From positions 9,944,501 through 10,008,500 of the forward strand of contig NZ_CP011509.1 of NCBI RefSeq assembly GCF_001027285.1: 64,000 nucleotides of DNA. Direction: 5' to 3'. This DNA is from Archangium gephyra. GTDB taxonomy: Bacteria > Myxococcota > Myxococcia > Myxococcales > Myxococcaceae. The notes under the pieces were generated by a model. That model was not told where the DNA came from, searched no databases, and saw only the letters and a list, made by a program, of their open reading frames with translations. Below, piece after piece: positions 1 to 64,000 of this stretch; position 1 is the stretch's first letter, and every line of letters starts with the position of its first letter. A program made the position numbers and the translations under genes.

Positions 1-999
1 GACGTGGAGGAGGAGCTCGGCGCCGGCGGCAATGGACCCGATGGACAGCACCTCCGTCCCGACATCGGTGCCCTGCACGCTCTCGCGCGGCTCCGCGTAC
101 ACGAAGACCGAAGGAAGAGACGTATAGTGAGAGACCGCCATACGGGTCTCGTGCGAGAACCGTACCCCGAGCCAGTGCGCCACCTTGCCGACGAACGCGG
201 CCCCCACCTCCGCATTGGCCGCGCGAAGGGTGTTGCCCTCCACCCACACTCCCCCGTCGAGCACGTACCGTGTGCCAGGCGAGTGCAGCTCCACCGCGAG
301 CGTCATGCGGAGCGGCGGCTTCGTGGAAGGCGGCAACTTGGTGGGCGGCGAGCTGGAGAGCGGGCGAGTCACGAACATCAACATGCGTGCGAACGGTACC
401 CCGTCGCCCTCGACGAGCGCGCGCGAGACGTCGGCCCATTGCCGGCCGGCGAGTTGCTCGAGCAGCTCGTCGAAGCCGTCGCCGGGGGAGCGCTCGAAGG
501 CCGCGAATACGGAGCGCGGTACGCCGAGGTGCTCGATTCTGGGCGCGATGTACCCCTCGTGTATTTTGTCATCCAGGGCGCTGATGATGCCCGAGCCGTC
601 CAGCGCGGCGTAGCTCGACCGCACGACCTCGCCCGTCAGCGCGGCCTGCTCCATTGTCAGCAGATTGCGATGCTGGAGCGTCACGTGCAGGGCGTCGCAC
701 CCGAGCGCGCGCGCGAGGAAGCCGATCCGATGCTTGAACCACGGCCCCGGCTGCTCATCGAGCAGTTGTCTCGGTAGGGTCTTGACGATGGACCAGCCGC
801 CCTGGCCAGTCCCGAGCGCAACGGCCCACCGGTCGATGGTCCGGCCGGGAATCTCCAGCACCTGGCCCCAGTTCTCGCGCTTGCCTCGCACGTAGGGCGT
901 CTCCACCAGGCCCTTCTCCGAGCAGAAGTCGCGGATGACGCGCTTGAGCGCCTCAAGGTCGTCGGTCCGGAAGAACGTCGCCTGCTCGAAGTCGCTCAT
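1..999 (-). CDS. Uncharacterised protein, C-terminus beyond window edge
   Basis: An open frame begins at an ATG (complement of 997-999) and runs 333 codons without a stop to the left edge, so the C-terminus is missing. The N-terminus reads MSDFEQATFFRTDDL. There is no signal peptide, membrane segment or catalytic motif I recognise. The protein looks soluble and globular, with an aromatic-rich N-terminal third and a Pro/Ser/Thr-rich linker near residues 215-230. The start lies immediately downstream of an IS91-type transposase remnant on the same strand, so its original upstream region may have been lost. I do not assign a function. The frame is supported by its length and by normal high-GC codon use. 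Confidence 0.7.
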   Translation of the reverse strand, partial: MSDFEQATFFRTDDLEALKRVIRDFCSEKGLVETPYVRGKRENWGQVLEIPGRTIDRWAVALGTGQGGWSIVKTLPRQLLDEQPGPWFKHRIGFLARALGCDALHVTLQHRNLLTMEQAALTGEVVRSSYAALDGSGIISALDDKIHEGYIAPRIEHLGVPRSVFAAFERSPGDGFDELLEQLAGRQWADVSRALVEGDGVPFARMLMFVTRPLSSSPPTKLPPSTKPPLRMTLAVELHSPGTRYVLDGGVWVEGNTLRAANAEVGAAFVGKVAHWLGVRFSHETRMAVSHYTSLPSVFVYAEPRESVQGTDVGTEVLSIGSIAAGAELLLHV

Positions 1000-1137
1000 G
1001 GGGACCTTCTATCGCGGTTCCCGTCCCCCCCGTCCTCACTCCCTTCATCGACTCGGCCAACGGGATGCTGTAGAAATGTTGAGAGGTGGCGGACTGGAGC
1101 GGAGGTGGCGAGGAGGGCCGCTGACGGGGGCCCGCCC

Positions 1138-1504
1138 GAGCAGTGAGCCGGGAGTGCGCCTGGTACGCTTGCAGCGCGTCCTCGGGCCCTTGCGCGGGCA
1201 GGGCTCCTCTTTTCTCCAGCAGGCGCAGCACCCGATGACGCACCACCCTCAGCAACTGCTCCACCTCTCCTTGCGTGGGCGGCGGCAACGCCTCGAAGCG
1301 CACGCCGCCCTCCCGCGGCACGAAGACACCGTCCGGCACCAGCGAGTGGAAGTGCGGCGTCACCTGCAAGGCGGAGCCGAAGAACTGGATGAACGACACG
1401 GCCCCGACTTGCCCACCCCGCAGGCCCTGCCGCCGTGCCCTTCGGCGCTGCAGGGCAAACACCGCGCGCAGGAAGACGGTGAGGACGTCCGAGAGCAGGC
1501 TCAC
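1138..1504 (-). pseudogene. IS91-family transposase remnant
   Basis: The reverse strand encodes a stretch resembling the middle of IS91-type (Y2) transposases: LSDVLTVFLRAVF, an Arg-rich patch, then TPHFHSLVPDGVF, which carries the HxH-type signature of the family. The N-terminal zinc-binding region is absent: a stop in this frame lies just before the segment. The similarity also fades after about residue 120, before the catalytic tyrosines would be expected. Beyond that point the open frame runs on into the start of the neighbouring gene. This is an internal fragment, not a functional element. The 225 bases between it and the histidine kinase stop (1505-1729) hold no gene I can support. Confidence 0.7.
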
Positions 1505-1729
1505 GTCCTTGAAAAGGTCCCGTCATGAAACTGCACGACGCGCACCGCTGCGGCGTGTTTCCCCGGGCGACCTGACTGCGTCTCTTCGCGGAGGTGGGGC
1601 TCGACGCACGTCTCGAGCCGCGAACGCTCGAGGGCTCAGAGGGCCTGAACCCCATGGCAGCGGAGCCCGCGGTGCGCTGTCAGGAACCGACACCGCACTC
1701 TCAATGCCGTTTCGGCCGACCTCTCCGGC

Positions 1730-3976
1730 TCACGCGCTCCGAGCAACGGCGATGTGAGGGATTTCCAGGGTGAAGGTGGCGCCGTGGCCGGGCCCCTCGC
1801 TGTGGACGGCCAAGGAGCCGTCCAGTTCCTGCGCCGCGATGGCGCTGGAGTGCAGGCCAAAGCCGTGCCCCTCGTCGCGCGTGGTGAAACCGTATTGGAA
1901 GATGCGCGTGAGCAGCTCCGGCGCGATCCCCATGCCGTTGTCGTGGATGGAGATGCGAATCCGGTCGGCCACCTGCTCCAGCCTCACCGTCAGCAGCCGC
2001 TCGCTCGGTGCCACCTCGTCCATCGCGTACTTGGCGTTGCTGATCAGGTTCACCAGGATCATCAGCGTCTTGTGCTTGTCCGTCATCACTGGAGGCAGGG
2101 GCGCGATGTGACGCTGCACCTTCACCTGATGGCGCACCAGCCCCGCGAAGTTGATGCGCAGCGCGTCCTCCAGCAGCCCCGGCAGCGACACCTGCTCGTG
2201 CATACGCGGAATCCGGGCGTAGTTCTGCTGCACCTTGACGATGTCGCCAATGTGCTCGGTATAGCGGCCCACATCATCGAGCAACAAGACGATCTCCTGG
2301 CGGTCCTCGACCAGGTTCTGCCCCAACTTGTCCAGGAAAGGCATGAGGTGGCGCCCCCTCCCGTCCTCGGTGAGGAAGGTGGACAGGTCGGACTGGTGCT
2401 CATGGATCATACGGGCCACCCGCTCCACGTGCTCCACCCGCATCCCTTTCACCCGCTCCTTGGCCACCTGGGAGGCGGTGTAGACGCTGTTGAGCACGTT
2501 GCCCACGTTGTGCAGCACGTTGGTGGCGATCTCCGCCATGCCCGCGCGCCGGGCCGTCTGCACCAGTTGCAGGTGGACGTCCTTGAGTTCGCGGGTGCGC
2601 TCCTCCACCCGCTGCTCCAGCCCTTCGTTGGCCTCACACAGGGCCACCTCGCGCCGCTGCACCTCGTCGGCCATGAGCCGGAAGGCCTGGGCCAGTTGCC
2701 CCAGCTCGTCATGGCGCGTGGTGTCCAGCGCCACGTTGAAGTCACCGGCCGCCACCTTGTCCGTTGCCTCGGTGAAGGATTGCAGGGGGCGGGTGATCTG
2801 CTGCCGCAGCACCTGGTACATGATGACCAACTCCAGCAGCAACGACAGGATGCCGAGCAACAGCACGTAGCGCGCCGCGAGCAGGGCGGGCTGGGACACC
2901 ACGTGTCCGGGCAACACCGTGACCAGAGTCCAGCCGGGGCCCCGCAGCTTCGTCACGGCGACGTACTCATCGTTCTCCGGCAGTTCCAGGACGGTCTGAC
3001 CGGGCGCGCGGCTCTTCACCCGCTCGAAGATGGCGCGCAGGTGGGCCGCCTTCTCCGCGGAGCCGAGGCGTTTGACCGCGGCGTCGGGCTGCTCGGTGTT
3101 GCTCAGGATGTTGTAGGCGCTGGTGGTGCCCTCCAGCTTCAGCTCGGAATGGGCGATGAGCTGCCCATCGTCGCGGAAGAGCATGTTGTAGGCCCCGGGC
3201 AGGTGATCATTGATGGTGCGGGTCATCAACTCGCCGAGCAAGACATCGTGGCCGACCGAAGCGATATGGCGGCCGCCCAGGTCCACCGGTGTGGTGACCG
3301 AGGTCAGCCAGAGATTGGAGACAACCTCCTTGAAGATGCCCGTCCAGGCGGTGCGCCGCTGGGGATTGTTCTCGGGCTGAGCCAGGGGGAAATCCTCGTA
3401 GGAGGCGACCGAGAAATCAGGCGGGAGGTCCTGGACCCAGGTGGGGAGAGTCGCCCAGAAGCCCGCGATCGCGCCCTCCGGAAAGGTCACGTAGGTCGTC
3501 GAGAAGCGGACATGGAACGCGGGACCAAACCAGGAGAGCACGTCGTACGTGGCCAGCAGCCGGGTGCGAAACTCGGCATCGAGGGGCACATGTGGGGGAA
3601 TGAAGACCTGCACCATCCTCGTTCCATCGAGGCCCTCGGGACGGTTGCGGACCGTGCCGTCGGGCAACCGCACGAAGAGCCTGTCGAAGCGGGCATACAC
3701 CTCCTCTTCTTCATGCTGGAGGGTCCGGATCCGCTCCACCAGGGCCTTCTTGAAGAGGGCATGGTTGTCCTCCGCCAACAGGAAGATGGACTGCTCGCGC
3801 TCGCCGCGCTCCACGACATGCTGCTCCAGCCGCTCGATCGCCTCGGTGCGCAGGGCGTGGAGCATGTGGAGATAGCTGAAGAGGGTGGAGAGAGCCACGA
3901 TGAGCCCGATACGCGCCCCCATCTTGAGGAGCGTCGAACGGGCCAGGGGAGCACGAAGGCTGGACGATGGCTGCAT
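1730..3976 (-). CDS. Membrane sensor histidine kinase with HAMP domain
   Basis: A 748-residue hybrid of periplasmic sensor and kinase. A membrane helix near residues 22-40 is followed by a periplasmic region of about 320 residues (Cache-like by size and position), a second helix near 370-392 and a HAMP region. A coiled coil leads to the phospho-acceptor motif VLHNVGNVLNSV, with His near residue 490. The ATPase domain is complete: an N-box (LVNLISNAKYAMDE), DNGMGI, and GHGFGLHSSA. The LHNVGNVLN type of H-box is seen in kinases common in delta-proteobacteria. No response regulator lies beside it, so it is an orphan and its partner cannot be read here. A 58-bp piece of its ATPase segment is duplicated upstream at 4205-4262. 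Confidence 0.9.
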   Translation of the reverse strand: MQPSSSLRAPLARSTLLKMGARIGLIVALSTLFSYLHMLHALRTEAIERLEQHVVERGEREQSIFLLAEDNHALFKKALVERIRTLQHEEEEVYARFDRLFVRLPDGTVRNRPEGLDGTRMVQVFIPPHVPLDAEFRTRLLATYDVLSWFGPAFHVRFSTTYVTFPEGAIAGFWATLPTWVQDLPPDFSVASYEDFPLAQPENNPQRRTAWTGIFKEVVSNLWLTSVTTPVDLGGRHIASVGHDVLLGELMTRTINDHLPGAYNMLFRDDGQLIAHSELKLEGTTSAYNILSNTEQPDAAVKRLGSAEKAAHLRAIFERVKSRAPGQTVLELPENDEYVAVTKLRGPGWTLVTVLPGHVVSQPALLAARYVLLLGILSLLLELVIMYQVLRQQITRPLQSFTEATDKVAAGDFNVALDTTRHDELGQLAQAFRLMADEVQRREVALCEANEGLEQRVEERTRELKDVHLQLVQTARRAGMAEIATNVLHNVGNVLNSVYTASQVAKERVKGMRVEHVERVARMIHEHQSDLSTFLTEDGRGRHLMPFLDKLGQNLVEDRQEIVLLLDDVGRYTEHIGDIVKVQQNYARIPRMHEQVSLPGLLEDALRINFAGLVRHQVKVQRHIAPLPPVMTDKHKTLMILVNLISNAKYAMDEVAPSERLLTVRLEQVADRIRISIHDNGMGIAPELLTRIFQYGFTTRDEGHGFGLHSSAIAAQELDGSLAVHSEGPGHGATFTLEIPHIAVARSA
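1897..1954. repeat. 58-bp direct repeat, copy 1 (inside kinase gene)
   Basis: Positions 1897-1954 are identical to 4205-4262 in the same orientation. In this copy the segment encodes the kinase ATPase motif region around IHDNGMGIAPELL. The match stops abruptly at both ends, which suggests a copied patch rather than general conservation. Confidence 0.9.
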
Positions 3977-4204
3977 GGTGAGGGACCGACCTGGCTTCGC
4001 ACATCGTGGGCAGCAGGTCAGACATCACCTGCACGTACCCAGGCTCGACGGGCGAAGAGGTTTGAGTGTCCGCAGAGACACAAAGCAGGTCAAAGTAATT
4101 CCCCCCCCGAGCGGGAAGCCGTGAGAGGCATGGCTCTTTGCCGTATAGCCTTTGTCTGGGGAAGCCAGCCCTTGAAGTATGGCCTTTGTTATCTCCACTT
4201 GGTG

Positions 4205-4262
4205 GGAAGATGCGCGTGAGCAGCTCCGGCGCGATCCCCATGCCGTTGTCGTGGATGGAGAT
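4205..4262. repeat. 58-bp direct repeat, copy 2 (intergenic)
   Basis: An exact copy of 1897-1954. On the reverse strand it still reads as the kinase ATPase motif ISIHDNGMGIAPELL, but neither flank resembles a kinase, so it is an isolated fragment about 230 bp upstream of the kinase start. Confidence 0.9.
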
Positions 4263-4430
4263 CCCCCAAGCAGGTGAGGAGGAGGCGAACGAGGCGCCCC
4301 AAGCAGCGGTCAGCAAGGAGCCGATGAAGGAGAGGCCGTCGGGAGTGGACTGGGCGGATTTGGTCCCCTGAAGCGAGCCGTGCCTTCTTTTTAGGAGTGG
4401 GTTCGACTCAAGGCGGCGGGAAAACTCTAT

Positions 4431-4455
4431 TGGAAGCGGCGGGAATCGAACCCGC
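4431..4455 (-). other. tRNA 3'-end fragment (T-arm plus acceptor strand)
   Basis: On the reverse strand a perfect T-arm (stem GCGGG/CCCGC with loop TTCGATT) is followed by seven bases, CGCTTCC, and an A, as in the acceptor 3' strand and discriminator of a tRNA. The matching 5' acceptor strand GGAAGCG and the D and anticodon arms are absent upstream, so this is not a tRNA gene. Such fragments often mark att sites or integration scars. Confidence 0.55.
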
Positions 4456-4519
4456 CGCCCCCACGTGCGGCCCCGCCCGTGACGCGGCCCATCGGCGACT
4501 GCTGGCCGAACTCCGTGGC

Positions 4520-5926
4520 TTAGCCGCGCACCTGCGAGTACCGCTGCAGCCGCTCGAGGTCCAGGCCGCTCTCCGAACGGTGCGGCGGCGTGGGCTTCGG
4601 CTTCGGGATGCTCCCACCGCCCAGGCCGCCGGGGCTGGCCTGCAGCTGTGCCCTCGGATCGTAGTTGATGTCCGCCAGGCGGGCCTCGAACTCCTCGCGG
4701 GGCATGCGCTCCTCGCGGCCCCAGGGGTTGATGTACTTGATGTACTCCTGACCATCGACGGTCTCGGTGCCCGTGACGAGCAGCTTGTGGTAGCCGTCGC
4801 CCCAGGACACCGCCACCGGCACATTGCGGCCTGCCTCCAGCTGGGTGTCGATGATGTCCATGGCGCCGGCACGCTGCTCCGCGGTGGTCAGCCGCTTGTC
4901 CGACATGGTCCGGCCCCACACCGCCTCGTAGAGGACGTCCAGATCGTTGGACCAGGCGCCATCGCCCGCTTCCGTCGAGTTGACGTAGTCGCGCTCGCCG
5001 TTGGCCATCTCCATGAAGGCCGAGCCCATCAGCCGCTGCACGTTGGAGCGGCCCTTGCCGTCATCCAGGACGGTGCCCGCCTCGCGCGTGAGCGTCTGGC
5101 CTCCGGCCAGCTCGACCTCTCCGCTGGGGCTGGCGAGCCCCAGGGCGATGCGCGCGTACTCGGCGGGATTCTGCATCGCCAGATCGATCGCGAGCGTGGT
5201 GGGTGCGCAGGTGCCCACGCTGCCCTGGTTGATGGCGCTGGGGGTGGCCAGCTCTTGAACCAGATCACAGAGGAAGGCGCCCCGGTCGAGGCCCTCGACC
5301 ATGGGGGTGTTGGGATCGGCCGCCGTGGCCAGCTGCTCCAGCAGCGTGCCTCCGCCCACCAGCGCCTCCTCGCCGGGCAGCTTGCCCTCGAAGAGCAGCT
5401 TCTGCAGGGAGAGGGCCGCCACCGGATCGCCCGCGTCGAGGCAGGACTGCTTCACCGCCTCGTAGCGGGCGCGCTCCTCGGGAGACAGCTTCGCCAACTG
5501 CTCCTGCTCGAGCGCGGCGTTGGCCTCCAACTGGGCCTCGGCGGCCTCCTTGCGGCTGGGCTTGCCGCCCAGGCCGATTCCACCGAGCCCTTCGCGGGTG
5601 TCGCGGCGGTCATTCACGTTGGGCGCATCCCGCACCACCGTGGCGCCTCCATCCGACGCGCCGTGGGTCTCCGGCCCCAGGAAGAGGTTGTCCATCTCCG
5701 AGAGGGCGTCTTCCGGGGTGCGCTGGGTGCCGAGCTTCTGGGGCAGCTTGAAGTCGTTGAACAGCTGCTTGACGGGCGCCTTGACCGTCTTGAAGAGGTC
5801 CATCCGGTCCTTCATCAGCTCCGCGGCCACTTTGTTCTCGGCGGGCTTTGGAGCGGCCTTCGCGGTCTCCGTCTTGGCGGTCTGGGAGGTCCGAGGCTGG
5901 GAGGAAGGCGGGATCCGGAGGGTCAT
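4520..5926 (-). CDS. Papain-like cysteine peptidase domain protein
   Basis: A 468-residue protein starting at ATG 5926. Residues 1-225 form a charged, Ala/Glu-rich N-terminal region with no signal peptide. The C-terminal half carries what looks like a complete papain-type active site. Gln234 lies six residues before Cys240 in NQGSVGTCAPTTLA, the same spacing as papain Gln19/Cys25. His380 lies in GDGYHKLLV and Asn400 in YINPWG. The C-terminal 40 residues are Gly/Pro-rich. It is probably a cytosolic or non-classically secreted protease or a protease-fold effector. A transglutaminase-like or peptidase C39-like relative is an alternative. It stands alone, so the target is unknown. An in-frame extension upstream of 5926 is an artefact of an open shadow frame. 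Confidence 0.75.
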   Translation of the reverse strand: MTLRIPPSSQPRTSQTAKTETAKAAPKPAENKVAAELMKDRMDLFKTVKAPVKQLFNDFKLPQKLGTQRTPEDALSEMDNLFLGPETHGASDGGATVVRDAPNVNDRRDTREGLGGIGLGGKPSRKEAAEAQLEANAALEQEQLAKLSPEERARYEAVKQSCLDAGDPVAALSLQKLLFEGKLPGEEALVGGGTLLEQLATAADPNTPMVEGLDRGAFLCDLVQELATPSAINQGSVGTCAPTTLAIDLAMQNPAEYARIALGLASPSGEVELAGGQTLTREAGTVLDDGKGRSNVQRLMGSAFMEMANGERDYVNSTEAGDGAWSNDLDVLYEAVWGRTMSDKRLTTAEQRAGAMDIIDTQLEAGRNVPVAVSWGDGYHKLLVTGTETVDGQEYIKYINPWGREERMPREEFEARLADINYDPRAQLQASPGGLGGGSIPKPKPTPPHRSESGLDLERLQRYSQVRG

Positions 5927-6012
5927 GGCGGGTCTCGTTTGAAGACGACGTCCGCTGGGATTATCGGGGTGGGGCCGCGAGCGGTTTCTTCCCAGGGCTT
6001 TGACGCGCCCGG

Positions 6013-6750
6013 TCAAGGCCGGTACTCGTGGATCCACACGCGCTCGAGCCCCCAGGTGAAGAGGACACGGTGGCTCGACAGGCGCACGAAGTCCTCCGCC
6101 TCGATGGGGTGCAGCACCGTTAGCACGCGCGTGCCGGGCGCACAGGTGCGCAAGCGCGCCACGAGCCGGGCCTTCGTCTCCGGGGTGAGCGCCAGCCAGT
6201 TGGTGAAGACGTGGGTGGCGTCCGACAGCTCCGCCTGGGCCGCGTCCCCCTGCACGAGCGTGATGCCGGCGGGGGCCAGCCAGTGCGCCATGCGCGTCAC
6301 ATGCTCGGCGAGCAACTCCACGCCCCGAGCCTCGGCCCCGAGCCACCGCGCCGCGAGCAGCACCCGCCCCCGCCCCGCCCCCAGGTCCACCACCCGGCTG
6401 CCTGGGCCCACGCCGGCGCGCCGGAACACCCAGAGCGCCGACATGAGGGGCGTCTCCCCGTAGATGAGCTCGCGCATGCGCTGGCCCGTGGCCCGGAGCG
6501 CGAGCACTACCTCGAAGGAACGCCGGGCCCGGTAGGGCGAGCGCAGCCGCTCGGAGAGCCACAGGCCCACATAGGGCCGCACCAGCGCGGGACGCCCCAC
6601 CAGCAACACCGCGTCCGTCAGCCGGGTGATGAGCCCGAGCACCATCGCCCAGAGTTGCACGACGAGGCGCTGGAAGAACGGAAGCTCGAACGCCGCAAGG
6701 TCCTCCTCATCCTCCTTCTGGCTGGGGGGTGCAGGGGCCATGGATGCCAT
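6013..6750 (-). CDS. Class I SAM-dependent methyltransferase, membrane-associated
   Basis: A 245-residue protein. A hydrophobic stretch near residues 28-52 suggests membrane association. The Rossmann methyltransferase core follows: motif I VVDLGAGRGRVLL near residues 118-130, an acidic end of strand 2 (RGVELL), and a motif resembling post-I (VQGDAAQAEL). The substrate cannot be read from sequence. Two in-frame ATG codons exist, at 6750 and 6741; the longer form is given. It lies downstream of the RND pump gene but is separated from it by a 130-bp spacer holding a palindromic repeat, so it is probably transcribed separately. Confidence 0.8.
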   Translation of the reverse strand: MASMAPAPPSQKEDEEDLAAFELPFFQRLVVQLWAMVLGLITRLTDAVLLVGRPALVRPYVGLWLSERLRSPYRARRSFEVVLALRATGQRMRELIYGETPLMSALWVFRRAGVGPGSRVVDLGAGRGRVLLAARWLGAEARGVELLAEHVTRMAHWLAPAGITLVQGDAAQAELSDATHVFTNWLALTPETKARLVARLRTCAPGTRVLTVLHPIEAEDFVRLSSHRVLFTWGLERVWIHEYRP

Positions 6751-6782
6751 TCAACCCCGTGCCCCTGGCGGCGGCAAACCAA

Positions 6783-6859
6783 GGCCCTCGGCCGGGATTC
6801 GAACCCGGGTACTTCCGATACCCTCACCCCGTCCCTCTCCCGGCGGGAGAGGGGAAATC
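6783..6859 (-). repeat. Palindromic 3'-end repeat with class II tRNA half (copy A)
   Basis: Lies just downstream of the RND pump stop. Read on the gene strand, a 9-bp palindrome (CCCTCTCCC/GGGAGAGGG, 6833-6853) is followed by ACGGGGTGAGG. Next come a hairpin like a class II tRNA variable arm (6808-6822) and a T-arm (6792-6808). It is nearly identical to 11371-11448. Copies without the tRNA half occur at 15606, 28175 and 41153. Confidence 0.75.
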
Positions 6860-6880
6860 GGGCGAAGTGAGGCGCTCCCT

Positions 6881-9800
6881 TCAATTCGTGGCTTCTGGGA
6901 GACGCGTCTCTCCGGTTGGCACGGTCCGCGGGCTGAGCAGCTTCATGATGAAGACGTAGAAGACCGGCACGAAGATCACCGCGAGCACCGTGGCGGACAG
7001 CATCCCCCCGAGCACCCCCGTGCCAATGGCTCGCTGGCTGGCGGCGCCGGGCCCGGTCGCGATGGCGAGCGGAACCACGCCCAGCGTGAAGGCCAGCGAC
7101 GTCATGAGGATGGGACGGAAGCGCAACTGCGCGGCTTCGATCACCGCGTCCAGCAGCGGCCTGCCCTGGGCCCGGAGCTCCTGGGCGAACTCGATGATCA
7201 GAATGGCGTTCTTCGCCGACAGGCCAATGATCGTGATGAGTCCGACCTTGAAGTAGACATCGTTGTTCATCCCCCGGAGCATGACGGCCAGCACCGAGCC
7301 GAGCACTCCCAGGGGAACCACGAGCAACACGGCCAGGGGAATGGACCAGCTCTCATAGAGGGCCGCCAGGCACAGGAACACGAACAACAGGGACAGGGCG
7401 ATCAGGAACGGGGCCTGCGAGCCCGACTGGATCTCCTGCAGGGATTGCCCGCTCCAGTCGAAACCAAACCCGCGCGGGAGCTGGCTCGCCAGGCGCTCCA
7501 TCTCCCGGATGGCTTCACCACTCGAACGGCCGGGAGCCGCGTTGCCGCCAATACGGGCCGAGGGGTAGCCGTTGTAGCCAATGACCTGGGAGGGCCCCAT
7601 CCGCCAGTCCACCGTGGCGAAGGCTGACAAGGGCACCAGCGTCCCCTCTCGGTTGCGCACGTTGAGCGCGAGGACATCCTCCGTCTGCATGCGCCGGCTT
7701 CCCTCCGCCTGGACGATCACCCGCTGCATCCGGCCCGCGTTGGGAAAGTCATTGGAGTAGGCCGAGCCCAGGTTGATGGAGAGGGCCTCGTTGATCTCCG
7801 CGAACGTGATGCCGAGCGCACTCGCCTTCTCGCGATCGATGCGGAGCTCCACCTGCGGCGAGTTCTCCAACCCCTCGAACGCCACGCCGGAGAGGATGGG
7901 ACTCTGGGCGGCGGCCGCCACCAGTTGATTCCTCGCGGCGGCGAGCGCCTCCTGTCCCAGGCCCGCCCGGTCTTCCAGCCGGAAGGCGAAGCCTCCCGTG
8001 GTCCCCAGTCCCTCGATGGGCGGAGGCGCGAACGCGAAGATGAAGGCATCCCGCACCGCCGACAGCGCCCCGTTCACCCGCCCGGCGATGGCCCCGGCGC
8101 TGTCCTCCGCTCCTCGCTCCGACCAGGGCTTCAGCGTCGCGAAGCTCAAGGCCGCGTTCTGACCCTGGCCGTAGAAGCTGAAACCCAGGATGGCCACGAC
8201 CCGCTCCACGCCCGGCTCCGCCAGCAACGTCTTCTCCATCTGGACCACCGCGTCCAGCGTCCGGTTGACCGTGGCCTCCGCGGGCCCCTGCACCCCGAGG
8301 ATGATGAAGCCCTTGTCCTCGCTCGGGATGAAGGACGAGGGGAGTTGGACGAACAGCCAGCCGAGGGCCGCGAACACCGCGGCGTAGATGAGCATGAACC
8401 GGCCGGCACGATGCAGGGTGCGGCCCACGAAACCACGGTAGGCGTGGGACGTGCGCTCGAAGCCGCGGTTGAACCAGCCGAAGAACCCCGTGCTCGCGTG
8501 CGCGTGCCCCCGGGTGACGGGCTTCAGGAAGCTCGCGCAGAGCGCCGGCGTCAGGGACAAGGCGAGCAGCGCCGAGAACAGGATGGACACCACCATCGTC
8601 AGCGAGAACTGCTTGTAGATGACGCCCACGGAGCCAGGGAAGAAGCCCATGGGCACGAAGACGGCGCTGAGCACCAGCGTGATGCCAATGACGGCTCCCG
8701 TGATCTGCTTCATGGCCTTCTGCGTGGCTTCCCGCGGAGACAGGCCCTCCTCGCTCATGATGCGCTCCACGTTCTCGATCACCACGATGGCGTCATCCAC
8801 GAGGATGCCGATCGCGAGCACCATGGCGAACATGGTGAGCACGTTGATGGAGAACCCCAGGGCGTACATCACCGCGCAGGTGCCGAGCAGGGCGATGGGG
8901 ACGACGAGCGTGGGAATGAGCGTGTAGCGGATGTTCTGGAGGAACAGGAACATCACCAGGAAGACCAGGAGCACCGCCTCGGCGAGCGTGTAGAGGACCT
9001 TCTCGATGGACACTCCCACGAACGGGGCCGTGTCATAGGGAACGTCGTAGGCGACTCCCGGCGGGAAGAACCGGGCCAGCTCCTCCATCTTCGCGCGGAT
9101 CGCCTTCGAGGTCGCGAGGGCATTGCCCGTGGGAGACAACTGGATACCGATCGCCGCGCTCGGCTGGCCGTTGAGCCGTGAGGAGATGGTGTAGCTCTGC
9201 CCGCCCAGCTCCACGCGGGCCACGTCCCGCAGGCGCACCGAGGAACCATCCTCGTTCGCGCGAAGCACGATGGCGCCGAACTCCTCCGGCGAGGTCAACT
9301 GGCCCTTCACCAGCACGGTCGCCGTGACCTTCTGGGTCGCCGGTCCAGGGGGGGCGCCGAGCGAGCCCGCCGCGACCTGGGCGTTCTGCGCGCGAATGGC
9401 GTTCATCACGTCCTGGGTGGTGAGACCCACGCCCCGCAGCCGGAGGGGATCCACCCAGATGCGCATGGCGCGCTCGAAGGAGAAGGGCTGCGCCCGGCCC
9501 ACGCCCGGAATGCGCCGCAACTCATTGAGCACGTTGCGCGAGACGTAATCCCCCAGGCTGAGCTCGTCGAAGGAGCCGTCCGTGGAGCGCAACGTCACCA
9601 GCATGAGGAAGCCGCTGCCCGCTTCGTCGATCTGCAGGCCCTGCTGCGTCACGGCGAACGGCAACCGGGGCTCGACCCGTTTGACACGGTTCTGGAGCTC
9701 GACGGCGGCCAGCGCTGGGTCCGTCCCCGGCGCGAAGGTCGCGGTGATGGTGATCGCCCCCGTCGCTTCACTGGTCGACTCGAAGTAGAGCAACGACTTC

Positions 9801-10015
9801 GTGCCGTTGAGCTCCTCCTCGATGACGCGCGTGACGCTCTGGTAGATGTCCTCGGGCGACGCGCCCGGATAGTAGGTGGAGATGGTGAGCTGCGGCGGCG
9901 CCACGTTGGGGTACTGCGACACCGGCAGGTTGGGGATGGCGAGCACGCCCGCCATGATGATGAACAGCGCGATGACCCAGGCGAAGATGGGCCTGTCGAT
10001 GAAGAAACGAGGCAT
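6881..10015 (-). CDS. RND multidrug efflux pump inner-membrane subunit (HAE1/AcrB type)
   Basis: A 1044-residue transporter of normal family length, starting at MPRFFIDRPIFAWV (ATG 10015). It has the expected twelve membrane helices, one near the N-terminus and two groups of helices around two large periplasmic loops. The proton-relay aspartate pair is in GILVDDAIVVIENVER (helix 4 region), and the relay lysine is in IIGLSAKNAILIIEFA (helix 10 region). The family exports drugs, dyes or lipophilic compounds by proton antiport through a tripartite complex. The adaptor gene ends 10 bp upstream, so the two are one operon. No TolC-like gene or local regulator is in the window. An in-frame extension to 10102 is ignored because it overlaps the adaptor gene. 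Confidence 0.95.
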   Translation of the reverse strand: MPRFFIDRPIFAWVIALFIIMAGVLAIPNLPVSQYPNVAPPQLTISTYYPGASPEDIYQSVTRVIEEELNGTKSLLYFESTSEATGAITITATFAPGTDPALAAVELQNRVKRVEPRLPFAVTQQGLQIDEAGSGFLMLVTLRSTDGSFDELSLGDYVSRNVLNELRRIPGVGRAQPFSFERAMRIWVDPLRLRGVGLTTQDVMNAIRAQNAQVAAGSLGAPPGPATQKVTATVLVKGQLTSPEEFGAIVLRANEDGSSVRLRDVARVELGGQSYTISSRLNGQPSAAIGIQLSPTGNALATSKAIRAKMEELARFFPPGVAYDVPYDTAPFVGVSIEKVLYTLAEAVLLVFLVMFLFLQNIRYTLIPTLVVPIALLGTCAVMYALGFSINVLTMFAMVLAIGILVDDAIVVIENVERIMSEEGLSPREATQKAMKQITGAVIGITLVLSAVFVPMGFFPGSVGVIYKQFSLTMVVSILFSALLALSLTPALCASFLKPVTRGHAHASTGFFGWFNRGFERTSHAYRGFVGRTLHRAGRFMLIYAAVFAALGWLFVQLPSSFIPSEDKGFIILGVQGPAEATVNRTLDAVVQMEKTLLAEPGVERVVAILGFSFYGQGQNAALSFATLKPWSERGAEDSAGAIAGRVNGALSAVRDAFIFAFAPPPIEGLGTTGGFAFRLEDRAGLGQEALAAARNQLVAAAAQSPILSGVAFEGLENSPQVELRIDREKASALGITFAEINEALSINLGSAYSNDFPNAGRMQRVIVQAEGSRRMQTEDVLALNVRNREGTLVPLSAFATVDWRMGPSQVIGYNGYPSARIGGNAAPGRSSGEAIREMERLASQLPRGFGFDWSGQSLQEIQSGSQAPFLIALSLLFVFLCLAALYESWSIPLAVLLVVPLGVLGSVLAVMLRGMNNDVYFKVGLITIIGLSAKNAILIIEFAQELRAQGRPLLDAVIEAAQLRFRPILMTSLAFTLGVVPLAIATGPGAASQRAIGTGVLGGMLSATVLAVIFVPVFYVFIMKLLSPRTVPTGETRLPEATN

Positions 10016-10025
10016 GGCGGTAGGC

Positions 10026-11213
10026 CTATCGGGGCTGGGAGGGTTGGAGGCCGGCGCCAGGCGTGGTCCAGGCCACGGGCTTGACCGGTGCGCCCGCGCC
10101 AATCTTCTGGAAGCCCTCGACGATGACCTGATCGCCCGCCTTCAGGCCTTCCTGGATCACCGCCTGCTCCTGGTAGATGCGCGAGACACGCACCGGGCGC
10201 ACCTCGGCGGTGCCATTGCCCGCGACCACGAAGACCTGGGACTTGCCCGTGTTGTCGCGCTGGATGGCCTGCTGGGGCACGGCGAGTGCCTCGCTCAGGG
10301 TGCCCTGCTCGACGCGTCCCCGCACGTACATGCCGGGAAGGAGCTCGGCGTCGGGGTTGGGGAACTCCCCGCGCAGCGTCACCTGGCCACTGCCGGGATC
10401 CACCGTCACGTCCGAGAAGAGCAGCCGCCCCGCCTTCTCATAGAGCGCACCATCGTCGAGGACCAACTGGATGTTCGCCTGCTCGGAGGAGCTGCCCTGG
10501 ATCTGCCCGTCCTTGAGGGCCTGGCGAAGGCGGCGGAGCTCCATGGCGGGCTGGGTGAAGTCCACGTAGACCGGATCCAGCTGCTGGATGAGCGCGAGCG
10601 CCGTGGGATCTCCCGCGCTCACGAGCGCGCCTTCCGTCACCAGGGCCCGGCCGATCCGTCCGCCAATGGGCGCGCGGATCGTCGTGTACTCCAGGTTGAG
10701 CTCCGCGCGGCGCAGCGCCGCCTTGGCCGCCGCCACATCGGCCTCGGCACGCCGGAGGGCCGCCTGGAGCGTCTCGTGCTGCTCCTGGGTGGCGACGCCG
10801 CTGGCCAGGAGCTTCTCGCCCCGCTCCGCCTGCTGGCGGGCCTCCGCGGCCGTCACCTCGGCCTTCGCCAGCACGGCCCTCGCGCTGGCCCGCTCGACCT
10901 CGTACATCGCCGCGTCGAGCTTGAAGAGCACGTCTCCCGCCTTCACGCTGCCCCCCTGCCGGAAGACGCGCTCGACGATGATGCCGGACACGCGCGGACG
11001 CACCTCGGCGCTCCGCATCGGAGCGATGCGCCCCGGCAACTCATCGAGCACCGGAATGCTCGCGGGCCGCACCGTGATCGTTCCCACCTCCACGGCCGGA
11101 GGGGCTCCGCCCGGAGGGGGTGCTTCGGGTGACTTGTTGCAAGCCGCGCCCCACAAGACGGAGACGAGGGCGACGGTGGAGAAGAAGGGCGTCCGGATTC
11201 GAGCGGAGTGCAT
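10026..11213 (-). CDS. RND efflux periplasmic adaptor lipoprotein (MFP/AcrA type)
   Basis: A 395-residue adaptor. The signal peptide ends in a lipobox (VLWGAAC, Cys near residue 25), so the mature protein is an inner-membrane-tethered lipoprotein. It has a biotinyl-lipoyl half (VRPRVSGIIVERVF), a helical hairpin of about 75 residues rich in Ala/Glu/Arg, the returning half (YTTIRAPIGGRIGRALV), a beta-barrel and a membrane-proximal domain. It links the pump encoded 10 bp downstream to an outer-membrane channel encoded elsewhere. A 17-bp inverted repeat at 11276-11292 lies upstream and could be an operator; no regulator gene is adjacent. Confidence 0.95.
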   Translation of the reverse strand: MHSARIRTPFFSTVALVSVLWGAACNKSPEAPPPGGAPPAVEVGTITVRPASIPVLDELPGRIAPMRSAEVRPRVSGIIVERVFRQGGSVKAGDVLFKLDAAMYEVERASARAVLAKAEVTAAEARQQAERGEKLLASGVATQEQHETLQAALRRAEADVAAAKAALRRAELNLEYTTIRAPIGGRIGRALVTEGALVSAGDPTALALIQQLDPVYVDFTQPAMELRRLRQALKDGQIQGSSSEQANIQLVLDDGALYEKAGRLLFSDVTVDPGSGQVTLRGEFPNPDAELLPGMYVRGRVEQGTLSEALAVPQQAIQRDNTGKSQVFVVAGNGTAEVRPVRVSRIYQEQAVIQEGLKAGDQVIVEGFQKIGAGAPVKPVAWTTPGAGLQPSQPR

Positions 11214-11275
11214 GAGGCGTTCCTGGACCGGCCACGCGGGGGCTCGCGGTCAGTCAGGTTGAAATGCTGGTTTTT

Positions 11276-11292
11276 CGAAGGGCGCCCCTTCG
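11276..11292. promoter_or_regulatory. Inverted repeat upstream of efflux operon, candidate operator
   Basis: Two perfect 7-bp arms (CGAAGGG and CCCTTCG) flank a 3-bp centre, 63 bp upstream of the adaptor start. On the operon strand the hairpin is followed by A residues, not T, so it is unlikely to be a terminator. The position fits an operator for a dimeric repressor, but this is inference. Confidence 0.35.
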
Positions 11293-11370
11293 TACTACAG
11301 AGGTCACTTCGGAAGGAACCTCCGCGATAGGAACACGAAGGGCCTCCGCTCCCAGATTCTTGGAGCGTGA

Positions 11371-11448
11371 GGCCCTCGGTCCGGGATTCGAACCCGGGTA
11401 CTTCCGATACCCTCACCCCGTCCCTCTCCCGAGGGGAGAGGGGAAATC
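11371..11448 (-). repeat. Palindromic 3'-end repeat with class II tRNA half (copy B)
   Basis: Directly abuts the stop codon of the trans-sulfuration gene. It has the same layout as 6783-6859: palindrome 11422-11442, GGGGTGAGG, a variable-arm-like hairpin, a T-arm near 11381-11397, then an acceptor-like tail. It differs from copy A at only a few positions. Confidence 0.75.
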
Positions 11449-12591
11449 TCAGGCCACGTCGAGCGCCTGCTTCAGGTCATCCACGAGGTCCTGCGCATCC
11501 TCGATGCCCACCGACAGCCGGATGAGCCCGTCCGAGATGCCCAGCAGCTCGCGCGTCTCCTTGGGCACCGACGCGTGCGTCATGATCGCCGGGTGCTCGA
11601 TGAGCGACTCCACGCCACCGAGCGACTCGGCGCACGCGAAGATCTTCACCGTCTTGAGGAACTTGCGCGCCGCCTCCAGCCCGCCCTTGATGTCGAAGGT
11701 CATCATGCCGCCGAAGCCCTTCATCTGCTTGCGGGCCAGCGCATGCTGCGGGTGGCTCTCCAGGCCCGGGTAGGTGACCTTCTGCACCTTCGGGTGCGTG
11801 GCGAGGAACTGGGCCACCTTCAGCGCGTTCTGCGCGTGGCGCTCCATGCGCACGCCCAGCGTCTTCACGCCGCGCAGCACCAGGAAGCAGTCCATGGGGC
11901 CCGGCACGCCGCCCACCGCGTTCTGCAGGAAGTACATCTTCTGCGCCAGCTCGTCATTGCTGGTGCACACGAAGCCGCCCACCACGTCGCTGTGGCCGTT
12001 GATGTACTTCGTCGTCGAGTGCGTCACCACGTCGAACCCCAGGTCCATCGGACGCTGGAAGTACGGCGTCATGAACGTGTTGTCACACACCGACAGGATG
12101 TTCCGCTTCTTCGCCGTCTCCGCGATGCGCGGCAGGTCGATGAGCTTGAGCATCGGGTTGGTGGGCGACTCCACCCACACCATCTTCGTCTTGGGCGTGA
12201 TGGCCTTCTCGAAGTTGTCCGGGTTGGACAGGTCCACCCACGAGAAGTTCAGCCCGTGACGGCGGAAGACCTTGTCGAAGATGCGGAAGGTGCCGCCGTA
12301 CACGTCGTCGGACACCACCACGTGGTCCCCGGACTCCAGCATGTGCATCAGCATGTCCGAGCCCGCCAGACCCGAGGCGAACGCGAGGCCATGCTTCGCC
12401 CCCTCGAGGGCCGCCAGACAGTCCTGGAGCGCGTTGCGGGTGGGGTTCTGGGTCCGGCTGTACTCGAAGCCCTTGTGCTCCCCGGGGCCCGCCTGGACGT
12501 AGGTGGAGGTCAGGTAGACCGGCGTCATGATGGCGCCCGTCGTGGGATCCGGCTCCTGGCCGGCATGGATGGCGAGGGTATCGAAGCGCAT
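11449..12591 (-). CDS. PLP-dependent trans-sulfuration enzyme (cystathionine gamma-synthase/lyase)
   Basis: A 380-residue Cys/Met-metabolism PLP enzyme of typical length. The PLP phosphate-binding region is YSRTQNPTRNALQ, the cofactor-stacking region follows in VVVSDDVYGGTFR, and SVCDNTFMTPYFQRP precedes the Schiff-base lysine in HSTTKYINGHSD. The C-terminal ESLIEHPAIMTHASVP motif is typical of both cystathionine gamma-synthase (MetB) and gamma-lyase (MccB/CTH), so I leave the direction open. It acts in the cytosol in methionine/cysteine interconversion. It is monocistronic, with a palindromic repeat exactly at its stop and a divergent rRNA methyltransferase upstream. Confidence 0.9.
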   Translation of the reverse strand: MRFDTLAIHAGQEPDPTTGAIMTPVYLTSTYVQAGPGEHKGFEYSRTQNPTRNALQDCLAALEGAKHGLAFASGLAGSDMLMHMLESGDHVVVSDDVYGGTFRIFDKVFRRHGLNFSWVDLSNPDNFEKAITPKTKMVWVESPTNPMLKLIDLPRIAETAKKRNILSVCDNTFMTPYFQRPMDLGFDVVTHSTTKYINGHSDVVGGFVCTSNDELAQKMYFLQNAVGGVPGPMDCFLVLRGVKTLGVRMERHAQNALKVAQFLATHPKVQKVTYPGLESHPQHALARKQMKGFGGMMTFDIKGGLEAARKFLKTVKIFACAESLGGVESLIEHPAIMTHASVPKETRELLGISDGLIRLSVGIEDAQDLVDDLKQALDVA

Positions 12592-12723
12592 GGCGGGGGC
12601 CTATCACACTCCGCTTCCCCCCGGGAATGTCAGCCCGGCCCCCTCGCCTGTCCGGAAGACTTGCCCCCCGGCGGGGACTCGGAGAAGAGAGGGCCGCGGT
12701 TGTACGGGAGAGGACAGGCAGTC

Positions 12724-13701
12724 ATGACGCAGGGCAGCGGAACGGCGGTGGGGATGTTCGAGAACCGCCTGCGCAAGAACGTGAAGCACTTCCGCAAGTG
12801 GGCCAAGGCCCGCGGGCTCACCGCCTTCCGCGTGTACGACCGGGACGTCCCCGAGTACACCTACGCGGTGGACCTCTACGCGGACCGGGTGCACCTGGTG
12901 GAGTACCCCCGCCGGCGGGCCCTCAAGAGCCTGGAGGAGCAGCGGGCCGAGGTGCTCGCCGCCGTGACGGCGGTGCTCGAGGTGCCTCCCGAGCGCATCC
13001 ACGTGAAGACGCACCTGCCCCAGCCCTGGGGCCGCTCGCAGTACGGCCGGGTCGGCGAGGGCACCGAGCGCGTCGTGGTGGAGGAGCAGGGGCTGAAGTT
13101 CTGGGTGAACCTCGGCGACTACCTGGACACCGGCCTCTTCATGGACCACCGGCTCACGCGCGCCCGGGTGCGCGACGAGGCGAAGGGGAAGAGCTTCCTC
13201 AACCTGTTCTGCTACACGGGCGCCTTCACCGTGTACGCCGCCGCGGGCGGGGCCTCGCGCACCCTCAGTGTGGATCTCTCCAACACCTACCTGGACTGGG
13301 CCGAGGAGAACCTCGCGCTCAACACGCTGTCGGACCCGCGCCACACCCTGCTGCGCGCCGATGCCATGGCCTGGGTCCAGGACCAGCGCGAGGATCCCGA
13401 GCAGACCTTCGACCTGGTGGTGTGTGATCCGCCCTCCTTCTCCACCTCGAAGAAGATGCAGGGCTCCTTCAACGTGCAGCGCGACCACGTGCGCCTGCTG
13501 GAGGGCATCCGCGAGCTGCTCAACCCCGGCGGCGTCCTCTACTTCTCCACCAACTTCCTGGGCTTCGAGCTGAAGGACACCGCCCTCCGCGGCTACGAGG
13601 GAGTGGAGGAGCTCACGCCCGGCTCCATCCCCGAGGACTTCCAGCGCCAGGAGATCCACCGCTGCTGGCGCATGGTGGCGCCTCGCGCTGGAGGCCGCTG
13701 A
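12724..13701 (+). CDS. rlmK: RlmK-like 23S rRNA (guanine-N7) methyltransferase
   Basis: A 325-residue stand-alone protein matching the C-terminal half of E. coli RlmKL. The N-terminal region (FENRLRKNVKHFRKWA, then VPEYTYAVDLY) is typical of RlmK. The SAM-binding motif is FLNLFCYTGAFTVYAA, and the catalytic/substrate motif is VVCDPPSFSTSKKM, as in RlmK-type N7-G2069 enzymes. The ATG at 12724 is chosen because the upstream part of the open frame lies antisense to the trans-sulfuration gene. It probably methylates helix 74 of 23S rRNA. A related but distinct enzyme, RlmI, is encoded at 16765. The symbol rests on motif recognition only. Confidence 0.85.
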   Translation: MTQGSGTAVGMFENRLRKNVKHFRKWAKARGLTAFRVYDRDVPEYTYAVDLYADRVHLVEYPRRRALKSLEEQRAEVLAAVTAVLEVPPERIHVKTHLPQPWGRSQYGRVGEGTERVVVEEQGLKFWVNLGDYLDTGLFMDHRLTRARVRDEAKGKSFLNLFCYTGAFTVYAAAGGASRTLSVDLSNTYLDWAEENLALNTLSDPRHTLLRADAMAWVQDQREDPEQTFDLVVCDPPSFSTSKKMQGSFNVQRDHVRLLEGIRELLNPGGVLYFSTNFLGFELKDTALRGYEGVEELTPGSIPEDFQRQEIHRCWRMVAPRAGGR

Positions 13702-13802
13702 GCCACGAGGGCATGCAGTCGCCCATTGTCTTTCAAGACGTGCCCCCATGGGGCTTTCACTCTCGAAACCGGAGACACCCTCGCGCAAGGGCGGGAATAA
13801 TT

Positions 13803-13831
13803 TTGACGGGAAGCCCGCGCTGTCCGATTTT
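13803..13831 (+). promoter_or_regulatory. Weak candidate sigma-70 promoter
   Basis: TTGACG (13803-13808) and GATTTT (13826-13831) are 17 bp apart, in an unusually AT-rich patch 35 bp upstream of the next gene. The -10 box matches the consensus at only three of six positions. Confidence 0.25.
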
Positions 13832-13866
13832 GGCCGTCAATCCCCGTATTGCCAAAAGGACGTACC

Positions 13867-14784
13867 ATGTTGCCTGATTCCTCCGCTTCTCAGCTGGAAG
13901 TATTGCAAGCGCGCGTGGCCGAGCTCGAGAAGCGACTCGCCGAGTTGAGCAGTCCGGGTGTGCGGCGGAAGCCCAAGGTCGCCAACAAAGTCGCTGCTGT
14001 ATCCATCGGCGCGCTGGTGCTTGGCGCTTCGGTGGCCTACGCCGTGACCTCTAGCGGACTCCCCCTTCACGAGGTCATGGACTGGTCAGCCACCGGAACG
14101 CCGGTTCCAGCACTGAACAGCAACGTGAGATGGTCACGGCAGGATCCGGCGAACGCTGAACCGCGACACACGAACCAGGTCCTGTCGATCATCGAAGACG
14201 CAACGCAGACCAACTCCTTTTCGTGGCCTCTCTATGTTCAGCTGAATGCGACAACGAGCCCACTTGCGGATCCAGGCACGTCTCAAAACGCTGGCATCAC
14301 GTCCAATGTCTACAATCGCAGCACGGGAACTCCGTGGGTCGTTGGATATCACGCCGAGGCACACCACGGTCTGCTGACCCCTGTCACCGAACCCAAGCAG
14401 ACCGTCACGGCCAATGGCACCTCAATCCTCTTCAACGGAGAGCTTTCTTCGTACAGCCGCACCGGGCGCACGATTGGGTTGAATCTGCAAGCTCACGGCA
14501 TCGAAGGCACGACCATCTGCGATGACGCCATCAACCTCCAGTCGACGTCGTCCCAGGCCTATTGGTCGAACGGAGTCCACTTCGAGGGTCCCTACAACAT
14601 CGGGATCAATTTCGACACGGCGACGACAAACATGGGAATCGACTTGCGCGACAACAGCATCCGCATGAACGCGGGTCAAAAGTTCTATCTGGACGGCGCT
14701 CGTGGACGAGCGTACCTCACATATGATGCGACCTTCGATCGCATCGAAATGTGGAAGAACGGCTCAGTGATTGAAGCCTGGTAA
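13867..14784 (+). CDS. Membrane-anchored protein of unknown function, fibre-like exterior
   Basis: A 305-residue protein. Residues 5-30 form a short leucine-rich coiled coil (LEVLQARVAELEKRLAEL). A membrane helix (VAAVSIGALVLGASVAYAV, about 45-63) follows, and then some 240 residues predicted outside the cytoplasm. These are rich in Thr, Ser, Asn and Gly and end in repeats of short beta-like segments (IRMNAGQKFYLDG, YLTYDATFDRIEMW). That ending resembles C-termini of phage tail or fibre-type proteins, but I cannot name a family. Codon use is clearly less GC-biased than that of the neighbours, which suggests horizontal acquisition. The ATG at 13867 follows a plausible AAAAGGA ribosome site. 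Confidence 0.7.
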   Translation: MLPDSSASQLEVLQARVAELEKRLAELSSPGVRRKPKVANKVAAVSIGALVLGASVAYAVTSSGLPLHEVMDWSATGTPVPALNSNVRWSRQDPANAEPRHTNQVLSIIEDATQTNSFSWPLYVQLNATTSPLADPGTSQNAGITSNVYNRSTGTPWVVGYHAEAHHGLLTPVTEPKQTVTANGTSILFNGELSSYSRTGRTIGLNLQAHGIEGTTICDDAINLQSTSSQAYWSNGVHFEGPYNIGINFDTATTNMGIDLRDNSIRMNAGQKFYLDGARGRAYLTYDATFDRIEMWKNGSVIEAW

Positions 14785-14858
14785 CCGCCAGGCCCTGATG
14801 GACTGCCGGTTCCTCCCTGAAGAGAGCGGTCAGCGAATCTCGTGGTAGATCGGAGCGC

Positions 14859-15581
14859 ATGTTCTCCGCCCTCTCCGTGCTCGCCCTGCTGCTCTCAGCG
14901 GATGGGACCCAGAATCCGAAGGAGTCCCCCACCGCGCCCGTCCAGGTGATCGCGCTCGCGGTGGACGTGGACTTCGTCTGCCGCACCCCGAGCACCCAGA
15001 GCCTCATCCTCCCCCCCAAGGCCCAGGTCCAGCTCGAGGTCCCCAAGGACTGTCCCGATGCCCGCGCCGACTGGCGCCTCTCCGTCGACTGCGCTGACGA
15101 GAAGCACTGCTCCGGCGACATCCGCACCCGGGAGGCGGTCATCGCCCGTGTCGAGGGCTCGCGAAAGCTGCTCACCGTCACCCCCGTCTCCCCTCAGCAT
15201 CCCCCCACCCTGGACTTCATGGCCGTGCGCATCACCGGCCAGCACTCACTCGCGCTGGAGACACCCACCGAGCACCAGCCCCCCGTGCAGCTGCTGCTCC
15301 AGGTTCCCGCCGTGACGGGCGTCTACACGCTCTCGCCTTCCGAGCCGGAGCCGCTCGCGCTGGACTTCGAGCACCGCGGCAGGCGGCTGAAGCTGTACGC
15401 CCGCGCCTCCCGCACCGATGCCACCCACGTCCGCCTCCAGCTCTGGAACGCCCGGAAGGAGCTGCTGCTGGACGCGGCGCTCGAGATGGACAAGCCCCGG
15501 GAGCTCGAGTGCCAGCGGCTGGAATCCATCTGCGAGGGGGTGATGAAGTTCTGGGTCCGCGAGTACCAGCGCGTCCTCTGA
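14859..15581 (+). CDS. Exported protein of unknown function
   Basis: A 240-residue protein with a short hydrophobic N-terminus (MFSALSVLALLLSADG) that can act as a signal peptide. The rest is beta-rich and contains three cysteines in the segment VDCADEKHCSGD and nearby, a possible disulfide region. No family motif is recognised. It is separated by 74 bp from the upstream membrane-anchored gene and faces fxsA across a palindromic repeat. Codon use is typical of the genome, so this appears to be a native gene. Confidence 0.65.
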   Translation: MFSALSVLALLLSADGTQNPKESPTAPVQVIALAVDVDFVCRTPSTQSLILPPKAQVQLEVPKDCPDARADWRLSVDCADEKHCSGDIRTREAVIARVEGSRKLLTVTPVSPQHPPTLDFMAVRITGQHSLALETPTEHQPPVQLLLQVPAVTGVYTLSPSEPEPLALDFEHRGRRLKLYARASRTDATHVRLQLWNARKELLLDAALEMDKPRELECQRLESICEGVMKFWVREYQRVL

Positions 15582-15605
15582 CACACAGGCAGCAGGACGG
15601 GGACG

Positions 15606-15647
15606 GATACCCTCACCCCGTCCCTCTCCCGGAGGGCGAGGGGAAAT
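15606..15647 (-). repeat. Palindromic 3'-end repeat (copy C)
   Basis: Abuts the fxsA stop codon and also lies in the convergent gap with the preceding gene. The palindrome arms are CCCTCTCCC and GGGCGAGGG (one mismatch), with the usual GGGGTGAGG on the distal side when read from fxsA. The tRNA half seen in copies A and B is absent. Confidence 0.7.
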
Positions 15648-16160
15648 TCACTCCTCGGTGAACTCCGCGTCCGTTTCGTTTCCTGGCCGCCGTTCGATTC
15701 GGGGCTGCGAGGCTCGGGGTTCTGCTCCCGGTGCGGTCCCGAAGGGCCCTCCGGGGAACGGGCCCCCCTGGAACGTCGTGACGCGCAGCGTGCCCGCCGC
15801 CATGCGGCGCTCGAGTCTCCGGCGCACCAGCGCGGCGATGACCCGGCGCGTCGGCGGGAACAGCAGGAAGAGCCCCACGACGTCGGTGAGCACCCCCGGC
15901 GACACCAGCAGCACCCCGCCCACCAGGACGAGCACCCCACCCACCAGCCCTTCCTCGGGCATGCGGCCCTGCGCGAGCGACTCCTGCCAGCGGCGGAGCA
16001 CGCGCAAGCCCTCCTTCTTGGCCAGCCAGGCACCGACCACGCCCGTGAGCAGCACCCCGCCCACCGTGGGCCAGAAGCCCACCTCGCGGCCAATGGCCAG
16101 CAGCAGGTACAGCTCGATGAAGGGAACGACCGTGAACGCCAGGAGAAGGTACTTGAACAC
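15648..16160 (-). CDS. fxsA: FxsA family inner-membrane protein
   Basis: A 170-residue protein. It begins with a hydrophobic helix (MFKYLLLAFTVVPFIELYLL), a second membrane segment (FWPTVGGVLLTGVVGAWLA) and a third in GGVLLVSPGVLTDVVGLFLL. The LLVSPG..TD..G motif is the hallmark of FxsA. The C-terminal tail of about 50 residues is Pro/Gly-rich and then acidic. FxsA in E. coli relieves exclusion of phage T7 by the F plasmid; its normal role is not known. It sits 63 bp downstream of another small membrane protein gene. Confidence 0.9.
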   Translation of the reverse strand: MFKYLLLAFTVVPFIELYLLLAIGREVGFWPTVGGVLLTGVVGAWLAKKEGLRVLRRWQESLAQGRMPEEGLVGGVLVLVGGVLLVSPGVLTDVVGLFLLFPPTRRVIAALVRRRLERRMAAGTLRVTTFQGGPFPGGPFGTAPGAEPRASQPRIERRPGNETDAEFTEE

Positions 16161-16223
16161 CTGCCCAACCTAACGCCTGGCGGCCGCCAGCGCCCGGAGG
16201 AACGCGTGGCTCCCCCTCCCCTT

Positions 16224-16736
16224 TCAGCCACCGAGCTGCGTGTTCATCCAGTTGACCAGCAGGTACAGCAGCGTGAAGAACGCCACGGCCCCGAGCACGA
16301 ACTTCGTCGTCGGCTGGAAGCCCTCGCTCGTGGACGTGTCGATGGGCATGGCCGAGGCCAGCCCCAGCATCTCCCCCGCATAGCGCGCGGTGCGCTCGTA
16401 CTGGTCCGCCACCACACCCTCGTCGTGGCTGTTGAGCTCGCGCCCCAGCTGCGGGTCGAAGAGCCGGACCTCGGCCTCCCGGGCCAGCTCCGCCCCCTTG
16501 GAGACCACCTCGCGGATGAGGCCCGTCTGGCTCTCCAGCGGGATGCGCACCTCGGTGGCCACCCACTGGCCGCCCTCGCGCAGCGGGTGCACCTCCACCG
16601 AGCCGTTTTCCAGCAGCCAGGTCCGCCCACCGCTTGGCTGGGCCTTCGCCCCCCGGGCTTCCAGGAGGGCCTCCACCCGGGCGCTGTCGAAAGGCGTCCC
16701 CGGGACCATGGATTGAAGGAGCAGGTCGTATCTCAC
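16224..16736 (-). CDS. Tail-anchored protein of unknown function
   Basis: A 170-residue protein if GTG 16736 (VRYDLLLQSMVPGTPF) is the start. An ATG at 16766 would give 180 residues, but its codon overlaps the divergent rlmI start. The body is soluble and mixed alpha/beta, and the last 22 residues form one membrane helix (VLGAVAFFTLLYLLVNW), so it is tail-anchored with its body in the cytosol. No family is recognised. It is probably co-transcribed with fxsA downstream. A TATACT box lies in the shared spacer with rlmI. Confidence 0.65.
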   Translation of the reverse strand: MRYDLLLQSMVPGTPFDSARVEALLEARGAKAQPSGGRTWLLENGSVEVHPLREGGQWVATEVRIPLESQTGLIREVVSKGAELAREAEVRLFDPQLGRELNSHDEGVVADQYERTARYAGEMLGLASAMPIDTSTSEGFQPTTKFVLGAVAFFTLLYLLVNWMNTQLGG

Positions 16737-16764
16737 GCTGTTTGGAGTATACGCCGCACACGCC

Positions 16765-18054
16765 ATGCCCAAGCCAACCCCAGGACCCCGTCACGATCGC
16801 CGCCCCGGTGGCCCCCCCGGCCGGAATCGCCCCCCACAGCGCCCGGAGAAGCCCGCCCCGGACCGGACCACCCCGGACATCGGTCAGGACGGTCTCCCCC
16901 AGGTCTCGCTCGTCCGCCGGGGCGTCGACCGCTGGCAGGCCGGCCACCCGTGGATCTACCGCGCCGATCTCAACGGCGACCCCGCCCTCCAGGGTGGCGA
17001 GGTGGTGCGCGTCGTGGACGCCCGCGGCTGGTTCCTCGGCAAGGCCTTCTATTCGAAGCACTCCAAGATTTCGCTGCGCTGGCTCTCCTACGAGGACGTG
17101 CCGGTGGACACCGACTTCTTCCGCCAGCGCCTGGCCCTGGCCGACGCGATGCGCCGTCGCGCCCTGCCCGGGGAGAACACCTACCGCGTGGTGCACGGCG
17201 AGGCGGACCTCCTCCCCGGCCTCGTGGTGGACCGCTATGGCGATTACCTGAGCGTGCAGTTCCTCATCGCCGGCACCGAGCAGCGCAAGCAGCTCCTCAC
17301 GGATCTGCTGGTGGAGCTGTACAAGCCGCGCGCCATCGTCAACCGCTCGGACGTGGGCGTGCGCGCCCTGGAGGGCCTGACGCAGGAGAAGGGCGTGCTG
17401 TACGGCACCCAGCCCGGACCGGTGGCCTATGACGAGGGCCTGGTGCGCGTACGCGCCGACCTGCTCGAGGGCCAGAAGACGGGCGCCTTCCTGGACCAGC
17501 GGGAGAACCACGTCGTGGCCTCGCAGTACGCCTTTGGCGAGGCGCTCGACTGCTTCTCGTACGTGGGCGGCTTCGCGCTGCAGCTCGCCACGCGGGCCCA
17601 GAAGGTCACCGCGGTGGAGATCTCCGAGCAGGCCGCGGCCCAGCTGCGCGAGAACGCGGCCTCCAACAAGCTGACCAACGTGGACGTGGTGGTGGCCAAC
17701 GCCTTCGACTTCCTGCGCGACGCGGTGGACGAGGGCCGGCGCTTCGACACCATCGTCCTGGACCCGCCCTCGTTCGCGAAGAACAAGGACGCCATCGAGG
17801 GCGCCCTGCGCGGGTACAAGGAGATCAACCTGCGCGCCATGCAGTTGCTGCGCCCGGGCGGCTACCTCATCTCCGCGAGCTGCACGTACCACATCGACGA
17901 GCAGGGCTTCGAGGACATGCTGGCCTCGGCGGCGGCGGACGCGAAGCGGCGGGTGCAGATCGTCGAGAAGCGTGGGGCGGGCAAGGACCACCCGGTGCTG
18001 CTCAACCTGCGCGAGACGCGCTACCTGAAGTGTTTCGTCCTCCGCGTGTTGTGA
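16765..18054 (+). CDS. rlmI: RlmI-type 23S rRNA m5C methyltransferase
   Basis: A 429-residue protein, about 30 residues longer than E. coli RlmI because of a Pro/Arg-rich basic N-terminal extension (residues 1-40). A PUA-like domain follows (SLVRRGVDRWQAGHPWIY), then the EEHxR-like region and a Rossmann core with ALDCFSYVGGFALQLA and VLDPPSFAKNK. The putative catalytic cysteine is in LISASCTYHID, as in m5C enzymes. It probably methylates C1962 of 23S rRNA. The start lies only 28 bp from the divergent gene. The basic extension may add RNA binding. Confidence 0.88.
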   Translation: MPKPTPGPRHDRRPGGPPGRNRPPQRPEKPAPDRTTPDIGQDGLPQVSLVRRGVDRWQAGHPWIYRADLNGDPALQGGEVVRVVDARGWFLGKAFYSKHSKISLRWLSYEDVPVDTDFFRQRLALADAMRRRALPGENTYRVVHGEADLLPGLVVDRYGDYLSVQFLIAGTEQRKQLLTDLLVELYKPRAIVNRSDVGVRALEGLTQEKGVLYGTQPGPVAYDEGLVRVRADLLEGQKTGAFLDQRENHVVASQYAFGEALDCFSYVGGFALQLATRAQKVTAVEISEQAAAQLRENAASNKLTNVDVVVANAFDFLRDAVDEGRRFDTIVLDPPSFAKNKDAIEGALRGYKEINLRAMQLLRPGGYLISASCTYHIDEQGFEDMLASAAADAKRRVQIVEKRGAGKDHPVLLNLRETRYLKCFVLRVL

Positions 18055-18073
18055 GCCGGCCCGTCCCGGTGGG

Positions 18074-18586
18074 ATGATCCCGGTCGCGGAAGCCATGCGA
18101 CACCCCGACTGGGAAGACGATACGGACGAGGCCCCCACGGCCACGGGCTCGCGCGAGGAGGCGCGGGCCCTGCAGGAGCTGCGCGCCATCTACCGGCAGG
18201 CGGATGCGGCGTACGCGCCCTTCTCGTGCCCGGCGAGCGGCGAGTGCTGCCAGCTCTCGACGACGAAGCGGCAGCCCTGGCTCTGGTACCCCGAGTGGCT
18301 GATGCTGGCCCGCAACCATCCGCTGCCGCCCCCGAGGGAGGACGGCGGCTGTCCCTACCTGGACGCCGCGGGCAAGCGCTGCACCGTGTACGCGGAGCGC
18401 CCGTTCGGCTGCCGTACCTTCTTCTGCGAGCGCATCCGGGGCCCCACGCGTCAGCCAGCGGACACGGTGACCGCCCTGTTGCTGCGGCTGGAGCGCGTCT
18501 CCCAGCGCCTGCTGCCATCGTTGACCGGACCCCGTCCCATTCTCGAGTGGCACGCGGAAGCCGCTCTCCGCGAGGAGGAATCATGA
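18074..18586 (+). CDS. YkgJ-family cysteine cluster protein
   Basis: A 170-residue protein with the YkgJ-type (CxxC) zinc/iron-cluster cysteines. They lie in CPASGECCQ near residues 52-60, CPYL and RCTVY near 94-105, and PFGCRTFFCE near 110-118. The cluster is thought to bind a metal; the molecular role of the family is not established. The residues between the clusters are aromatic and Arg-rich. It starts 19 bp after rlmI, and its stop overlaps the start of the next gene (ATGA), so the two are translationally coupled. Confidence 0.8.
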   Translation: MIPVAEAMRHPDWEDDTDEAPTATGSREEARALQELRAIYRQADAAYAPFSCPASGECCQLSTTKRQPWLWYPEWLMLARNHPLPPPREDGGCPYLDAAGKRCTVYAERPFGCRTFFCERIRGPTRQPADTVTALLLRLERVSQRLLPSLTGPRPILEWHAEAALREEES

Positions 18587-19026
18587 GCCCCATGCCGTGG
18601 CGCAGCGCCGTCGTGCCCCTCGTCCTCTTCCTGTCCGGCTGTGCCGGCGATGTCAGCGGGGCCCTCTTGAACACGGGCGTTGCGCTTGGTGCGTCCGCCA
18701 TCTCCCGCTCCCAGGGCGGGTGTTATGCCGTGTGCCCCGTGGGGACCACGTGCAACGAGTCCACGGGCTACTGCGATCCCCTCCCCTGCCGCGGTGAGTG
18801 CGCCCCCTTCGAGGAGTGCGTCGAGGAGAAGCTGGTCTACCAGTGCATCGCCCGGAACACGCCCCGGGGGAACATCATCGTCAACCCGCCCGAGCCCCGC
18901 TCCTCCGAGCCCCGCTCCTCCGAGCCGGGAACCGACGTGCCTCGGGCCTCCAAGCTGAGGACCGACGTGCCGCGGCTCACCCCAGAGTCCTCGTCCGAGG
19001 AGCGCACGGCGGAACCCACGCCGTGA
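18583..19026 (+). CDS. Cys-rich lipoprotein with repetitive C-terminus
   Basis: A 147-residue protein with a signal peptide ending in the lipobox FLSGC (Cys near residue 20). The mature part begins with a Gly/Ala-rich stretch, then an eight-cysteine segment (about residues 46-88; for example CYAVCPVGTTCN) of the kind common in myxobacterial surface lipoproteins. The tail is low-complexity with a repeated EPRSS unit. The start overlaps the upstream stop (ATGA), and its own stop overlaps the glycerate kinase start (GTGA). No enzymatic function is evident. Confidence 0.75.
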   Translation: MSPMPWRSAVVPLVLFLSGCAGDVSGALLNTGVALGASAISRSQGGCYAVCPVGTTCNESTGYCDPLPCRGECAPFEECVEEKLVYQCIARNTPRGNIIVNPPEPRSSEPRSSEPGTDVPRASKLRTDVPRLTPESSSEERTAEPTP

Positions 19027-20117
19027 GCCGCTGGCTCGTCGCACCGCAGGAGTTCAAGGGGACCCTCACGGCAGCCGAAGCCGCCGCCGCACTGGCCGAG
19101 GGGTTGCGCCAGGGCGCGCCCGGCGTGGAGCTGGACGTGGCGCCGCTCGCGGACGGCGGGCCGGGCACGGTGGACGCGCTGCTCGCGGGCCTGGGCGGCG
19201 AGCGGGTGACGTGCACCGTCCCGGGGCCGCTCGGCGCTCCCGTGCGAGCCACCTACGGCCTGCTGGACTCGGGGCGCACGGCCGTCATCGAGATGGCCGC
19301 GGCCTCCGGGCTGTCCCTGCTCACGCCAGGTGAGCGAGACCCCCGGCGCGCCTCCACCGAAGGCACCGGCGAGCTGATGCGCGCGGCGCTGGAGCGGGGC
19401 TGTGAGCGGCTCATCCTCGGGCTCGGAGGCAGCGCCACCAATGACGGGGGCACGGGGGCACTCACGGCGCTCGGCTTCCGGTTCCTCGATGCACAGGGGG
19501 CGCCCCTGCCTCCGGGTGGGTCCGCGTTGAAGCGGCTCGCACGGGTGGACACGAGCGGACGGCATCCACGGCTCCCGGGAGTGGAGCTGCTGGTGGCCAC
19601 GGATGTCACCGCGCCGCTGCTCGGGCCGGACGGTGCCTCGCACCTCTTCGGACCCCAGAAGGGCGCGGACGAGCCCACTGTCGCCGAGCTGGAGTCGGCC
19701 CTGGCCCGGCTCGCCGAGGTTGTCGCCCCCGGACTCGCCCAGACACCGGGAGCGGGTGCGGCGGGAGGTTTCGGCTACGGACTCCTGGCCCTGGCCGGAG
19801 GGAAGATCGTCTCCGGGTACGAGCTGGTGGCCCGGACGCTCCGGTTGTCCGAGCGGCTCGCCGCCGCGCAAGCCGTGCTCACCGGAGAGGGACGCTTCGA
19901 CCGGCAGACGGCCTTCGGCAAGGGCCCCGGCTCGCTGGCGAGGGAGGCGCGGGCACTCGGCAAGCACACGGTGATGTTCGCGGGAGCCGTCGCGCCCGGC
20001 ACGGACGGCGCGCCCTTCGACGAAGTGGTCGAGGTGTCCGCGCTCGCCCCACCCGGTGTCTCCCATGCCGAGACCCTGCGCCACGCCGGTGCGTGGTGGG
20101 CATCCCGGCGGCGGTAG
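19023..20117 (+). CDS. Glycerate kinase (GlxK/GarK family)
   Basis: A 364-residue protein starting at GTG 19023. Family motifs are visible: an N-terminal LVAPQEFKGTLTAAEAA, PLADGGPGTVDAL, the glycine-rich LILGLGGSATNDGGTG, and a C-terminal LTGEGRFDRQTAFGKGP. It phosphorylates D-glycerate (to 2- or 3-phosphoglycerate, depending on subfamily), feeding glyoxylate or serine carbon into glycolysis. It ends an overlapping three-gene run with an YkgJ-type protein and a lipoprotein, an association with no evident metabolic logic. The GTG start is supported by the GTGA overlap and by alignment to the normal N-terminus of the family. Confidence 0.9.
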   Translation: MSRWLVAPQEFKGTLTAAEAAAALAEGLRQGAPGVELDVAPLADGGPGTVDALLAGLGGERVTCTVPGPLGAPVRATYGLLDSGRTAVIEMAAASGLSLLTPGERDPRRASTEGTGELMRAALERGCERLILGLGGSATNDGGTGALTALGFRFLDAQGAPLPPGGSALKRLARVDTSGRHPRLPGVELLVATDVTAPLLGPDGASHLFGPQKGADEPTVAELESALARLAEVVAPGLAQTPGAGAAGGFGYGLLALAGGKIVSGYELVARTLRLSERLAAAQAVLTGEGRFDRQTAFGKGPGSLAREARALGKHTVMFAGAVAPGTDGAPFDEVVEVSALAPPGVSHAETLRHAGAWWASRRR

Positions 20118-20165
20118 ACTCGGAGCCACCATGAGACGTCTCCTTCCCACGGGTGAGGCCACGGA

Positions 20166-21481
20166 ATGAAGGCGGGCAGCACGCTCCGGACGATCTTCGC
20201 CCTCCTGGTGGGCTGCGTCCTGCTGGTGCTGGTGATGATGCTTGGCACCTACTGGCGGTTGAAGTATCGCTCCCGGCAGGCCGGTGACGTGCTGGTCGCC
20301 GAGGCCTGGGCCCTCACCTCCGCCTCCGAGCGGGTGGCTCGCCCCCCTCACACAGACTCCCCCTTGCCCGGCACGCTCCACGAGGCGCTCGAGCCGCTGA
20401 TGCCGGAACTCGACCACCTCTACGAGGACGGCAGGATGCTGAGCAGCGACAACTCGCTGCTCCAGAAGTACGAAGACGTCCAGCATGGGAAGCGCCCCCT
20501 CTCGGAACTGCCTGTCCCCTACCGTGAGCTGTTCGAGCGGAACCAGCCGTTGATTCAGCGCGCGCTGCGGGCCTCCCGGGCCGAGCTGGGAGGACTGCCC
20601 AAGGGGCTCCGAGACCTCGACGAACCCGACCACCGGTGGTCAGACAAAATGCTCTCGAAGGTCCTCGGGCTGGCCGCGCTCGAGGCGCGGAGCCAACTCG
20701 AGGACGGGCAGGCCGGCGCCGCGCTGGAGACCTGCCTCGACGGGCTCGCGCTCGCGCGGGACGTGGCCTACGGAAGCGGAATTCTCGGCGCGGAAAGCTC
20801 CGCCTCGGGTTACGAGCTCCTGTTCCACCCATGTGCCGACGCACTCGGCCGTGCCCCACCCGAGGGCCAGAAACAGGCCACGCTGGCACTCCGGCGGCTC
20901 CGCGAGGGACTGCGCCCCCTCTCCTGGGCCGTGCGCGAGGAGAGCGTCTCGTTCTCCCTCGGCCTGGTCGGCGAAGTGCTCGCCCCGGAGCAGCTCGAGA
21001 TGCTCCCGGAGGGAGCCAGGTACCGTGCCCTCCATCCCCCGTCAGCTGCATCCAGCCCCGCTTCGAGTCCATCTACCTCATGCACGACTGGCCCAGGTGG
21101 ATGGAGGCCCTCCAGCAGGTCGCACCGATCATGGATCTCCCTTCGGAGCAACGCCCTGCTCATCTGTTGGCACTGGAGCAGCTCCCCGGAAGCATGTGGT
21201 ACCTGGCCACCCGCCCTGCCTCATGGACGTCGAGCTACGAGGAGTCCGCCACGCGCGTGGACGGGCAACGGGCCCGGGTGGACCTGCTGCTCGCACTCGC
21301 CCTGGTGAAAGCCCACCGCGCGGAGCACGGCACGTGGCCCACCACCCTGCCCCCGCTCCACCCCGAGCGCGCGGTGCTGCTCCCCACGGCGCTGAAGCTC
21401 CAACCCGCCGAGGGAGACACGCTGCGCCTCATCCCGGAAGCAGCGGGCCTCCAGGAGCTCGCGCTGACAGCAACACCTTGA
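20166..21481 (+). CDS. Membrane-anchored protein, paralogue 1 (frameshifted)
   Basis: The gene starts at ATG 20166 with a membrane helix (IFALLVGCVLLVLVMMLG), followed by a helical, Leu/Glu/Arg-rich domain outside the membrane. It is clearly paralogous to the next gene: both share RPxHTxSPLPGxL, ALETCLDGLAL/ALEHCLDGLAL, QKQATxALRR and HGTWPTTLP-type motifs. The reading frame breaks near a run of five C at 21036-21040. Upstream the first frame matches the paralogue, and downstream a second frame (to 21481) continues the match. Adding one base there restores an intact gene of about 438 codons. It is either a recent pseudogene or a base-calling error. Function unknown. Confidence 0.7.
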
Positions 21482-21533
21482 GACACCGTGAAGCGGTCCG
21501 TGGCCTTGCGGCCGGACTCGCCCCCTCCGCACA

Positions 21534-22904
21534 ATGCCGGGCATGAGCGACACGGCGACGAGCAGCGCCCGGACCATCCTCACCATCATGGCGGGCTCCC
21601 TGCTGCTCCTGCTGGTGCTCGCCGCGGCTGCCTTCTGGCGCCTGGACCAGCGCGTCCGCAAGGCGGGGGATGAGGTGGTCGCGGAGGCCCAGGCCCTCGA
21701 GTCCCTCCGCGTGGTGCGCCCCTCTCACACGGCCTCCCCCTTGCCCGGCTCGCTCGCGCAGACGCTCGGGCCGCTGATGCCGGAGCTTCTCGCTCTCCAG
21801 AAGGCCGAGCCCCCGCTGGAAGAGCCCGTCAACGCGCGGTGCCGGGAGGTCCGCGACGGACAGCGGCCCGCCCAGGAGCTGCCCGAGGAGTGCCGCGTGG
21901 CGCTCGAGCGCGGCCGCCCCCTGATGCAGCGTGCCCTGCGGGCCTCGCGCACCACGGAGGGGGGTCTGCCCGAGGGCTTCCACGCCCTCAGCGACCCCCA
22001 GCACCCCCACCAACAGTCGGGCATGGTGGCGATCCTCCACGTCCTCAAGCTCGCGACCTTCGAGATGCGGTTCCAGCTCGAGAGCGGGCAGGCCGACGCC
22101 GCACTGGAGCACTGCCTCGATGGGCTCGCGCTCTCGCGAGACCTGGGGCATGGCACCGGAATGCTCGGGGCGCTGTTCTCCGCGGCCGGTTACACGAATC
22201 TCTTCCGGCCCTGTGTGGATGCGCTCCAGCACGCCTCTCCCGCGAGCCAGAAACAGGCCACGGTGGCCCTGCGGCGTATCCGGGAGGGGCTCAGTCCGGC
22301 CTCATCCACCATTCGCATGGAACGCGTCCACACGCGCCTGTTCTCGTTCGGCCGGGTCCTCGGCCCCGGACAGGTCGAGGCCCTTCCCGCTGGAGCGAAA
22401 GCCCTCGTGGAACAGGACAGGAGCGGCCGGATGGGACAGGACAGCCCCCTCCACATGTCGCTCCTGATGCGGCATGCCTTCATCGAGCTTCCACGTCTCC
22501 AGGCGCGAATCGTAACGCTCGTCGATCTTTCCCTCGCGCAACGCGTGGCCCCATTCGAACAGCTGAGGCGGGAAGCCGAGAGTTCCTGGAACCCCCTCAT
22601 CCGAGACGGCCTGTCCAACTTCCACCGGTTTGGCGCAATCGTGGATCAGCAACGCGCCCAGGCGGATCTCCTGCTCGCCCTGGCGTTGGTGCGAACCCAC
22701 AGAGCGGAAAGCGGCACATGGCCCACGACACTCCCCACGCTCTACCCCGAGCGCGAAGTGCTGCTGCCCACGGCGTTGACGCTCCAACCGGGCGAGGCCG
22801 GCACGCTCGTCCTCGTCCCGGAGGACGCGTACCTCCAGCAGCTCTCGGCTGCCCTGCAACCGGAAATGACGCCCCAGGCGCTCTCCCTGCTGGTCACGCC
22901 CTGA
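21534..22904 (+). CDS. Membrane-anchored protein, paralogue 2
   Basis: A 456-residue protein; a second in-frame ATG at 21543 is equally possible. One membrane helix near residues 15-35 (ILTIMAGSLLLLLVLAAAAF) is followed by an all-helical extracytoplasmic domain. It shares order and motifs with the frameshifted gene 50 bp upstream, so the pair arose by tandem duplication. The C-terminal part holds a conserved HRAESGTWPTTLPTLYPE segment near residue 395, present in both copies. I do not recognise a family. The GTWPxxLxxL pattern is reminiscent of small substrate-interacting segments in exported proteins, but this is weak. Confidence 0.75.
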   Translation: MPGMSDTATSSARTILTIMAGSLLLLLVLAAAAFWRLDQRVRKAGDEVVAEAQALESLRVVRPSHTASPLPGSLAQTLGPLMPELLALQKAEPPLEEPVNARCREVRDGQRPAQELPEECRVALERGRPLMQRALRASRTTEGGLPEGFHALSDPQHPHQQSGMVAILHVLKLATFEMRFQLESGQADAALEHCLDGLALSRDLGHGTGMLGALFSAAGYTNLFRPCVDALQHASPASQKQATVALRRIREGLSPASSTIRMERVHTRLFSFGRVLGPGQVEALPAGAKALVEQDRSGRMGQDSPLHMSLLMRHAFIELPRLQARIVTLVDLSLAQRVAPFEQLRREAESSWNPLIRDGLSNFHRFGAIVDQQRAQADLLLALALVRTHRAESGTWPTTLPTLYPEREVLLPTALTLQPGEAGTLVLVPEDAYLQQLSAALQPEMTPQALSLLVTP

Positions 22905-22925
22905 GCGCGCCTGGGCGTCCACGGC

Positions 22926-23840
22926 TCACGGCGTGTACTTCACCGTGCGCTCCACCCAGGACATGCCGCCGCGCCCGTCACGCGCCACCACCCAGAAGCG
23001 CACCTCCTGGGCCTGCGCGTTGCGCGGAGGCGTCCACTCCACCCGGTGCCGCGCCACCCCGCCGCCGAAGTCCGCCCCGCCCGTCTGGTTGGGAGAGAAC
23101 GTCCCCAGCGTGGTGTGCCACGCCACCTCCCACGCCTCCTGGAGGTTCACCGGCTTCAGCTCGAAAGAGGGCACCACGTACGCCTCCTCGCGCCCGGTGA
23201 GCTCCGGCACGTTCACCTCGAAGGGCCCCGGGCCGGACAGCTCGCGCGGCACGCCCGCCACCCACGGCTCGCCCTCCAGCAACAGGTCCGGCAGCTCCGG
23301 CTGCACATTGGGCTGCATCTCCGGGAAGAAGCGGCAGCCGTACACCATCAGCTTCTGCGCGTAGACCTGCTCGCTCCCGCCGCGCACCCACAGCACCAGC
23401 GGCATCCGCACGCCGCCCAGGCCGTTGTAGAGGTCCTTCTCGAGGATGCGCTGCACCAGGAAGGTGCCGTCCCCCAGCCGAGACGTGCCCGGCCCCGGGA
23501 ACAGATCCACCACCAGCTCGCCGCCCTTCGTCACACCGCGCGCCAGCTCCACGCGATCCTCGCGGCAGGTGTCATCGTCCTGCGAGGCACAGGCCCACAG
23601 GGTGTAGTCCAGCTCGCGGCCCTCACCGGCAGGGTCCGGGATGAGCGCGGTGAGGCGCACCGGACGCACGAGCGTGTCGGCGAGCACGGCGGGATCCGTG
23701 GAGCACGTCTCGGCGAGCAGCTCGGGCGGATCCATCCGCATCGCGAGCACGCGCAGGTCCTTCACGTTCGACGGAGTGTCCTCGGGCCCCACACAGGCGG
23801 CGCACAGGAGCAGGCCCAGCAGGGCGGACAGGTGGCGCAT
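22926..23840 (-). CDS. Outer-surface lipoprotein of unknown function
   Basis: A 304-residue protein with a signal peptide and lipobox (LLLCAAC, Cys near residue 16). The mature part is beta-rich with Pro-rich turns and paired cysteines (CASQDDDTC, plus YGCRFF), consistent with Ig-like folds. The start lies 3 bp after the stop of the TonB-dependent receptor gene, so it is co-transcribed and probably acts with the receptor at the outer membrane, for instance in binding its substrate. This partnership is inferred from the operon only. Confidence 0.75.
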   Translation of the reverse strand: MRHLSALLGLLLCAACVGPEDTPSNVKDLRVLAMRMDPPELLAETCSTDPAVLADTLVRPVRLTALIPDPAGEGRELDYTLWACASQDDDTCREDRVELARGVTKGGELVVDLFPGPGTSRLGDGTFLVQRILEKDLYNGLGGVRMPLVLWVRGGSEQVYAQKLMVYGCRFFPEMQPNVQPELPDLLLEGEPWVAGVPRELSGPGPFEVNVPELTGREEAYVVPSFELKPVNLQEAWEVAWHTTLGTFSPNQTGGADFGGGVARHRVEWTPPRNAQAQEVRFWVVARDGRGGMSWVERTVKYTP

Positions 23841-23843
23841 GAC

Positions 23844-26513
23844 TCAGAAGCTCCCCTTGACGCCGACGACCGGAAGGATCGGGATGCCAGGCACCTCGAA
23901 CAGCTCGCGGTAGCGGTAGTCGTAGAAGGTCGCCTCCACGTTGGAGGCGTTGTAGACGTTCTGCACGTCGATGTAGGCGTTGAGCGTCCAGCTCTGGAAG
24001 ATCCAGTTCTTGTCCAGCCGCAGATCCAACTGGTGGAAGGGCTGGAAGCGGATGGAGTTGGACGGGCCGAAGGTGCCGGTGAAGTTGTTGCGGTCCACGT
24101 CGTAGCGGTCGAACGTGTGCTGCAACGGCGTGGTGGGCCGGCCGGTGACGTAGCGCATGCGCGCGCCCAGCTCGAAGCCATAGGGCAACCGGTAGCTGGC
24201 CACCGCGGTGAGGATGTGCGTCTGGTCCCACGTGGTCAGGCGGTAGTCATCGCCCCCCACGCGCCGCTGCTCGGAGCGGTTGAGGGTGTAGGCCAGCCAG
24301 CCGAAGAAGTCGCGCGTCACCGCGTGCCGCAGCATGACCTCCATGCCGTAGGCGCGCCCCAGGCCCCGGTTGGAGTACTGGTAGCGCGTGAGCGTGCCGT
24401 CCTCGTTGCGCACCGTATCGCCCGGGGAGACGACCAGGTCATAGCGCCGGTTGAAGTAGCCGGTGACGTCCACGCTGATGGCGTCGGTGAGCTGCTGCTC
24501 CACGCCCGCGCTCGTCTGGAAGGAGCGCTCGTGGGTGAGGGCCGGATTGCCCAGGGGCGCCGGCTCCAGGTTGAAGGCGTCCGGCGGCTGGCTGTAGAGG
24601 CCGATGCTGCCCTTGAAGGACGTCTTCTCCGTGGGCTGCACGCGCACCCAGAGCCGGGGATCATAGGCGAAGCGATCCTGTCCGTAGATGCGGGCATACG
24701 AGGCGCGCAGACCGGGCGTCACCGTCACCGGCCCGGCCTTCAGGTCCAGCTCGGCGTAGAGCGCGCCGTCGAAGGTGTTGGCGATGCGCCGGATGTCCTG
24801 CATCTCCACCTTGGGCTCGCCGCCGGGGAAGGCCGGGTACTGGATGCCGCCGATGAAGGGAATCCGCCCCTCGCCCACCAGGTGCTCGAACTTCACGTCC
24901 GCGCCACCGCGCGCGGTGAACCAGGGCATCACCTCCAGCGCCAGATCCTGGCGCGCGCCGAGCGACCAGATGCTCGCATCCAGCTTCGTCTCGCCGAAGC
25001 CGAAGCTCCCCAGGTCATAGCCGGCGTACGGGGTGAACACGGAGGTGAAGCGGTCGTTGCGGTACGTCCAGTCACCCTTGACGCGGTGGAAGAGCGTGCG
25101 CGCGTCCACGGAGACGTCGCGGTTGCGCCCGCCACCCGAGGCCACCACGTTGAGCAGGTCATCCGAGCCGAAGGCCATCACGTACCCGGTGTGGCGTCCG
25201 CCGGTACCGGGCTCGCTGCCCCGCTTCGCGCCGAAGTCCACGCGCACCTGGTAGTCCCAGTAGCGCGGCAGCACGAGCAGCGTGCCGCCCTGGGGATCCT
25301 CGGGGAGCACCAGCGGCAGGAGCACGTCCACGTACGAGCGGCGCGCGGCACCGGCGACGGAGATGCCCTCGGTGATGGGGGCCTCGAGGAAGAAGCCCGA
25401 GTCCAACAGGTCCACCTTCGCCGAGCCATGCAGCGTGTCGGTGGAGCCCTTGCGCGTGGCCACGTCCACCGCGCCGCCCACGGCCCGGCCGTAGCGCGCG
25501 CCGAAGCCGCCCGGGTAGAAGTCCACGCGGTCGATGAACTCGGCGTTGAGCACCGAGGGTCCACCGCCCAGGTGGTAGAGGAGCGGCACCTCCACGCCGT
25601 CGAAGAAGGTGAGCGTCTGGTCCGGCGCCGCGCCGCGCACGATGAGCTGGCCGGAGATGAAGGGCGCACGCGCCACACCGGGCAGGTTCTGCAGCACACG
25701 GATGGGATCGCCGAAGGAGCCCGGCACCTTCTGCAGCTCCTGACGCTCCAGGGTGCGGCGCACCACTTCCTTCTTCTCGCGCGCGCCGCGCACCACCGTC
25801 TCGTAACCGGGGGCCTTGGGCATCAGGTAGAAGATGACCTCCGTCGTCTCGTTGGGGGCGAGCTCCTCCTTGGTGGTGAAGAGGTGGAAGTCGTTGGCCA
25901 CCACGCGCACGTCACAGGTGCCGGGCGTCACCTTGAGGGTGAAGCGGCCCTCCTCGTCCGAGAGCGCCTCAGGGGCTTCCGGATCATCTCCACAGCGCAC
26001 GGTGGCACCACCCACGCGCGAGCGGCTGCCACGCGCCAGGAGCTGTCCGGTGAGGGTGGCCTCGGGCGGGGGCGGCGGCGGAGCGGCCTCGTCCACCTTC
26101 GGCGGCTGGAGGACGAAGTTGTAGACGTACTGGATTTGAATGGGGGCCGGCGCGCCGTCCACCTCGGCCGGGGAGAACTGGAACTGCCGCACCGCCGCGA
26201 GCGCCGCCTCGTCGAAGCCATCGCCCACGGGTGTCACCACCTGCGCGTCGGACACCTGGCCCTTCTCGTCGATGGTGACGAGCATCTCCACCGAGGCCGT
26301 CTTCCCGGCCGCGGCGGCCTCGGGGGGATAGACGGCTTCCACGAACTGGATGAGCTCGGGTGCCTTCGTCAGCACCGGGGTATGGACACCGGCGTCCACC
26401 TCCTCGCGGCGTGCGCCGTCGTAGGCCTGGGCCCACGCCCGCACGGAGGAAAGAGAGAGGACAGCGACCAGCAACCAGAGGACGGAGCGATTCGAGGCCA
26501 CGGTGGGGGGCAT
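23844..26513 (-). CDS. TonB-dependent receptor fused to a TonB C-terminal-like domain
   Basis: An 889-residue protein. After a signal peptide (to about residue 29), residues 45-135 form a TonB C-terminal-like domain (VYPPEAAAAGKTASVEMLV, then AALAAVRQFQFSPA and the end of the PIQIQYVYNF strand). A Pro-rich linker, a carboxypeptidase-regulatory-like domain (about 150-230), a plug domain (LIVRGAAPDQTLTFFDG) and a long beta-barrel follow, ending in Phe. The receptor imports an unknown large substrate across the outer membrane. The TonB-like domain inside the receptor precursor is unusual but occurs in myxobacteria. A lipoprotein gene follows 3 bp downstream. Confidence 0.9.
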   Translation of the reverse strand: MPPTVASNRSVLWLLVAVLSLSSVRAWAQAYDGARREEVDAGVHTPVLTKAPELIQFVEAVYPPEAAAAGKTASVEMLVTIDEKGQVSDAQVVTPVGDGFDEAALAAVRQFQFSPAEVDGAPAPIQIQYVYNFVLQPPKVDEAAPPPPPPEATLTGQLLARGSRSRVGGATVRCGDDPEAPEALSDEEGRFTLKVTPGTCDVRVVANDFHLFTTKEELAPNETTEVIFYLMPKAPGYETVVRGAREKKEVVRRTLERQELQKVPGSFGDPIRVLQNLPGVARAPFISGQLIVRGAAPDQTLTFFDGVEVPLLYHLGGGPSVLNAEFIDRVDFYPGGFGARYGRAVGGAVDVATRKGSTDTLHGSAKVDLLDSGFFLEAPITEGISVAGAARRSYVDVLLPLVLPEDPQGGTLLVLPRYWDYQVRVDFGAKRGSEPGTGGRHTGYVMAFGSDDLLNVVASGGGRNRDVSVDARTLFHRVKGDWTYRNDRFTSVFTPYAGYDLGSFGFGETKLDASIWSLGARQDLALEVMPWFTARGGADVKFEHLVGEGRIPFIGGIQYPAFPGGEPKVEMQDIRRIANTFDGALYAELDLKAGPVTVTPGLRASYARIYGQDRFAYDPRLWVRVQPTEKTSFKGSIGLYSQPPDAFNLEPAPLGNPALTHERSFQTSAGVEQQLTDAISVDVTGYFNRRYDLVVSPGDTVRNEDGTLTRYQYSNRGLGRAYGMEVMLRHAVTRDFFGWLAYTLNRSEQRRVGGDDYRLTTWDQTHILTAVASYRLPYGFELGARMRYVTGRPTTPLQHTFDRYDVDRNNFTGTFGPSNSIRFQPFHQLDLRLDKNWIFQSWTLNAYIDVQNVYNASNVEATFYDYRYRELFEVPGIPILPVVGVKGSF

Positions 26514-26589
26514 TTAAGAGGGACTTCCTCGCCGGACAACCAGGAATTCTATCGGGATTCGCTTCGGAGACGATCTCCCCTACTCGGAG

Positions 26590-27396
26590 TCATGGGAAGA
26601 CGCCGCCCGGTGGCTTCCAGAGCAGATAGCCGTGATCGAGCAGCCACGCGTCCGTGACAATGCCCTGGACGCGCGAGGCCAGCCGGAAGACGGAGTGCCG
26701 GAAGGCCTCGGGGGGCTCGGTGTGACCCGCCTCGCGCGCCTCCTGCCATGCGGCCGTCCAGTCCGAGAAGAAGGTTTGGATGGGCTCTCCGGGCTTCACC
26801 CGGCGGCGGAAATCCCGGGGCATCCAGTCGCGGAAGAGCACGGGCGCGAAGCCGCGGCTGAAGTCGGTGTGGAACAGCAGGGCCTCGCGCGAGAGCCCCT
26901 CGGGAACGCGCCGCAGCAGGTGCGTCACCAGAATGGCCCCGGGCGTGTCCGTGCTGCCCTCGACGAGCAGCCCCCCTTCGAGCAGCGCCCCGCCCAGCTT
27001 CTGGTGGATGCCGGGCACCTCCTCGGGACGGTAGCCGCGCAGCAGGTTCATGGCACGGATGAGGCGGACGCTCTCTCCGGAGTGCAGGGGCAGCTCGAAG
27101 CCCCCCTGCCGGAAGTGGGTGAGCGCATCGGCATGGGCCTGGGCGGCCTCCACGCGGGAGGACTCCAGCTCCACGCCCAGCACCGGGAGTCCCGGGTGGA
27201 GCTCGCGGAAGGCCTCGGCGCTCTCGAGCGTGGTCCACGGGTGCTCGCCGAAACCGACGTCCACGAAGGCGGCCCGGGCCCAGGGACCCTCGCTCCGGAG
27301 CAGCAGCTCGCGCTCCTGGTGGACCAGGTACACGTCGAGTGCTCGCAGTCGCCCGTGGGAGGTGCGTCCTCGGGTCTTCTTGTCCAGGGAGGTCAT
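26590..27396 (-). CDS. Class I SAM-dependent methyltransferase-like protein
   Basis: A 268-residue protein. The motif I region is AAFVDVGFGEHPWTTLE near residues 43-59, followed by an acidic strand-2 end (LGVELESSRVEAA). The glycine-rich loop is altered (VGFGEHP), as in several tRNA- or metabolite-modifying relatives. The C-terminal half is rich in Arg, Phe and Trp. The substrate is unknown. It is divergent from an AraC-type gene across only 28 bp, so the pair may share a control region and the regulator may act on this gene. Confidence 0.75.
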   Translation of the reverse strand: MTSLDKKTRGRTSHGRLRALDVYLVHQERELLLRSEGPWARAAFVDVGFGEHPWTTLESAEAFRELHPGLPVLGVELESSRVEAAQAHADALTHFRQGGFELPLHSGESVRLIRAMNLLRGYRPEEVPGIHQKLGGALLEGGLLVEGSTDTPGAILVTHLLRRVPEGLSREALLFHTDFSRGFAPVLFRDWMPRDFRRRVKPGEPIQTFFSDWTAAWQEAREAGHTEPPEAFRHSVFRLASRVQGIVTDAWLLDHGYLLWKPPGGVFP

Positions 27397-27424
27397 GGGC
27401 CGGGTCCGGGACTATATTCCGGTC

Positions 27425-28204
27425 ATGCCCGCCACGACGCCGCCCTCTCCGTGGACGCATTGGATGTCCGCCCCCGCCTCCCTGGAGGAGCGGGTGGAGT
27501 TCCTGATGTGGGTGCCGCCGGAGGCCTCCGTCACCCACGAGCACGAGGTGGTGCCCGACGCCAACATGGACCTGCTCCTCGAGCTGTCGGACGAGCGCTG
27601 CCGGGCCGTGCTCCATGGGCCGCTGACGCGCAGCATCCACGTGCCCTCACGCGCGGGCCATGGCTACCTCGTGGTGCACTTCCGCCCGGGGGCGATGCCC
27701 GGGCTCGTGGATGCCAGTCCCTCGGAGCTGGTCAACGGGTCCGTGGAGCTGCGCGAGGTGGGGGGCCTCTGCGTGGACGCGCTCGGCGAACGGCTGCTGG
27801 CCGCGGGCTCACCGGAGCGGATGCGCGAGGAGCTCACCCCGCTGCTGAGCCGCGTGCCCTACCCGCCTGGAGACAGCTTCGACCGGGCACTGCGCCACCT
27901 GCTCGCCCGGCCGGAACCGTTGCGCCCGGGCGCATTGGCGGACGCGCTCCACCTCAGCACGCGCACGCTGCAACGGGCCTTCAAGGAGCGTGTGGGCTTC
28001 TCGCCGAGGACGTACACGCGCATCGCGCGGATGCAGGAGGCCCTGGCCGCCCTGCGTGAGCACCCCACCCGCTCCCTGTCCGAGGTGGCGCACCGGATCG
28101 GCTACGCCGACCATGCGCACATGACGAGGGACTTCCGGGAGCTGACGGGCAGGACCCCGAGCGACTTCCGGACTCCCTCTCCCTCTGGGAGAGGGCTGGG
28201 GTGA
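27425..28204 (+). CDS. AraC family transcriptional regulator
   Basis: A 259-residue protein. The N-terminal 150 residues form a beta-rich sensing domain (VHFRPGAMPGLVDASPSELVN). The C-terminal region carries two helix-turn-helix units (LADALHLSTRTLQRAFKERV and LSEVAHRIGYADHAHMTRDF), with the classic GYADHAHMTRDFRELTGRTPSDFR ending broken here by ordinary sequence variation. It probably activates or represses nearby genes. Its last codons and stop codon lie inside a palindromic repeat (28175-28208), so that element has supplied the C-terminus PSPSGRGLG. The start ATG 27425 follows a TATATT-containing 28-bp spacer. Confidence 0.88.
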   Translation: MPATTPPSPWTHWMSAPASLEERVEFLMWVPPEASVTHEHEVVPDANMDLLLELSDERCRAVLHGPLTRSIHVPSRAGHGYLVVHFRPGAMPGLVDASPSELVNGSVELREVGGLCVDALGERLLAAGSPERMREELTPLLSRVPYPPGDSFDRALRHLLARPEPLRPGALADALHLSTRTLQRAFKERVGFSPRTYTRIARMQEALAALREHPTRSLSEVAHRIGYADHAHMTRDFRELTGRTPSDFRTPSPSGRGLG

Positions 28205-28208
28205 GGGT
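28175..28208 (+). repeat. Palindromic 3'-end repeat (copy E), overlapping a stop codon
   Basis: Arms CCCTCTCCC (28175-28183) and GGGAGAGGG (28187-28195) are followed by CTGGGGTGAGGGT. The AraC-type gene's stop (28202-28204) lies inside the GGGGTGAGG part. Orientation relative to the gene is the same as for the other copies. Confidence 0.75.
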
Positions 28209-28278
28209 CTTCGAGCGAGCGCCACACGCGTCGCATTCATTCAAGCGAGGCACCACCCCACCACGTACCTTGCACGCC

Positions 28279-29346
28279 ATGACGACGCAGACGCTTCGGG
28301 TCATCGAGTGCCGTGGGACGCCGAGACAGGTAGGCCAACAGTGGGGAGAGGCCTGCCGCGAGAGCCTGCGCGCCTCGGCGGAGAACCTCTTCCTCGCCCT
28401 GTCCATGAGCCCCCTCGCGGCCTCGCGGGAGGACGTGGTGCGCACGGCGCTGAAGCTGGAGGCCAACGTGCGAGCCTTCGATCCGGAGGCGCTCGAGCTC
28501 ATCCGGGGACAGGCCGAGGGCACGGGCCTCCCCTACGAGGAGACCTTCGCGCTCCACTGCATGCTGGAGCTGGCCATCAATTACGCGCAGATTGGCGGCA
28601 TGTGCACGTCCATGGCCCTCACCGGCGAGGCCACGGCGGATGGGCAGGCGCTTCTCGGACAGACGATCGACTGGAACCCGGGGGCGCGGATGGACCTGCT
28701 CCGCATCCGTCACTCGGATGGGCGCGAGCAGCTCTCTCTGTGCCTGGACGGCTCGCCCTACTACCACCTCAACAGTGACGGGGTGGGCAACTGCGCCAAC
28801 CTCACGCTGGTGGAGCCGCAGCCCTGTGCCTCGCTGGTGCCGCTGTCCGTGTACGTGCCCAGGGCGATGCGCCAGCCGAGCCTGTCCGCGGCGTTGGAGG
28901 TGCTCGTCACGGCGGCGCGGGGCTTCGGCTACTACCACCTCGCGGACGCGCGGGGACACGTGGTGGGCATCGAGAGCACGTACGACGAGCACGTCCTGCT
29001 GCAACCGGAGCGAGGCGTGCTGGTCCACGCCAACCACTACCAGTCCGAGCGCTTCCGGGAGCGGGACGTCACCCACCGTTACGTCCCCTGCACCTTCGGG
29101 CGAGAGACGCGAATCCGGGAGCTGGTGGCCGCCGGTCACGGCCGCCACACGCCCGAGACGGTGAAGCAGATGCTCACGGACCACGGCACACCGGAGGGCC
29201 GCATCTGCCTGCACGACACGCCACCCGCTCCCGGGGCCATGCCGCGCGAGACGGCGGCCACGGTGGTGATGGCACCCGCGCGCCGCACGATGTGGGTGGC
29301 AACGGGGCCCGCGTGCCGGCAGCCCTTCGCCGAGTTCAGCCTCTGA
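28279..29346 (+). CDS. C45 family peptidase/acyltransferase-like Ntn hydrolase
   Basis: A 355-residue protein. The candidate N-terminal nucleophile cysteine lies in GGMCTSMAL near residue 112, as in the acyl-CoA:6-aminopenicillanate acyltransferase family (C45), which cleaves itself before this Cys. GQTIDWNP and the LSVYVPRAM region are typical of the family. Such enzymes hydrolyse or transfer acyl groups on amides. In bacteria the substrates are mostly unknown; acylated amino acids or peptides are possible. No signal peptide is seen. The gene starts 74 bp after the AraC gene and converges on the NAD salvage operon with a 3-bp gap. Confidence 0.8.
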   Translation: MTTQTLRVIECRGTPRQVGQQWGEACRESLRASAENLFLALSMSPLAASREDVVRTALKLEANVRAFDPEALELIRGQAEGTGLPYEETFALHCMLELAINYAQIGGMCTSMALTGEATADGQALLGQTIDWNPGARMDLLRIRHSDGREQLSLCLDGSPYYHLNSDGVGNCANLTLVEPQPCASLVPLSVYVPRAMRQPSLSAALEVLVTAARGFGYYHLADARGHVVGIESTYDEHVLLQPERGVLVHANHYQSERFRERDVTHRYVPCTFGRETRIRELVAAGHGRHTPETVKQMLTDHGTPEGRICLHDTPPAPGAMPRETAATVVMAPARRTMWVATGPACRQPFAEFSL

Positions 29347-29349
29347 GCC

Positions 29350-30321
29350 TCACGGGGCCAGCGGGTCGGTGGTCCGGACCACCTTCATCCCGGCCTCGCG
29401 GAACGTCCGCATCGCCTCGTTGGCCACGCGCGGGAAGTCCAGCCCGGGGGGCAGCGGATCCAGCGGCGGCGCGGGCACGGGGCTCATCGCGTCCTCGAGG
29501 ATGTGGATGCGCCCCATCTTCGAGCGGTCCGTCGCCTCGATGTGCTTTCGCAGGTCCATCAGCGTCGACAGCACGCAGTGCGACTTCGCCTGCCCGAAGA
29601 CGTACACGCGGTCGAACGTCAGCAGATGGTCGAAGAGCTCCTGGTTGAACTTGCCCACCTTGCGCCCGGGCAGCTCCGTCACCTCGGGCGACAGCACCGA
29701 GTAGTTCTCCGTCAGCGGCTCCTCGCCCTTCACCTCGAAGCGCGTCTGCGCATCGCGCGCCACCGAGTGGAAGAGGCTCGCCTCCATCATCGCGGGCAGC
29801 AGGGCGTGGCTCAGCCCTCCGAGCAGCGCATGGTACGGCCACACCGTCAGCACGTACTTGCCCGTGGCCTCCAGGCGCTCGCAGTAGGCGCGGCTCTCCT
29901 CCGCGTAACGCGTGGGCCGCCACTTCCCCGAGCGGATGTCCGCCGAGGTGATCACCGTCATGGGCGGGGGATTGCGGCCCTCGGCGTCCTGCCACCACGC
30001 GGGGTGGAACACCTGGAAGACGCGGTGGGTGTCCAGGGAGAACACCAGCCCGGTGATGCGGTCCAGGTTCGCGTACAGCCAGCGCAGCGTGCGCTGCGAG
30101 TCCTCCACCGCGCCCGGGACGAAGAGGCTCGCCTCGGGCTGGCAGAAGGCCACCTGCACGTCGATACCGAAGGCGGCGATGCGCAGCCGGTCCTCGCGCG
30201 CGGGCTTCACCTGGTGGGCGAGCGCGTAGCGGCGGGCCTCGTCGGTCACCAGCGCGGCTCGCTCCAGGTACAGCGTGCCCACGCGCTTGTCGTCATGGAA
30301 CTCGGGAAGGGGCAACGGCAT
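29350..30321 (-). CDS. Isochorismatase-fold hydrolase, likely nicotinamidase-related
   Basis: A 323-residue protein, longer than E. coli PncA (about 213). The isochorismatase-type triad can be traced: Asp in AAFGIDVQVAFC near residue 53, a Lys further on, and the nucleophile Cys in YVFGQAKSHCVLSTL near residue 246. A metal-site His is in FSLDTHRVFQVFHPAWW. The next gene upstream, 18 bp away, encodes nicotinate phosphoribosyltransferase, which takes the product of a nicotinamidase. This context is the main reason for naming nicotinamide as the likely substrate. The N-terminal 40 residues and a C-terminal Pro-rich stretch are extra. Confidence 0.8.
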   Translation of the reverse strand: MPLPLPEFHDDKRVGTLYLERAALVTDEARRYALAHQVKPAREDRLRIAAFGIDVQVAFCQPEASLFVPGAVEDSQRTLRWLYANLDRITGLVFSLDTHRVFQVFHPAWWQDAEGRNPPPMTVITSADIRSGKWRPTRYAEESRAYCERLEATGKYVLTVWPYHALLGGLSHALLPAMMEASLFHSVARDAQTRFEVKGEEPLTENYSVLSPEVTELPGRKVGKFNQELFDHLLTFDRVYVFGQAKSHCVLSTLMDLRKHIEATDRSKMGRIHILEDAMSPVPAPPLDPLPPGLDFPRVANEAMRTFREAGMKVVRTTDPLAP

Positions 30322-30339
30322 GGCGTTCTCCAGGGATGC

Positions 30340-31791
30340 TCAGGACCGCGGCGTGGCGCTCCGCGGGAAGTGACGGTTGCGCAGCTCATCCACGAGCGCC
30401 TGCGTGGCCGGCGTGTACGCGACGCGCGGCTCCGCCTCGCCGGGCGCGGGGATGGAGGCGGCGGTCTCGGGCGTGGCGCCAGAGAGCAGCTCGTACCCCT
30501 CGGGCACCGGCTCGCCCTCCTGTCCGATGAGGCCGATGGGCCCCGTGCCACCGCGGCGCCGGAACACCACCGGCACGCCCGGGATGCTCTGCTTGCCCTC
30601 GGCCAGCTCGTTGCCGAACTTCATCGTGGGCACGTGGCCCGTGCGCGACAGCTTGTACACCGCCGCCACCCGGTCCCGCGTGTAGGGGCACGCCATGGTG
30701 CGCGCCACGATGAAGCCACCGTAACCGTAGAACTGCTTCGAGGACTCCCAGCCGTACTGGGTCCGCAGCTCCTCGAACTCGCGCGTGGCCTGCGCGTCCA
30801 ACCCGTCCTCGAGGATGAGCACCGGCTTGATGCCCTCCTCCTTCGCCCGGGACACCGCGAAGACGTACTGCTTCTTCTTGTCGCCCGAGTCGAAGCGGAT
30901 GGAGTCCCCCGCCCCGGGCTCCTCGTGGACCAGGCGGAAGGCCGTGGGCAGGCCCGAGGTCACCGTGTCATAGGTGTCCAGCAGGTAGCTGGAGCGCTCC
31001 GGCCGCCGCTCGCGGATGGCGCGGAAGGCCGCCTCGTCCGAGCCGTAGCGCTGCACATGCTCGTGCCCCATGGTGCCCACCGGAATCATTCCGAGCTTCT
31101 GCGCCAGGTACACGTTGCTGGTGCGCATCACCCCGGCCTCCTTGCAGGCGCGCAGGGCGAGCTCATGCTGCTCCAGGCACGTGGCCGCGCGCAGACCCAC
31201 CTCGAAGATGCGGCTCGGGTCCTGCACCGCTTCCACCAGCTCGCGCACCACCGCCACCACGCGCGCGTGATAGCCCTCGGGGTCCACGGAGATGGGCACC
31301 GGCTTCACGCCCACCGCGTCCAACGTCTCCAGGGCGATGCGCTTCTCCTCCTCGCACGACAGGACGGCGAGCGCCTTCGCCAGGGCCTCGCGGTCCGCCA
31401 GCGCCTGGGTGGCGATCTGGATGCGGAAGTTGAGCTGCAGCAGGAGCGGCTCCAGCCACGACACCAGCGCCGAGGTCCCCGTCACCGTGAACACGGGCTC
31501 GCGCGAGTAGAAGCGGGCGCCCTTGGGCAGGGCGCGGATGACCAGCTTGTCCTTGCGCTGGATGGCGGCCTTGAAGCCGGCGCCCATCTCGTAGCTGTTG
31601 CGAGCCAGGTAGGAGTAGTCGCTCTCGGTCGGCTCCGGGAGCAGGTTGCGCACATAGGACTCGAGGTCCAACGGCACCACCTGCTGTCCGCCCTTGCGGT
31701 GCGAGTAGTAGAACGTCTCCCGGCGAAGCGGCCAGCCAGCCTCCGCCATGCTGAACTTGTAGCCGTCCGTCGCGAGCAGCGAACTCCCCAT
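30340..31791 (-). CDS. pncB: Nicotinate phosphoribosyltransferase
   Basis: A 483-residue enzyme that makes nicotinate mononucleotide from nicotinate and PRPP, the committed step of the Preiss-Handler NAD salvage pathway. Family signatures: LLATDGYKFSMAEAG at the N-terminus, ETFYYSHRKGG, the catalytic-loop region GMIPVGTMGHEHVQRY and the phosphate-binding SIRFDSGDKKKQYVF. It is co-transcribed with a downstream nicotinamidase-like gene. A divergent TonB-family gene begins 65 bp upstream, so the spacer probably holds both promoters. The start is the ATG at 31791 (MGSSLLATDGYK). Confidence 0.92.
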   Translation of the reverse strand: MGSSLLATDGYKFSMAEAGWPLRRETFYYSHRKGGQQVVPLDLESYVRNLLPEPTESDYSYLARNSYEMGAGFKAAIQRKDKLVIRALPKGARFYSREPVFTVTGTSALVSWLEPLLLQLNFRIQIATQALADREALAKALAVLSCEEEKRIALETLDAVGVKPVPISVDPEGYHARVVAVVRELVEAVQDPSRIFEVGLRAATCLEQHELALRACKEAGVMRTSNVYLAQKLGMIPVGTMGHEHVQRYGSDEAAFRAIRERRPERSSYLLDTYDTVTSGLPTAFRLVHEEPGAGDSIRFDSGDKKKQYVFAVSRAKEEGIKPVLILEDGLDAQATREFEELRTQYGWESSKQFYGYGGFIVARTMACPYTRDRVAAVYKLSRTGHVPTMKFGNELAEGKQSIPGVPVVFRRRGGTGPIGLIGQEGEPVPEGYELLSGATPETAASIPAPGEAEPRVAYTPATQALVDELRNRHFPRSATPRS

Positions 31792-31856
31792 GGTGTTGCC
31801 TCCAGGGCGCCCACTCTAACCAAATGGGCGGCAGGGGTGGTTGAATCGGCCCAGGA

Positions 31857-32996
31857 ATGCCGGACTCCCGCCGCCGACTGCTGCTCGCGCTCCTCCTCAG
31901 CTTCTGCCTGCACGCCGGGGTGTGGCTGTGGATGGAGGTCCGGCGTTCCCCGCTCGCGGAGCAACGCCCCCCGCCTCCGGCTCCGGCGACGCTCCAGTTC
32001 GTCGAGGTGGAGGTGGCTCCACCCCCGGAGCCTCCGAGGCCCCTTCCTCCGAGCCGCCCCCCACCGAGACCGCCCCGTCCGCCTTCACCGGCCATCGCGC
32101 AGGCTCCGAAGCCACCGGCCCCGCCTCCGCCCACTCCGGCCGAGCCTCCGCCCACCGTCACGGAGACCCCCACCGGGAGTGACAGTCCTCGCGCGGACGA
32201 GCCCCGGGCCGAGGGTCCACGCCTGGGTGCCGCGCGGCTCCTGCCCTCGCCTTCACTGTCGTGGAGCCCGGGCAGAGGGGTCGACGTACCTGATGCGGGC
32301 GTGCCCGTTCCCGCCACGCCGGAGGAGAAGGTGGCCGACATGGTCATGGAGGGGGTGCGGCGGGGGAAGGTGGACCGGGGGCTCGTGCACCCGTACTTCT
32401 CCGAGCTGGGCAAGTCGCTGCTGAAGACCTGGGATGCCGAGCGCGCCGTGAGTGCCAAGGGACTCAAGGGCTTCCTCGATCAGACGCGCGGCAACTCCGC
32501 GGAGTGGATGCGAGTCTGGTCGGACAGAGCAGCGGCCTACGCGAACACGGGCTCGGCACTCGACGCCGACACGCCCGAGGCCTACGACCGGCTGCCGCCC
32601 GGGGGAGACCCGTCGCTCGAAGCGCGCCGCACGCTGCGCCGGCAGATGAAGGAGCAGTTCCGCTCCACCCGCCGCGCCACCGTGCGCGTGGTGCAGGACA
32701 CCGAGGGACGGCTGCTCAGCGTGGAGCTCGTCACGCCCAGCAATGACATGCAGATAGACCGGGAGGCGGTGGCGGACATCCGCGCCGCCGCCGCGAGTCT
32801 CCCCGTTCCGCCACCCGAAGCCCTTCAGGGCCGCACGCAGTTGGTGAGCCTGTGGCAGATCGAGCTCATCATCTCCATCAGCCCGCCCGTGCCCACCCTC
32901 AGCATCGAGTTCGACGCGGAGATGAAGCTCACGGACCTGCGGATGCCGCTCGATCGCCGTCTCTACAAGCGCGTGCGGCTGCTCGAGGTGCGCTGA
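31857..32996 (+). CDS. TonB family protein (energy transducer-like)
   Basis: A 379-residue protein. A signal-anchor helix (LLLALLLSFCLHAGVWLWM, residues 8-27) includes a His as in TonB anchors. A very Pro-rich region (36-110) follows, then a linker, a helical segment (150-215) and a C-terminal TonB-like domain (TVRVVQDTEGRLLSVELVTPS; IDREAVADIRAAAASLPVPP). It would carry proton-motive energy to outer-membrane receptors, although no ExbBD is adjacent. Its last eight codons (RVRLLEVR) and stop are duplicated at 35424-35450, on the far side of a toxin-immunity cassette, suggesting that the cassette inserted at this 3' end. Confidence 0.85.
   Translation: MPDSRRRLLLALLLSFCLHAGVWLWMEVRRSPLAEQRPPPPAPATLQFVEVEVAPPPEPPRPLPPSRPPPRPPRPPSPAIAQAPKPPAPPPPTPAEPPPTVTETPTGSDSPRADEPRAEGPRLGAARLLPSPSLSWSPGRGVDVPDAGVPVPATPEEKVADMVMEGVRRGKVDRGLVHPYFSELGKSLLKTWDAERAVSAKGLKGFLDQTRGNSAEWMRVWSDRAAAYANTGSALDADTPEAYDRLPPGGDPSLEARRTLRRQMKEQFRSTRRATVRVVQDTEGRLLSVELVTPSNDMQIDREAVADIRAAAASLPVPPPEALQGRTQLVSLWQIELIISISPPVPTLSIEFDAEMKLTDLRMPLDRRLYKRVRLLEVR
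32970..32992. repeat. 23-bp flanking direct repeat, left copy
   Basis: Identical to 35424-35446 and in the same orientation. It encodes the last eight codons of the TonB-family gene (VRLLEVR region). The bases after it differ slightly: CTGA here and TTAG in the right copy. It borders the toxin-immunity cassette. Confidence 0.88.
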
Positions 32997-33041
32997 GCAG
33001 GTGTCCTCATACATCCTCGGCTCCTCTACCTACCCGCCAAC

Positions 33042-33071
33042 TTGACGGCTGCGCGCGCCTTTCCGTGTACT
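33042..33071 (+). promoter_or_regulatory. Candidate sigma-70 promoter of the toxin-immunity genes
   Basis: TTGACG (33042-33047) and TGTACT (33066-33071) are 18 bp apart, 47 bp upstream of the lipoprotein toxin start. The -35 box matches five of six consensus positions and the -10 box four of six. It lies inside the inserted segment, so the cassette would carry its own promoter. Confidence 0.45.
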
Positions 33072-33117
33072 CCTGGAAACGACCCGCGCCAGCCTCTGGC
33101 TGCTCGAAAAGGTGCGC

Positions 33118-34782
33118 ATGTCCACCCATGTGAAGAGTCCCCGCCTGGTCGGCGTACCGCCGCGCCATTATTGGGCGTTGCTTCCCCTGGTCCTCCTCTC
33201 AGCCTGTGCCACGGTCCATCCCCCAAACGGCAAGCTATTCACGGGCCAGAGCGGCGCCGCGTCACCCACGACCCTACCGGCTCCGAAGCAGGTGTCTCCC
33301 CCGGGCACGGAGGCTGGTCCGGAGGGGGCGGTGGAGTACGAGGTGGTGGTACTGGAGCCGAACCGTGGCACCACCCGGCCCGTGCCGGTCAGCAGGGCGG
33401 ACTTCCTACGAGCGGTACGTGAAAACGCTCGGCAGGTGCAACGAGAGGGGAAAAGCCCACGGGAAGCCACGCTCGAGTGGCTGAAGGGACAGGTGGAGCA
33501 ACACCCGGAGTGGGAGCAGTTGAGTGGGACGTGGGTGGCCGAGGTGTACAAGGGCCGCGTTCTCTCGCTGGTGCCTGTGGATGACGACATCTCGCTGACG
33601 ACCGAGGCCAACGAGGCCCTGCGCCGCCACTATCTGGAGTGGTGCACCCGGGGACAGGGTGGGGGCGACTGCCTGCGCCTGTTGGATGACGCGCCCTACC
33701 TCAAGGCGGACGACCGGCGCACGCTGGCGCTGGCCCTGGCCTTCGGCTCGGTGTTGGAGGAGACGAAAGAGGCACTGGGGCGGGAGTTGGACCCCCAGGT
33801 GCTGGTGGCCTCGTGCATGTGGACACTCGGAGCGTACCTGGCGCTCTGGCTGGTGCCCGAGCCAACCACCAAGCTGCTGGCCGCGGGCCTGTCCGTCGCA
33901 CTGGTGGCGTGGCTGGGCGTGGACACACTGTGGGGACTGATGGACGGCTGGGCGCTCCTGGCCACCCTGGCGCACGAGGCCACCACCTTCGCGGAGCTGC
34001 GCGCTGCGGGCGAGGGCTTCGCCCGGGTGCTGGGCACTGACACGGCGCGGGCGATGATCCTGGCGGTGGGGGCACTCACCGGTCGCACGCTGGGGGAGGT
34101 GGCGGCACGGGTGCGCGCGCTGCCGGGCTATGGCCCGGCGAGTGCGCAGTGGCAGGCACAGGGAGGGGCCGCGGTGCTGGGGCGACTGGAAGTCATGGCG
34201 TCCCAGGAGGGAGCGCTGGCGCGGGCGGTGGCGGCGGTGGAGACAGTGGCGGCCACGCCGCATGGACCTCTCGCGGTGGTGATGCTCAAGAAGGGGCGGG
34301 GCGGTAGTGCGTCCTCTGGAGGTGGCGCTCCTGGCACCATTGCCATCCGCCACCAGGGCGGCAACCAGCAGGTGATTCTACCCGATGGACAGAGGTGGCA
34401 TCTGCCTGCTGGCAAGTCCATCCACGACATTCCCGTCGAGGACGAGGTGGGCGACCTTCTCCAGGAGGCGGTGACCAAGGCGGCCCAGCAGTGGGGACCA
34501 GACAGGCTGTCCTTCAATGAGACAAACGCCATCAACGATGCCATCAAGAAGGGAGAATATTGGCTGGCGCACCTGCTGGAGCGAGAGGCCCGGGGCCGCT
34601 TCGTCCAAAGCACGGTGAAAGACCAGTTTGGACATCTCTACAACTTCAACCTGAACAAGGGCATCGACGTGATTGACCCGGCGACAAGCCGCCAGTACGA
34701 GATTCTCTCTGGGACGGCATCAAACCTGGCGCGGCATGGCCGACGCATGGCGGGCGAGTTCTTCCGGATGCTCACCTTCTGA
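33118..34782 (+). CDS. SitA-like lipoprotein polymorphic toxin
   Basis: A 554-residue protein with a signal peptide and lipobox (VLLSAC, Cys near residue 31). It has an N-terminal beta/alpha region, two hydrophobic helices near residues 240-275 (LVASCMWTLGAYLALWLVP; LLAAGLSVALVAWLG), an Ala-rich middle and a distinct C-terminal domain of about 120 residues ending in ARHGRRMAGEFFRMLTF. This plan and a small gene right after it fit SitA toxins, which myxobacteria pass between cells by outer-membrane exchange and neutralise with SitI. The C-terminal GIDVIDPATSRQYEILSG has a nuclease-like look, but no catalytic site is certain. An alternative GTG start lies at 33112. SitA membership is inference from architecture. 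Confidence 0.6.
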   Translation: MSTHVKSPRLVGVPPRHYWALLPLVLLSACATVHPPNGKLFTGQSGAASPTTLPAPKQVSPPGTEAGPEGAVEYEVVVLEPNRGTTRPVPVSRADFLRAVRENARQVQREGKSPREATLEWLKGQVEQHPEWEQLSGTWVAEVYKGRVLSLVPVDDDISLTTEANEALRRHYLEWCTRGQGGGDCLRLLDDAPYLKADDRRTLALALAFGSVLEETKEALGRELDPQVLVASCMWTLGAYLALWLVPEPTTKLLAAGLSVALVAWLGVDTLWGLMDGWALLATLAHEATTFAELRAAGEGFARVLGTDTARAMILAVGALTGRTLGEVAARVRALPGYGPASAQWQAQGGAAVLGRLEVMASQEGALARAVAAVETVAATPHGPLAVVMLKKGRGGSASSGGGAPGTIAIRHQGGNQQVILPDGQRWHLPAGKSIHDIPVEDEVGDLLQEAVTKAAQQWGPDRLSFNETNAINDAIKKGEYWLAHLLEREARGRFVQSTVKDQFGHLYNFNLNKGIDVIDPATSRQYEILSGTASNLARHGRRMAGEFFRMLTF

Positions 34783-34793
34783 AAGGGCGGCAA

Positions 34794-35423
34794 ATGATTG
34801 CCAAAAAGGTCTTCTACGAGGACAAGCACCTTGAGAACGAGCGACTGGAGCTGACGGACAAAGGCTCCCTCTACTTCCTGGGCCGAAATCTGACGCTGAA
34901 GAACTGCACGCTCGTGCTGAAGGTGGCCGCCAGGAATCTGTTCATCCGCGACGTCCGGTTCATCGACTGTACCTTCGAGGTGAAGCAGGAGCTGAAGAAC
35001 CACCAGCAATGGATAAGGGCCTCCCTCAAGGGATGTCGATTCAAGGGGCCGCTGTCTGGTTGTGACTTCGGACACTGGCCCGAGTACTTGAATGAACCGG
35101 AGTACAGGCTGGGCGCCATTGAAGACTGTGACTTCACCGAGGCGCGCCTGGACGGCTGCCGCTTCATGGGCTGTGACCCCCGCACCCTCCGGTTTCCCAA
35201 GTGGCCCTGCTTCACCATCCTGGATCCCATCGGCCGGGCTCCCGAGTTGCTGCGCGTCAAGTGGCCAGGCATTTTTGGCGATGTCACCGTGGCGAACCTG
35301 CACAAGCAGCCACGCGCGACCACCGCCGTGACGTTGCTCGCCCCCGCCATGGCCAAACGGCAGGACACCACTCCAGAAGCGCTCAAGGCCGTCATCGAGC
35401 AGTTCGACTTCATCGTCTACTGA
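34794..35423 (+). CDS. Putative immunity protein, pentapeptide-repeat-like
   Basis: A 209-residue protein starting 11 bp after the toxin stop, with AAAGGG as ribosome site. Residues 30-130 have repeated beta-helix-like units with alternating Leu/Phe/Cys (LTLKNCTLVL, RFIDCTF, LKGCRFKG, IEDCDFTEARLDGCRF), resembling pentapeptide repeats. No signal peptide is seen, so it would act in the cytosol. GC content and codon use are lower than in the flanking genes, consistent with acquisition. Its position directly after a lipoprotein toxin makes immunity the natural guess. Binding to the toxin's C-terminal domain is untested. Confidence 0.6.
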   Translation: MIAKKVFYEDKHLENERLELTDKGSLYFLGRNLTLKNCTLVLKVAARNLFIRDVRFIDCTFEVKQELKNHQQWIRASLKGCRFKGPLSGCDFGHWPEYLNEPEYRLGAIEDCDFTEARLDGCRFMGCDPRTLRFPKWPCFTILDPIGRAPELLRVKWPGIFGDVTVANLHKQPRATTAVTLLAPAMAKRQDTTPEALKAVIEQFDFIVY

Positions 35424-35446
35424 CGCGTGCGGCTGCTCGAGGTGCG
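35424..35446. repeat. 23-bp flanking direct repeat, right copy
   Basis: Second copy of 32970-32992, starting one base after the immunity gene's stop codon. Read in the frame of the TonB-family gene it gives VRLLEVR and then the stop TAG, as if it were the original 3' end of that gene before insertion of the 2.4-kb cassette. Confidence 0.88.
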
Positions 35447-35635
35447 TTAGCGCTTGCGCTCCGAGAGCTCGAACCGGCCCGCCCGGGCATCGAGCTTCAT
35501 CTCGAAGCGCGCCAGGAACCCGAGCCCCAGCAGCCCATCCACGTCCGGAGGCAGGGTGGACATGACGGCCACCTCGACGTTCTCGGCCCGGGCTCCCTGG
35601 AGCGCGAGGCTCGGGACGCGGGCGGGAAATGACAT
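35447..35635 (-). pseudogene. Aspartyl protease (retropepsin-like) C-terminal remnant
   Basis: A 62-residue frame whose second half, VDGLLGLGFLARFEMKLD, matches the C-terminal end of bacterial retropepsin-like proteases, where GLLGxxFL..F is conserved. The catalytic DTGA motif and the N-terminal half are absent, and no matching fragment lies upstream. It ends directly at the right 23-bp repeat. It is best read as a truncated relic, perhaps cut when the locus was rearranged. It could be expressed as a small protein, but nothing supports that. Confidence 0.5.
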
Positions 35636-35659
35636 GGGGCGGGGCTTCTATCCCGCCCC
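35636..35659 (-). terminator. Hairpin downstream of pyrophosphatase gene
   Basis: Perfect 8-bp arms (GGGGCGGG/CCCGCCCC) with an 8-base loop, about 30 bp after the ppa stop. No T-run follows, so termination would need another factor. Confidence 0.4.
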
Positions 35660-35688
35660 TACGTAAGAGGTCAAATCCCAGCCCCTAC

Positions 35689-36357
35689 TTAGCCCTTGCG
35701 GCCGCGCGGCTTGCGAGCGGGCGCGGCCTGGCCGTACACGCGCTGGTAGTCCTTCATGCTGCGCATGATGACCTCGTGCGCCTCGCTGCGATCGTACATC
35801 TCGACGATCTCCACCGCGCGCTTGGCCTGGCTGGGAATCTGCTTGTACGTGAGGAAGTAGTGCTTGAGCCGCTCGACGAGCGTGATCGGCAGCTGCGCCA
35901 CGTGCTGCAGCGCCCCGTAGACGAGGTCCGACTCCAGCACGGCGATGATCTTGTCGTCCGCCTCGTTGCCGTCGACCATGCGGAAGCCACCCACCGGCAC
36001 GGCGTGCACCAGCAGCGCGCCGCTCGGAATCACCTTCTCCGTCAGCACGCAGATGTCGAGCGGATCCCCATCGCCCTTGATGCCCTTGTTTCCGGTGCGC
36101 TCGGCGCAGCGCTTCGCCACCAGCTCATCGCAGAACGTCTGCGGGATGAAGCCGTAGAGCGTGGGGCACTGGCTGGAGAACTGCTGCGGCCGGTCCAGCC
36201 GCAGGATGCCCGTCTCCTTGTCGAGCTCGTACTTCACCGTATCGGTGGGCACCATCTCGATGTACGCGGTGACGGTCTCGGGGGCTTCCTCGCCCGGGGA
36301 GATGCCGTGCCAGGGATGCGCCTGGAAACTGTGGGTCTGCGGCTTCTTGGTGGCCAT
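35689..36357 (-). CDS. ppa: Inorganic pyrophosphatase (family I)
   Basis: A 222-residue enzyme starting at MATKKPQTHSF (ATG 36357). It hydrolyses pyrophosphate in the cytosol. The family I core is visible: an ELDKETGILRLDR region (about 53-65), YGFIPQTFCDE, and the metal-binding signature GDGDPLDICVL (Asp triad near residues 102-107). A Lys/Arg-rich C-terminal tail (about 15 residues) is extra. The start is set by the natural N-terminus; a longer reading adds only MRSH. The upstream EpmA gene ends only 8 bp away, so the two are probably one operon. Confidence 0.93.
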   Translation of the reverse strand: MATKKPQTHSFQAHPWHGISPGEEAPETVTAYIEMVPTDTVKYELDKETGILRLDRPQQFSSQCPTLYGFIPQTFCDELVAKRCAERTGNKGIKGDGDPLDICVLTEKVIPSGALLVHAVPVGGFRMVDGNEADDKIIAVLESDLVYGALQHVAQLPITLVERLKHYFLTYKQIPSQAKRAVEIVEMYDRSEAHEVIMRSMKDYQRVYGQAAPARKPRGRKG

Positions 36358-36365
36358 GTGGCTTC

Positions 36366-37352
36366 TCAAACGAATTCATGGGCTGGGAACAGGAGGACAT
36401 CCGAGATGGACTCCACGCCCAGCAACAGCATCAGGATACGGTCCAGCCCCACGGCGATCCCCGCCGAGGGTGGCATGCGGCCTACCGCGTCAAGGAACCG
36501 CTCGTCCAGTGGATACACGGCTCGGCCCGCGTTGCGCCGGAACTCCTGTTCCTCGACCAGGCGAGCACGCTGCTCCACCGCGTCCGTCAGCTCCGAGAAG
36601 CCGTTGGCCAGCTCCAGCCCCCGCGCGTACAGCTCCGTGCGCTCGGCCACGGTGGGGTCCTCCGGCTTGAGCCGCGCCAGCGAGGCCATGGAGGCGGGGT
36701 ACTCCGTCAGGTAGGTCGGCCGCTCCCACCCCAGCTTCCCCTCCACCTTCTGCAGGAAGAGGTGGAAGAAGACGTCATCGAAGCTGGTGGCATCCCCCGT
36801 GCGCACCCCGGCCGCCTCCGCCGCTCGCTTCAGCGAGGGCCCGTCCGCACAGGCCCGGAGGTCCACGCCCGTCTCCCGCAGCACCGCGTCCCTCACCGAC
36901 AGCCGCTCGTAGGGCGTGCGGCGGAAGAAGCCATCGCCGCCCACCGCCTGGTCCGCCTCCGCCAGCGCTCCCTCCAGGTCCGCCATGATGGCGTGGTAGT
37001 CCGCCCGGGGCCGGTAGAACTCCAGCATCGTGAACTCGGGGTTGTGGGTCTTCGAGACCTCCCCGTTCCGGAATACCTTGCAAATCTGGAAGAGGGGCCC
37101 CGCTCCGTCGGCGAGCAGCCGCTTCATGGCGTACTCGGGGCTGGTGTGCAGGTAGAGGGTGCGGCGCTGGCCCACGTCCGTCTCCGGGACGAAGGGCGCC
37201 TCGAAGGCGGTGATGTGGGGCTCCATCCCCGGGGTGGGAATGAGCAGCGGGGTGTCCACCTCGAGGTAGCCGAGCTGGGTGAAGAATCGGCGGAGGGCTC
37301 CGTAGAGCGCCTGCCGGCCTGCGGCCGAGCGCCACTGGACTGGGTTGGGCAT
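36366..37352 (-). CDS. epmA: EF-P lysine lysyltransferase EpmA
   Basis: A 328-residue protein, normal for EpmA (GenX/PoxA), a stand-alone relative of class II lysyl-tRNA synthetase that adds beta-lysine to elongation factor P. Class II motifs are present: LYLHTSPEYAMKRLLADG (motif 2 lead-in), QICKVFRNGE and the C-terminal GIAVGLDRILMLLLG (motif 3). The anticodon-binding domain of LysRS is absent, as expected. The very long open frame upstream is antisense to the metallopeptidase gene, so the ATG at 37352 is chosen (MPNPVQWRSAAGRQAL). EF-P itself and EpmB are not in the window. It precedes ppa by 8 bp. Confidence 0.9.
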   Translation of the reverse strand: MPNPVQWRSAAGRQALYGALRRFFTQLGYLEVDTPLLIPTPGMEPHITAFEAPFVPETDVGQRRTLYLHTSPEYAMKRLLADGAGPLFQICKVFRNGEVSKTHNPEFTMLEFYRPRADYHAIMADLEGALAEADQAVGGDGFFRRTPYERLSVRDAVLRETGVDLRACADGPSLKRAAEAAGVRTGDATSFDDVFFHLFLQKVEGKLGWERPTYLTEYPASMASLARLKPEDPTVAERTELYARGLELANGFSELTDAVEQRARLVEEQEFRRNAGRAVYPLDERFLDAVGRMPPSAGIAVGLDRILMLLLGVESISDVLLFPAHEFV

Positions 37353-37382
37353 GAGCGCCGCGGAAGTTACATTGCGCGACCC

Positions 37383-39350
37383 ATGCGCCCAAGGCTTCCC
37401 GCACTCCTCCTGACTCTCAGTCTCAGCGCCCTTGGCGGGTGCGTCACCACGCCCAAGGCGCCTCCCCCCCTCACCGAGGAGCAGCAGCTCGCCGCCGAGG
37501 TGGCGCGGCTCGCCTCGGATGCGGCCGCCCTGCTCAAGGCGCAGGACCTGCTCGTGTGGAGCTACTGGTCCGAGGGCGCCCGCGCGGACGTCGCCTCCAC
37601 GTACGTGGGCAAGGAGACGCTGTTCAGCCTCGACAACATCCGGAAGATTGATCGGCTGCGCCAGCGCACCACGGAGCCGCGCGAGCTGCGCGCCCTCACC
37701 GCGCTCCAGTCGCACTTCGCGGGCGAGTACCTGTCGCAGCAGCTCGCCGAGGTGAACGACGCCATCGCCAACCTGGAGGCCTCGCTGACCTTCCAGGTGG
37801 ACGGGCGCGAGGTGCGTTGGGGCGAGCTGGAGCGGCTGCTGGCCAACGAGCGCAGCGCGCCCAAGCGCCAGGCCCTCTACACCGCGGCCACGCCCGCCCT
37901 GGAGCGGCTCAACCCGCTCATCCAGCGGCGCGAGCAGCGCACCGAGGAGTTGGTGCGCGAGCTGGGCTACACCTCGTACGAGGCCTTTGGCGGGGAGCTG
38001 CGGCAGGCGGACCTGGGCCGGCTGGCCCTGCTGGCCGAGGAGGTGCTGCAGGCCACCGAGGCGCCCTACAAGGACGTGATGGAGCGGCTGGCCCAGCGCG
38101 AGCTGGGGATGGCCTTCACGAGCCTCACCCGGGCGGACCTGCCGCGGCTGTTCCGCCCGCGCGAGGTGGATGGTTTTTTCCCCAAGGGCGAGATGCTGCT
38201 GCGCGCGCACGGCACCCTGTCGGGAATGGGCATCGACCTGGGCGGCATGAAGAACGTGCGCATCGACGCGCGCGAGGACGTGAAGCGCAAGAACCCGCGC
38301 CCGCTGTCGCTGGGAATCGAGGTGCCCGGGGATGTGCGGTTGTCGGTGCGGCCCGTCGACGGCGCGCTGGAGCAGTCGCGGCTGCTGCACGAGTTCGGCC
38401 ACGCACTGCACTACGCGTACACGAAGGAGCCGCGCTTCGAGCTGGCCAAGCTGGGCAACCCCACCGTCACCGAGGCGTACGCGGCCCTCTTCGAGGACCT
38501 GACGGAGGATCCGGTGTGGCTGGAGGAGCACGCGGGGCTGACGGGGAAGGACCGCGCCACGTACCTGGCGGCCACGAGCGCCCACAAGCTGTTCCTCATC
38601 CGCCGCGCCGCGGGCCGGCTGCTGTACCAGCTCGCGCTGCACCGGCAGGAGGAGGGCGTGGACGCCCGCGAGCTGTACAAGGCCATGCTCGAGCGCGTGG
38701 ACGAGATGCCCGCGACGAAGGACGACGTGGTGCGCTACCTCGTGGAGCAGGAGGACTTCTTCCAGTCCGCGGACCACTTCCGCGCGTGGTTCCTCGCGGG
38801 CCAGTTGCAGGGCCAGCTCAAGGCGCGCTTCGGCCCGTCCTGGTGGCACGAGCCGGAGGCCGGGAAGTTCCTCCAGGAGCTGTGGTCCCACGGCAACGCG
38901 CTCTCCGCGCGCGAGGTGGCCGACAGCATGGGAGAGAACGGCATCGCCCCGGACGTGCTGCTGCTGCGGCTGGGCACCACCCTGGGCGTTCCCATCAAGC
39001 TGGACGCCCGTGATGAGAGCGTGGCTCCGTCCACGGCCCCGGAGCCCACCGCCCCGGCCTCTCCCGAGAACACCCCGGCCGCCCCCGAGCAGGCTCCCGC
39101 TCCAGCAACTCCCGAGCAGGCTCCCGCTCCGGCGGCTCCGGTGACTCCGCCCGCGGCGGCCAGGACGGCCCCCGCCTCGAAGACGGTCTCGGAGAAGAAG
39201 CCGCGCCCCACGCAGGCTCGGGCCTCCAAGGTCTCGAAAGCCCGGAAGCCCGAGTCCCGCCATGCCCGCGCCGCGAAGAACAGCAAGGCCTCGGGCCCCA
39301 GGAAGAAGGACGGCTTCCGCCCGGGACACGGACACAAGACCCGGCGGTAG
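37383..39350 (+). CDS. Lipoprotein zinc metallopeptidase, M3-like gluzincin
   Basis: A 655-residue protein with a signal peptide and lipobox (SALGGC, Cys near residue 20). The zinc site is LLHEFGHALHY near residue 340 (HEFGH), with the third-ligand Glu about 28 residues later in NPTVTEAYAALFED, as in M3-type gluzincins. Helical bundles surround it. The last 110 residues are unusual: a Pro/Ala-rich repeat (APEQAPAPATPEQAPAPA) and then a strongly basic tail rich in Lys/Arg. It probably trims peptides in the periplasm or at the outer membrane. The start lies 30 bp from the divergent epmA. Confidence 0.88.
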   Translation: MRPRLPALLLTLSLSALGGCVTTPKAPPPLTEEQQLAAEVARLASDAAALLKAQDLLVWSYWSEGARADVASTYVGKETLFSLDNIRKIDRLRQRTTEPRELRALTALQSHFAGEYLSQQLAEVNDAIANLEASLTFQVDGREVRWGELERLLANERSAPKRQALYTAATPALERLNPLIQRREQRTEELVRELGYTSYEAFGGELRQADLGRLALLAEEVLQATEAPYKDVMERLAQRELGMAFTSLTRADLPRLFRPREVDGFFPKGEMLLRAHGTLSGMGIDLGGMKNVRIDAREDVKRKNPRPLSLGIEVPGDVRLSVRPVDGALEQSRLLHEFGHALHYAYTKEPRFELAKLGNPTVTEAYAALFEDLTEDPVWLEEHAGLTGKDRATYLAATSAHKLFLIRRAAGRLLYQLALHRQEEGVDARELYKAMLERVDEMPATKDDVVRYLVEQEDFFQSADHFRAWFLAGQLQGQLKARFGPSWWHEPEAGKFLQELWSHGNALSAREVADSMGENGIAPDVLLLRLGTTLGVPIKLDARDESVAPSTAPEPTAPASPENTPAAPEQAPAPATPEQAPAPAAPVTPPAAARTAPASKTVSEKKPRPTQARASKVSKARKPESRHARAAKNSKASGPRKKDGFRPGHGHKTRR

Positions 39351-39357
39351 GAGCACG

Positions 39358-39390
39358 GAGGCCTCCGCCCGCAGCACGGGCGGAGACCTC
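39358..39390. terminator. Hairpin between convergent genes
   Basis: Arms of 14 bp (39358-39371 and 39377-39390) pair with one mismatch around a 5-base loop, 8 bp after each convergent stop. There is no T-run on either strand. A related hairpin lies at 41095-41128, so the two bracket the lipase-like gene. Confidence 0.5.
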
Positions 39391-39398
39391 GGCGCGGA

Positions 39399-41018
39399 CT
39401 ACATCTCGAGGACTTCCAGGATCCGGGCCAGTCCAGCCTCGGAGCGCACCGACCCGTAGTGGTTGGCGATGAAGCCCTTGTTGAAGTAGCCGCTGGTGTC
39501 GTAGTCGTTGAGCGTCGTCAGCGCGTTGACCACGCAGCCCGGCATGTCGAGGCGCGCCGTGGACTCGGACGCGTAGAAGTCCTGGTAGTTGGTGCCCGGC
39601 GTGATGTCCGTCATGGCGAGGGTGTAGTACTTCACCACGTTGCCTCCGCACTGCCCCGTTCTCCCGAAGGCGAAGTCGCCGTCCGCGCAGGGCGTGGCGA
39701 AGAGATCCTTCGGACCGTTGAGCGGCCGGTGGAAGTACGTCTGCACGTAGCTGGCACGGCTGCCCATCTCACAGACGACGGCCCCGCGCATGGTCCTGTT
39801 GTCCCTGCACAGGGTCGAGGGCGAGTCGTAGGTGGACACGCCGTGGTTGTGACCGGAGCCGAGGATGACGTGGCTGAGCCGCGGGAAGGGGTTGATGGCG
39901 CCCGGCTCTCCCTTGACGTGCTCCACATAGAGCCGGCGCAGCGCATCGCGCACCACCGTCACGCCCACCGAGTGCCCCACGAGCGCCACCTGGCGGGTGG
40001 GGTTGTTCTTCATCACCGCCTTGACGAGGGACTGGAGGATGGGCGTGGACCAGCCGTGGTCGACATTGCCCGCCGCGTTCTCCGTGGTGCTGTTGGTAGT
40101 GGGGTCTACGGAGGCGACCAGGTCCGTGCGGAAGTCCACCGCGAGGACCCGGTAGTGCGCCGCGATCAGTCGCTCGGCGAGCTGGTCGCGGGCTTCCGTG
40201 TCCGGAGGGAAGTTGACCCGCTCGAAAGCGGAGTTGATGGCCGTGCCCGGCGGCAGGAGGAACTTCTCCCAGGCGTGCGGCCGGGTGGAGACGCCGTGCA
40301 CGAGGATGACGATGGGCTTGGAGGTGTCCTCGAACGTCTGCGTGTACTCCTTGGCGGCGCAGGGAAAGCCGGGGATGCGGGCCACGTCCCCATCGATGTG
40401 GCCGGTGGCGACGTTGGGTCCGCCGAAGGGGCCTGGCCCGGTCCACCTGCCATCGTTGTTGCCATCGAGAAAGGGCGTGGTGCCGCTGGTGTTCGCCTTG
40501 TCGTAGTAGAGGTTGTCCGTGCTGCAACCCGGGTGGTTGCTCAACGGACGGTACCGGCCGTCGTACTGCAGATAGGTCGAGGGCGACTGCCGCTCGGTGA
40601 GCCCGGGGTCCGCCATCTCGGGCGCATCCGCGAAGCTCCAGCTCTCCACGTCCACGCCCTGGGCCCGCAGCTCCTCCAGCTTCGCCGAGATTCCCCGGCG
40701 GCAAGCCTCGGGGCCCACCGGTGGACCCTCCCCCCCGTCCGTCGTGCCGCCGTCACCGGTCGAGCCGGAGCCCCCGTCCGTCATGCCGCCGTCACCGGTG
40801 GAGCCGGAGCCCCCGTCCGTCGTGCCACCGTCACCGGTCGAGCCGGAGCCCCCGTCCGTCATGCCACCGTCGTCGGTCGAGCCGGGGCCCGCGTCCGCCG
40901 TACTGCCGCCATCGGTCGAGCCGGGGCCCGCGTCCGTGGTCCCACCGCCGATTGTTCCGCAGCCAAGCACCATGCAGCCGGCCAGTGCCAGCATGCGGAG
41001 AGAAAGTGAGTGCCTCAA
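39399..41018 (-). CDS. Lipase-like alpha/beta hydrolase lipoprotein
   Basis: A 539-residue protein starting at TTG 41018, with AGGAG nine bases upstream; the next in-frame ATG would shorten the signal peptide. The lipobox is MVLGC. A 13-residue tandem repeat (Gly/Ser/Asp/Thr-rich, about residues 25-90) separates the lipid anchor from the catalytic part. The hydrolase fold has an oxyanion loop (ILVHGVSTRPHAWEKF), a nucleophile elbow VALVGHSVGVTVV (Ser of GHSVG) and a later His in GSGHNHGVST. Its ester substrate is unknown, and the anchor places it in the envelope. It lies between two related hairpins and has no obvious operon partners. Confidence 0.85.
   Translation of the reverse strand: MRHSLSLRMLALAGCMVLGCGTIGGGTTDAGPGSTDGGSTADAGPGSTDDGGMTDGGSGSTGDGGTTDGGSGSTGDGGMTDGGSGSTGDGGTTDGGEGPPVGPEACRRGISAKLEELRAQGVDVESWSFADAPEMADPGLTERQSPSTYLQYDGRYRPLSNHPGCSTDNLYYDKANTSGTTPFLDGNNDGRWTGPGPFGGPNVATGHIDGDVARIPGFPCAAKEYTQTFEDTSKPIVILVHGVSTRPHAWEKFLLPPGTAINSAFERVNFPPDTEARDQLAERLIAAHYRVLAVDFRTDLVASVDPTTNSTTENAAGNVDHGWSTPILQSLVKAVMKNNPTRQVALVGHSVGVTVVRDALRRLYVEHVKGEPGAINPFPRLSHVILGSGHNHGVSTYDSPSTLCRDNRTMRGAVVCEMGSRASYVQTYFHRPLNGPKDLFATPCADGDFAFGRTGQCGGNVVKYYTLAMTDITPGTNYQDFYASESTARLDMPGCVVNALTTLNDYDTSGYFNKGFIANHYGSVRSEAGLARILEVLEM
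40740..40930 (-). repeat. Coding tandem repeat, 39-bp unit
   Basis: About five units encode a 13-residue Gly/Ser/Thr/Asp repeat (GSGSTGDGGMTDG and variants) in the linker after the lipid anchor of the hydrolase. The central units are nearly identical at DNA level, and the outer ones drift. Such arrays change length easily by slippage. Confidence 0.8.
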
Positions 41019-41027
41019 AGGCCGTGT

Positions 41028-41032
41028 CTCCT
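41028..41032 (-). promoter_or_regulatory. Ribosome binding site deciding a TTG start
   Basis: AGGAG on the reverse strand ends nine bases before the TTG at 41018-41016, placing the start of the lipoprotein hydrolase there rather than at an upstream ATG (41093) or a downstream ATG. Confidence 0.6.
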
Positions 41033-41094
41033 GTGAGCAATGCGTGAAGGCGCCGCGTTTAAGCGGCGACGCAGCAGAGGTCCAGAGACACACA

Positions 41095-41128
41095 GAGGCC
41101 CCCGCCCGGAAACACGGACGGAGGCCTC
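41095..41128. terminator. Hairpin related to the one at 39358
   Basis: Arms of 14 bp (41095-41108 and 41115-41128) pair with two mismatches around a 6-base loop. The sequence is clearly related to 39358-39390. It lies between the SPFH gene's 3' end and the hydrolase gene's 5' end. Confidence 0.45.
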
Positions 41129-41152
41129 GGGGTACAACTCGGGAGCCCAGAC

Positions 41153-41187
41153 ACCCTCACCCCGTCCCTCTCCCGAGGGGAGAGGGG
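41153..41187 (-). repeat. Palindromic 3'-end repeat (copy D)
   Basis: About 30 bp after the SPFH gene stop and in the same orientation relative to the gene as the other copies: palindrome CCCTCTCCC/GGGAGAGGG with GGGGTGAGG on its distal side. The tRNA-like half is absent. Confidence 0.75.
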
Positions 41188-41215
41188 TGGTGGGGGGAGA
41201 GCGGGCAAATGAGGG

Positions 41216-42280
41216 CTACAGCAGCTTCATCAGCTCCGCGCGCTTGGCGTTGTACTCCTCATCCGACAGCACGCCCGCGTCCTTCAGCTCCTTGAGCTCC
41301 TTCAGCCGCTGCGCCGGGGTGCGCGTGTCCGCGGGCGCCGCCGCGGGAGCCGGCTGCTGCTGCTGCTGATGCTGGTGCTGCTGCTGATTCTGCTGCTGCT
41401 GGTTCGTGAACATCTGGGCCATGCCGAAGCCCATGCCCATGCCCATGCCCTGCAGCCCGGCCCCGGCGCCGCTGCCCTCGCCACCCTTGGCCATGCCCTC
41501 GGCCGCGCCCAGCATCGCCTGGCCCTGCGCGTACTGCTGGAAGCCGCCCGCCAGACGCGAGTACGCCACGTCCTTCGACAGCTTCTTCAGCGTCGCCTCG
41601 TCCTCCTCCTTGATGCTGACGTGGAAGTTCCCCATCCGCACCACGGTCATGCCGTAGGTGTCCACGTGCGGCTTCAGACCGGCGATCACCTCGGTCTCGA
41701 TCTCCTCCGTGTACGCACCGCTCGTCACGTCCAGCAGCGGCCAGCGCTTCTTCACCAGCAGCTCGGCGATGCGATCGCGCGTCACCTTGAGCACCTGGCC
41801 CTTGAACCAGCCCAGGAAGTCCGCGTTGCTCGTGCGGCCCATGCCCACCAGGCCCACCACCAGCTTCTCCGGCTCCGTCACCCGGATGGAGAAGTCGCCG
41901 TACACCATGGTGCCAATGCCCAGCCCCGTCTCCGGGTCACGCACGTCACCGATGGGGCCGCCGAACTTCACGCCCGTGAACTCGCGCGTGGAGACGAAGA
42001 AGACCTCGGCGATGAACAGGTTGCCGCCCGTGAAGCCCTCCACGAAGCGCGACAGGAACGGGATGTTGCTGGTGTCCAGCTGGTGCCGCCCCGGCCCCAG
42101 CTTGCCCTCCACCTTCCCGTCCTTGACGAAGAGGGCGACCTCGTCGGCATCGACGGTGAGCTGGGTGAGCATCCGGATGTTCTTCTCCGGATACTTGTAG
42201 ACAATCTCGCCCTTCGCCTCGTCGGCGCGCGCGATGAAGTTGCGCTTCGCCTCGTCCTTGATCGTACCGAAGAATCCCAT
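41216..42280 (-). CDS. SPFH domain protein with C-terminal SHOCT motif
   Basis: A 354-residue protein. Residues 25-240 form an SPFH/band-7-like domain of the virion-core-protein-like type (KNIRMLTQLTVDADEVALFV; GRHQLDTSNIPFLSRFV). A Gly/Met-rich stretch and a Gln/His-rich run follow, and the C-terminal 35 residues are a SHOCT motif (RLKELKELKDAGVLSDEEYNAKRAELM). SPFH proteins oligomerise at membranes and organise membrane domains; SHOCT is an oligomerisation or targeting module. There is no signal peptide. Many relatives lie in operons with metal-binding or stress proteins, but here the gene is monocistronic. Confidence 0.85.
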   Translation of the reverse strand: MGFFGTIKDEAKRNFIARADEAKGEIVYKYPEKNIRMLTQLTVDADEVALFVKDGKVEGKLGPGRHQLDTSNIPFLSRFVEGFTGGNLFIAEVFFVSTREFTGVKFGGPIGDVRDPETGLGIGTMVYGDFSIRVTEPEKLVVGLVGMGRTSNADFLGWFKGQVLKVTRDRIAELLVKKRWPLLDVTSGAYTEEIETEVIAGLKPHVDTYGMTVVRMGNFHVSIKEEDEATLKKLSKDVAYSRLAGGFQQYAQGQAMLGAAEGMAKGGEGSGAGAGLQGMGMGMGFGMAQMFTNQQQQNQQQHQHQQQQQPAPAAAPADTRTPAQRLKELKELKDAGVLSDEEYNAKRAELMKLL

Positions 42281-42462
42281 CGTGCTTTCGTCGCCTCCAG
42301 AGACCGCGTCGACTACCGGGAGCCACGCCGCCTACCCCTCTAACGCATAGCGACCGGGCCCATTGCATGCCCGCCGATCGCACCACCCCCGGCCTGCCCT
42401 GGGAACATGCCAGAGGTTACGCACCCTTGGCCAGTCAACCCGGCATTCCCTCGTCCGCCCGG

Positions 42463-43263
42463 CTACCCCCACCGGCTGATCAGCCGCTCCCGGTCCAGCA
42501 GGCGGATACTCGCCCACAGCAGGGCCGCGTCGAGCAGCAGCACCACCGCGCCCTGCACCGCGTAGTACACCAGCCCGGCGTTCAGGAAGCCCGCCACCTG
42601 GCCGGCCACCAGCCCCACGAGCGGGAGCACGATGAGCGCGGAGAGCTGCTGCGCGGTACGGGCCTCGGCGACGCGCGCGGAGATGAGCACCGCCACGCCG
42701 TTGCCGAAGAAGGCGAAGAGCGGCGCCAGCACGAGGATGCCGAAGAGCCACAGCGTGTTGGGCAGCATCAGCCCCTGCCCCAGCGGCCACGCCACCACGT
42801 CCACGCCCACGCACAGCAGCGCGAAGGCCACCCAGGTGATGATCAGCGCCGGCACCAGCGAGGCCAGGCTCTTGCCCGCCACCAGCTCCACCGCCGTCAC
42901 GGGCGAGGCCAGCAGCGGCTCCAGCGTGCGCCGCTCCTTCTCCCCCGCCACGCTCTGCGAGGAGATGAGGATGGGGACGAACACCGGCATCACCAGGAAC
43001 ATGCCGAACCAGTCCAGCAGCGTGCGCTCCACCAGGAAGCGCCCCGCGTTGACGTTCAGGGGCAGGGTCGGATCGTAGTAGAGGGCGATCACCCGGAGGT
43101 TGGTGTCGTTCGGATCGCGCACGTACGTCCAGACGACGATCATCGGCACCACCACCAGCACCATGGGCAGCGCCGCCATGGCCGCCAGCAGCGCCGGGTT
43201 CCTGCGCAGATCCAGGAAGTCCTTCCAGAAGACGGCCAGCGCGCGCCGGGGACGAAACGCCAT
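42463..43263 (-). CDS. ABC transporter permease (ABC-2 type)
   Basis: A 266-residue membrane protein with about six helices. It starts with a cytosolic segment (RRALAVFWKDFLDLRRNPALL), typical of ABC-2 permeases. The first helix is AALPMVLVVVPMIVVW, and the SVAGEKERRTLEPLLASPV motif is the conserved coupling region of the family. Its gene begins 2 bp after the stop of the ATPase gene. The transported substrate is unknown; the partner glycosyltransferase gene suggests a polysaccharide or glycolipid. The ATG at 43263 is chosen; the upstream open frame is antisense to other coding sequence. Confidence 0.88.
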   Translation of the reverse strand: MAFRPRRALAVFWKDFLDLRRNPALLAAMAALPMVLVVVPMIVVWTYVRDPNDTNLRVIALYYDPTLPLNVNAGRFLVERTLLDWFGMFLVMPVFVPILISSQSVAGEKERRTLEPLLASPVTAVELVAGKSLASLVPALIITWVAFALLCVGVDVVAWPLGQGLMLPNTLWLFGILVLAPLFAFFGNGVAVLISARVAEARTAQQLSALIVLPLVGLVAGQVAGFLNAGLVYYAVQGAVVLLLDAALLWASIRLLDRERLISRWG

Positions 43264-43265
43264 GC

Positions 43266-44183
43266 TCACACCTTCCCCTCGCGAATGAGCTCCAGGTAGA
43301 CCTCCTCGAGCGGACGCTGGGCCGGCACCGCGCTGTGCACGCGGGCGCCCGCCCCCACCAGACACGCCACCACGTCCGGGGCGTGCGCCTCGTCCGCCAG
43401 CATCACCCGCAGCCGGGCGCCCTCGGCGAGCACGTTGGGGGCGAAGGGCAGCGCGGCCAGGGCCTGGACGTAGCGCTCGGCCTCGCCCTCCACCTTCACA
43501 TCCAGCGCGCTGCCCGTGCGCCGCAGCTCGTTCACCGGCGCCATGGCCAGCAACCGTCCCTTCACCACCGCCACCCGCGTGCACAACCGCTCCACCTCGG
43601 CCAGGTTGTGCGAGCACAGCACGATGGTGCGTCCCTCCGCCGCCAGCTCCGCCACCGCGTCGCGCACGGTGCGCGCCGACTCGGGGTCCAGGCCACTGGT
43701 GGGCTCGTCCAGGAAGATGACCTTGGGGTCGTGCACCAGCGTGCGCACGATGGCCAGCTTCTGCCGCATGCCCTTGGAGAAGCCACCGCAGGCGTCGTCC
43801 TCGCGGCCCGCCAGCCCGAAGCGCTCCAGGTACGAGCGGGCCCGTGGCCACGCCTGGCGCTCGTCCAGCTCGTGCAGCTTCATGAAGAAGCGCAGGTTGT
43901 CGCGCGCGCTCAGCCGCTCATAGAGCCCGGGCTGCTCGGTGAGCAGGCCCACCACGCGCCGCAGCGCCTCGCCCTCCGTGCGCACCGAGTGCCCCCAGAC
44001 GCGGGCCTCCCCCTCCGAAGGCTGGAGGAGACCGGTGAGCATGCGCACCGTGGTCGTCTTCCCCGCCCCGTTGGGACCGAGCAGGCCGAACACCTCGCCG
44101 GGGCGGACGTCGAAGTCCAGCCCCTCCACCGCGGTGCGCATGCCGAAGCGCTTGGCGAGCCCCTGGACGGAGATGCCGCTCAA
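43266..44183 (-). CDS. ABC transporter ATP-binding protein
   Basis: A 305-residue ATPase. The Walker A is LLGPNGAGKTTTV near residues 34-46, the signature is GGFSKGMRQKLAIVRTL, Walker B is VIFLDEPTSGLDP, and the H-loop His is in IVLCSHNLAE. The C-terminal 90 residues are an extra domain seen in exporters of this type. It pairs with the ABC-2 permease 2 bp downstream. The start is a TTG at 44183 that overlaps the glycosyltransferase stop, implying translational coupling; there is no in-frame ATG near the family N-terminus. Confidence 0.85.
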   Translation of the reverse strand: MSGISVQGLAKRFGMRTAVEGLDFDVRPGEVFGLLGPNGAGKTTTVRMLTGLLQPSEGEARVWGHSVRTEGEALRRVVGLLTEQPGLYERLSARDNLRFFMKLHELDERQAWPRARSYLERFGLAGREDDACGGFSKGMRQKLAIVRTLVHDPKVIFLDEPTSGLDPESARTVRDAVAELAAEGRTIVLCSHNLAEVERLCTRVAVVKGRLLAMAPVNELRRTGSALDVKVEGEAERYVQALAALPFAPNVLAEGARLRVMLADEAHAPDVVACLVGAGARVHSAVPAQRPLEEVYLELIREGKV

Positions 44184-46495
44184 TCGATGCTCACCAGGAT
44201 GAACTTGTTGTTGATGTCGCGGTCGATGACGGTGACGGTCTTGTCGGCGCCCGCGGCCTGCTTGAGCATGGGGAGCCGGTTGTGCTCCACCAGGGCCCAC
44301 TCGCGGCCCGGCTGGTCCACGAAGGGCTTGAGCTTGGGCGCCTCGCGGATCTGCTTCACCTGGTTGCGCGAGTAGAACGTCTCGCCGCGCCAGTTCATCA
44401 GGAAGGCGGTGATGGGCTCGTCCGGCTTGCGCTGGGCGTAGTAGCGCCAGAAGAGGTCGCGCTGCGTCCAGTGGTGGGACAGGTCCACCCAGTGGCCCCA
44501 GTTGAACCAGAGGGCGAAGCCGGCCGCGAGCGCCCAGAAGGTGCCGTACAGCATCACCCGCGAGCGCTGCAGCGCCGCCACCACCGCCAGGCCCCCGGCC
44601 ACCGTGAAGACGAAGCCCATGGCCATCTTCACGTTGACGGGCTGGGACAGGGACTTGAGGAGCGAGTCGCTCGCGGGCGGCACGCGCACGGTGCGCACGA
44701 TGCCCATGGCCCCGGCCAGCAGCAGGGCCGCGGCGAGCACCCACAGCCCGGTGCGCGACTCCTCGCCAGCCCGGTACGCCTGCCAGGCCACCCAGCCGCC
44801 CACGAGGAACAGGGCGCCCCCCATCAGGGGGCTGGCGGCCACCGCGCCGCGCAGGGCCATGGGCACGAGGAAGGCGAGGCCCAGCGCCAGACACAGCAGC
44901 GCCACCCCGCGCTCGTACACCGAGGAGCCGTTCTTGTCGGAGAACGCGCCCACCGCGAGGTAGGCACCCACCGAGAGCAGCACCAGCGTCAGCAGATCTC
45001 CCATCCACAGTGGGCGGGAGACGAACATGGCGATGGGTTTGGTGACGAGCTCGGAGGGGTACGGCCGGTCGTAGTTGTAGACGAAGAGGTCGGTGAAGTT
45101 CTTCGGGTTGTTGGCCAGGTCATGGCCCACGAGGATGAAGAGGATGAGTCCGAAGACGAGGCTCATCGCATGGGCGGAGATGCCCTCCTCCCACAGGCGG
45201 TCCACGAAGAGGGCGATGAGGACGGCCATGCCCGGGAGCACCGGGAAGACGTAGTGGTGGAACTTGGTGGCCGAGGAGGCCAGCAGGGTGAAGGAGAAGG
45301 CCACCCACAGCGCGGCCATGAGGGCCAGGTGGTCCGCCTTGTCGCGCGAGCGCAGCCGCAGCCGCGACACCAGCGCGAAGGCGCCCGGCACCAGCGCCAC
45401 CCAGGGGAAGATGGCGAAGCCGCCCTGCTCGATGAAGTAGATGAAGGTGCCACCCGGCGTGGTGGTGTGCACGCCCGCGCTCAGGCGGTTGAGGTGGTCG
45501 TGGATGAAGAAGCGGTACCAGAAGAGCTTGCCCTCGTCGTCCACGCCATCGAAGAGGCACAGCACGAGGTACCAGGGCACGGCCACCGCGCAGAACACGA
45601 GGATGCCGGTGCCCAGCTTCATCTTGTACAGCTGCGCCCACAGCACCGGCATGGGGCGCTTGCCCTCGCGCACCTCGGCGCGGAAGGGAGCCTCCAGCAG
45701 CCAGCGCAGGTGCGCGTTGAGGCTCGCCGCGTCGTAGGGAATGACGGCGAAGAGGGCGTAGAGCACGAGGATGACGGCCGGCAGGCCCACGCCCAGCAGG
45801 CCCTTGGCCAGCGTGGACAGGCCCGCGAAGACATAGAAGGCGTACCACCACGCGGCGCGGTGCTTCGTGGTGTCGTCCAGCTGGCCGATGATCGCGCACG
45901 CCATGGCGCACACCAGCGTGGTGACGAAGGGCGTGTCCGTCACCGTCTGCCGGGTGAGCAGGAAGTAGAGCGGCATGGTGGCCAGCACGAAGCCGGTGGC
46001 CAGGCCCGCGCGCTGGTTCACCACCCGCGCCACGGCGAGCGACAGCAGCGACACCGCGGCGATGCTCAGCAGGGCGAAGGGCAGCCGCATGCCCCACTCG
46101 GTGTAGAGGCCCAGCGCGCCCTCGGTGCGCATCGTGCCCACCACCTGCATGCCCAGCGCCTGCATCCACATGGTGAGCGGCGGCTTGGAGAAGAACCACG
46201 CGTTCTCCCAGAAGGGGTACACGTAGTCACGGCGCTGGACCATCTCGCGGCCCACCTCGCCGTAGTGCGTCTCCCAGGGGTCCCACAGGCCCACCGCCCC
46301 CAGGTAGGGGATGAAGAGCAGCGCCGCGAAGGCGGCTGTCGCCAACGCCACGCGCAGCGTCGGCTCCAGGGCCATCCAGCGCTTCGCCCACGACTCCTGG
46401 TGGATGCCCTTGCCGAGGACGGCCTCGGTGAAGGTCTGCGGCTCCTGCTGCTGCGCTCCGTTGCTCGACACGGGGAAAGACGCCTCCGTCCGCAT
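44180..46495 (-). CDS. GT39-family membrane glycosyltransferase (ArnT/PMT-like)
   Basis: A 771-residue protein with about twelve membrane helices and a C-terminal soluble domain. The N-terminal catalytic loop contains GLWDPWETHYGEVGREM, in the position of the acidic motif of ArnT/PMT_2 enzymes, and FFSKPPLTMWMQALGM is the second conserved loop. These enzymes use a polyprenyl-phosphate-linked sugar to glycosylate lipid A or proteins on the outer face of the inner membrane. The acceptor is unknown. The gene is first in an operon with an ABC ATPase and permease, whose TTG start overlaps its stop. Confidence 0.85.
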   Translation of the reverse strand: MRTEASFPVSSNGAQQQEPQTFTEAVLGKGIHQESWAKRWMALEPTLRVALATAAFAALLFIPYLGAVGLWDPWETHYGEVGREMVQRRDYVYPFWENAWFFSKPPLTMWMQALGMQVVGTMRTEGALGLYTEWGMRLPFALLSIAAVSLLSLAVARVVNQRAGLATGFVLATMPLYFLLTRQTVTDTPFVTTLVCAMACAIIGQLDDTTKHRAAWWYAFYVFAGLSTLAKGLLGVGLPAVILVLYALFAVIPYDAASLNAHLRWLLEAPFRAEVREGKRPMPVLWAQLYKMKLGTGILVFCAVAVPWYLVLCLFDGVDDEGKLFWYRFFIHDHLNRLSAGVHTTTPGGTFIYFIEQGGFAIFPWVALVPGAFALVSRLRLRSRDKADHLALMAALWVAFSFTLLASSATKFHHYVFPVLPGMAVLIALFVDRLWEEGISAHAMSLVFGLILFILVGHDLANNPKNFTDLFVYNYDRPYPSELVTKPIAMFVSRPLWMGDLLTLVLLSVGAYLAVGAFSDKNGSSVYERGVALLCLALGLAFLVPMALRGAVAASPLMGGALFLVGGWVAWQAYRAGEESRTGLWVLAAALLLAGAMGIVRTVRVPPASDSLLKSLSQPVNVKMAMGFVFTVAGGLAVVAALQRSRVMLYGTFWALAAGFALWFNWGHWVDLSHHWTQRDLFWRYYAQRKPDEPITAFLMNWRGETFYSRNQVKQIREAPKLKPFVDQPGREWALVEHNRLPMLKQAAGADKTVTVIDRDINNKFILVSID

Positions 46496-46691
46496 GGGCC
46501 CACGCTCCGCACGTGGGTCGCGGCCTTATATCCCCCCCTCCCTCCCCGGTCGACCTCCGCCAGAGCCTGATATCGTGCGGTCCGTTGCTCAACCACCTCC
46601 CGCCAGGCCGGTCCCCAGGCGGGGGCATGCGGCTTGAATCCCCTGGACCCGCCTTCCCCGCACGCCGCGGGACCCCCTCGGAGGCCTGCCC

Positions 46692-47927
46692 ATGATGACG
46701 GCCGTGCTCCTCGCCCTCCTGCTCTCGCAGTCCGGAGGCCCCGAGGCCCCCCGGGAGCCCGCCCCCACGGGCCCTACCGTGACGTTCGCTCCCGCGGAGT
46801 CGCCCCTGCCCTCCCTGGTCTATGGGAAGGGCATCGCGTGTGCCTCGCTGGGGTCCTCGCCCCAGGTGCCCTCGGGCCGCTACCGGCTGCAGTGCGATGA
46901 GTCCACCCGGCGCTGCCTCGCCGTGCCCGTGAACGAGCTGGAGGCGGATGGAACGGAGAGTGCCCGCCCCCTCGAGCGCACGGCGCCCTGCCATGAGCTG
47001 GCCCAGGGCCTCCTCCAGCGGCTGATCGAGGGATACACCTTCGTGCCCGCCATCGCCGAGGCGCCTCCCGGCTGGTACCGCGACGAGCGGGGCCGGGTGA
47101 TGCAGTTCAACTTCGACCTGCACCGGCGCGTGTGGTTGGGGGGTGCGTGGGCGCCCTTGTGGCGCATGGGTGAGCCCAGCGCCCTCTCCCGGGGCCGGGT
47201 GGACTTCGGCATCATCACCGAGTTCCCCGACGGCGAGCAGATGATGCGCCGTTTCACCGTGCTGGACACCGAACTGGTGCTGGGGGAGCAGTCGTCGCTC
47301 GACACCACGCTGCTGCGCTACGACACCAACGTCCGGCAGGACAAGCCGCCCATCCGGGTGACCACCTTCCTTGGCAAACCGCGCCGCTGGGACTTCACCT
47401 TCGACATGGGTGGGTGGCTGGAGGTGCTGCGCCTGGAGCTGCTCCGCCGCGGCGGCATTGATCACATCTTCTACACCTTCATCTCCGGGCACCTGACGCT
47501 GGACCTGTGGCACTCGGCGGACCTGGCCTCGTACGTGCGCGTGCGCGCGGGCCCGTCGCTGGAGTACGACCGCACCCACGGCTTCTTCGCGCTCGTCCCC
47601 GGCGCCGTCGCCGAGGGCAACCTCACGCTCGACCGGAACGGCTTCCACCACCTCACCTTTGGCGCCGAGGTGGAGAAGCTCGTCCTGGACCGGGAGGTGG
47701 AGGGACGGCCGCACCACCCGGAGCGGCTGAGGGTGCGCGCCGGCTACGAGCTCATCCTCCTGGCCATCAACGACCAGCCCTTGAGCCTGGTGCTCGAGGG
47801 ACGGGGCCAGTGGCGCACGGACCTCGTGGACGAGCGTCCCGTCTGGGAGTGGTCCGCGAACACGGGCCTGCGCTTCTCGTTGTGGGCGCCCGCCCGCCGC
47901 TCCGCGCCCCTGGCGGCCTCTCGCTGA
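46692..47927 (+). CDS. Exported protein, beta-barrel-like C-terminus
   Basis: A 411-residue protein with a short signal peptide (MMTAVLLALLLSQSGG). The N-terminal third has two cysteine pairs and a Pro-rich stretch. The C-terminal 250 residues have alternating strands with aromatic girdle residues (VRAGPSLEYDRTHGFF, FHHLTFGAEVEKL, GYELILLAINDQPLSL), suggesting an outer-membrane barrel or barrel-like domain. The next gene, 12 bp downstream, encodes a shorter protein with a related INDQP/VNDQP segment, so the two are co-transcribed and probably related by duplication. The function is unknown. Confidence 0.7.
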   Translation: MMTAVLLALLLSQSGGPEAPREPAPTGPTVTFAPAESPLPSLVYGKGIACASLGSSPQVPSGRYRLQCDESTRRCLAVPVNELEADGTESARPLERTAPCHELAQGLLQRLIEGYTFVPAIAEAPPGWYRDERGRVMQFNFDLHRRVWLGGAWAPLWRMGEPSALSRGRVDFGIITEFPDGEQMMRRFTVLDTELVLGEQSSLDTTLLRYDTNVRQDKPPIRVTTFLGKPRRWDFTFDMGGWLEVLRLELLRRGGIDHIFYTFISGHLTLDLWHSADLASYVRVRAGPSLEYDRTHGFFALVPGAVAEGNLTLDRNGFHHLTFGAEVEKLVLDREVEGRPHHPERLRVRAGYELILLAINDQPLSLVLEGRGQWRTDLVDERPVWEWSANTGLRFSLWAPARRSAPLAASR

Positions 47928-47939
47928 GGAGGGGCCGGG

Positions 47940-48803
47940 ATGCTCGCGCTCACGCTCGCGCTGCTGCTCGCCAGTGCCTCCGGGCAGGGAGAGGACTGCA
48001 CACGCGCGGACGAAGCGGGTGACACCTTCCCCATCTGCTTCGACCCGGGCAACGGGTTGCTGCTCGGAGCCGGGCCCCTCGTGCAGGGGGGAGCGGTCAC
48101 GCCCGAGCTCCATGCCGGCATCCTGTTGCGCACCGAGCGAACGAGCCGCAGCAAGGGCACGCCCTGGCTCAACACGCACCGGCTACTCGTCACCCGGGCC
48201 CGGAGCGGCCCCGCGAGCCTGGGACTGACGGCCACGCTCTACGAGGGCAACCTGCGCCGCCACCTGGAGGAGGGGTTCATCCTCGTGCCCACCGCGCGCC
48301 CCGTGCGCATCCCCTTCCCGTTCGACCTCACGCTGGCGATGCGGTTGGGGCACTACGAGCGGCGCGTCTGGGAGGGCCCGGGTTGGACGCTGGAGACAGG
48401 GCGCGCCGCGCTGCTGTTGGACCCGGTGCGCACGGCCACAGCGCGAGTGTGGCTCGGCCTGGGACCCGCGGCGAGCCATACGCTGCGCAGCTCGCGCGCG
48501 GGCACGGTGCACGAGCTGTCCCCCTTCACCACGCTCCTGCTCGACGCGGGCTACGAGACGGAAGACGGGTGGTGGGCGGCACGAGTCACGGCGCTCGCCG
48601 GGTGGACGGTGGGCCTCGATGGAGGGATGCGCTTCCGGACGCGTGGAGAGGTGGGCGTGGAGCGGCTCCTCATCGCCGTGAATGACCAGCCGGTGTGGCT
48701 GAGGCTCTCAGCGGCGCACACGCATGGGGATGCGGGGGTCGCCCGAGTGGACGAGTGGTCCGCCGGACTGGGGCTCACCGTGAGGGTCTGGAGCGCACGG
48801 TGA
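47940..48803 (+). CDS. Exported protein related to its upstream neighbour
   Basis: A 287-residue protein with a signal peptide (MLALTLALLLASASGQ). Alternating strands with charged turns dominate the sequence (LLDAGYETEDGWWAARVTAL, RFRTRGEVGVERLLIAVNDQP), as in small outer-membrane barrels. The VNDQPVWLRLSAA segment parallels INDQPLSLVLEG in the preceding gene, and both C-termini share EWSAxxGL. It follows that gene by 12 bp and converges on the next one with a 6-bp gap. No specific function can be given. Confidence 0.7.
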   Translation: MLALTLALLLASASGQGEDCTRADEAGDTFPICFDPGNGLLLGAGPLVQGGAVTPELHAGILLRTERTSRSKGTPWLNTHRLLVTRARSGPASLGLTATLYEGNLRRHLEEGFILVPTARPVRIPFPFDLTLAMRLGHYERRVWEGPGWTLETGRAALLLDPVRTATARVWLGLGPAASHTLRSSRAGTVHELSPFTTLLLDAGYETEDGWWAARVTALAGWTVGLDGGMRFRTRGEVGVERLLIAVNDQPVWLRLSAAHTHGDAGVARVDEWSAGLGLTVRVWSAR

Positions 48804-48809
48804 GGGCCG

Positions 48810-50272
48810 CTACAGCGCCAGCCGCACCGAGGCGAGCACCTGATCGTTGCGGTTGAAGTAGCCGAAGGCGCTGAAGGACGGGCCACCGTACACCTCGGCC
48901 GCGAGCCCCACGTACACATTCTCGCTCACGCGCCAGCCCACGCGAGGCGCCACGAGGAAGGAGCGCTGAATCGGCTCGAAGGCCCCGCGCAGCCCCACCT
49001 GCAGCCGTCCCTCCAGCAACGAATACCCGACGTCCGCCACCAGCAGGTGGAAGAAGGCCGTGCGCTCCCGTCCACGCGCCGTGCCCGGCTCCAGCAGGAA
49101 GAGCACCTCCTGCGCGCCCACGCCCGGCACCGCGAGCCCGGTATAGGTGACGGAGTAGACGAGGTCCGACTCCTCCGCCTGTGAAGCCCCCACCACCCAC
49201 GACACCGTGGGCTTGCGCAGCGGACGCAGCCGGTCACCGTAGAAGGTCCGCGAGGGGCTGAAGCCCACATCCACATCCAGCTGCGCGGGCCCCACCAGCG
49301 TGCTCGCCTCGGCGGCCACCCCGTGCTGGCGCGCATACCGGCCGGTGGCGAGTGACTCGCCCGCGCTCAGCCGGTCCTGCAAGGAGAGCAGCAGGGCCGC
49401 ATCCACCGGCTCGCCGCGCTCCCGGGCGCGCAGCAGCGTCTCCAGCTCGGGGTCGAGCGTCACCTGGGGCTGCTTCTCGTTGGCCCAGACCCACGAGCCC
49501 CCCAGCTTCACCCGGCCCACGTCGCCGGTGACACGCAGGCCCACGTCTCCTGGCAGGCCCGGCCGCTGCGTCTCCAGCAGGTGCGGCTGAAGTCCGTCCT
49601 CCACGGAGGCATCCACGGCCACGGGCACCGGCACACCCATCTGTGGCTGCAACAGCGCCATGTCCTGGCCGAACACGTCGTAGCGGTCCGCGAAGAAGAA
49701 GGGCACCCACACGCCGGTGATGGACAGCGGCCCCACCGAGGCGAGCGCCCGCGCGGCGAACACGGGCAGCTTCAAGTCCTCCGGCTCGAGCTGCACGAAG
49801 CTCTGGCGCAGCTCGCGCGGGTTGAGGACGTCCGTGGGCGCGAAGAAGGGGTTGGCCCCGAAGGACAGCGTCTGCTGCCCCACCCGCACGTCCACCCACC
49901 GGGTGTACACGTCGAGGAAGGCCTCTCCCAGGAAGGGCTCGAAGGAGGACTTCTCGCGCTCGAAACCCTTCTGGGCCCCGCCGCGCCACAAGGCCCGCCC
50001 CTCCACCACCAGCCGCAGCGAGGGGCTCAGCTTCACGTCCGTGGCGAGCGACGCCCTCCCCCACCCGTCCACCACGTGCTCGCCGAGGCCATCCTCACGG
50101 GCGGGCTCGAAGCCGGTGTCCACGCCCCCCATCAGCCGCACGTCCCCCGCACCGTCACCGTGGGGGCCACGGGTGCATCCGAGGAGAACTCCTGCAGCGG
50201 CTCGGCTTCCCGCGCGGACGCGAGCGCGAGCGCGGGCACCAGGGCCAGCAGTGCGGGCAGCCCGTGTCTCAC
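48810..50272 (-). CDS. Outer-membrane barrel-like protein (frameshifted near N-terminus)
   Basis: The gene starts at GTG 50272, overlapping the stop of the upstream LolA-like gene (GTGA). It begins with a signal peptide (GLPALLALVPALALASA). That frame ends after about 45 codons, while the mature beta-rich frame (from near 50141 to 48810) continues one base out of phase. The break is at a run of five C at 50144-50148 (+ strand), and adding one base restores about 487 residues. The mature part has barrel features and ends FGYFNRNDQVLASVRLAL, with a terminal hydrophobic strand. It pairs with a LolA-like protein. It is either a pseudogene or a sequencing slip. A shorter start inside would lack the signal peptide. 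Confidence 0.7.
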
Positions 50273-51048
50273 CCGCGCTCCAGGGCCCGCTCGGTGAAGG
50301 CCTCGTCGCCGAGCTGCACCTCTTCCAGCTTCAGCACCTCCAGCGTCGTGCGCGAGCCCGTCTGCAGGTTCTCCATCACCGCCTCCGCGGCGAAGAACCG
50401 GTCCTTGAACTTCTTGAGCCGCACGGCGCGGTACACCTTGAGCGGCTTGCCCTCGCGGTCCGAGTACTCGGCCTTCACCGGCACATCGGTGTCCTTGTCC
50501 ACGTAGAGCGTCACCTCACCGTAGGGAGAGTCCGGCCCGGCCTTCCCGCGCAGCACATGGGCGAGCCGGTCCAGCACCTTCGTCTCCCCCACCAGCCGGA
50601 GCGACTCATCGCGCTCGCCACCCGAGCCCCCCAGGTCCGCGTAGTTGAAGTCCGTCTCCATGAAGGACTGGCCCCGCTGCCCCTTCGCCACCTTGCGCAC
50701 CCGCTTCAGCTTGGGGAGGTACAGGGAGATGTCCGCCGGCTCGCCCGGGGCGCCCTCCACGGTGAGCACCGCCACGCCCGCCACGCCCGCCGGTTGCGAG
50801 AAGCGCGCGAGCGAGTGCAGCCGCCCCCCCACCCGTTTCGCCGTGGAGGTGAGGACCTGCTCCTTGCGCCGGCCGTCCTTCAGCACCGTGGAGAGCTTCA
50901 ACTCCGCGCGCAGGCCCAGCAGGTTGAGGGCTCCCCGCTCCCGGCTCCGGCGGGCGATGTCCGCCGCGGAGTCCTCGGCCAGGACCGGGGGGGCCAGCAG
51001 GAGCGCCACCGCCGCGGCGCACAGGAGGGGGGCGAGCTTGTTCCGCAT
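50269..51048 (-). CDS. LolA-like outer-membrane lipoprotein-sorting protein
   Basis: A 259-residue protein with a signal peptide (APLLCAAAVALLLAPPVLA). The mature beta-rich half-barrel carries family-typical YLPKLKRVRKVAKGQRGQ and SFMETDFNYADLGG segments, and VTLYVDKDTDVPVKAEYSD. Such LolA/LolB-like proteins carry lipid or lipoprotein in the periplasm and are often coupled to an RND/MMPL transporter. Here the partner is the barrel-like gene downstream, which overlaps its stop. The start is the ATG at 51048. A longer frame is not used because it reaches into the upstream region. Confidence 0.85.
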   Translation of the reverse strand: MRNKLAPLLCAAAVALLLAPPVLAEDSAADIARRSRERGALNLLGLRAELKLSTVLKDGRRKEQVLTSTAKRVGGRLHSLARFSQPAGVAGVAVLTVEGAPGEPADISLYLPKLKRVRKVAKGQRGQSFMETDFNYADLGGSGGERDESLRLVGETKVLDRLAHVLRGKAGPDSPYGEVTLYVDKDTDVPVKAEYSDREGKPLKVYRAVRLKKFKDRFFAAEAVMENLQTGSRTTLEVLKLEEVQLGDEAFTERALERG

Positions 51049-51237
51049 GGCGCGGACTCTAATCCCACGCTCCCCCACCGCCAGCCCTCCGGGCCCCCGG
51101 CTGCTCATCCCCCCGCTTCCGCCTCCTTATATGCGGGAGGCCTGATCCGGGCTCGCGGCCATCTGTCCGATAGACAACCGACCCGGCAAGGCCCCTTCCT
51201 GCGGGAAAAGCCCTGTCGTTTGGGGCGGATGCCTCCC

Positions 51238-51267
51238 TTGAGGTACCCAGGGGCATTCTGCTATAGC
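51238..51267 (+). promoter_or_regulatory. Candidate sigma-70 promoter of the FHA gene
   Basis: TTGAGG (51238-51243) and TATAGC (51262-51267) are separated by 18 bp, 19 bp upstream of the GTG start. The leader would then be very short. The match is fair but untested. Confidence 0.35.
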
Positions 51268-51285
51268 TGTAAGGGGACCCGACCC

Positions 51286-53085
51286 GTGCTGAAGCTCATC
51301 ATCGAAGACGACGAGGGGCGAAAGACTGTAGTCCCCTTCGTGCGCGACGAAATTACGATCGGCCGCCAGGAGGGGAATACAATCCGCCTGACGGAGCGAA
51401 ACGTATCTCGCCGCCACGCACGCCTGGTGCGCCAGAACGGGCACGTGCTGGTGGAAGATCTGGGTAGCTATAACGGGGTGCGCATCAACGGCGAGCGCAT
51501 CCAGGGACAGACCCAGGTCGCCGACGGAGACCTCATCCAGATCGGCGACTACGATCTGGCGCTCCAGAAAGAGGCCGCCGCGCAAGTCCAGGCCCAGGCC
51601 CAACCGCCTCCTGCCTCCCAGGTGGGTGCGCCCACCATCCGGATGCCCTCCTCGGCCATCCAGGCCGCCCTGAACGAAATCCAGAGCAAGTCCGCTCCGG
51701 CCGCCGAGGCCGAGACGGAGATGGACGTGCCCGCCCACGAGGAGGAGCACGAGGAGCACGACGACGCTCCCACGCCCTCCCCGGCCGAGCAGCGCCGTCA
51801 CTCCACCGCGGTGATCCGCATGGATCAGGTGGAGATGAACCGGCCCCGCAAGGTCGCGGCGGTGGAAGCCGAGGACGCGCCCCACCTGCTGGTGGTGAGC
51901 GCCGAGCTCAAGGGCCAGGAGTTCGCCTGCATCCGCACGGAGATGCGGATCGGCCGCACCGACGACAACGACATCGCCATCGACCACCGCTCGCTGTCGC
52001 GCACGCACGCCAAGCTCGTCCGCGAGGACTCCGGCGAGTGGCGCATCATCGACATGCAGTCGGCCAACGGCATGGCCGTCAACGGCGAGAGCTACGCGCA
52101 GGCCTCGCTCGCGCACGGCGACCTCATCGAGCTGGGCCACGTGAAGCTGCGCTTCCTCGGCCCCGGCCAGAGCGCCGACGGGCTGACGCACGATGGCACC
52201 GCCCAGGGCTCGAAGAAGGGGCTCGTGCTGGCGCTCGCGGGCGTGCTGCTGCTCGGTGTTGCCGGCGGCGCCGCCTGGTTCGTGTTCGGCCAGCAGCCGG
52301 ACACCCCCGTCACCCCGCCCGCGCCCGTCGCGGTGGACACCCGGCCGCCCGAGCCGCAGCAGCCGGCCAACCCGCAGCCCCAGAACCCGGCCCCGGCTCC
52401 CACCGAGTCCGGCCCCGGGCTCGCGGAGCAGCTCAAGAGCGCCCGGGCCTCCATCGACGCGCGGGACTTCGACGCGGCGGTGAAGACGCTCGAGTCCATC
52501 CAGGACGACAACGGCCAGCGCCCCACCGAGGCCCAGGAGCTGCTCGGCCAGGCCAAGGCGGAGCAGGAGTCCAAGCAGAACCTCGACCAGGCCCAGAAGG
52601 CCTTCGACGAGGGCCGCCACGCGGAGGCCGTGCCGTTCCTGGAGGCCGCCGAGGGCACGCTCGCCTTCGCCGAGGAGCACGCCGCCCTCAAGGAGAAGGT
52701 GGAGACCGCGCTCGCGGCCGCGAAGGCCGGCGCCAACGGCAAGACGCCCGTGTCGGGCAAGACGCCGACGCGCCCCCCTGCCCCGGGCCCCAGCACGGAG
52801 CAGCAGGCCAAGCAGCTCTTCGACGACGGCTACATGTTGTTGCGCAAGGCGCAGCTGCCCGAGGCCGAGTCCGTCCTCCGCAAGTGCGTCACCCTCGATC
52901 CCTCCTATGCCCAGTGCTACCTGGCGCTCGGGACGGTGATGGCCCGGCGCAACCGCCCGGACGAAGGCGCGCAGTACTACCGCGAGTTCCTACGGCTCGC
53001 GCCCAATCACGAGATGGCTCCCAACGTCAGGAAGCTCGTCGCCGACTACGACAAGAGCCAGAAACAACCGGGAGGCGGCAAGTAG
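51286..53085 (+). CDS. Double-FHA, membrane-anchored TPR protein
   Basis: A 599-residue protein starting at GTG 51286. FHA domain 1 (residues 1-95) has the phosphothreonine-binding signature IGRQEGNTIRL, VSRRHARLV and SYNGVRING. FHA domain 2 (about 205-290) has IGRTDDNDIAI, LSRTHAKLV and SANGMAVNG. An acidic, Pro-rich linker joins them. One membrane helix (residues about 310-330: LVLALAGVLLLGVAGGAAW) is followed by a Pro/Gln-rich stretch and C-terminal TPR-like helices (QAKQLFDDGYMLLRKA; SYAQCYLALGTVMARR). The FHA domains face the cytosol and would bind phosphothreonine proteins made by Ser/Thr kinases, which are numerous in myxobacteria. A response regulator gene follows. Confidence 0.88.
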   Translation: MLKLIIEDDEGRKTVVPFVRDEITIGRQEGNTIRLTERNVSRRHARLVRQNGHVLVEDLGSYNGVRINGERIQGQTQVADGDLIQIGDYDLALQKEAAAQVQAQAQPPPASQVGAPTIRMPSSAIQAALNEIQSKSAPAAEAETEMDVPAHEEEHEEHDDAPTPSPAEQRRHSTAVIRMDQVEMNRPRKVAAVEAEDAPHLLVVSAELKGQEFACIRTEMRIGRTDDNDIAIDHRSLSRTHAKLVREDSGEWRIIDMQSANGMAVNGESYAQASLAHGDLIELGHVKLRFLGPGQSADGLTHDGTAQGSKKGLVLALAGVLLLGVAGGAAWFVFGQQPDTPVTPPAPVAVDTRPPEPQQPANPQPQNPAPAPTESGPGLAEQLKSARASIDARDFDAAVKTLESIQDDNGQRPTEAQELLGQAKAEQESKQNLDQAQKAFDEGRHAEAVPFLEAAEGTLAFAEEHAALKEKVETALAAAKAGANGKTPVSGKTPTRPPAPGPSTEQQAKQLFDDGYMLLRKAQLPEAESVLRKCVTLDPSYAQCYLALGTVMARRNRPDEGAQYYREFLRLAPNHEMAPNVRKLVADYDKSQKQPGGGK

Positions 53086-53170
53086 GCCGACGGCTCCCGC
53101 GTACACCGCCCTGGCGGCGTGTGCGGAGTCCCGGCCTGCGGGCTTCCCCCCTCACACGAGGAGAAGGTTC

Positions 53171-53764
<594 letters not shown>

Positions 53765-53785
53765 GCCGCTAGCGGGCGGCCCGCC

Positions 53786-54559
53786 TCACTGGCCGCGGAA
53801 ACGGGGCGTGCGTTTCTCCAGGAACGCCGCCTTGCCCTCCCGGGCATCCTCGCTGGCGAAGGCGCGGGCCCGCACCTCGCGCAGGTGCGTCCGCTCCTCG
53901 TCGGACAGGGACGCCCGCGTGAGCAGGCGGAACGTCTCCTTCATCCCCGACACCGCCAGCGGAGCCTGGCCGGCGAGCGTCCGGCACAGCTCCAGTGCCC
54001 TCGCCTCGGCGTCGGCCGCTGGGAGGCACTCGTCCAACAGACCCCAGGCGAGCGCGTCCTTCGCGTCCAGCCGGCGGCCGGTGAGGAAGAGGTTCTTGGC
54101 ACGCGCCACGCCCACCAGCCGGGCCGCGCGCATCAGCCCGTCCGGCGAGTAGACGATGCCCAACCGCGCCGGGGGCATGCTGAAGAGCGCGTCCTCCGCG
54201 CCCACCCGGAAGTCACACGAGGCCGACAGGTCGAAGCCCGCCCCGAAGGCCGGCCCACGCACCAGCGCGACGCTGGGCAGCGGCAGGGCCTCCAGCCTCG
54301 CCAGGCACGCCATCAGTGCGTCGTCCGGAAGGCGGTCCTCGGTGGGCACCGCCAGCAGGTTCAGGTCATAGCCCGAACAGAAGGCGCCACCCTCCCCCTG
54401 GATGAGGACGGCGCGCGCCTTGCCGGGAGCCGAGGCCAGCGCCTCGTCCAGGCGGGCCACCTGGCTGTCGTCGAGCGCGTTGCGCCGCGCCGGGTTGGAC
54501 AGCGTGAGGACGCGGACACCGTCGTCCCGGTCCTCCACATGCAGGGCGGACGGCTGCAC
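53786..54559 (-). CDS. Enoyl-CoA hydratase/isomerase family protein
   Basis: A 257-residue crotonase-fold protein from GTG 54559. The oxyanion-hole regions are GEGGAFCSGYDLNLL (near residue 60) and VRGPAFGAGFDLSASCDFR (near 105), and the SMPPARLGIVYSPDG segment follows. A catalytic Glu is not clear in the usual place (GIVYSPDG lacks the Glu of typical hydratases), so isomerase or another crotonase reaction is possible. It lies 11 bp from a biotin-carrier gene and a biotin carboxylase gene, suggesting a shared acyl-CoA pathway such as branched-chain amino acid breakdown. Confidence 0.85.
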   Translation of the reverse strand: MQPSALHVEDRDDGVRVLTLSNPARRNALDDSQVARLDEALASAPGKARAVLIQGEGGAFCSGYDLNLLAVPTEDRLPDDALMACLARLEALPLPSVALVRGPAFGAGFDLSASCDFRVGAEDALFSMPPARLGIVYSPDGLMRAARLVGVARAKNLFLTGRRLDAKDALAWGLLDECLPAADAEARALELCRTLAGQAPLAVSGMKETFRLLTRASLSDEERTHLREVRARAFASEDAREGKAAFLEKRTPRFRGQ

Positions 54560-54570
54560 CGCGCGTCCCG

Positions 54571-54783
54571 TTACTCGAGCACCACGAGGACGTCGCCCTC
54601 GTTGACCGGCTGCGCCTCCTTGCAGCGGATCTCCTTCACCGTGCCGTCCTCGGTCGCCTCCACGGGCATCTCCATCTTCATGGACTCCAGGATGACGAGC
54701 GTCTCGCCCGAGGAGACCTTCTGCCCGACCTTGACCTCGATCTTCCACACCGTCCCGGTGATGTGCGCCGCCACGTCCGCCAT
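54571..54783 (-). CDS. Biotin carrier (BCCP-like) protein
   Basis: A 70-residue single-domain biotinyl protein. The biotinylation motif LESMKMEMPV is near residues 33-42, with Lys as the biotin site, and the surrounding fold (GTVWKIEVKVGQKVSSGETL; DGTVKEIRCKEAQPVNEGD) is the typical capped hammerhead. It would carry carboxybiotin from the biotin carboxylase encoded next door to a carboxyltransferase that is not in this window. It is located between the enoyl-CoA hydratase (11 bp) and the carboxylase (64 bp). Confidence 0.92.
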   Translation of the reverse strand: MADVAAHITGTVWKIEVKVGQKVSSGETLVILESMKMEMPVEATEDGTVKEIRCKEAQPVNEGDVLVVLE

Positions 54784-54847
54784 CGCTGTGTCCTCCGCAA
54801 GGTGCTGCGTGTGCTCTGCGTGCTGCGAGGTAAGGGGCCCGCCCCGC

Positions 54848-56197
54848 CTACGGCTTCGCGTAGTTGTCCAGGAAGCGCGTGTTCAGGTCTCCCGCGCGGA
54901 AGACCGGGTCCTGCAGGATGCGCAGGTGCAGGGGGATGTTCGTCTTGATGCCCTCGATGCGGAAGTTCTGCAGCGCCGCGATGGAGCGCTCGATGGCCTC
55001 AGCGCGCGTGGCGCCCGAGACGATGAGCTTGGCAATCATGGGATCGTAGTTCGGCGTGACGGTGTTGCCCTCGGCGTAGCCCGAGTCCAGGCGCACGCCC
55101 TCGCCCGTGGGCGGCTGGTACACCTTGAGCGGGCCCGGCGAGGGGAAGAACTTCACGGGGTCCTCCGCGTAGATGCGGAACTCGAGCGCCGCCCCGCGCC
55201 GCTTCACATCCTCCTGCTTCACGGTGAGCTTCTCGCCCGCGGCGATGCGCAGCTGCCAGGCGATGAGATCCAACCCCGTGGTCAGCTCCGTCACCGGGTG
55301 CTCCACCTGGAGCCGGGCGTTCATCTCGATGAAGTAGATGCCGCCGTCCGAGTAGAGGAACTCCACCGTGCCGGCGTTGGCGTAGCCGAAGGCCTTCGCC
55401 GCGGCGATGGCCGCCGTGAAGAGCTTCTGGGAGAGTTCCGCGTTGCGCCCGTCCGCGAAGAGCGGCGAGGGAGCCTCCTCCACCACCTTCTGGTGACGGC
55501 GCTGGATGGAGCACTCGCGCTCCAGGCAGTGGATGAGGTTGCCGTGGTGGTCACCGAGAATCTGCACCTCGATGTGGCGCGGCGCCGGGAAGTAGCGCTC
55601 GATGTAGACGCCCTCGCGGCCGAAAGCGGCCTTCGCGCGGTCCGTGCACTGGCGGTACACCTTCTCCAACTCGGCCGGGTTGCTGGCCGCGGCCATGCCG
55701 ATGCCACCACCACCACCCGCGGCCTTGCAGAGCACCGGGTAGCCGATGCTCTCGGCGGCGACCAGCGCGGCCTGCGCGTCCGGAAGCACATCCTCGGTGC
55801 CGGGCACCACGGGCACGCCCGCGGCGGCCACCAGCTTGCGCGCCTGGCTCTTGTCCTTCATCCGCAGCATGGCCTCGGGCGGCGGACCCACGAAGGTGAT
55901 GCCGGCGGCCTTGCACGCGGTGGCGAACTCGGCGTTCTCCGACACGAAGCCGTAGCCCGGGTGCACCGCGTCGGCGCCCGTGGACTTCGCCGCCTCGAGG
56001 ATGGCGGAGATGTTGAGGTAGCTGTCCTTGGCCGGAGCCGGCCCCAGGCGCACCGCCTCGTCCGCCTCGCGCACGAATGGCAGCTCCGCGTCCGCGTCCG
56101 AGTACACGGCCACGGTGGCAATCCCCATCCCCTTCGCCACGGCGTTGATCCGGCGGGAGATCTCACCCCGGTTCGCGATGAGCAGCTTCTTGAACAT
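54848..56197 (-). CDS. Biotin carboxylase subunit (AccC-type)
   Basis: A 449-residue ATP-grasp enzyme of normal biotin carboxylase length. MFKKLLIANRGEISRRI is the N-terminal domain signature, CKAAGGGGGIGM the glycine-rich ATP loop and RECSIQRRHQKVVEEAPS the active-site region. Further on are FIEMNARLQVEHPVTE and the C-terminal EFRIYAEDP. It carboxylates biotin on the small carrier protein using ATP and bicarbonate. The carboxyltransferase is missing, so it may serve acetyl-, propionyl- or methylcrotonyl-CoA carboxylase. The start is ATG 56197, consistent with the family. Confidence 0.93.
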   Translation of the reverse strand: MFKKLLIANRGEISRRINAVAKGMGIATVAVYSDADAELPFVREADEAVRLGPAPAKDSYLNISAILEAAKSTGADAVHPGYGFVSENAEFATACKAAGITFVGPPPEAMLRMKDKSQARKLVAAAGVPVVPGTEDVLPDAQAALVAAESIGYPVLCKAAGGGGGIGMAAASNPAELEKVYRQCTDRAKAAFGREGVYIERYFPAPRHIEVQILGDHHGNLIHCLERECSIQRRHQKVVEEAPSPLFADGRNAELSQKLFTAAIAAAKAFGYANAGTVEFLYSDGGIYFIEMNARLQVEHPVTELTTGLDLIAWQLRIAAGEKLTVKQEDVKRRGAALEFRIYAEDPVKFFPSPGPLKVYQPPTGEGVRLDSGYAEGNTVTPNYDPMIAKLIVSGATRAEAIERSIAALQNFRIEGIKTNIPLHLRILQDPVFRAGDLNTRFLDNYAKP

Positions 56198-56321
56198 GGC
56201 TCGCGTCCCCTCCACTTGAGGCGCGCGAACCTAAACCCCGCCCCGCGACGTGACAAGGAGACAACGAGCCATCTGCCGGGAAGTTGCGGGCATGTAGGTA
56301 AATGGCGTAGCGTCCTTGCCC

Positions 56322-56699
56322 GTGAAGCCCTCCACGACAGGAACAGTGGTGGATCTCCAAGGCGCGCGCCATGAGCGGCGCCTGGAGATGTACCGGGCGC
56401 GAGTGAACGAGCGCCTTCGCACCAACCGCATCGCCGTCGAGACCCTCTACCAGGGCGGCACCCTCTTCTCGCCCCAGGGAACACGGGCGGGACGGGCGCT
56501 GCTCCGGGCCCATCAGCTGCTCCAGCGGGCCAGTTCCCTGCTGGAGCAGCTCTCCGGCGATGGAGTGGTCCCCGCCCCACGGCTGCCCGAGCGCATCGAC
56601 GAGCTCTACCGCGAGGTGGACACGATGCTGTCTCGCAGCGACGCGCTCTCCGGACGCAACCACCGGGCGGCGAGCGTGGCCCGCCTTCCGGGGCGCTAG
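56322..56699 (+). CDS. Small helical protein of unknown function
   Basis: About 125 residues from GTG 56322; a TTG six bases upstream is an alternative. The sequence is basic and helical (RHERRLEMYRARVNERLRTN; GRALLRAHQLLQRASSLLEQL), without signal peptide, membrane helix or known motif. It sits alone on the plus strand between the divergent carboxylase and the convergent ftsZ, whose stop lies 6 bp after its own. Codon use fits a real gene, but no family or function is recognised. Confidence 0.55.
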   Translation: MKPSTTGTVVDLQGARHERRLEMYRARVNERLRTNRIAVETLYQGGTLFSPQGTRAGRALLRAHQLLQRASSLLEQLSGDGVVPAPRLPERIDELYREVDTMLSRSDALSGRNHRAASVARLPGR

Positions 56700-56705
56700 C
56701 TCACC

Positions 56706-57920
56706 TCACGGCATCTCCGTCTGGCCCTGGCGGCGCAGGAACGTGGGGATGTCGAACTGATCCTCGTCCAGCGGCAGCGCCGCGTCCTTCACCACCGCGG
56801 TGCGGTTGGAGAGCGAGCGGGTGTCCACGGCGGGCATGGAGCGCGAACCAGCCTTGGCGGGCACCAGGCTGGCCACCTCCTCGCGCGCCACGTTCAGCGA
56901 CACGGGCGAGGGCCGCGTGACGATGGGGACCTGCACCACCTGAGGCGGCTGGCGCACCTTCGCATCGCGCGACACGAAGCCCGTGGCGATGATGGTGATC
57001 TTCACCTCGTCGCGGATGTTGTCGTCGATGAGCGAGCCGAAGATGATCTCCGCGTCCGGGTCCGCCGCGTCGTGCACCAGCGTGAGCGCCTCGTTGACCT
57101 CCTGCAGGGTCATGTCGCGGCCGCCGGTGATGTTGATGAGCAGGCCGGTGGCGCCGTCGATGGAGATGTCCTCGAGCAGCGGGCTGGAGATGGCCTGCTG
57201 CATGGCGGTGAGCGCGCGCTTGTCGCCGGAGGAGTGGCCGGTGCCCATGAGCGCCAGGCCCTTGTCGCTCATGATGGTCTTCACGTCCGCGAAGTCCACG
57301 TTGATGTAGCCGTGGTACTGGATGAGGTCCGAGATGCCCTGGACGGCGTTGAGGAGCACCTCGTCGGCGCGCTTGAAGGTCTCCAGCAGCGGCATGGGCT
57401 CGTTGCTGAGCGTGAGCAGGCGCTGGTTGGGGATGGTGATGAGGGTGTCCACCGCGGCCTTGAGCTCCACGAGGCCCTGCTCCGCCTGCTTGCGGCGCTT
57501 GTTGCCCTCGAAGAGGAAGGGCTTGGTGACCACGCCCACGGTGAGGCAGCCCAGGCTCTTGGCGATGTCCGCGATGATGGGAGCCGCGCCCGTCCCCGTA
57601 CCACCGCCCATGCCGGCCGTGACGAACACCATGTCCGCGCCCTCGAGCATGGCGGCGATCTGGTCGCGCGACTCGAGCGCGGCCTCGCGGCCCATCTCAG
57701 GGTTGGCGCCGGCGCCCAGGCCCTTGGTCAGGGTCTGGCCGATCTGCAGCCGCACGGGCGCCTTGTTCGCCGCGAGGGCCTGCACATCGGTATTCGCGGC
57801 AATGAAGTCGACCCGCTCAAGCTTCGCCATGATCATCGTGTTGACGGCGTTACAGCCGGCGCCACCGACGCCGACGACACGAATCTTTGCGGCCTGCTTG
57901 TTCTGGTCGAACTGGTCCAT
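56706..57920 (-). CDS. ftsZ: Cell division protein FtsZ
   Basis: A 404-residue tubulin-like GTPase that forms the division ring. The tubulin signature is [12 protein letters not shown] near residues 104-115. The N-terminal [11 protein letters not shown] nucleotide loop, the ANTDVQAL segment, the T7-like catalytic loop [11 protein letters not shown] and the C-terminal peptide [10 protein letters not shown] for FtsA/ZipA-type partners are all intact. A ribosome site (AAGGA) lies five bases before ATG 57920. Unlike in the usual dcw cluster, no ftsA, ftsQ or mur gene is adjacent: rarA lies upstream, separated by 216 bp. Confidence 0.96.
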
Positions 57921-58071
57921 GTTGTTCCTTCTTTCGGCGCAGGTCGCACGTGCCCGCGCGCGCCCCTGCACCTCACATCTTCAGCAAGTCGCGCTCTTTG
58001 GCAAGTTCTCAGCTACGAACATGTAGCGCTACGTGGCGGTACCAAGTCGTCACAGGCACTTACGCGGAAGC

Positions 58072-58100
58072 CCCACCGCGCGCCAGTGCGGCGCGGTGGG
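58072..58100 (-). terminator. Hairpin downstream of rarA
   Basis: A perfect 10-bp stem (CCCACCGCGC/GCGCGGTGGG) with a 9-base loop, 36 bp after the rarA stop and upstream of ftsZ. No T-run follows. It would separate rarA transcription from ftsZ. Confidence 0.5.
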
Positions 58101-58136
58101 TGCATCACGCCTCTTGACTCGCGCGATGAGGTCTCG

Positions 58137-59470
58137 TCACTCGCCCCGGGACGCCTTGTCCTCGCGCCACCAGTGGCTCATCCGCTCGTGGATCTCCGCC
58201 TCGTGGCCTTCCTTGCTCGGCCGGTAGAAGACGGAGCGCTCCAGGGGCTCGGGGAGATACGTCTGCCCGGGCACGTAGTGGTCCTTGTGGTTCCAAGGAG
58301 CTTCGTAGCCCTTCTTGTAGCCCAGCTCCTTCATGAGCTCGGTGGGGGCGTTGCGCAGGTGGAGCGGCGGGGCCGCGTTGGGGTGGGCCTCCACGGCCGC
58401 CAGTGCCGCGTCCATCGCCTGATAGCCCCGGTTGCTCTTCTTCGCCGTGGCCAGCACGAGGGTCGCCTGGGCCACGAAGATGCGGCCCTCGGGCATCCCC
58501 ACGGAGTGGAAGCCCTCCTCACACGCGCGCACGATGCTGATGGCCTCGGGCATGGCCAGTCCCACGTCCTCCACGGCGATGACCTTGAGCCTGCGCCACA
58601 ACGCCACGAAGTCGCCCGTCTGGAGCAGCCGCGCCGCCCAGAAGATGGCCCCCTGGGGGTTGGAGCCCCGGCACGACTTCTGGAGCGCACTCAAGAGATC
58701 GAAGTGCTCGTCCCCGTCCTTGTTGTGGCGCGCCAGCCGTGTCCCGGTGGCCTGGAGGGCCGTCTCCCGGGAGATCTCCCCACCCTCCGCGGTGAGCTGG
58801 GCCGCGAGCTCCAGCCCTCCCAGCGCCTTGCGCACGTCTCCCCCGCTCCCCTCCACCAGGACGGAGAGCGCCTCGTCACTCAGGGTCAGCCGCCGGGCCC
58901 CGAGCCCCCGCTTCTCATCGGCGAGCGCCCGCAGGAGCGCGGTCCGGAGATCCGCGGGGGTGAGCTCGCGCAGCAGGAAGACGCGGCACCGGCTGACGAG
59001 CGCGGGCCGCACCTCGAAGCTGATGTTCTCCGTCGTCGCTCCGAGGAGGATGAGGAGGCCGCTCTCCACATGGGGCAGGGCCTGCTCCTGGACGTTCTTG
59101 GCCCAGCGGTGGATCTCATCCACGAAGACGACGGTGCGCCGGTGGTACTGGTTGCGCAGGCGCTCGGCCTCGGCCACCACCTCGCGGATGCGGGGGATGC
59201 CATCGGAGACGGCCGAGAGGATGACGAACTCCGCGTCGACGCTGGCCGCCAGCATGCGCGCGAGCGTGGTCTTCCCCACGCCCGGTGGCCCCCGAAGAGG
59301 CAGGAGACGATGGCCTTGCGCTCGATGAGCTGGCGCAGGGGCGCGCCCGGGCCGAGCAGGTGCGACTGCCCGATGAACTCCTCGGGGGTGCGCGGGCGCA
59401 TGCGCTCGGCCAGAGGCGCGAAGCGGTTCACATCGACGGAAGCGGCGAACAGGTCGGGACCGGCGGGCAT
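58137..59470 (-). CDS. rarA: Replication-associated recombination protein A, frameshifted
   Basis: An AAA+ ATPase of the RarA/MgsA/Mgs1 family, which acts at stalled forks. The N-terminus (MPAGPDLFAASVDV, ATG 59470) and RPRTPEEFIGQSHLLG read in one frame. At the Walker A the frame shifts: the downstream frame supplies GPPGVGKTTLARML, then DEIHRW (Walker B region), the sensor LLGATTENISFEV and the C-terminal tetramerisation half, which is complete. One base is missing near a run of five C at 59289-59293. With it restored the protein is about 444 residues, normal for the family. A base-calling error is likelier than loss of this conserved gene. Confidence 0.88.
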
Positions 59471-59506
59471 CGGGAGGCGGCACCCTACCATTTCACGGCG
59501 GCGCCG

Positions 59507-60910
59507 CTAGATGAGGCCCCTGGCCGCCAGGTGCATGCCGAGCAGCGTGTCCACGCCCCGGATCAACCGGGCCATGTCGAAGGAGCGCACCCGGGCCATC
59601 AGCACGTCCAGCCGCTGGCGCTGCTCGCGCCACTCCGCCAGCAGCAGGTCCTCCATGCCCGAGGACTCGATGCGCGCGGTGATGTCCTCCGGAGGCAGCG
59701 TCTGGAGCTGCTCCGCGGTGAGGACGCCCGACTCCAGGGCCTGGACGAACACCCGGCTGGCGAAGTCCCGCGCCGGCACCTCGCGGCGCCAGGTGGCTGT
59801 CATGTTGGCGATCTGCCCCATGCTCTGCGCGTACCAGATCGTCTCGCGGATGGCGCCCAGCTCCGTCTCCACCACCGGCGCCGTCATCAGATCGATCGTG
59901 GCGAACACCATCATGTTCATGTTGTGCGGAGAGTACGCCCGGTTCTCCGCCAGGTTGTGCAGGGCCGGCCGGTTCCGCGTGAGCACGGAGTGGCGCATGC
60001 TGTTGAAGACCTGCTGGTAGTCGAAGACGTAGAGCGGACGGTAGACGCTCTGGTGAGGGAGCGCGTGCACACGCTCCTCGAGGGCGTGCCACAGCTCGGC
60101 GATGAGGGCGAAGTAGCGCCGCTCCTCCGCGGGCACCTCGGGCGCGGGGGCGGCCCTGCCCTGGGGGTGGAAGGGGATGGTCAGGGCGGATTCCAGGAGC
60201 TGCTCCGAGCCGCGCTGGTCCGCCAGGTCATCCAGCAGCACGTTGAGGATGATGGCCAGCAGCTTGGTGGACAGTACGTGCTCCTTCCACTCGGCGGGCA
60301 CCAGCGGGAGGGTCGTCTCGTCCACGCCGCGCCAGCACCAGCGCCACAGGAAGGCGCCACGGTGCCCCACCTCTTCGTAGGCGGCGACGTAGCGCTCCAC
60401 CACCGCCGGGAGCTGGATGGAGCGCAACGAGGCGATCGTGTCCGTCCAGGCCGCGGCGTAGTCCACGGGAGCGGGGCCCTCGGTGAAGAGCCGGAGGTTG
60501 CGCTCGCGCAGGCGCTCGGCGATCAGCCGCGCCAGCCCGCGGTACAGCCGCAGCGCGAAGCCTGGATCCACGGTGGCCTGCTGCTCCACCACCGCGCGCT
60601 GGAGGCGCAGCACCCGGCTCGGCGCGAGCGTGACGACGGAGGCACTGGCCTGGTCGTTGCCGAGGAAGGACATCTCCCCCAGCAGCTCCCCGCTGGCCAC
60701 CCGGTCCACCTCCACCGTCTGGCCTCCCCGCCGCAGTTGGACGGAAGCGCTGCCCTCGAGCAGCAGCAGCAGCGCCTCGGGCCGCTCGCCCTGGGAGATG
60801 AGGGTGGTGCCCGCGGGGTACTCGGCCACGGTACCGAGACGATCCAGCAGGGCATGGTCTTCCGTGCGCAACTCCGGGTAGCGACTCCAATGGGAAGCAG
60901 CAGTCCGCAT
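59507..60910 (-). CDS. CNBD-like domain fused to class I terpene synthase-like domain
   Basis: A 467-residue protein (ATG 60910). Residues 18-140 are a CRP-type cyclic-nucleotide-binding fold (LISQGERPEALLLLLEGSAS; SGELLGEMSFLG), but the position of the phosphate-binding Arg appears to be Ala88, so it may not bind cAMP. Residues 150-467 are all-helical with three terpene-synthase-like signatures: DDLAD at 227-231 (DDxxD), Arg324 at the effector position, and NMTATWRRE at 369-377 (NSE triad N, T, E). DDxxD to NSE is 142 residues, close to pentalenene and epi-isozizaene synthases. A C-terminal RY pair is not seen. I infer a terpene synthase-fold enzyme or pseudoenzyme coupled to a sensor domain. 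Confidence 0.7.
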   Translation of the reverse strand: MRTAASHWSRYPELRTEDHALLDRLGTVAEYPAGTTLISQGERPEALLLLLEGSASVQLRRGGQTVEVDRVASGELLGEMSFLGNDQASASVVTLAPSRVLRLQRAVVEQQATVDPGFALRLYRGLARLIAERLRERNLRLFTEGPAPVDYAAAWTDTIASLRSIQLPAVVERYVAAYEEVGHRGAFLWRWCWRGVDETTLPLVPAEWKEHVLSTKLLAIILNVLLDDLADQRGSEQLLESALTIPFHPQGRAAPAPEVPAEERRYFALIAELWHALEERVHALPHQSVYRPLYVFDYQQVFNSMRHSVLTRNRPALHNLAENRAYSPHNMNMMVFATIDLMTAPVVETELGAIRETIWYAQSMGQIANMTATWRREVPARDFASRVFVQALESGVLTAEQLQTLPPEDITARIESSGMEDLLLAEWREQRQRLDVLMARVRSFDMARLIRGVDTLLGMHLAARGLI

Positions 60911-61051
60911 CGCGGGGTCTCCAAGGCAGGCCGCCGGGCCGGCGACAGGGCGTCGAGCCTGCCACGGAGTGGTGCCGTGCGGGAGGACATCCCTATGGCC
61001 TGTTCGAGCAGAACACGGTCCTGTATAGGGACGCATGCCGTCGGCACGCGC

Positions 61052-61597
61052 ATGATGCAGGACTCCTTCTCCGGTCGCGCCACGCAGGGCAGTTTTTTCG
61101 AGGGATTGTTCGTCCGCTCGCTCCAGGCGAGTGGGCCCTTCGCGGACGAGCTCCGGGCGTGTGGCTATGACCCGCGCAATCCCAAGGCCATCTACCCCAT
61201 CGAGGTGTGGAACGCGGCGCTCGAGGTGGCGTGGCGCCACTGCTACACCGGCTGGACTCGCGAGGCCGCCTACCGGGAGATGGGCCGCCAACTGGGGCTT
61301 GGCTTCCTGCAGACGTGGATGGGCAAGGTGGTGGACATGGGCCTGCCCATGCTCGGCCCGGAGCGCCTCATGGGGCGTGTCCCCAGTCTCCTGGCGCTCG
61401 ACACCTTCCGCTATGAAGTGAGGGTGCTGCCCCTCGGCTGGCACCAGTACCGCGTCTCCATCCGGAACGATCCGGACGCCAAGCCCGATCTCATCGCCGG
61501 TCTCCTGGAAGCGGGCCTGAGCAGGACGGGCGTCAAGCCCACCACCACGGTGGTGATGCGGAGCGGGCCGGATTTCGACATCGACGTAAGCTGGTGA
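61052..61597 (+). CDS. DUF2378 (TIGR02265) family protein
   Basis: A 181-residue protein of a paralogous family found mainly in Myxococcales. Typical features are the LRACGYDPRNPKAIYPIEVW segment, the GWTREAAYREMGRQLGLGFLQTW helix pair, the PEEL-like turn after it, and the C-terminal RYEVRVLPLGWHQYRVSI beta region. The function of DUF2378 is unknown. It is transcribed away from the CNBD/terpene-synthase-like gene, with a 141-bp spacer, and two bases before its stop the next gene's GTG may start. It is a useful taxonomic marker for this window. Confidence 0.8.
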   Translation: MMQDSFSGRATQGSFFEGLFVRSLQASGPFADELRACGYDPRNPKAIYPIEVWNAALEVAWRHCYTGWTREAAYREMGRQLGLGFLQTWMGKVVDMGLPMLGPERLMGRVPSLLALDTFRYEVRVLPLGWHQYRVSIRNDPDAKPDLIAGLLEAGLSRTGVKPTTTVVMRSGPDFDIDVSW

Positions 61598-61606
61598 GTG
61601 TCCCCC

Positions 61607-62653
61607 ATGTCCCCTCCCGCTCCCCCTGACTCGCCCGCCGATGCCATCCTCCGCACCACCCGGCGCTACCTGCGCGCGTACCCCTCGGCGGCACTGTGCG
61701 TGGGCCTCACGCACCACGGAGCGCACCACGTCCAGGCCCTCCGAGGCGATGGGCCGCCCCCCGCGACGGACTCGCTGTACGAACTGGGCGCGCTCACCCA
61801 GGTCTTCACCGGAACCCTGCTCGCGCTGTTGGTGGAGCGCGGCGAGGTGAGGCTCGACACGCCGTTGAAGGAGCTGATCCCCCTGCCGCTCCTCCCGGAT
61901 GAACTCGCCGGCCGCATCACCCTCGAGCAGCTGGCGACGCACACCTCGGGCATGCCGCGTGTCCCGCCCAACCTGCGGACGCCCCAGCAGAACCCGGCCG
62001 ATCCCCACGGCCACTACACCGCTGAGCTCTTCGGCGCCTTCATGCGGAGCTACCACCCTCGTCACCCGCCACCGCGAAAGTACGCCGAGTCCGTCATCGG
62101 CCTGGGCGTGCTCGGTCACGCCCTCTCGCGGCGCATGAGGCTCAACTACGGCCATGCCGTGAGGGATCTGCTCTGCACGCCGCTGGGGCTGAGCAACACC
62201 ACCGCCGTCCGCCTCTCCGAGGAGCAGGAGCGGCGCCTGATTCCCGGCCACTCCGCCCGGGGAGAGACGATGCCGGGTTGGACCTTCCCGGCCCTGCCCG
62301 GAGCGGGGGCACTGCGCTCGACGGTGCCCGACCTGCTGCGCTTCCTCGATGCGAACCTCGGCCACGGAGAGGCCGGGCTCGGCCGGGCCTTGCGGCTCAC
62401 GCATGGTCCGCGCGCGAAAGCCCGCGGCGGGCACGTGGGACTGGGGTGGATTGTCTCTCAGGTGCGTGACAGGACCGTGGTGTGGCGCTCCGCGGTGACG
62501 GGAGGCTACGCCGGCTTCATCGGCTTCTCGGCGGAGGCGGACGCGGGAGTCGTCGTCCTCTCGGACCACGCGGGTTCCCTGCTCACCTCGCTCCTCGGAC
62601 GCGTGCCCGTCGAGGAGCCCGGCTTCGAACTCCTCACGGGATACCTGCGTTAG
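61607..62653 (+). CDS. Beta-lactamase-fold serine hydrolase-like protein, catalytic motifs lost
   Basis: A 348-residue protein with the fold of class C beta-lactamase/esterase EstB-type enzymes (LYELGALTQVFTGTLLALLVERGEVRLDTPLK would be the helix after the active site, but only parts are quoted). The SxxK pair is replaced by Ala62 and Gln65 (GALTQVF). The YxN motif appears as Tyr-Ala-Glu (KYAESVIGLG). The third motif is TGGYAGF, lacking the usual H/K before TG. It therefore probably does not hydrolyse beta-lactams or peptides. It may be a binding or regulatory relic. It has no signal peptide. An alternative GTG start lies at 61598, overlapping the previous gene's end. Confidence 0.75.
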   Translation: MSPPAPPDSPADAILRTTRRYLRAYPSAALCVGLTHHGAHHVQALRGDGPPPATDSLYELGALTQVFTGTLLALLVERGEVRLDTPLKELIPLPLLPDELAGRITLEQLATHTSGMPRVPPNLRTPQQNPADPHGHYTAELFGAFMRSYHPRHPPPRKYAESVIGLGVLGHALSRRMRLNYGHAVRDLLCTPLGLSNTTAVRLSEEQERRLIPGHSARGETMPGWTFPALPGAGALRSTVPDLLRFLDANLGHGEAGLGRALRLTHGPRAKARGGHVGLGWIVSQVRDRTVVWRSAVTGGYAGFIGFSAEADAGVVVLSDHAGSLLTSLLGRVPVEEPGFELLTGYLR

Positions 62654-62722
62654 CGTCGCCTGGCGCCCTCCTGGAGTACCGGGCAGGCGTCCGGGCCCCG
62701 GTGTGCCGCGCAGGCGCGCAGG

Positions 62723-63199
62723 CTAGATGGCGCCGAGCTGCGAGTCGTGCGAGACGGCAGGAAGGGCGCCTGGCTGCGTCAGCTCGCTCACTCCCCGCAC
62801 GAGCTCATTGCCCAGACGGGCGAGGTGCTCGGCGGAGAGGAGCTGCCGCACCTGGGGGAAGAGGACGGACCGCTCCTCGGCCACGTGCGCCTCGACGGAT
62901 TCGCGGAGGCTGATCAGGGCGGGCTCGAACTGCATGTCGTTGGCCTCGAGGTGCAGCAGCTGCGAGATCAGCGCCTTGGCCTCGGCATGGTCGTCGTAGG
63001 AGTGCTGGATCAGATCGCTCGTCTGGGCCAGCTTGACGTCCGGGTAGAAGAAGCGCTCTTCGAGCTGGGTATGCAGGGTGAGCAGGTAGGCGAGGCGGCG
63101 GAACAGGTGGGTCTTCTCATCCCCGCTCGCCACCGCCACCTGCTGGAAGAGGCGCTCTGCTTCCTCGTGCTGCCGCGTCAGGAGTTCGATCGGATCCAT
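62723..63199 (-). CDS. Hemerythrin-like (HHE) domain protein
   Basis: A 158-residue four-helix protein with the HHE iron ligands spaced through the chain: His in LTRQHEEAERLF (near 10), HTQLEERFFYP (HxxxE near 43-47), His in SYDDHAEAKALI and HVAEERSVLFP (HxxxE near 108-112). It would bind a di-iron centre and sense or store O2 or NO in the cytosol, or act in metal homeostasis. It begins at ATG 63199, divergent from a lipoprotein gene 124 bp away. It ends near the tail of the preceding gene with no terminator. Confidence 0.9.
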   Translation of the reverse strand: MDPIELLTRQHEEAERLFQQVAVASGDEKTHLFRRLAYLLTLHTQLEERFFYPDVKLAQTSDLIQHSYDDHAEAKALISQLLHLEANDMQFEPALISLRESVEAHVAEERSVLFPQVRQLLSAEHLARLGNELVRGVSELTQPGALPAVSHDSQLGAI

Positions 63200-63322
63200 A
63201 GGAGGACGCTCGGCATTGGCGGGTCCGGGGGCAAGCCGCTCACATCCCCGAACGCCGGGCAGCCGGGCACCATGGCTTGCATCTTGCTGTGTTGGGCGCC
63301 CGCTTTCCTGGAGGACTCCCAC

Positions 63323-63820
63323 ATGTCGAATCGAGCTGCCCTTTTGAATCGAGCCGCCCTGGTGTTGTGCGTCATTCTGTCCACCGGCTGCCTCACGCCC
63401 GAGAACGAGCTGGAGCAGAGTCCGCGCACGCTGCAGTTCGTCCGCGTGACGAAAGAGATTCCGGCCTTCGGTGGCGTCACGCGTGAGAACGGTGCATGGG
63501 TCATCTCCCTGCTCGACGCCGAGCAGCGTGAGGCCGCGGAGACGAAGCTGCGGGACATCTTCAATGAAGAGGCCTCCCATCTCTCCGTGCGGGTCCGAGC
63601 CCCCCGCGGAAGCGCCTCCGAGGAGCTGAAGGACGAGGCCACGGAGGTGCTGAGCGTGGAGGGGGCCGGAACGCTCGACTACGACGAGACGACCGGCTAC
63701 CTCCGGGTGGGAGTCATCGACGTGGAGGCGCTCGAGCCCGTGCAGGCGAAGCTCGACGCGCTCGGCATCCCCCTGGAGCAGGTCATCCTCCAGGTGGAGA
63801 GGCCGATCGTCAGCCTGTGA
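63323..63820 (+). CDS. Lipoprotein of unknown function
   Basis: A 165-residue protein from ATG 63323, preceded by GGAGG. The signal peptide (ALLNRAALVLCVILSTGC) ends in lipobox STGC. The mature part is alpha/beta with several acidic segments (EEASHLSVRVRAPRG; AEQREAAETKLRDI) and ends in a beta-rich VGVIDVEALEPVQAKLD domain. No family motif is recognised. It is divergent from the hemerythrin gene and ends 1 bp before the partial beta-helix gene on the other strand. Confidence 0.7.
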   Translation: MSNRAALLNRAALVLCVILSTGCLTPENELEQSPRTLQFVRVTKEIPAFGGVTRENGAWVISLLDAEQREAAETKLRDIFNEEASHLSVRVRAPRGSASEELKDEATEVLSVEGAGTLDYDETTGYLRVGVIDVEALEPVQAKLDALGIPLEQVILQVERPIVSL

Positions 63821-63821
63821 G

Positions 63822-64000
63822 TCACTGCCAGCTGCCCAGGGGGCCGCCGTAGGCCCCCCGGTCCTCTCGCGTCCCGTTCTGATCGAGGCCCTCGAAGCAG
63901 CCGGCGTCGATCAGCGGGGAGTCACCCGCCGGGTGGAAGTTGCCCGAGTCGGAGGAGACGAAGCGCGGGTCCAGCTCGACGTTGCCGTCCGTGCCGATCT
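63822..64000 (-). CDS. Partial beta-helix repeat protein, C-terminus
   Basis: A reverse-strand frame enters from the right edge and stops at 63822-63824; only 59 codons of the C-terminus are visible. Segments such as LDPRFVSSDSGNFHPAGDSPLIDAGC and the ending RGAYGGPLGSWQ resemble the closing coils of right-handed parallel beta-helix proteins, which often end with a single Cys and Asp-rich turn. The N-terminus, any signal peptide and the function lie outside the window. Confidence 0.65.
   Translation of the reverse strand, partial: IGTDGNVELDPRFVSSDSGNFHPAGDSPLIDAGCFEGLDQNGTREDRGAYGGPLGSWQ

Follow-up and report, generated by a model that had tools for sequence, protein, structure and literature searches.

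The region analysed here, the window, is a 64,000-nt stretch of the 12.49 Mb Archangium gephyra genome (GCF_001027285.1, NZ_CP011509.1, 9,944,501-10,008,500, forward strand), in which two repeat copies, A and B, lie on either side of an RND efflux operon. All window features described below are on the minus strand. A gene for a Cys/Met metabolism PLP enzyme (cystathionine-synthase-like, 11449-12591) is followed directly after its stop codon (11449-11451) by copy B (11371-11448), which combines a palindrome stem-loop (11422-11442), a stretch formerly read as a tRNA variable arm, GGTATCGGAAGTACC (11397-11411), and the T-arm-like core CCGGGTTCGAATCCCGG (11381-11397). A terminator-like hairpin, GGGCCTC...GAGGCCC, lies 3' of copy B (11340-11375). 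Next come a HlyD/CusB-type membrane-fusion protein (10026-11213) and the adjoining gene for an RND efflux pump of the AcrB/AcrD/AcrF family (6881-10015). Copy A (6783-6859) consists of the same palindrome (CCCTCTCCC - loop - GGGAGAGGG, 6833-6853), the 'variable arm' GGTATCGGAAGTACC (6808-6822), the T-arm-like CCGGGTTCGAATCCCGG (6792-6808) and part of the terminator-like hairpin in truncated form. Both copies read ...GAGGGTATCGGAAGTA-CCGGGTTCGAATCCCGG. Their near-identity, pointed out in an earlier sequence-only reading, amounts to 97% over 68 nt (6792-6859 versus 11381-11448, a direct repeat). That reading also described a perfect T arm, and both copies indeed possess a 5-bp stem, CCGGG/CCCGG, with the loop TTCGAAT; as it had likewise stated, no 5' tRNA half is seen at either.

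The palindrome belongs to a large family. Its pattern, GAGGGACGGGGTGAGGGTNNCNG, occurs at 150 exact-pattern places in the A. gephyra genome compared with none for the reversed control, and relatives were found in 10 of the 30 genomes searched, A. gephyra included. Two further copies lie within the window itself, one with a different 3' flank (15581-15648) and another at 41125-41192. Of the 30 places that come first by position, a rough ORF call puts 27 between predicted genes, and some copies form inverted pairs about 100 nt apart. The family thus shows the generic features of REPs, namely a short palindrome, high copy number (at least 100) and a mostly extragenic location, and its inverted pairs add to the likeness to the REP/BIME/REPIN repeats (PMC3116915, PMC3733652). 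Unlike in REP/REPIN systems, no RAYT gene was found beside a palindrome copy. A Y1_Tnp search of the A. gephyra genome yielded no mobiliser for the family, and its three weak matches (23.3-23.9 bits, cut-off 23) were rejected, having no palindrome within 1.5 kb. In Di Nocera et al. 2013 (PMC3733652), CGTC-REPs are defined by a CGTC tag, AT at stem positions one and two, a loop of 4-5 and the tail CCA, and are reported without a dedicated transposase. The Archangium palindrome also carries CGTC at the foot of its stem, and no transposase was found for it either, but its stem is without AT at the first two positions, its loop has 3 nt and its tail is not CCA; we therefore do not assign it to this class. 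Literature searches for such repeats, Archangium palindromes and tmRNA in Myxococcus gave no title on this family among the matches listed.

Sequence similarity extends beyond the palindrome, as the 25-30 nt 3' of it are also family sequence: a stretch that usually opens T-R-Y-C and is followed, in many copies, by an inner palindrome of the CGGGTT-GAA-CCC type. The start of the 'variable arm' of A, GGTATCGG, is common in the family. At the T-arm position, the 129 own-genome copies gathered with the exact 17-mer comprise 43 with GGGTTGA[A/G], 17 with other GGGTTG, 22 with GGGTTC, one with other GGGTT and 46 with none of these. Intermediate forms are present as well (GGGTTCAAACCC, GGGTTCCAACCC, GGGTTCCATCCC and GGGTTCCGATCCC). 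Among 172 own-genome copies, which come partly from a core-similarity search and partly from among the matches listed, only A and B combine a perfect T arm with both R57 and A58. Similarly, the joint of the palindrome to GGTTCGAATCC is found in this genome only in A and B, which account for two of the seven matches of a loose pattern.

Comparison of six genomes of the genus, labelled G000 to G005, revealed how freely the T loop varies at orthologous positions. The cystathionine-synthase-like gene adjoins site B in all six. Read on the gene strand, the T loop there is TTCGAAT in G000, TTCAAAT in G001, TCCGAAT in G004, where the palindrome is missing, and TTCGCCT in G005, where one T-stem pair is lost; G002 has a different palindrome without a T-arm-like core, and G003 has no repeat at this site. 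Orthologous sets of repeat loci (given L-numbers) elsewhere vary likewise, as in L213/L216/L282/L267 and L233/L214/L212. The suggestion that the complete unit was copied was borne out: an alignment of B with the orthologue of A in G004 covers 116 columns at 91% and includes the terminator-like hairpin. This duplication accompanies an RND operon between the two copies in two of the six genomes. In G001, G002, G003 and G005, the 3' end of the pump gene has its best DNA match elsewhere, and the 420 nt after that match contain no repeat.

Overall, we consider it probable that A and B both represent a single drifted, REP-like member of a family of short GC-rich palindromes dispersed through Archangium genomes. 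Site B, where the repeat follows the cystathionine-synthase-like gene and precedes that gene's terminator-like hairpin, would be ancestral. The inner palindrome at this site would have drifted, gaining two extra loop bases, to CCGGGTTCGAATCCCGG and so come to meet the T-arm consensus by chance. In an ancestor shared by G000 and G004, the RND efflux operon may then have become placed downstream of the cystathionine-synthase-like gene, an event that would have duplicated a unit of about 116 bp, hairpin included, so that B now precedes the operon and A follows it. Copies of the family would have spread as non-autonomous elements.

In congeners, the same palindrome is joined to the 3' end of a tmRNA in three sister copies, which represent two loci. 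The Rfam tmRNA model matched L275 (G003, E 1.2e-8), L281 (G003, E 9.6e-7) and L278 (G001, E 2.7e-10) at 25 to 34 bits, below its gathering score of 47; L275 and L278 (L226 in the flank comparison) are one orthologous locus. Of 89 viral contigs containing a 28-mer common to L275 and L281, 42 have it at the end of a tmRNA called by ARAGORN. Furthermore, ten of 11 fetched GGTTCGATTCC places proved to be dispersed tmRNA 3' ends, and copies similar in TATCGGAAG bear tmRNA 3' ends in congeners. Against the tmRNA 3' end, A and B scored 15, the best of the 172 own-genome copies (next best, 13), compared with a mean of 6.0, sd of 1.2 and maximum of 11.5 for 500 shuffles of A. The own-genome tmRNA gene was not located among the loci up to L294, 20 further places and 13 stretches of 20 kb, none of which gave a tmRNA call. 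Given the tmRNA 3' ends found in this position in three copies from congeners, a donor of tRNA-like type is conceivable; it would be tmRNA, which for A and B is unproven.

Such copies occur where orthology of the flanks is limited to the palindrome side. In L411/L413 and in L412/L414, palindrome-side orthology runs as far as the T-arm-like end, and the DNA beyond it is unlike (20 kb fetched), and L415/L416 show the same one-sided pattern over only 984 bp. For 145 units flanked on both sides by 600 nt or more, 1 kb per side was compared, yielding 29 cross-genome pairs, not independent of one another, of which 20 had both flanks conserved, nine the palindrome side only and none the other side only; at this range a break looks the same as an insertion of more than 1 kb, and site A is such a case, its other flank resuming after about 1 kb in G004. 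All four cross-genome TATCGG[A/G]AG loci, two of which are A and B, retain the palindrome-side flank only in this comparison, as does one near variant. Plain drift does not explain this one-sided conservation. It could instead reflect descent of A and B from a palindrome branch joined to the tmRNA (ssrA) 3' end, with the copies acting as secondary attachment sites for tyrosine integrases of the tRNA/tmRNA type and marking the ends of an RND-operon insertion, a history that we regard as possible but unlikely. Published islands (PMC4383910) cross over in the T loop or at the T/acceptor junction and leave 3' fragments behind. The sister copies resemble these Islander tRNA/tmRNA fragments in holding a tmRNA 3' end at which orthology ends, at two loci; they differ in that the tmRNA ends are joined to a dispersed palindrome with no integrase recognised nearby.

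Several observations count against attachment sites at A and B themselves. In contrast to the sister copies, neither gave an Rfam tmRNA match at E up to 10, and so neither shows the tmRNA 3' end that would mark an attachment fragment. L276, L192 and L008, all with TATCGGAAGGAC, scored only 18, 12 and 10 against the tmRNA end. At site B the terminator-like hairpin follows the T arm in G000, G001 and G004, so orthology there does not break at the T arm, and at site A the return of the other flank in G004 is likewise unfavourable. One-sided breaks also occur at loci of other types, L288/L269 and L224/L222, the former pair also having CGGGTTCG. Pfam scans of 30 proteins from both flanks of such sites recognised no integrase. 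In the fetched DNA no precise empty site for the RND segment was found, the sequence beyond site B in G001 being unlike that beyond A in G004. Finally, the sampling is biased toward T-arm-like copies.

A selected RNA element of the 3' untranslated region, for example one that affects mRNA stability or a mimic recognised by a tRNA enzyme, would suit the position between stop codon and terminator-like hairpin, and B with that hairpin (11332-11450) folds better than 200 shuffles (z -3.96). We nonetheless judge such an element very improbable. The gain in folding needs the terminator: B with a gene-side extension (11371-11464, z -0.12) and A (6783-6860, z -0.50) fold like dinucleotide shuffles. 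Moreover, the minimum-energy RNA fold contains neither the 'variable arm' nor the T arm, and the T arm is not retained in orthologues.

The sequence-only reading had instead taken both copies for a dispersed repeat derived from the 3' half of a class II tRNA (Ser/Leu/Sec), which is hardly credible and is already contradicted by the data. The perfect T-stem with its TTCGAAT loop speaks for it, as does GGGTATCG, an 8-nt match also present in Ser tRNA sequences of the genome, but the T arm alone is not decisive, since the best-matching tRNA gives the 39-nt core a score of 19.5 and the best-matching family copy one of 20.5. The proposed variable arm, GGTA...TACC, pairs over 4 bp only, and because one C serves both TACC and CCGGG in TACCCGGG, the two cannot both form fully. 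Aligned with 73 tRNA sequences, its 16-nt stretch scored at most 8 (200 shuffles averaged 8.4 and peaked at 11.5); aligned with family copies it reached 13 (shuffles averaged 8.2 and peaked at 11). These shuffles preserve base composition only. These 73 of 78 ARAGORN sequences, from which entries of at least 95 nt and entries holding the repeat were left out, included no identified tRNA-Sec. Of the 72 tRNAs (out of 73) that could be parsed, 71 have A at position 58, as opposed to nine of 30 copies with the palindrome and CGGGTTCG (30 of 31 places, one being without a locus; the sites of L290 and L268 lie off the expected locus centre) and ten of 24 with the palindrome and GGGTTNNNATCC; family copies thus do not keep the T-loop invariants of a tRNA 3' half. 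No acceptor 3' strand follows the T arm at B, since the terminator-like hairpin occupies that stretch, and the acceptor-like CCGAGGGCC runs into this hairpin, whose first arm supplies most of it. A scan of the window found no Rfam family at its gathering score, and none of the 79 tRNA-model matches in the genome falls at A or B. ARAGORN called tRNAs at A, B and L028, which we reject as artefacts of the palindrome; in the tRNA-Glu(CTC) call at B, the anticodon falls within the palindrome and the 5' side is made up of the last part of the cystathionine-synthase-like gene. Both outcomes that the sequence-only reading had named as refuting it were observed: none of the 73 genomic tRNA sequences compared matches the variable arm above the shuffle level, and the copies differ freely in the tRNA-like part. 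The tRNA-derived SINEs of eukaryotes are dispersed units with a tRNA-like stretch, which the A/B family resembles, but A and B are without a 5' half and no tRNA donor was found.

The probable origin of A and B as a drifted palindrome cautions against calling a tRNA fragment from a lone T-arm consensus within GC-rich palindromes. Of greater weight than the failed tRNA-derived-repeat reading is the side result on tmRNA, as the joints of palindrome and tmRNA 3' end at changes of synteny, together with the dispersed tmRNA 3' ends, suggest that the repeat family may scatter integration sites. A more far-reaching and quite doubtful extension is that a branch of the Archangium palindromes became joined to the tmRNA 3' end and carried it through the chromosomes as ready-made attachment sites, at which trans-acting integrases of the tRNA/tmRNA type insert cargo. 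If this were true, the cargo would comprise immunity-like and unknown-function genes at one site and, in the window, the RND operon framed by A and B, and the repeat network would decide where accessory genes land.

Copies A (6783-6859) and B (11371-11448), both on the minus strand of the window (G000:C1:9944501-10008500, in a single-contig genome of 12.49 Mb), share 68 nt at 97% identity, with GAGGGTATCGGAAGTA-CCGGGTTCGAATCCCGG standing 3′ of the palindrome in each; their core recurs exactly in a contig of A. violaceum Cb vi76 (L264). The sequence-only reading took this joint unit for a palindrome followed by the 3′ half of a class II (Ser/Leu-type) tRNA. Near-identity and a perfect T arm in both copies bear out part of that description, but the "variable arm" is weak, as TACC and CCGGG require four C where the sequence offers three, and neither it nor the T arm is present in the best RNA fold. 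Folding energies were shuffle-like for A (z = −0.50) and for B with its gene-side extension (z = −0.12), and reached z = −3.96 for B with the terminator. An Rfam scan of the window returned no family at its gathering score, and the tRNA-model matches of the genome include none at A or B. A tRNA-Glu call by ARAGORN in B was set aside, its anticodon falling inside the palindrome.

Alignment to genome tRNAs does not yield a class II donor. The 16-nt variable-arm stretch scored 13 against the best copy of the repeat family (shuffle maximum 11), whereas its best match among 73 tRNA sequences scored 8, compared with a shuffle mean of 8.4. For the whole 39-nt core, the family score was 20.5 and the tRNA score 19.5, both exceeding the shuffle maximum of 16.5; the tRNA score is owed mainly to the T arm, which is common to tRNAs. 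Nor is the tRNA-like part constant among copies: of 72 parsed tRNAs, 71 have A at position 58, versus 9/30 copies with palindrome plus CGGGTTCG and 10/24 with palindrome plus GGGTTNNNATCC, so that T-loop requirements are not maintained among the copies. Odd tRNA gene arrays, perhaps of phage origin, were seen at L069 (G000 3.630-3.633 Mb), L079 and L080 (11.51 Mb), including Leu genes called by ARAGORN at 75-76 nt that lack a long variable arm. At L077 (G000 1126200-1126700), a 163-nt tRNA-model match adjoins a second T-arm sequence, perhaps representing broken or interrupted tRNA genes.

The palindrome pattern occurs at 150 places in the genome (reversed control, 0), and relatives were found in 10 of 30 genomes searched, the genome itself and all five congeners included. 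Among the first 30 places by position, 27 are intergenic by a rough ORF call, and some family copies form inverted pairs ~100 nt apart. We gathered 172 own-genome copies, of which the 129 with an exact 17-mer were classified by 3′ sequence: GGGTTGA[A/G] in 43, other GGGTTG in 17, GGGTTC in 22, other GGGTT in 1 and none of these in 46. Across the 172, the 5′ palindrome arm reads CCCTCTCCC in 124 and CCCTCGCCC in 45 opposite a constant GGGAGAGGG; the resulting mismatch is left uncompensated, as would be expected if conservation acted on the sequence and not on pairing.

Site B, behind a cystathionine-synthase-like gene kept in all six Archangium genomes, varies among them. In G000 the stop codon is followed by the palindrome, a TTCGAAT loop and a terminator-like hairpin, whose start coincides with the acceptor-like CCGAGGGCC. 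The congener G001 has the same arrangement with loop TTCAAAT; G005 has TTCGCCT, with 4/5 stem pairs; G004 has TCCGAAT and no palindrome; G002 carries a different palindrome and a hairpin; and G003 lacks the repeat. The palindrome is cleanly missing in G004 (L234, ~2430), with the T-arm-like piece and terminator still there, reflecting either loss or a state before gain.

That the unit was copied as a whole is upheld by the G004 orthologue of A, which shows 91% identity to B in a 116-column alignment that takes in the hairpin; at A itself the hairpin is truncated in G000. Between B and A lies an RND operon (6881-11213), comprising the pump (6881-10015) and fusion protein (10026-11213) genes; G000 and G004 both have this operon behind the cystathionine-synthase-like gene. 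The last 911 bases of the pump gene have their best DNA match (91-93%) elsewhere in G001, G002, G003 and G005, where the 420 nt that follow contain no repeat. By these alignments A and B are one event and, sharing the unit and going with the operon, are not independent evidence. In G001, the DNA fetched past site B differs from what lies beyond A in G004, so a clean empty site for the RND segment is not shown.

A perfect T arm with A58 occurs in 6 of the 30 palindrome-CGGGTTCG copies: A, B, the G004 orthologue of A, and the congener copies L275, L278 and L281. The last three, two loci since L275 and L278 are orthologous, match the Rfam tmRNA model through its 3′ end (E = 1.2e-8, 2.7e-10 and 9.6e-7; below the gathering score), and a 28-mer of L275 and L281 ends a called tmRNA in 42 of the 89 viral contigs holding it. 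A and B gave no match to this model at E up to 10. On a simple tmRNA-end score (shuffle mean 6.0), A and B reach 15, L275, L278 and L281 reach 23 to 29, and none of the remaining 170 own-genome copies exceeds 13; L276, L192 and L008, sharing TATCGGAAGGAC, score 18, 12 and 10.

Similar ends are dispersed in the genome. Among the matches listed (first 3.67 Mb of G000), GGTTCGATTCC stands outside tRNAs at at least 11 places; 10 of 11 fetched (L384-L388, L390-L394) run on as CCCGCCGC..., as a tmRNA 3′ end does; their flanks mostly differ, and all lie outside any called tmRNA gene. L405, L406 and L408 also hold such sequences. The 22-mer GGTTCGATTCCCGCCGCCTCCA is exact in five of ten tmRNA-like ends and has 1 to 4 mismatches in five, and a downstream hairpin region, CACTCAGAAGCTCAGCAAT..., is common to L411 and three stretches with such ends. 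Some ends are paired in direct orientation at spacings of 2.2 to 8 kb, and several carry an extended hairpin, GGCGGCGGGTTCGATTCCCGCCGCC. Neighbouring genes encode DUF5953 (L405, L411), DUF6310 and TsiV (L411); no integrase was recognised among 30 proteins scanned at such sites.

Flanks were compared across 145 units, drawn by searches that favoured T-arm-like cores. Twenty-nine cross-genome pairs, not independent of one another, had a conserved flank: both in 20, the palindrome side only in 9 and the other side only in 0. Within 20 kb, the alignments of L411/L413 and L412/L414 cover the palindrome side and stop where the T-arm-like sequence ends; that of L415/L416 does likewise, over only 984 bp. 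L411, L413 and L412 contain the sister copies L275, L278 and L281, and congener synteny changes there on the tmRNA side. The nine one-sided pairs represent seven loci: A, B, L415/L192 and L182/L183 with TATCGG[A/G]AG, the near variants L226/L275, and, of other types, L288/L269 (also with CGGGTTCG) and L224/L222. Three other GGTTCG sets (L109, L213, L233 and orthologues) keep both flanks. Asymmetry around repeats behind stop codons may have a trivial cause, and the one-sided breaks are a lead rather than proof.

An att-like branch of the palindrome family, joined to tmRNA 3′ ends, would account for tmRNA ends in similar copies and for their position at synteny changes. It does not account for the terminator that follows the T arm at site B, or for the missing tmRNA signal of A and B. 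It is further weakened by one-sided loci beyond the TATCGG[A/G]AG type and by site A, where the other flank resumes after ~1 kb in G004, indicating an indel rather than a break. We therefore consider this branch unlikely, and its novel extension, weakened by the same two observations, improbable. Under the plainer reading, the inner palindrome of a REP-like repeat came by drift to resemble a T arm in a single lineage, which leaves the tmRNA ends in similar copies and their place at synteny changes unexplained. Drift of such a repeat nonetheless accounts for the variable arm, for copies and orthologues that vary freely, and for the duplication, and is probably the origin of the tRNA-like sequence in A and B.
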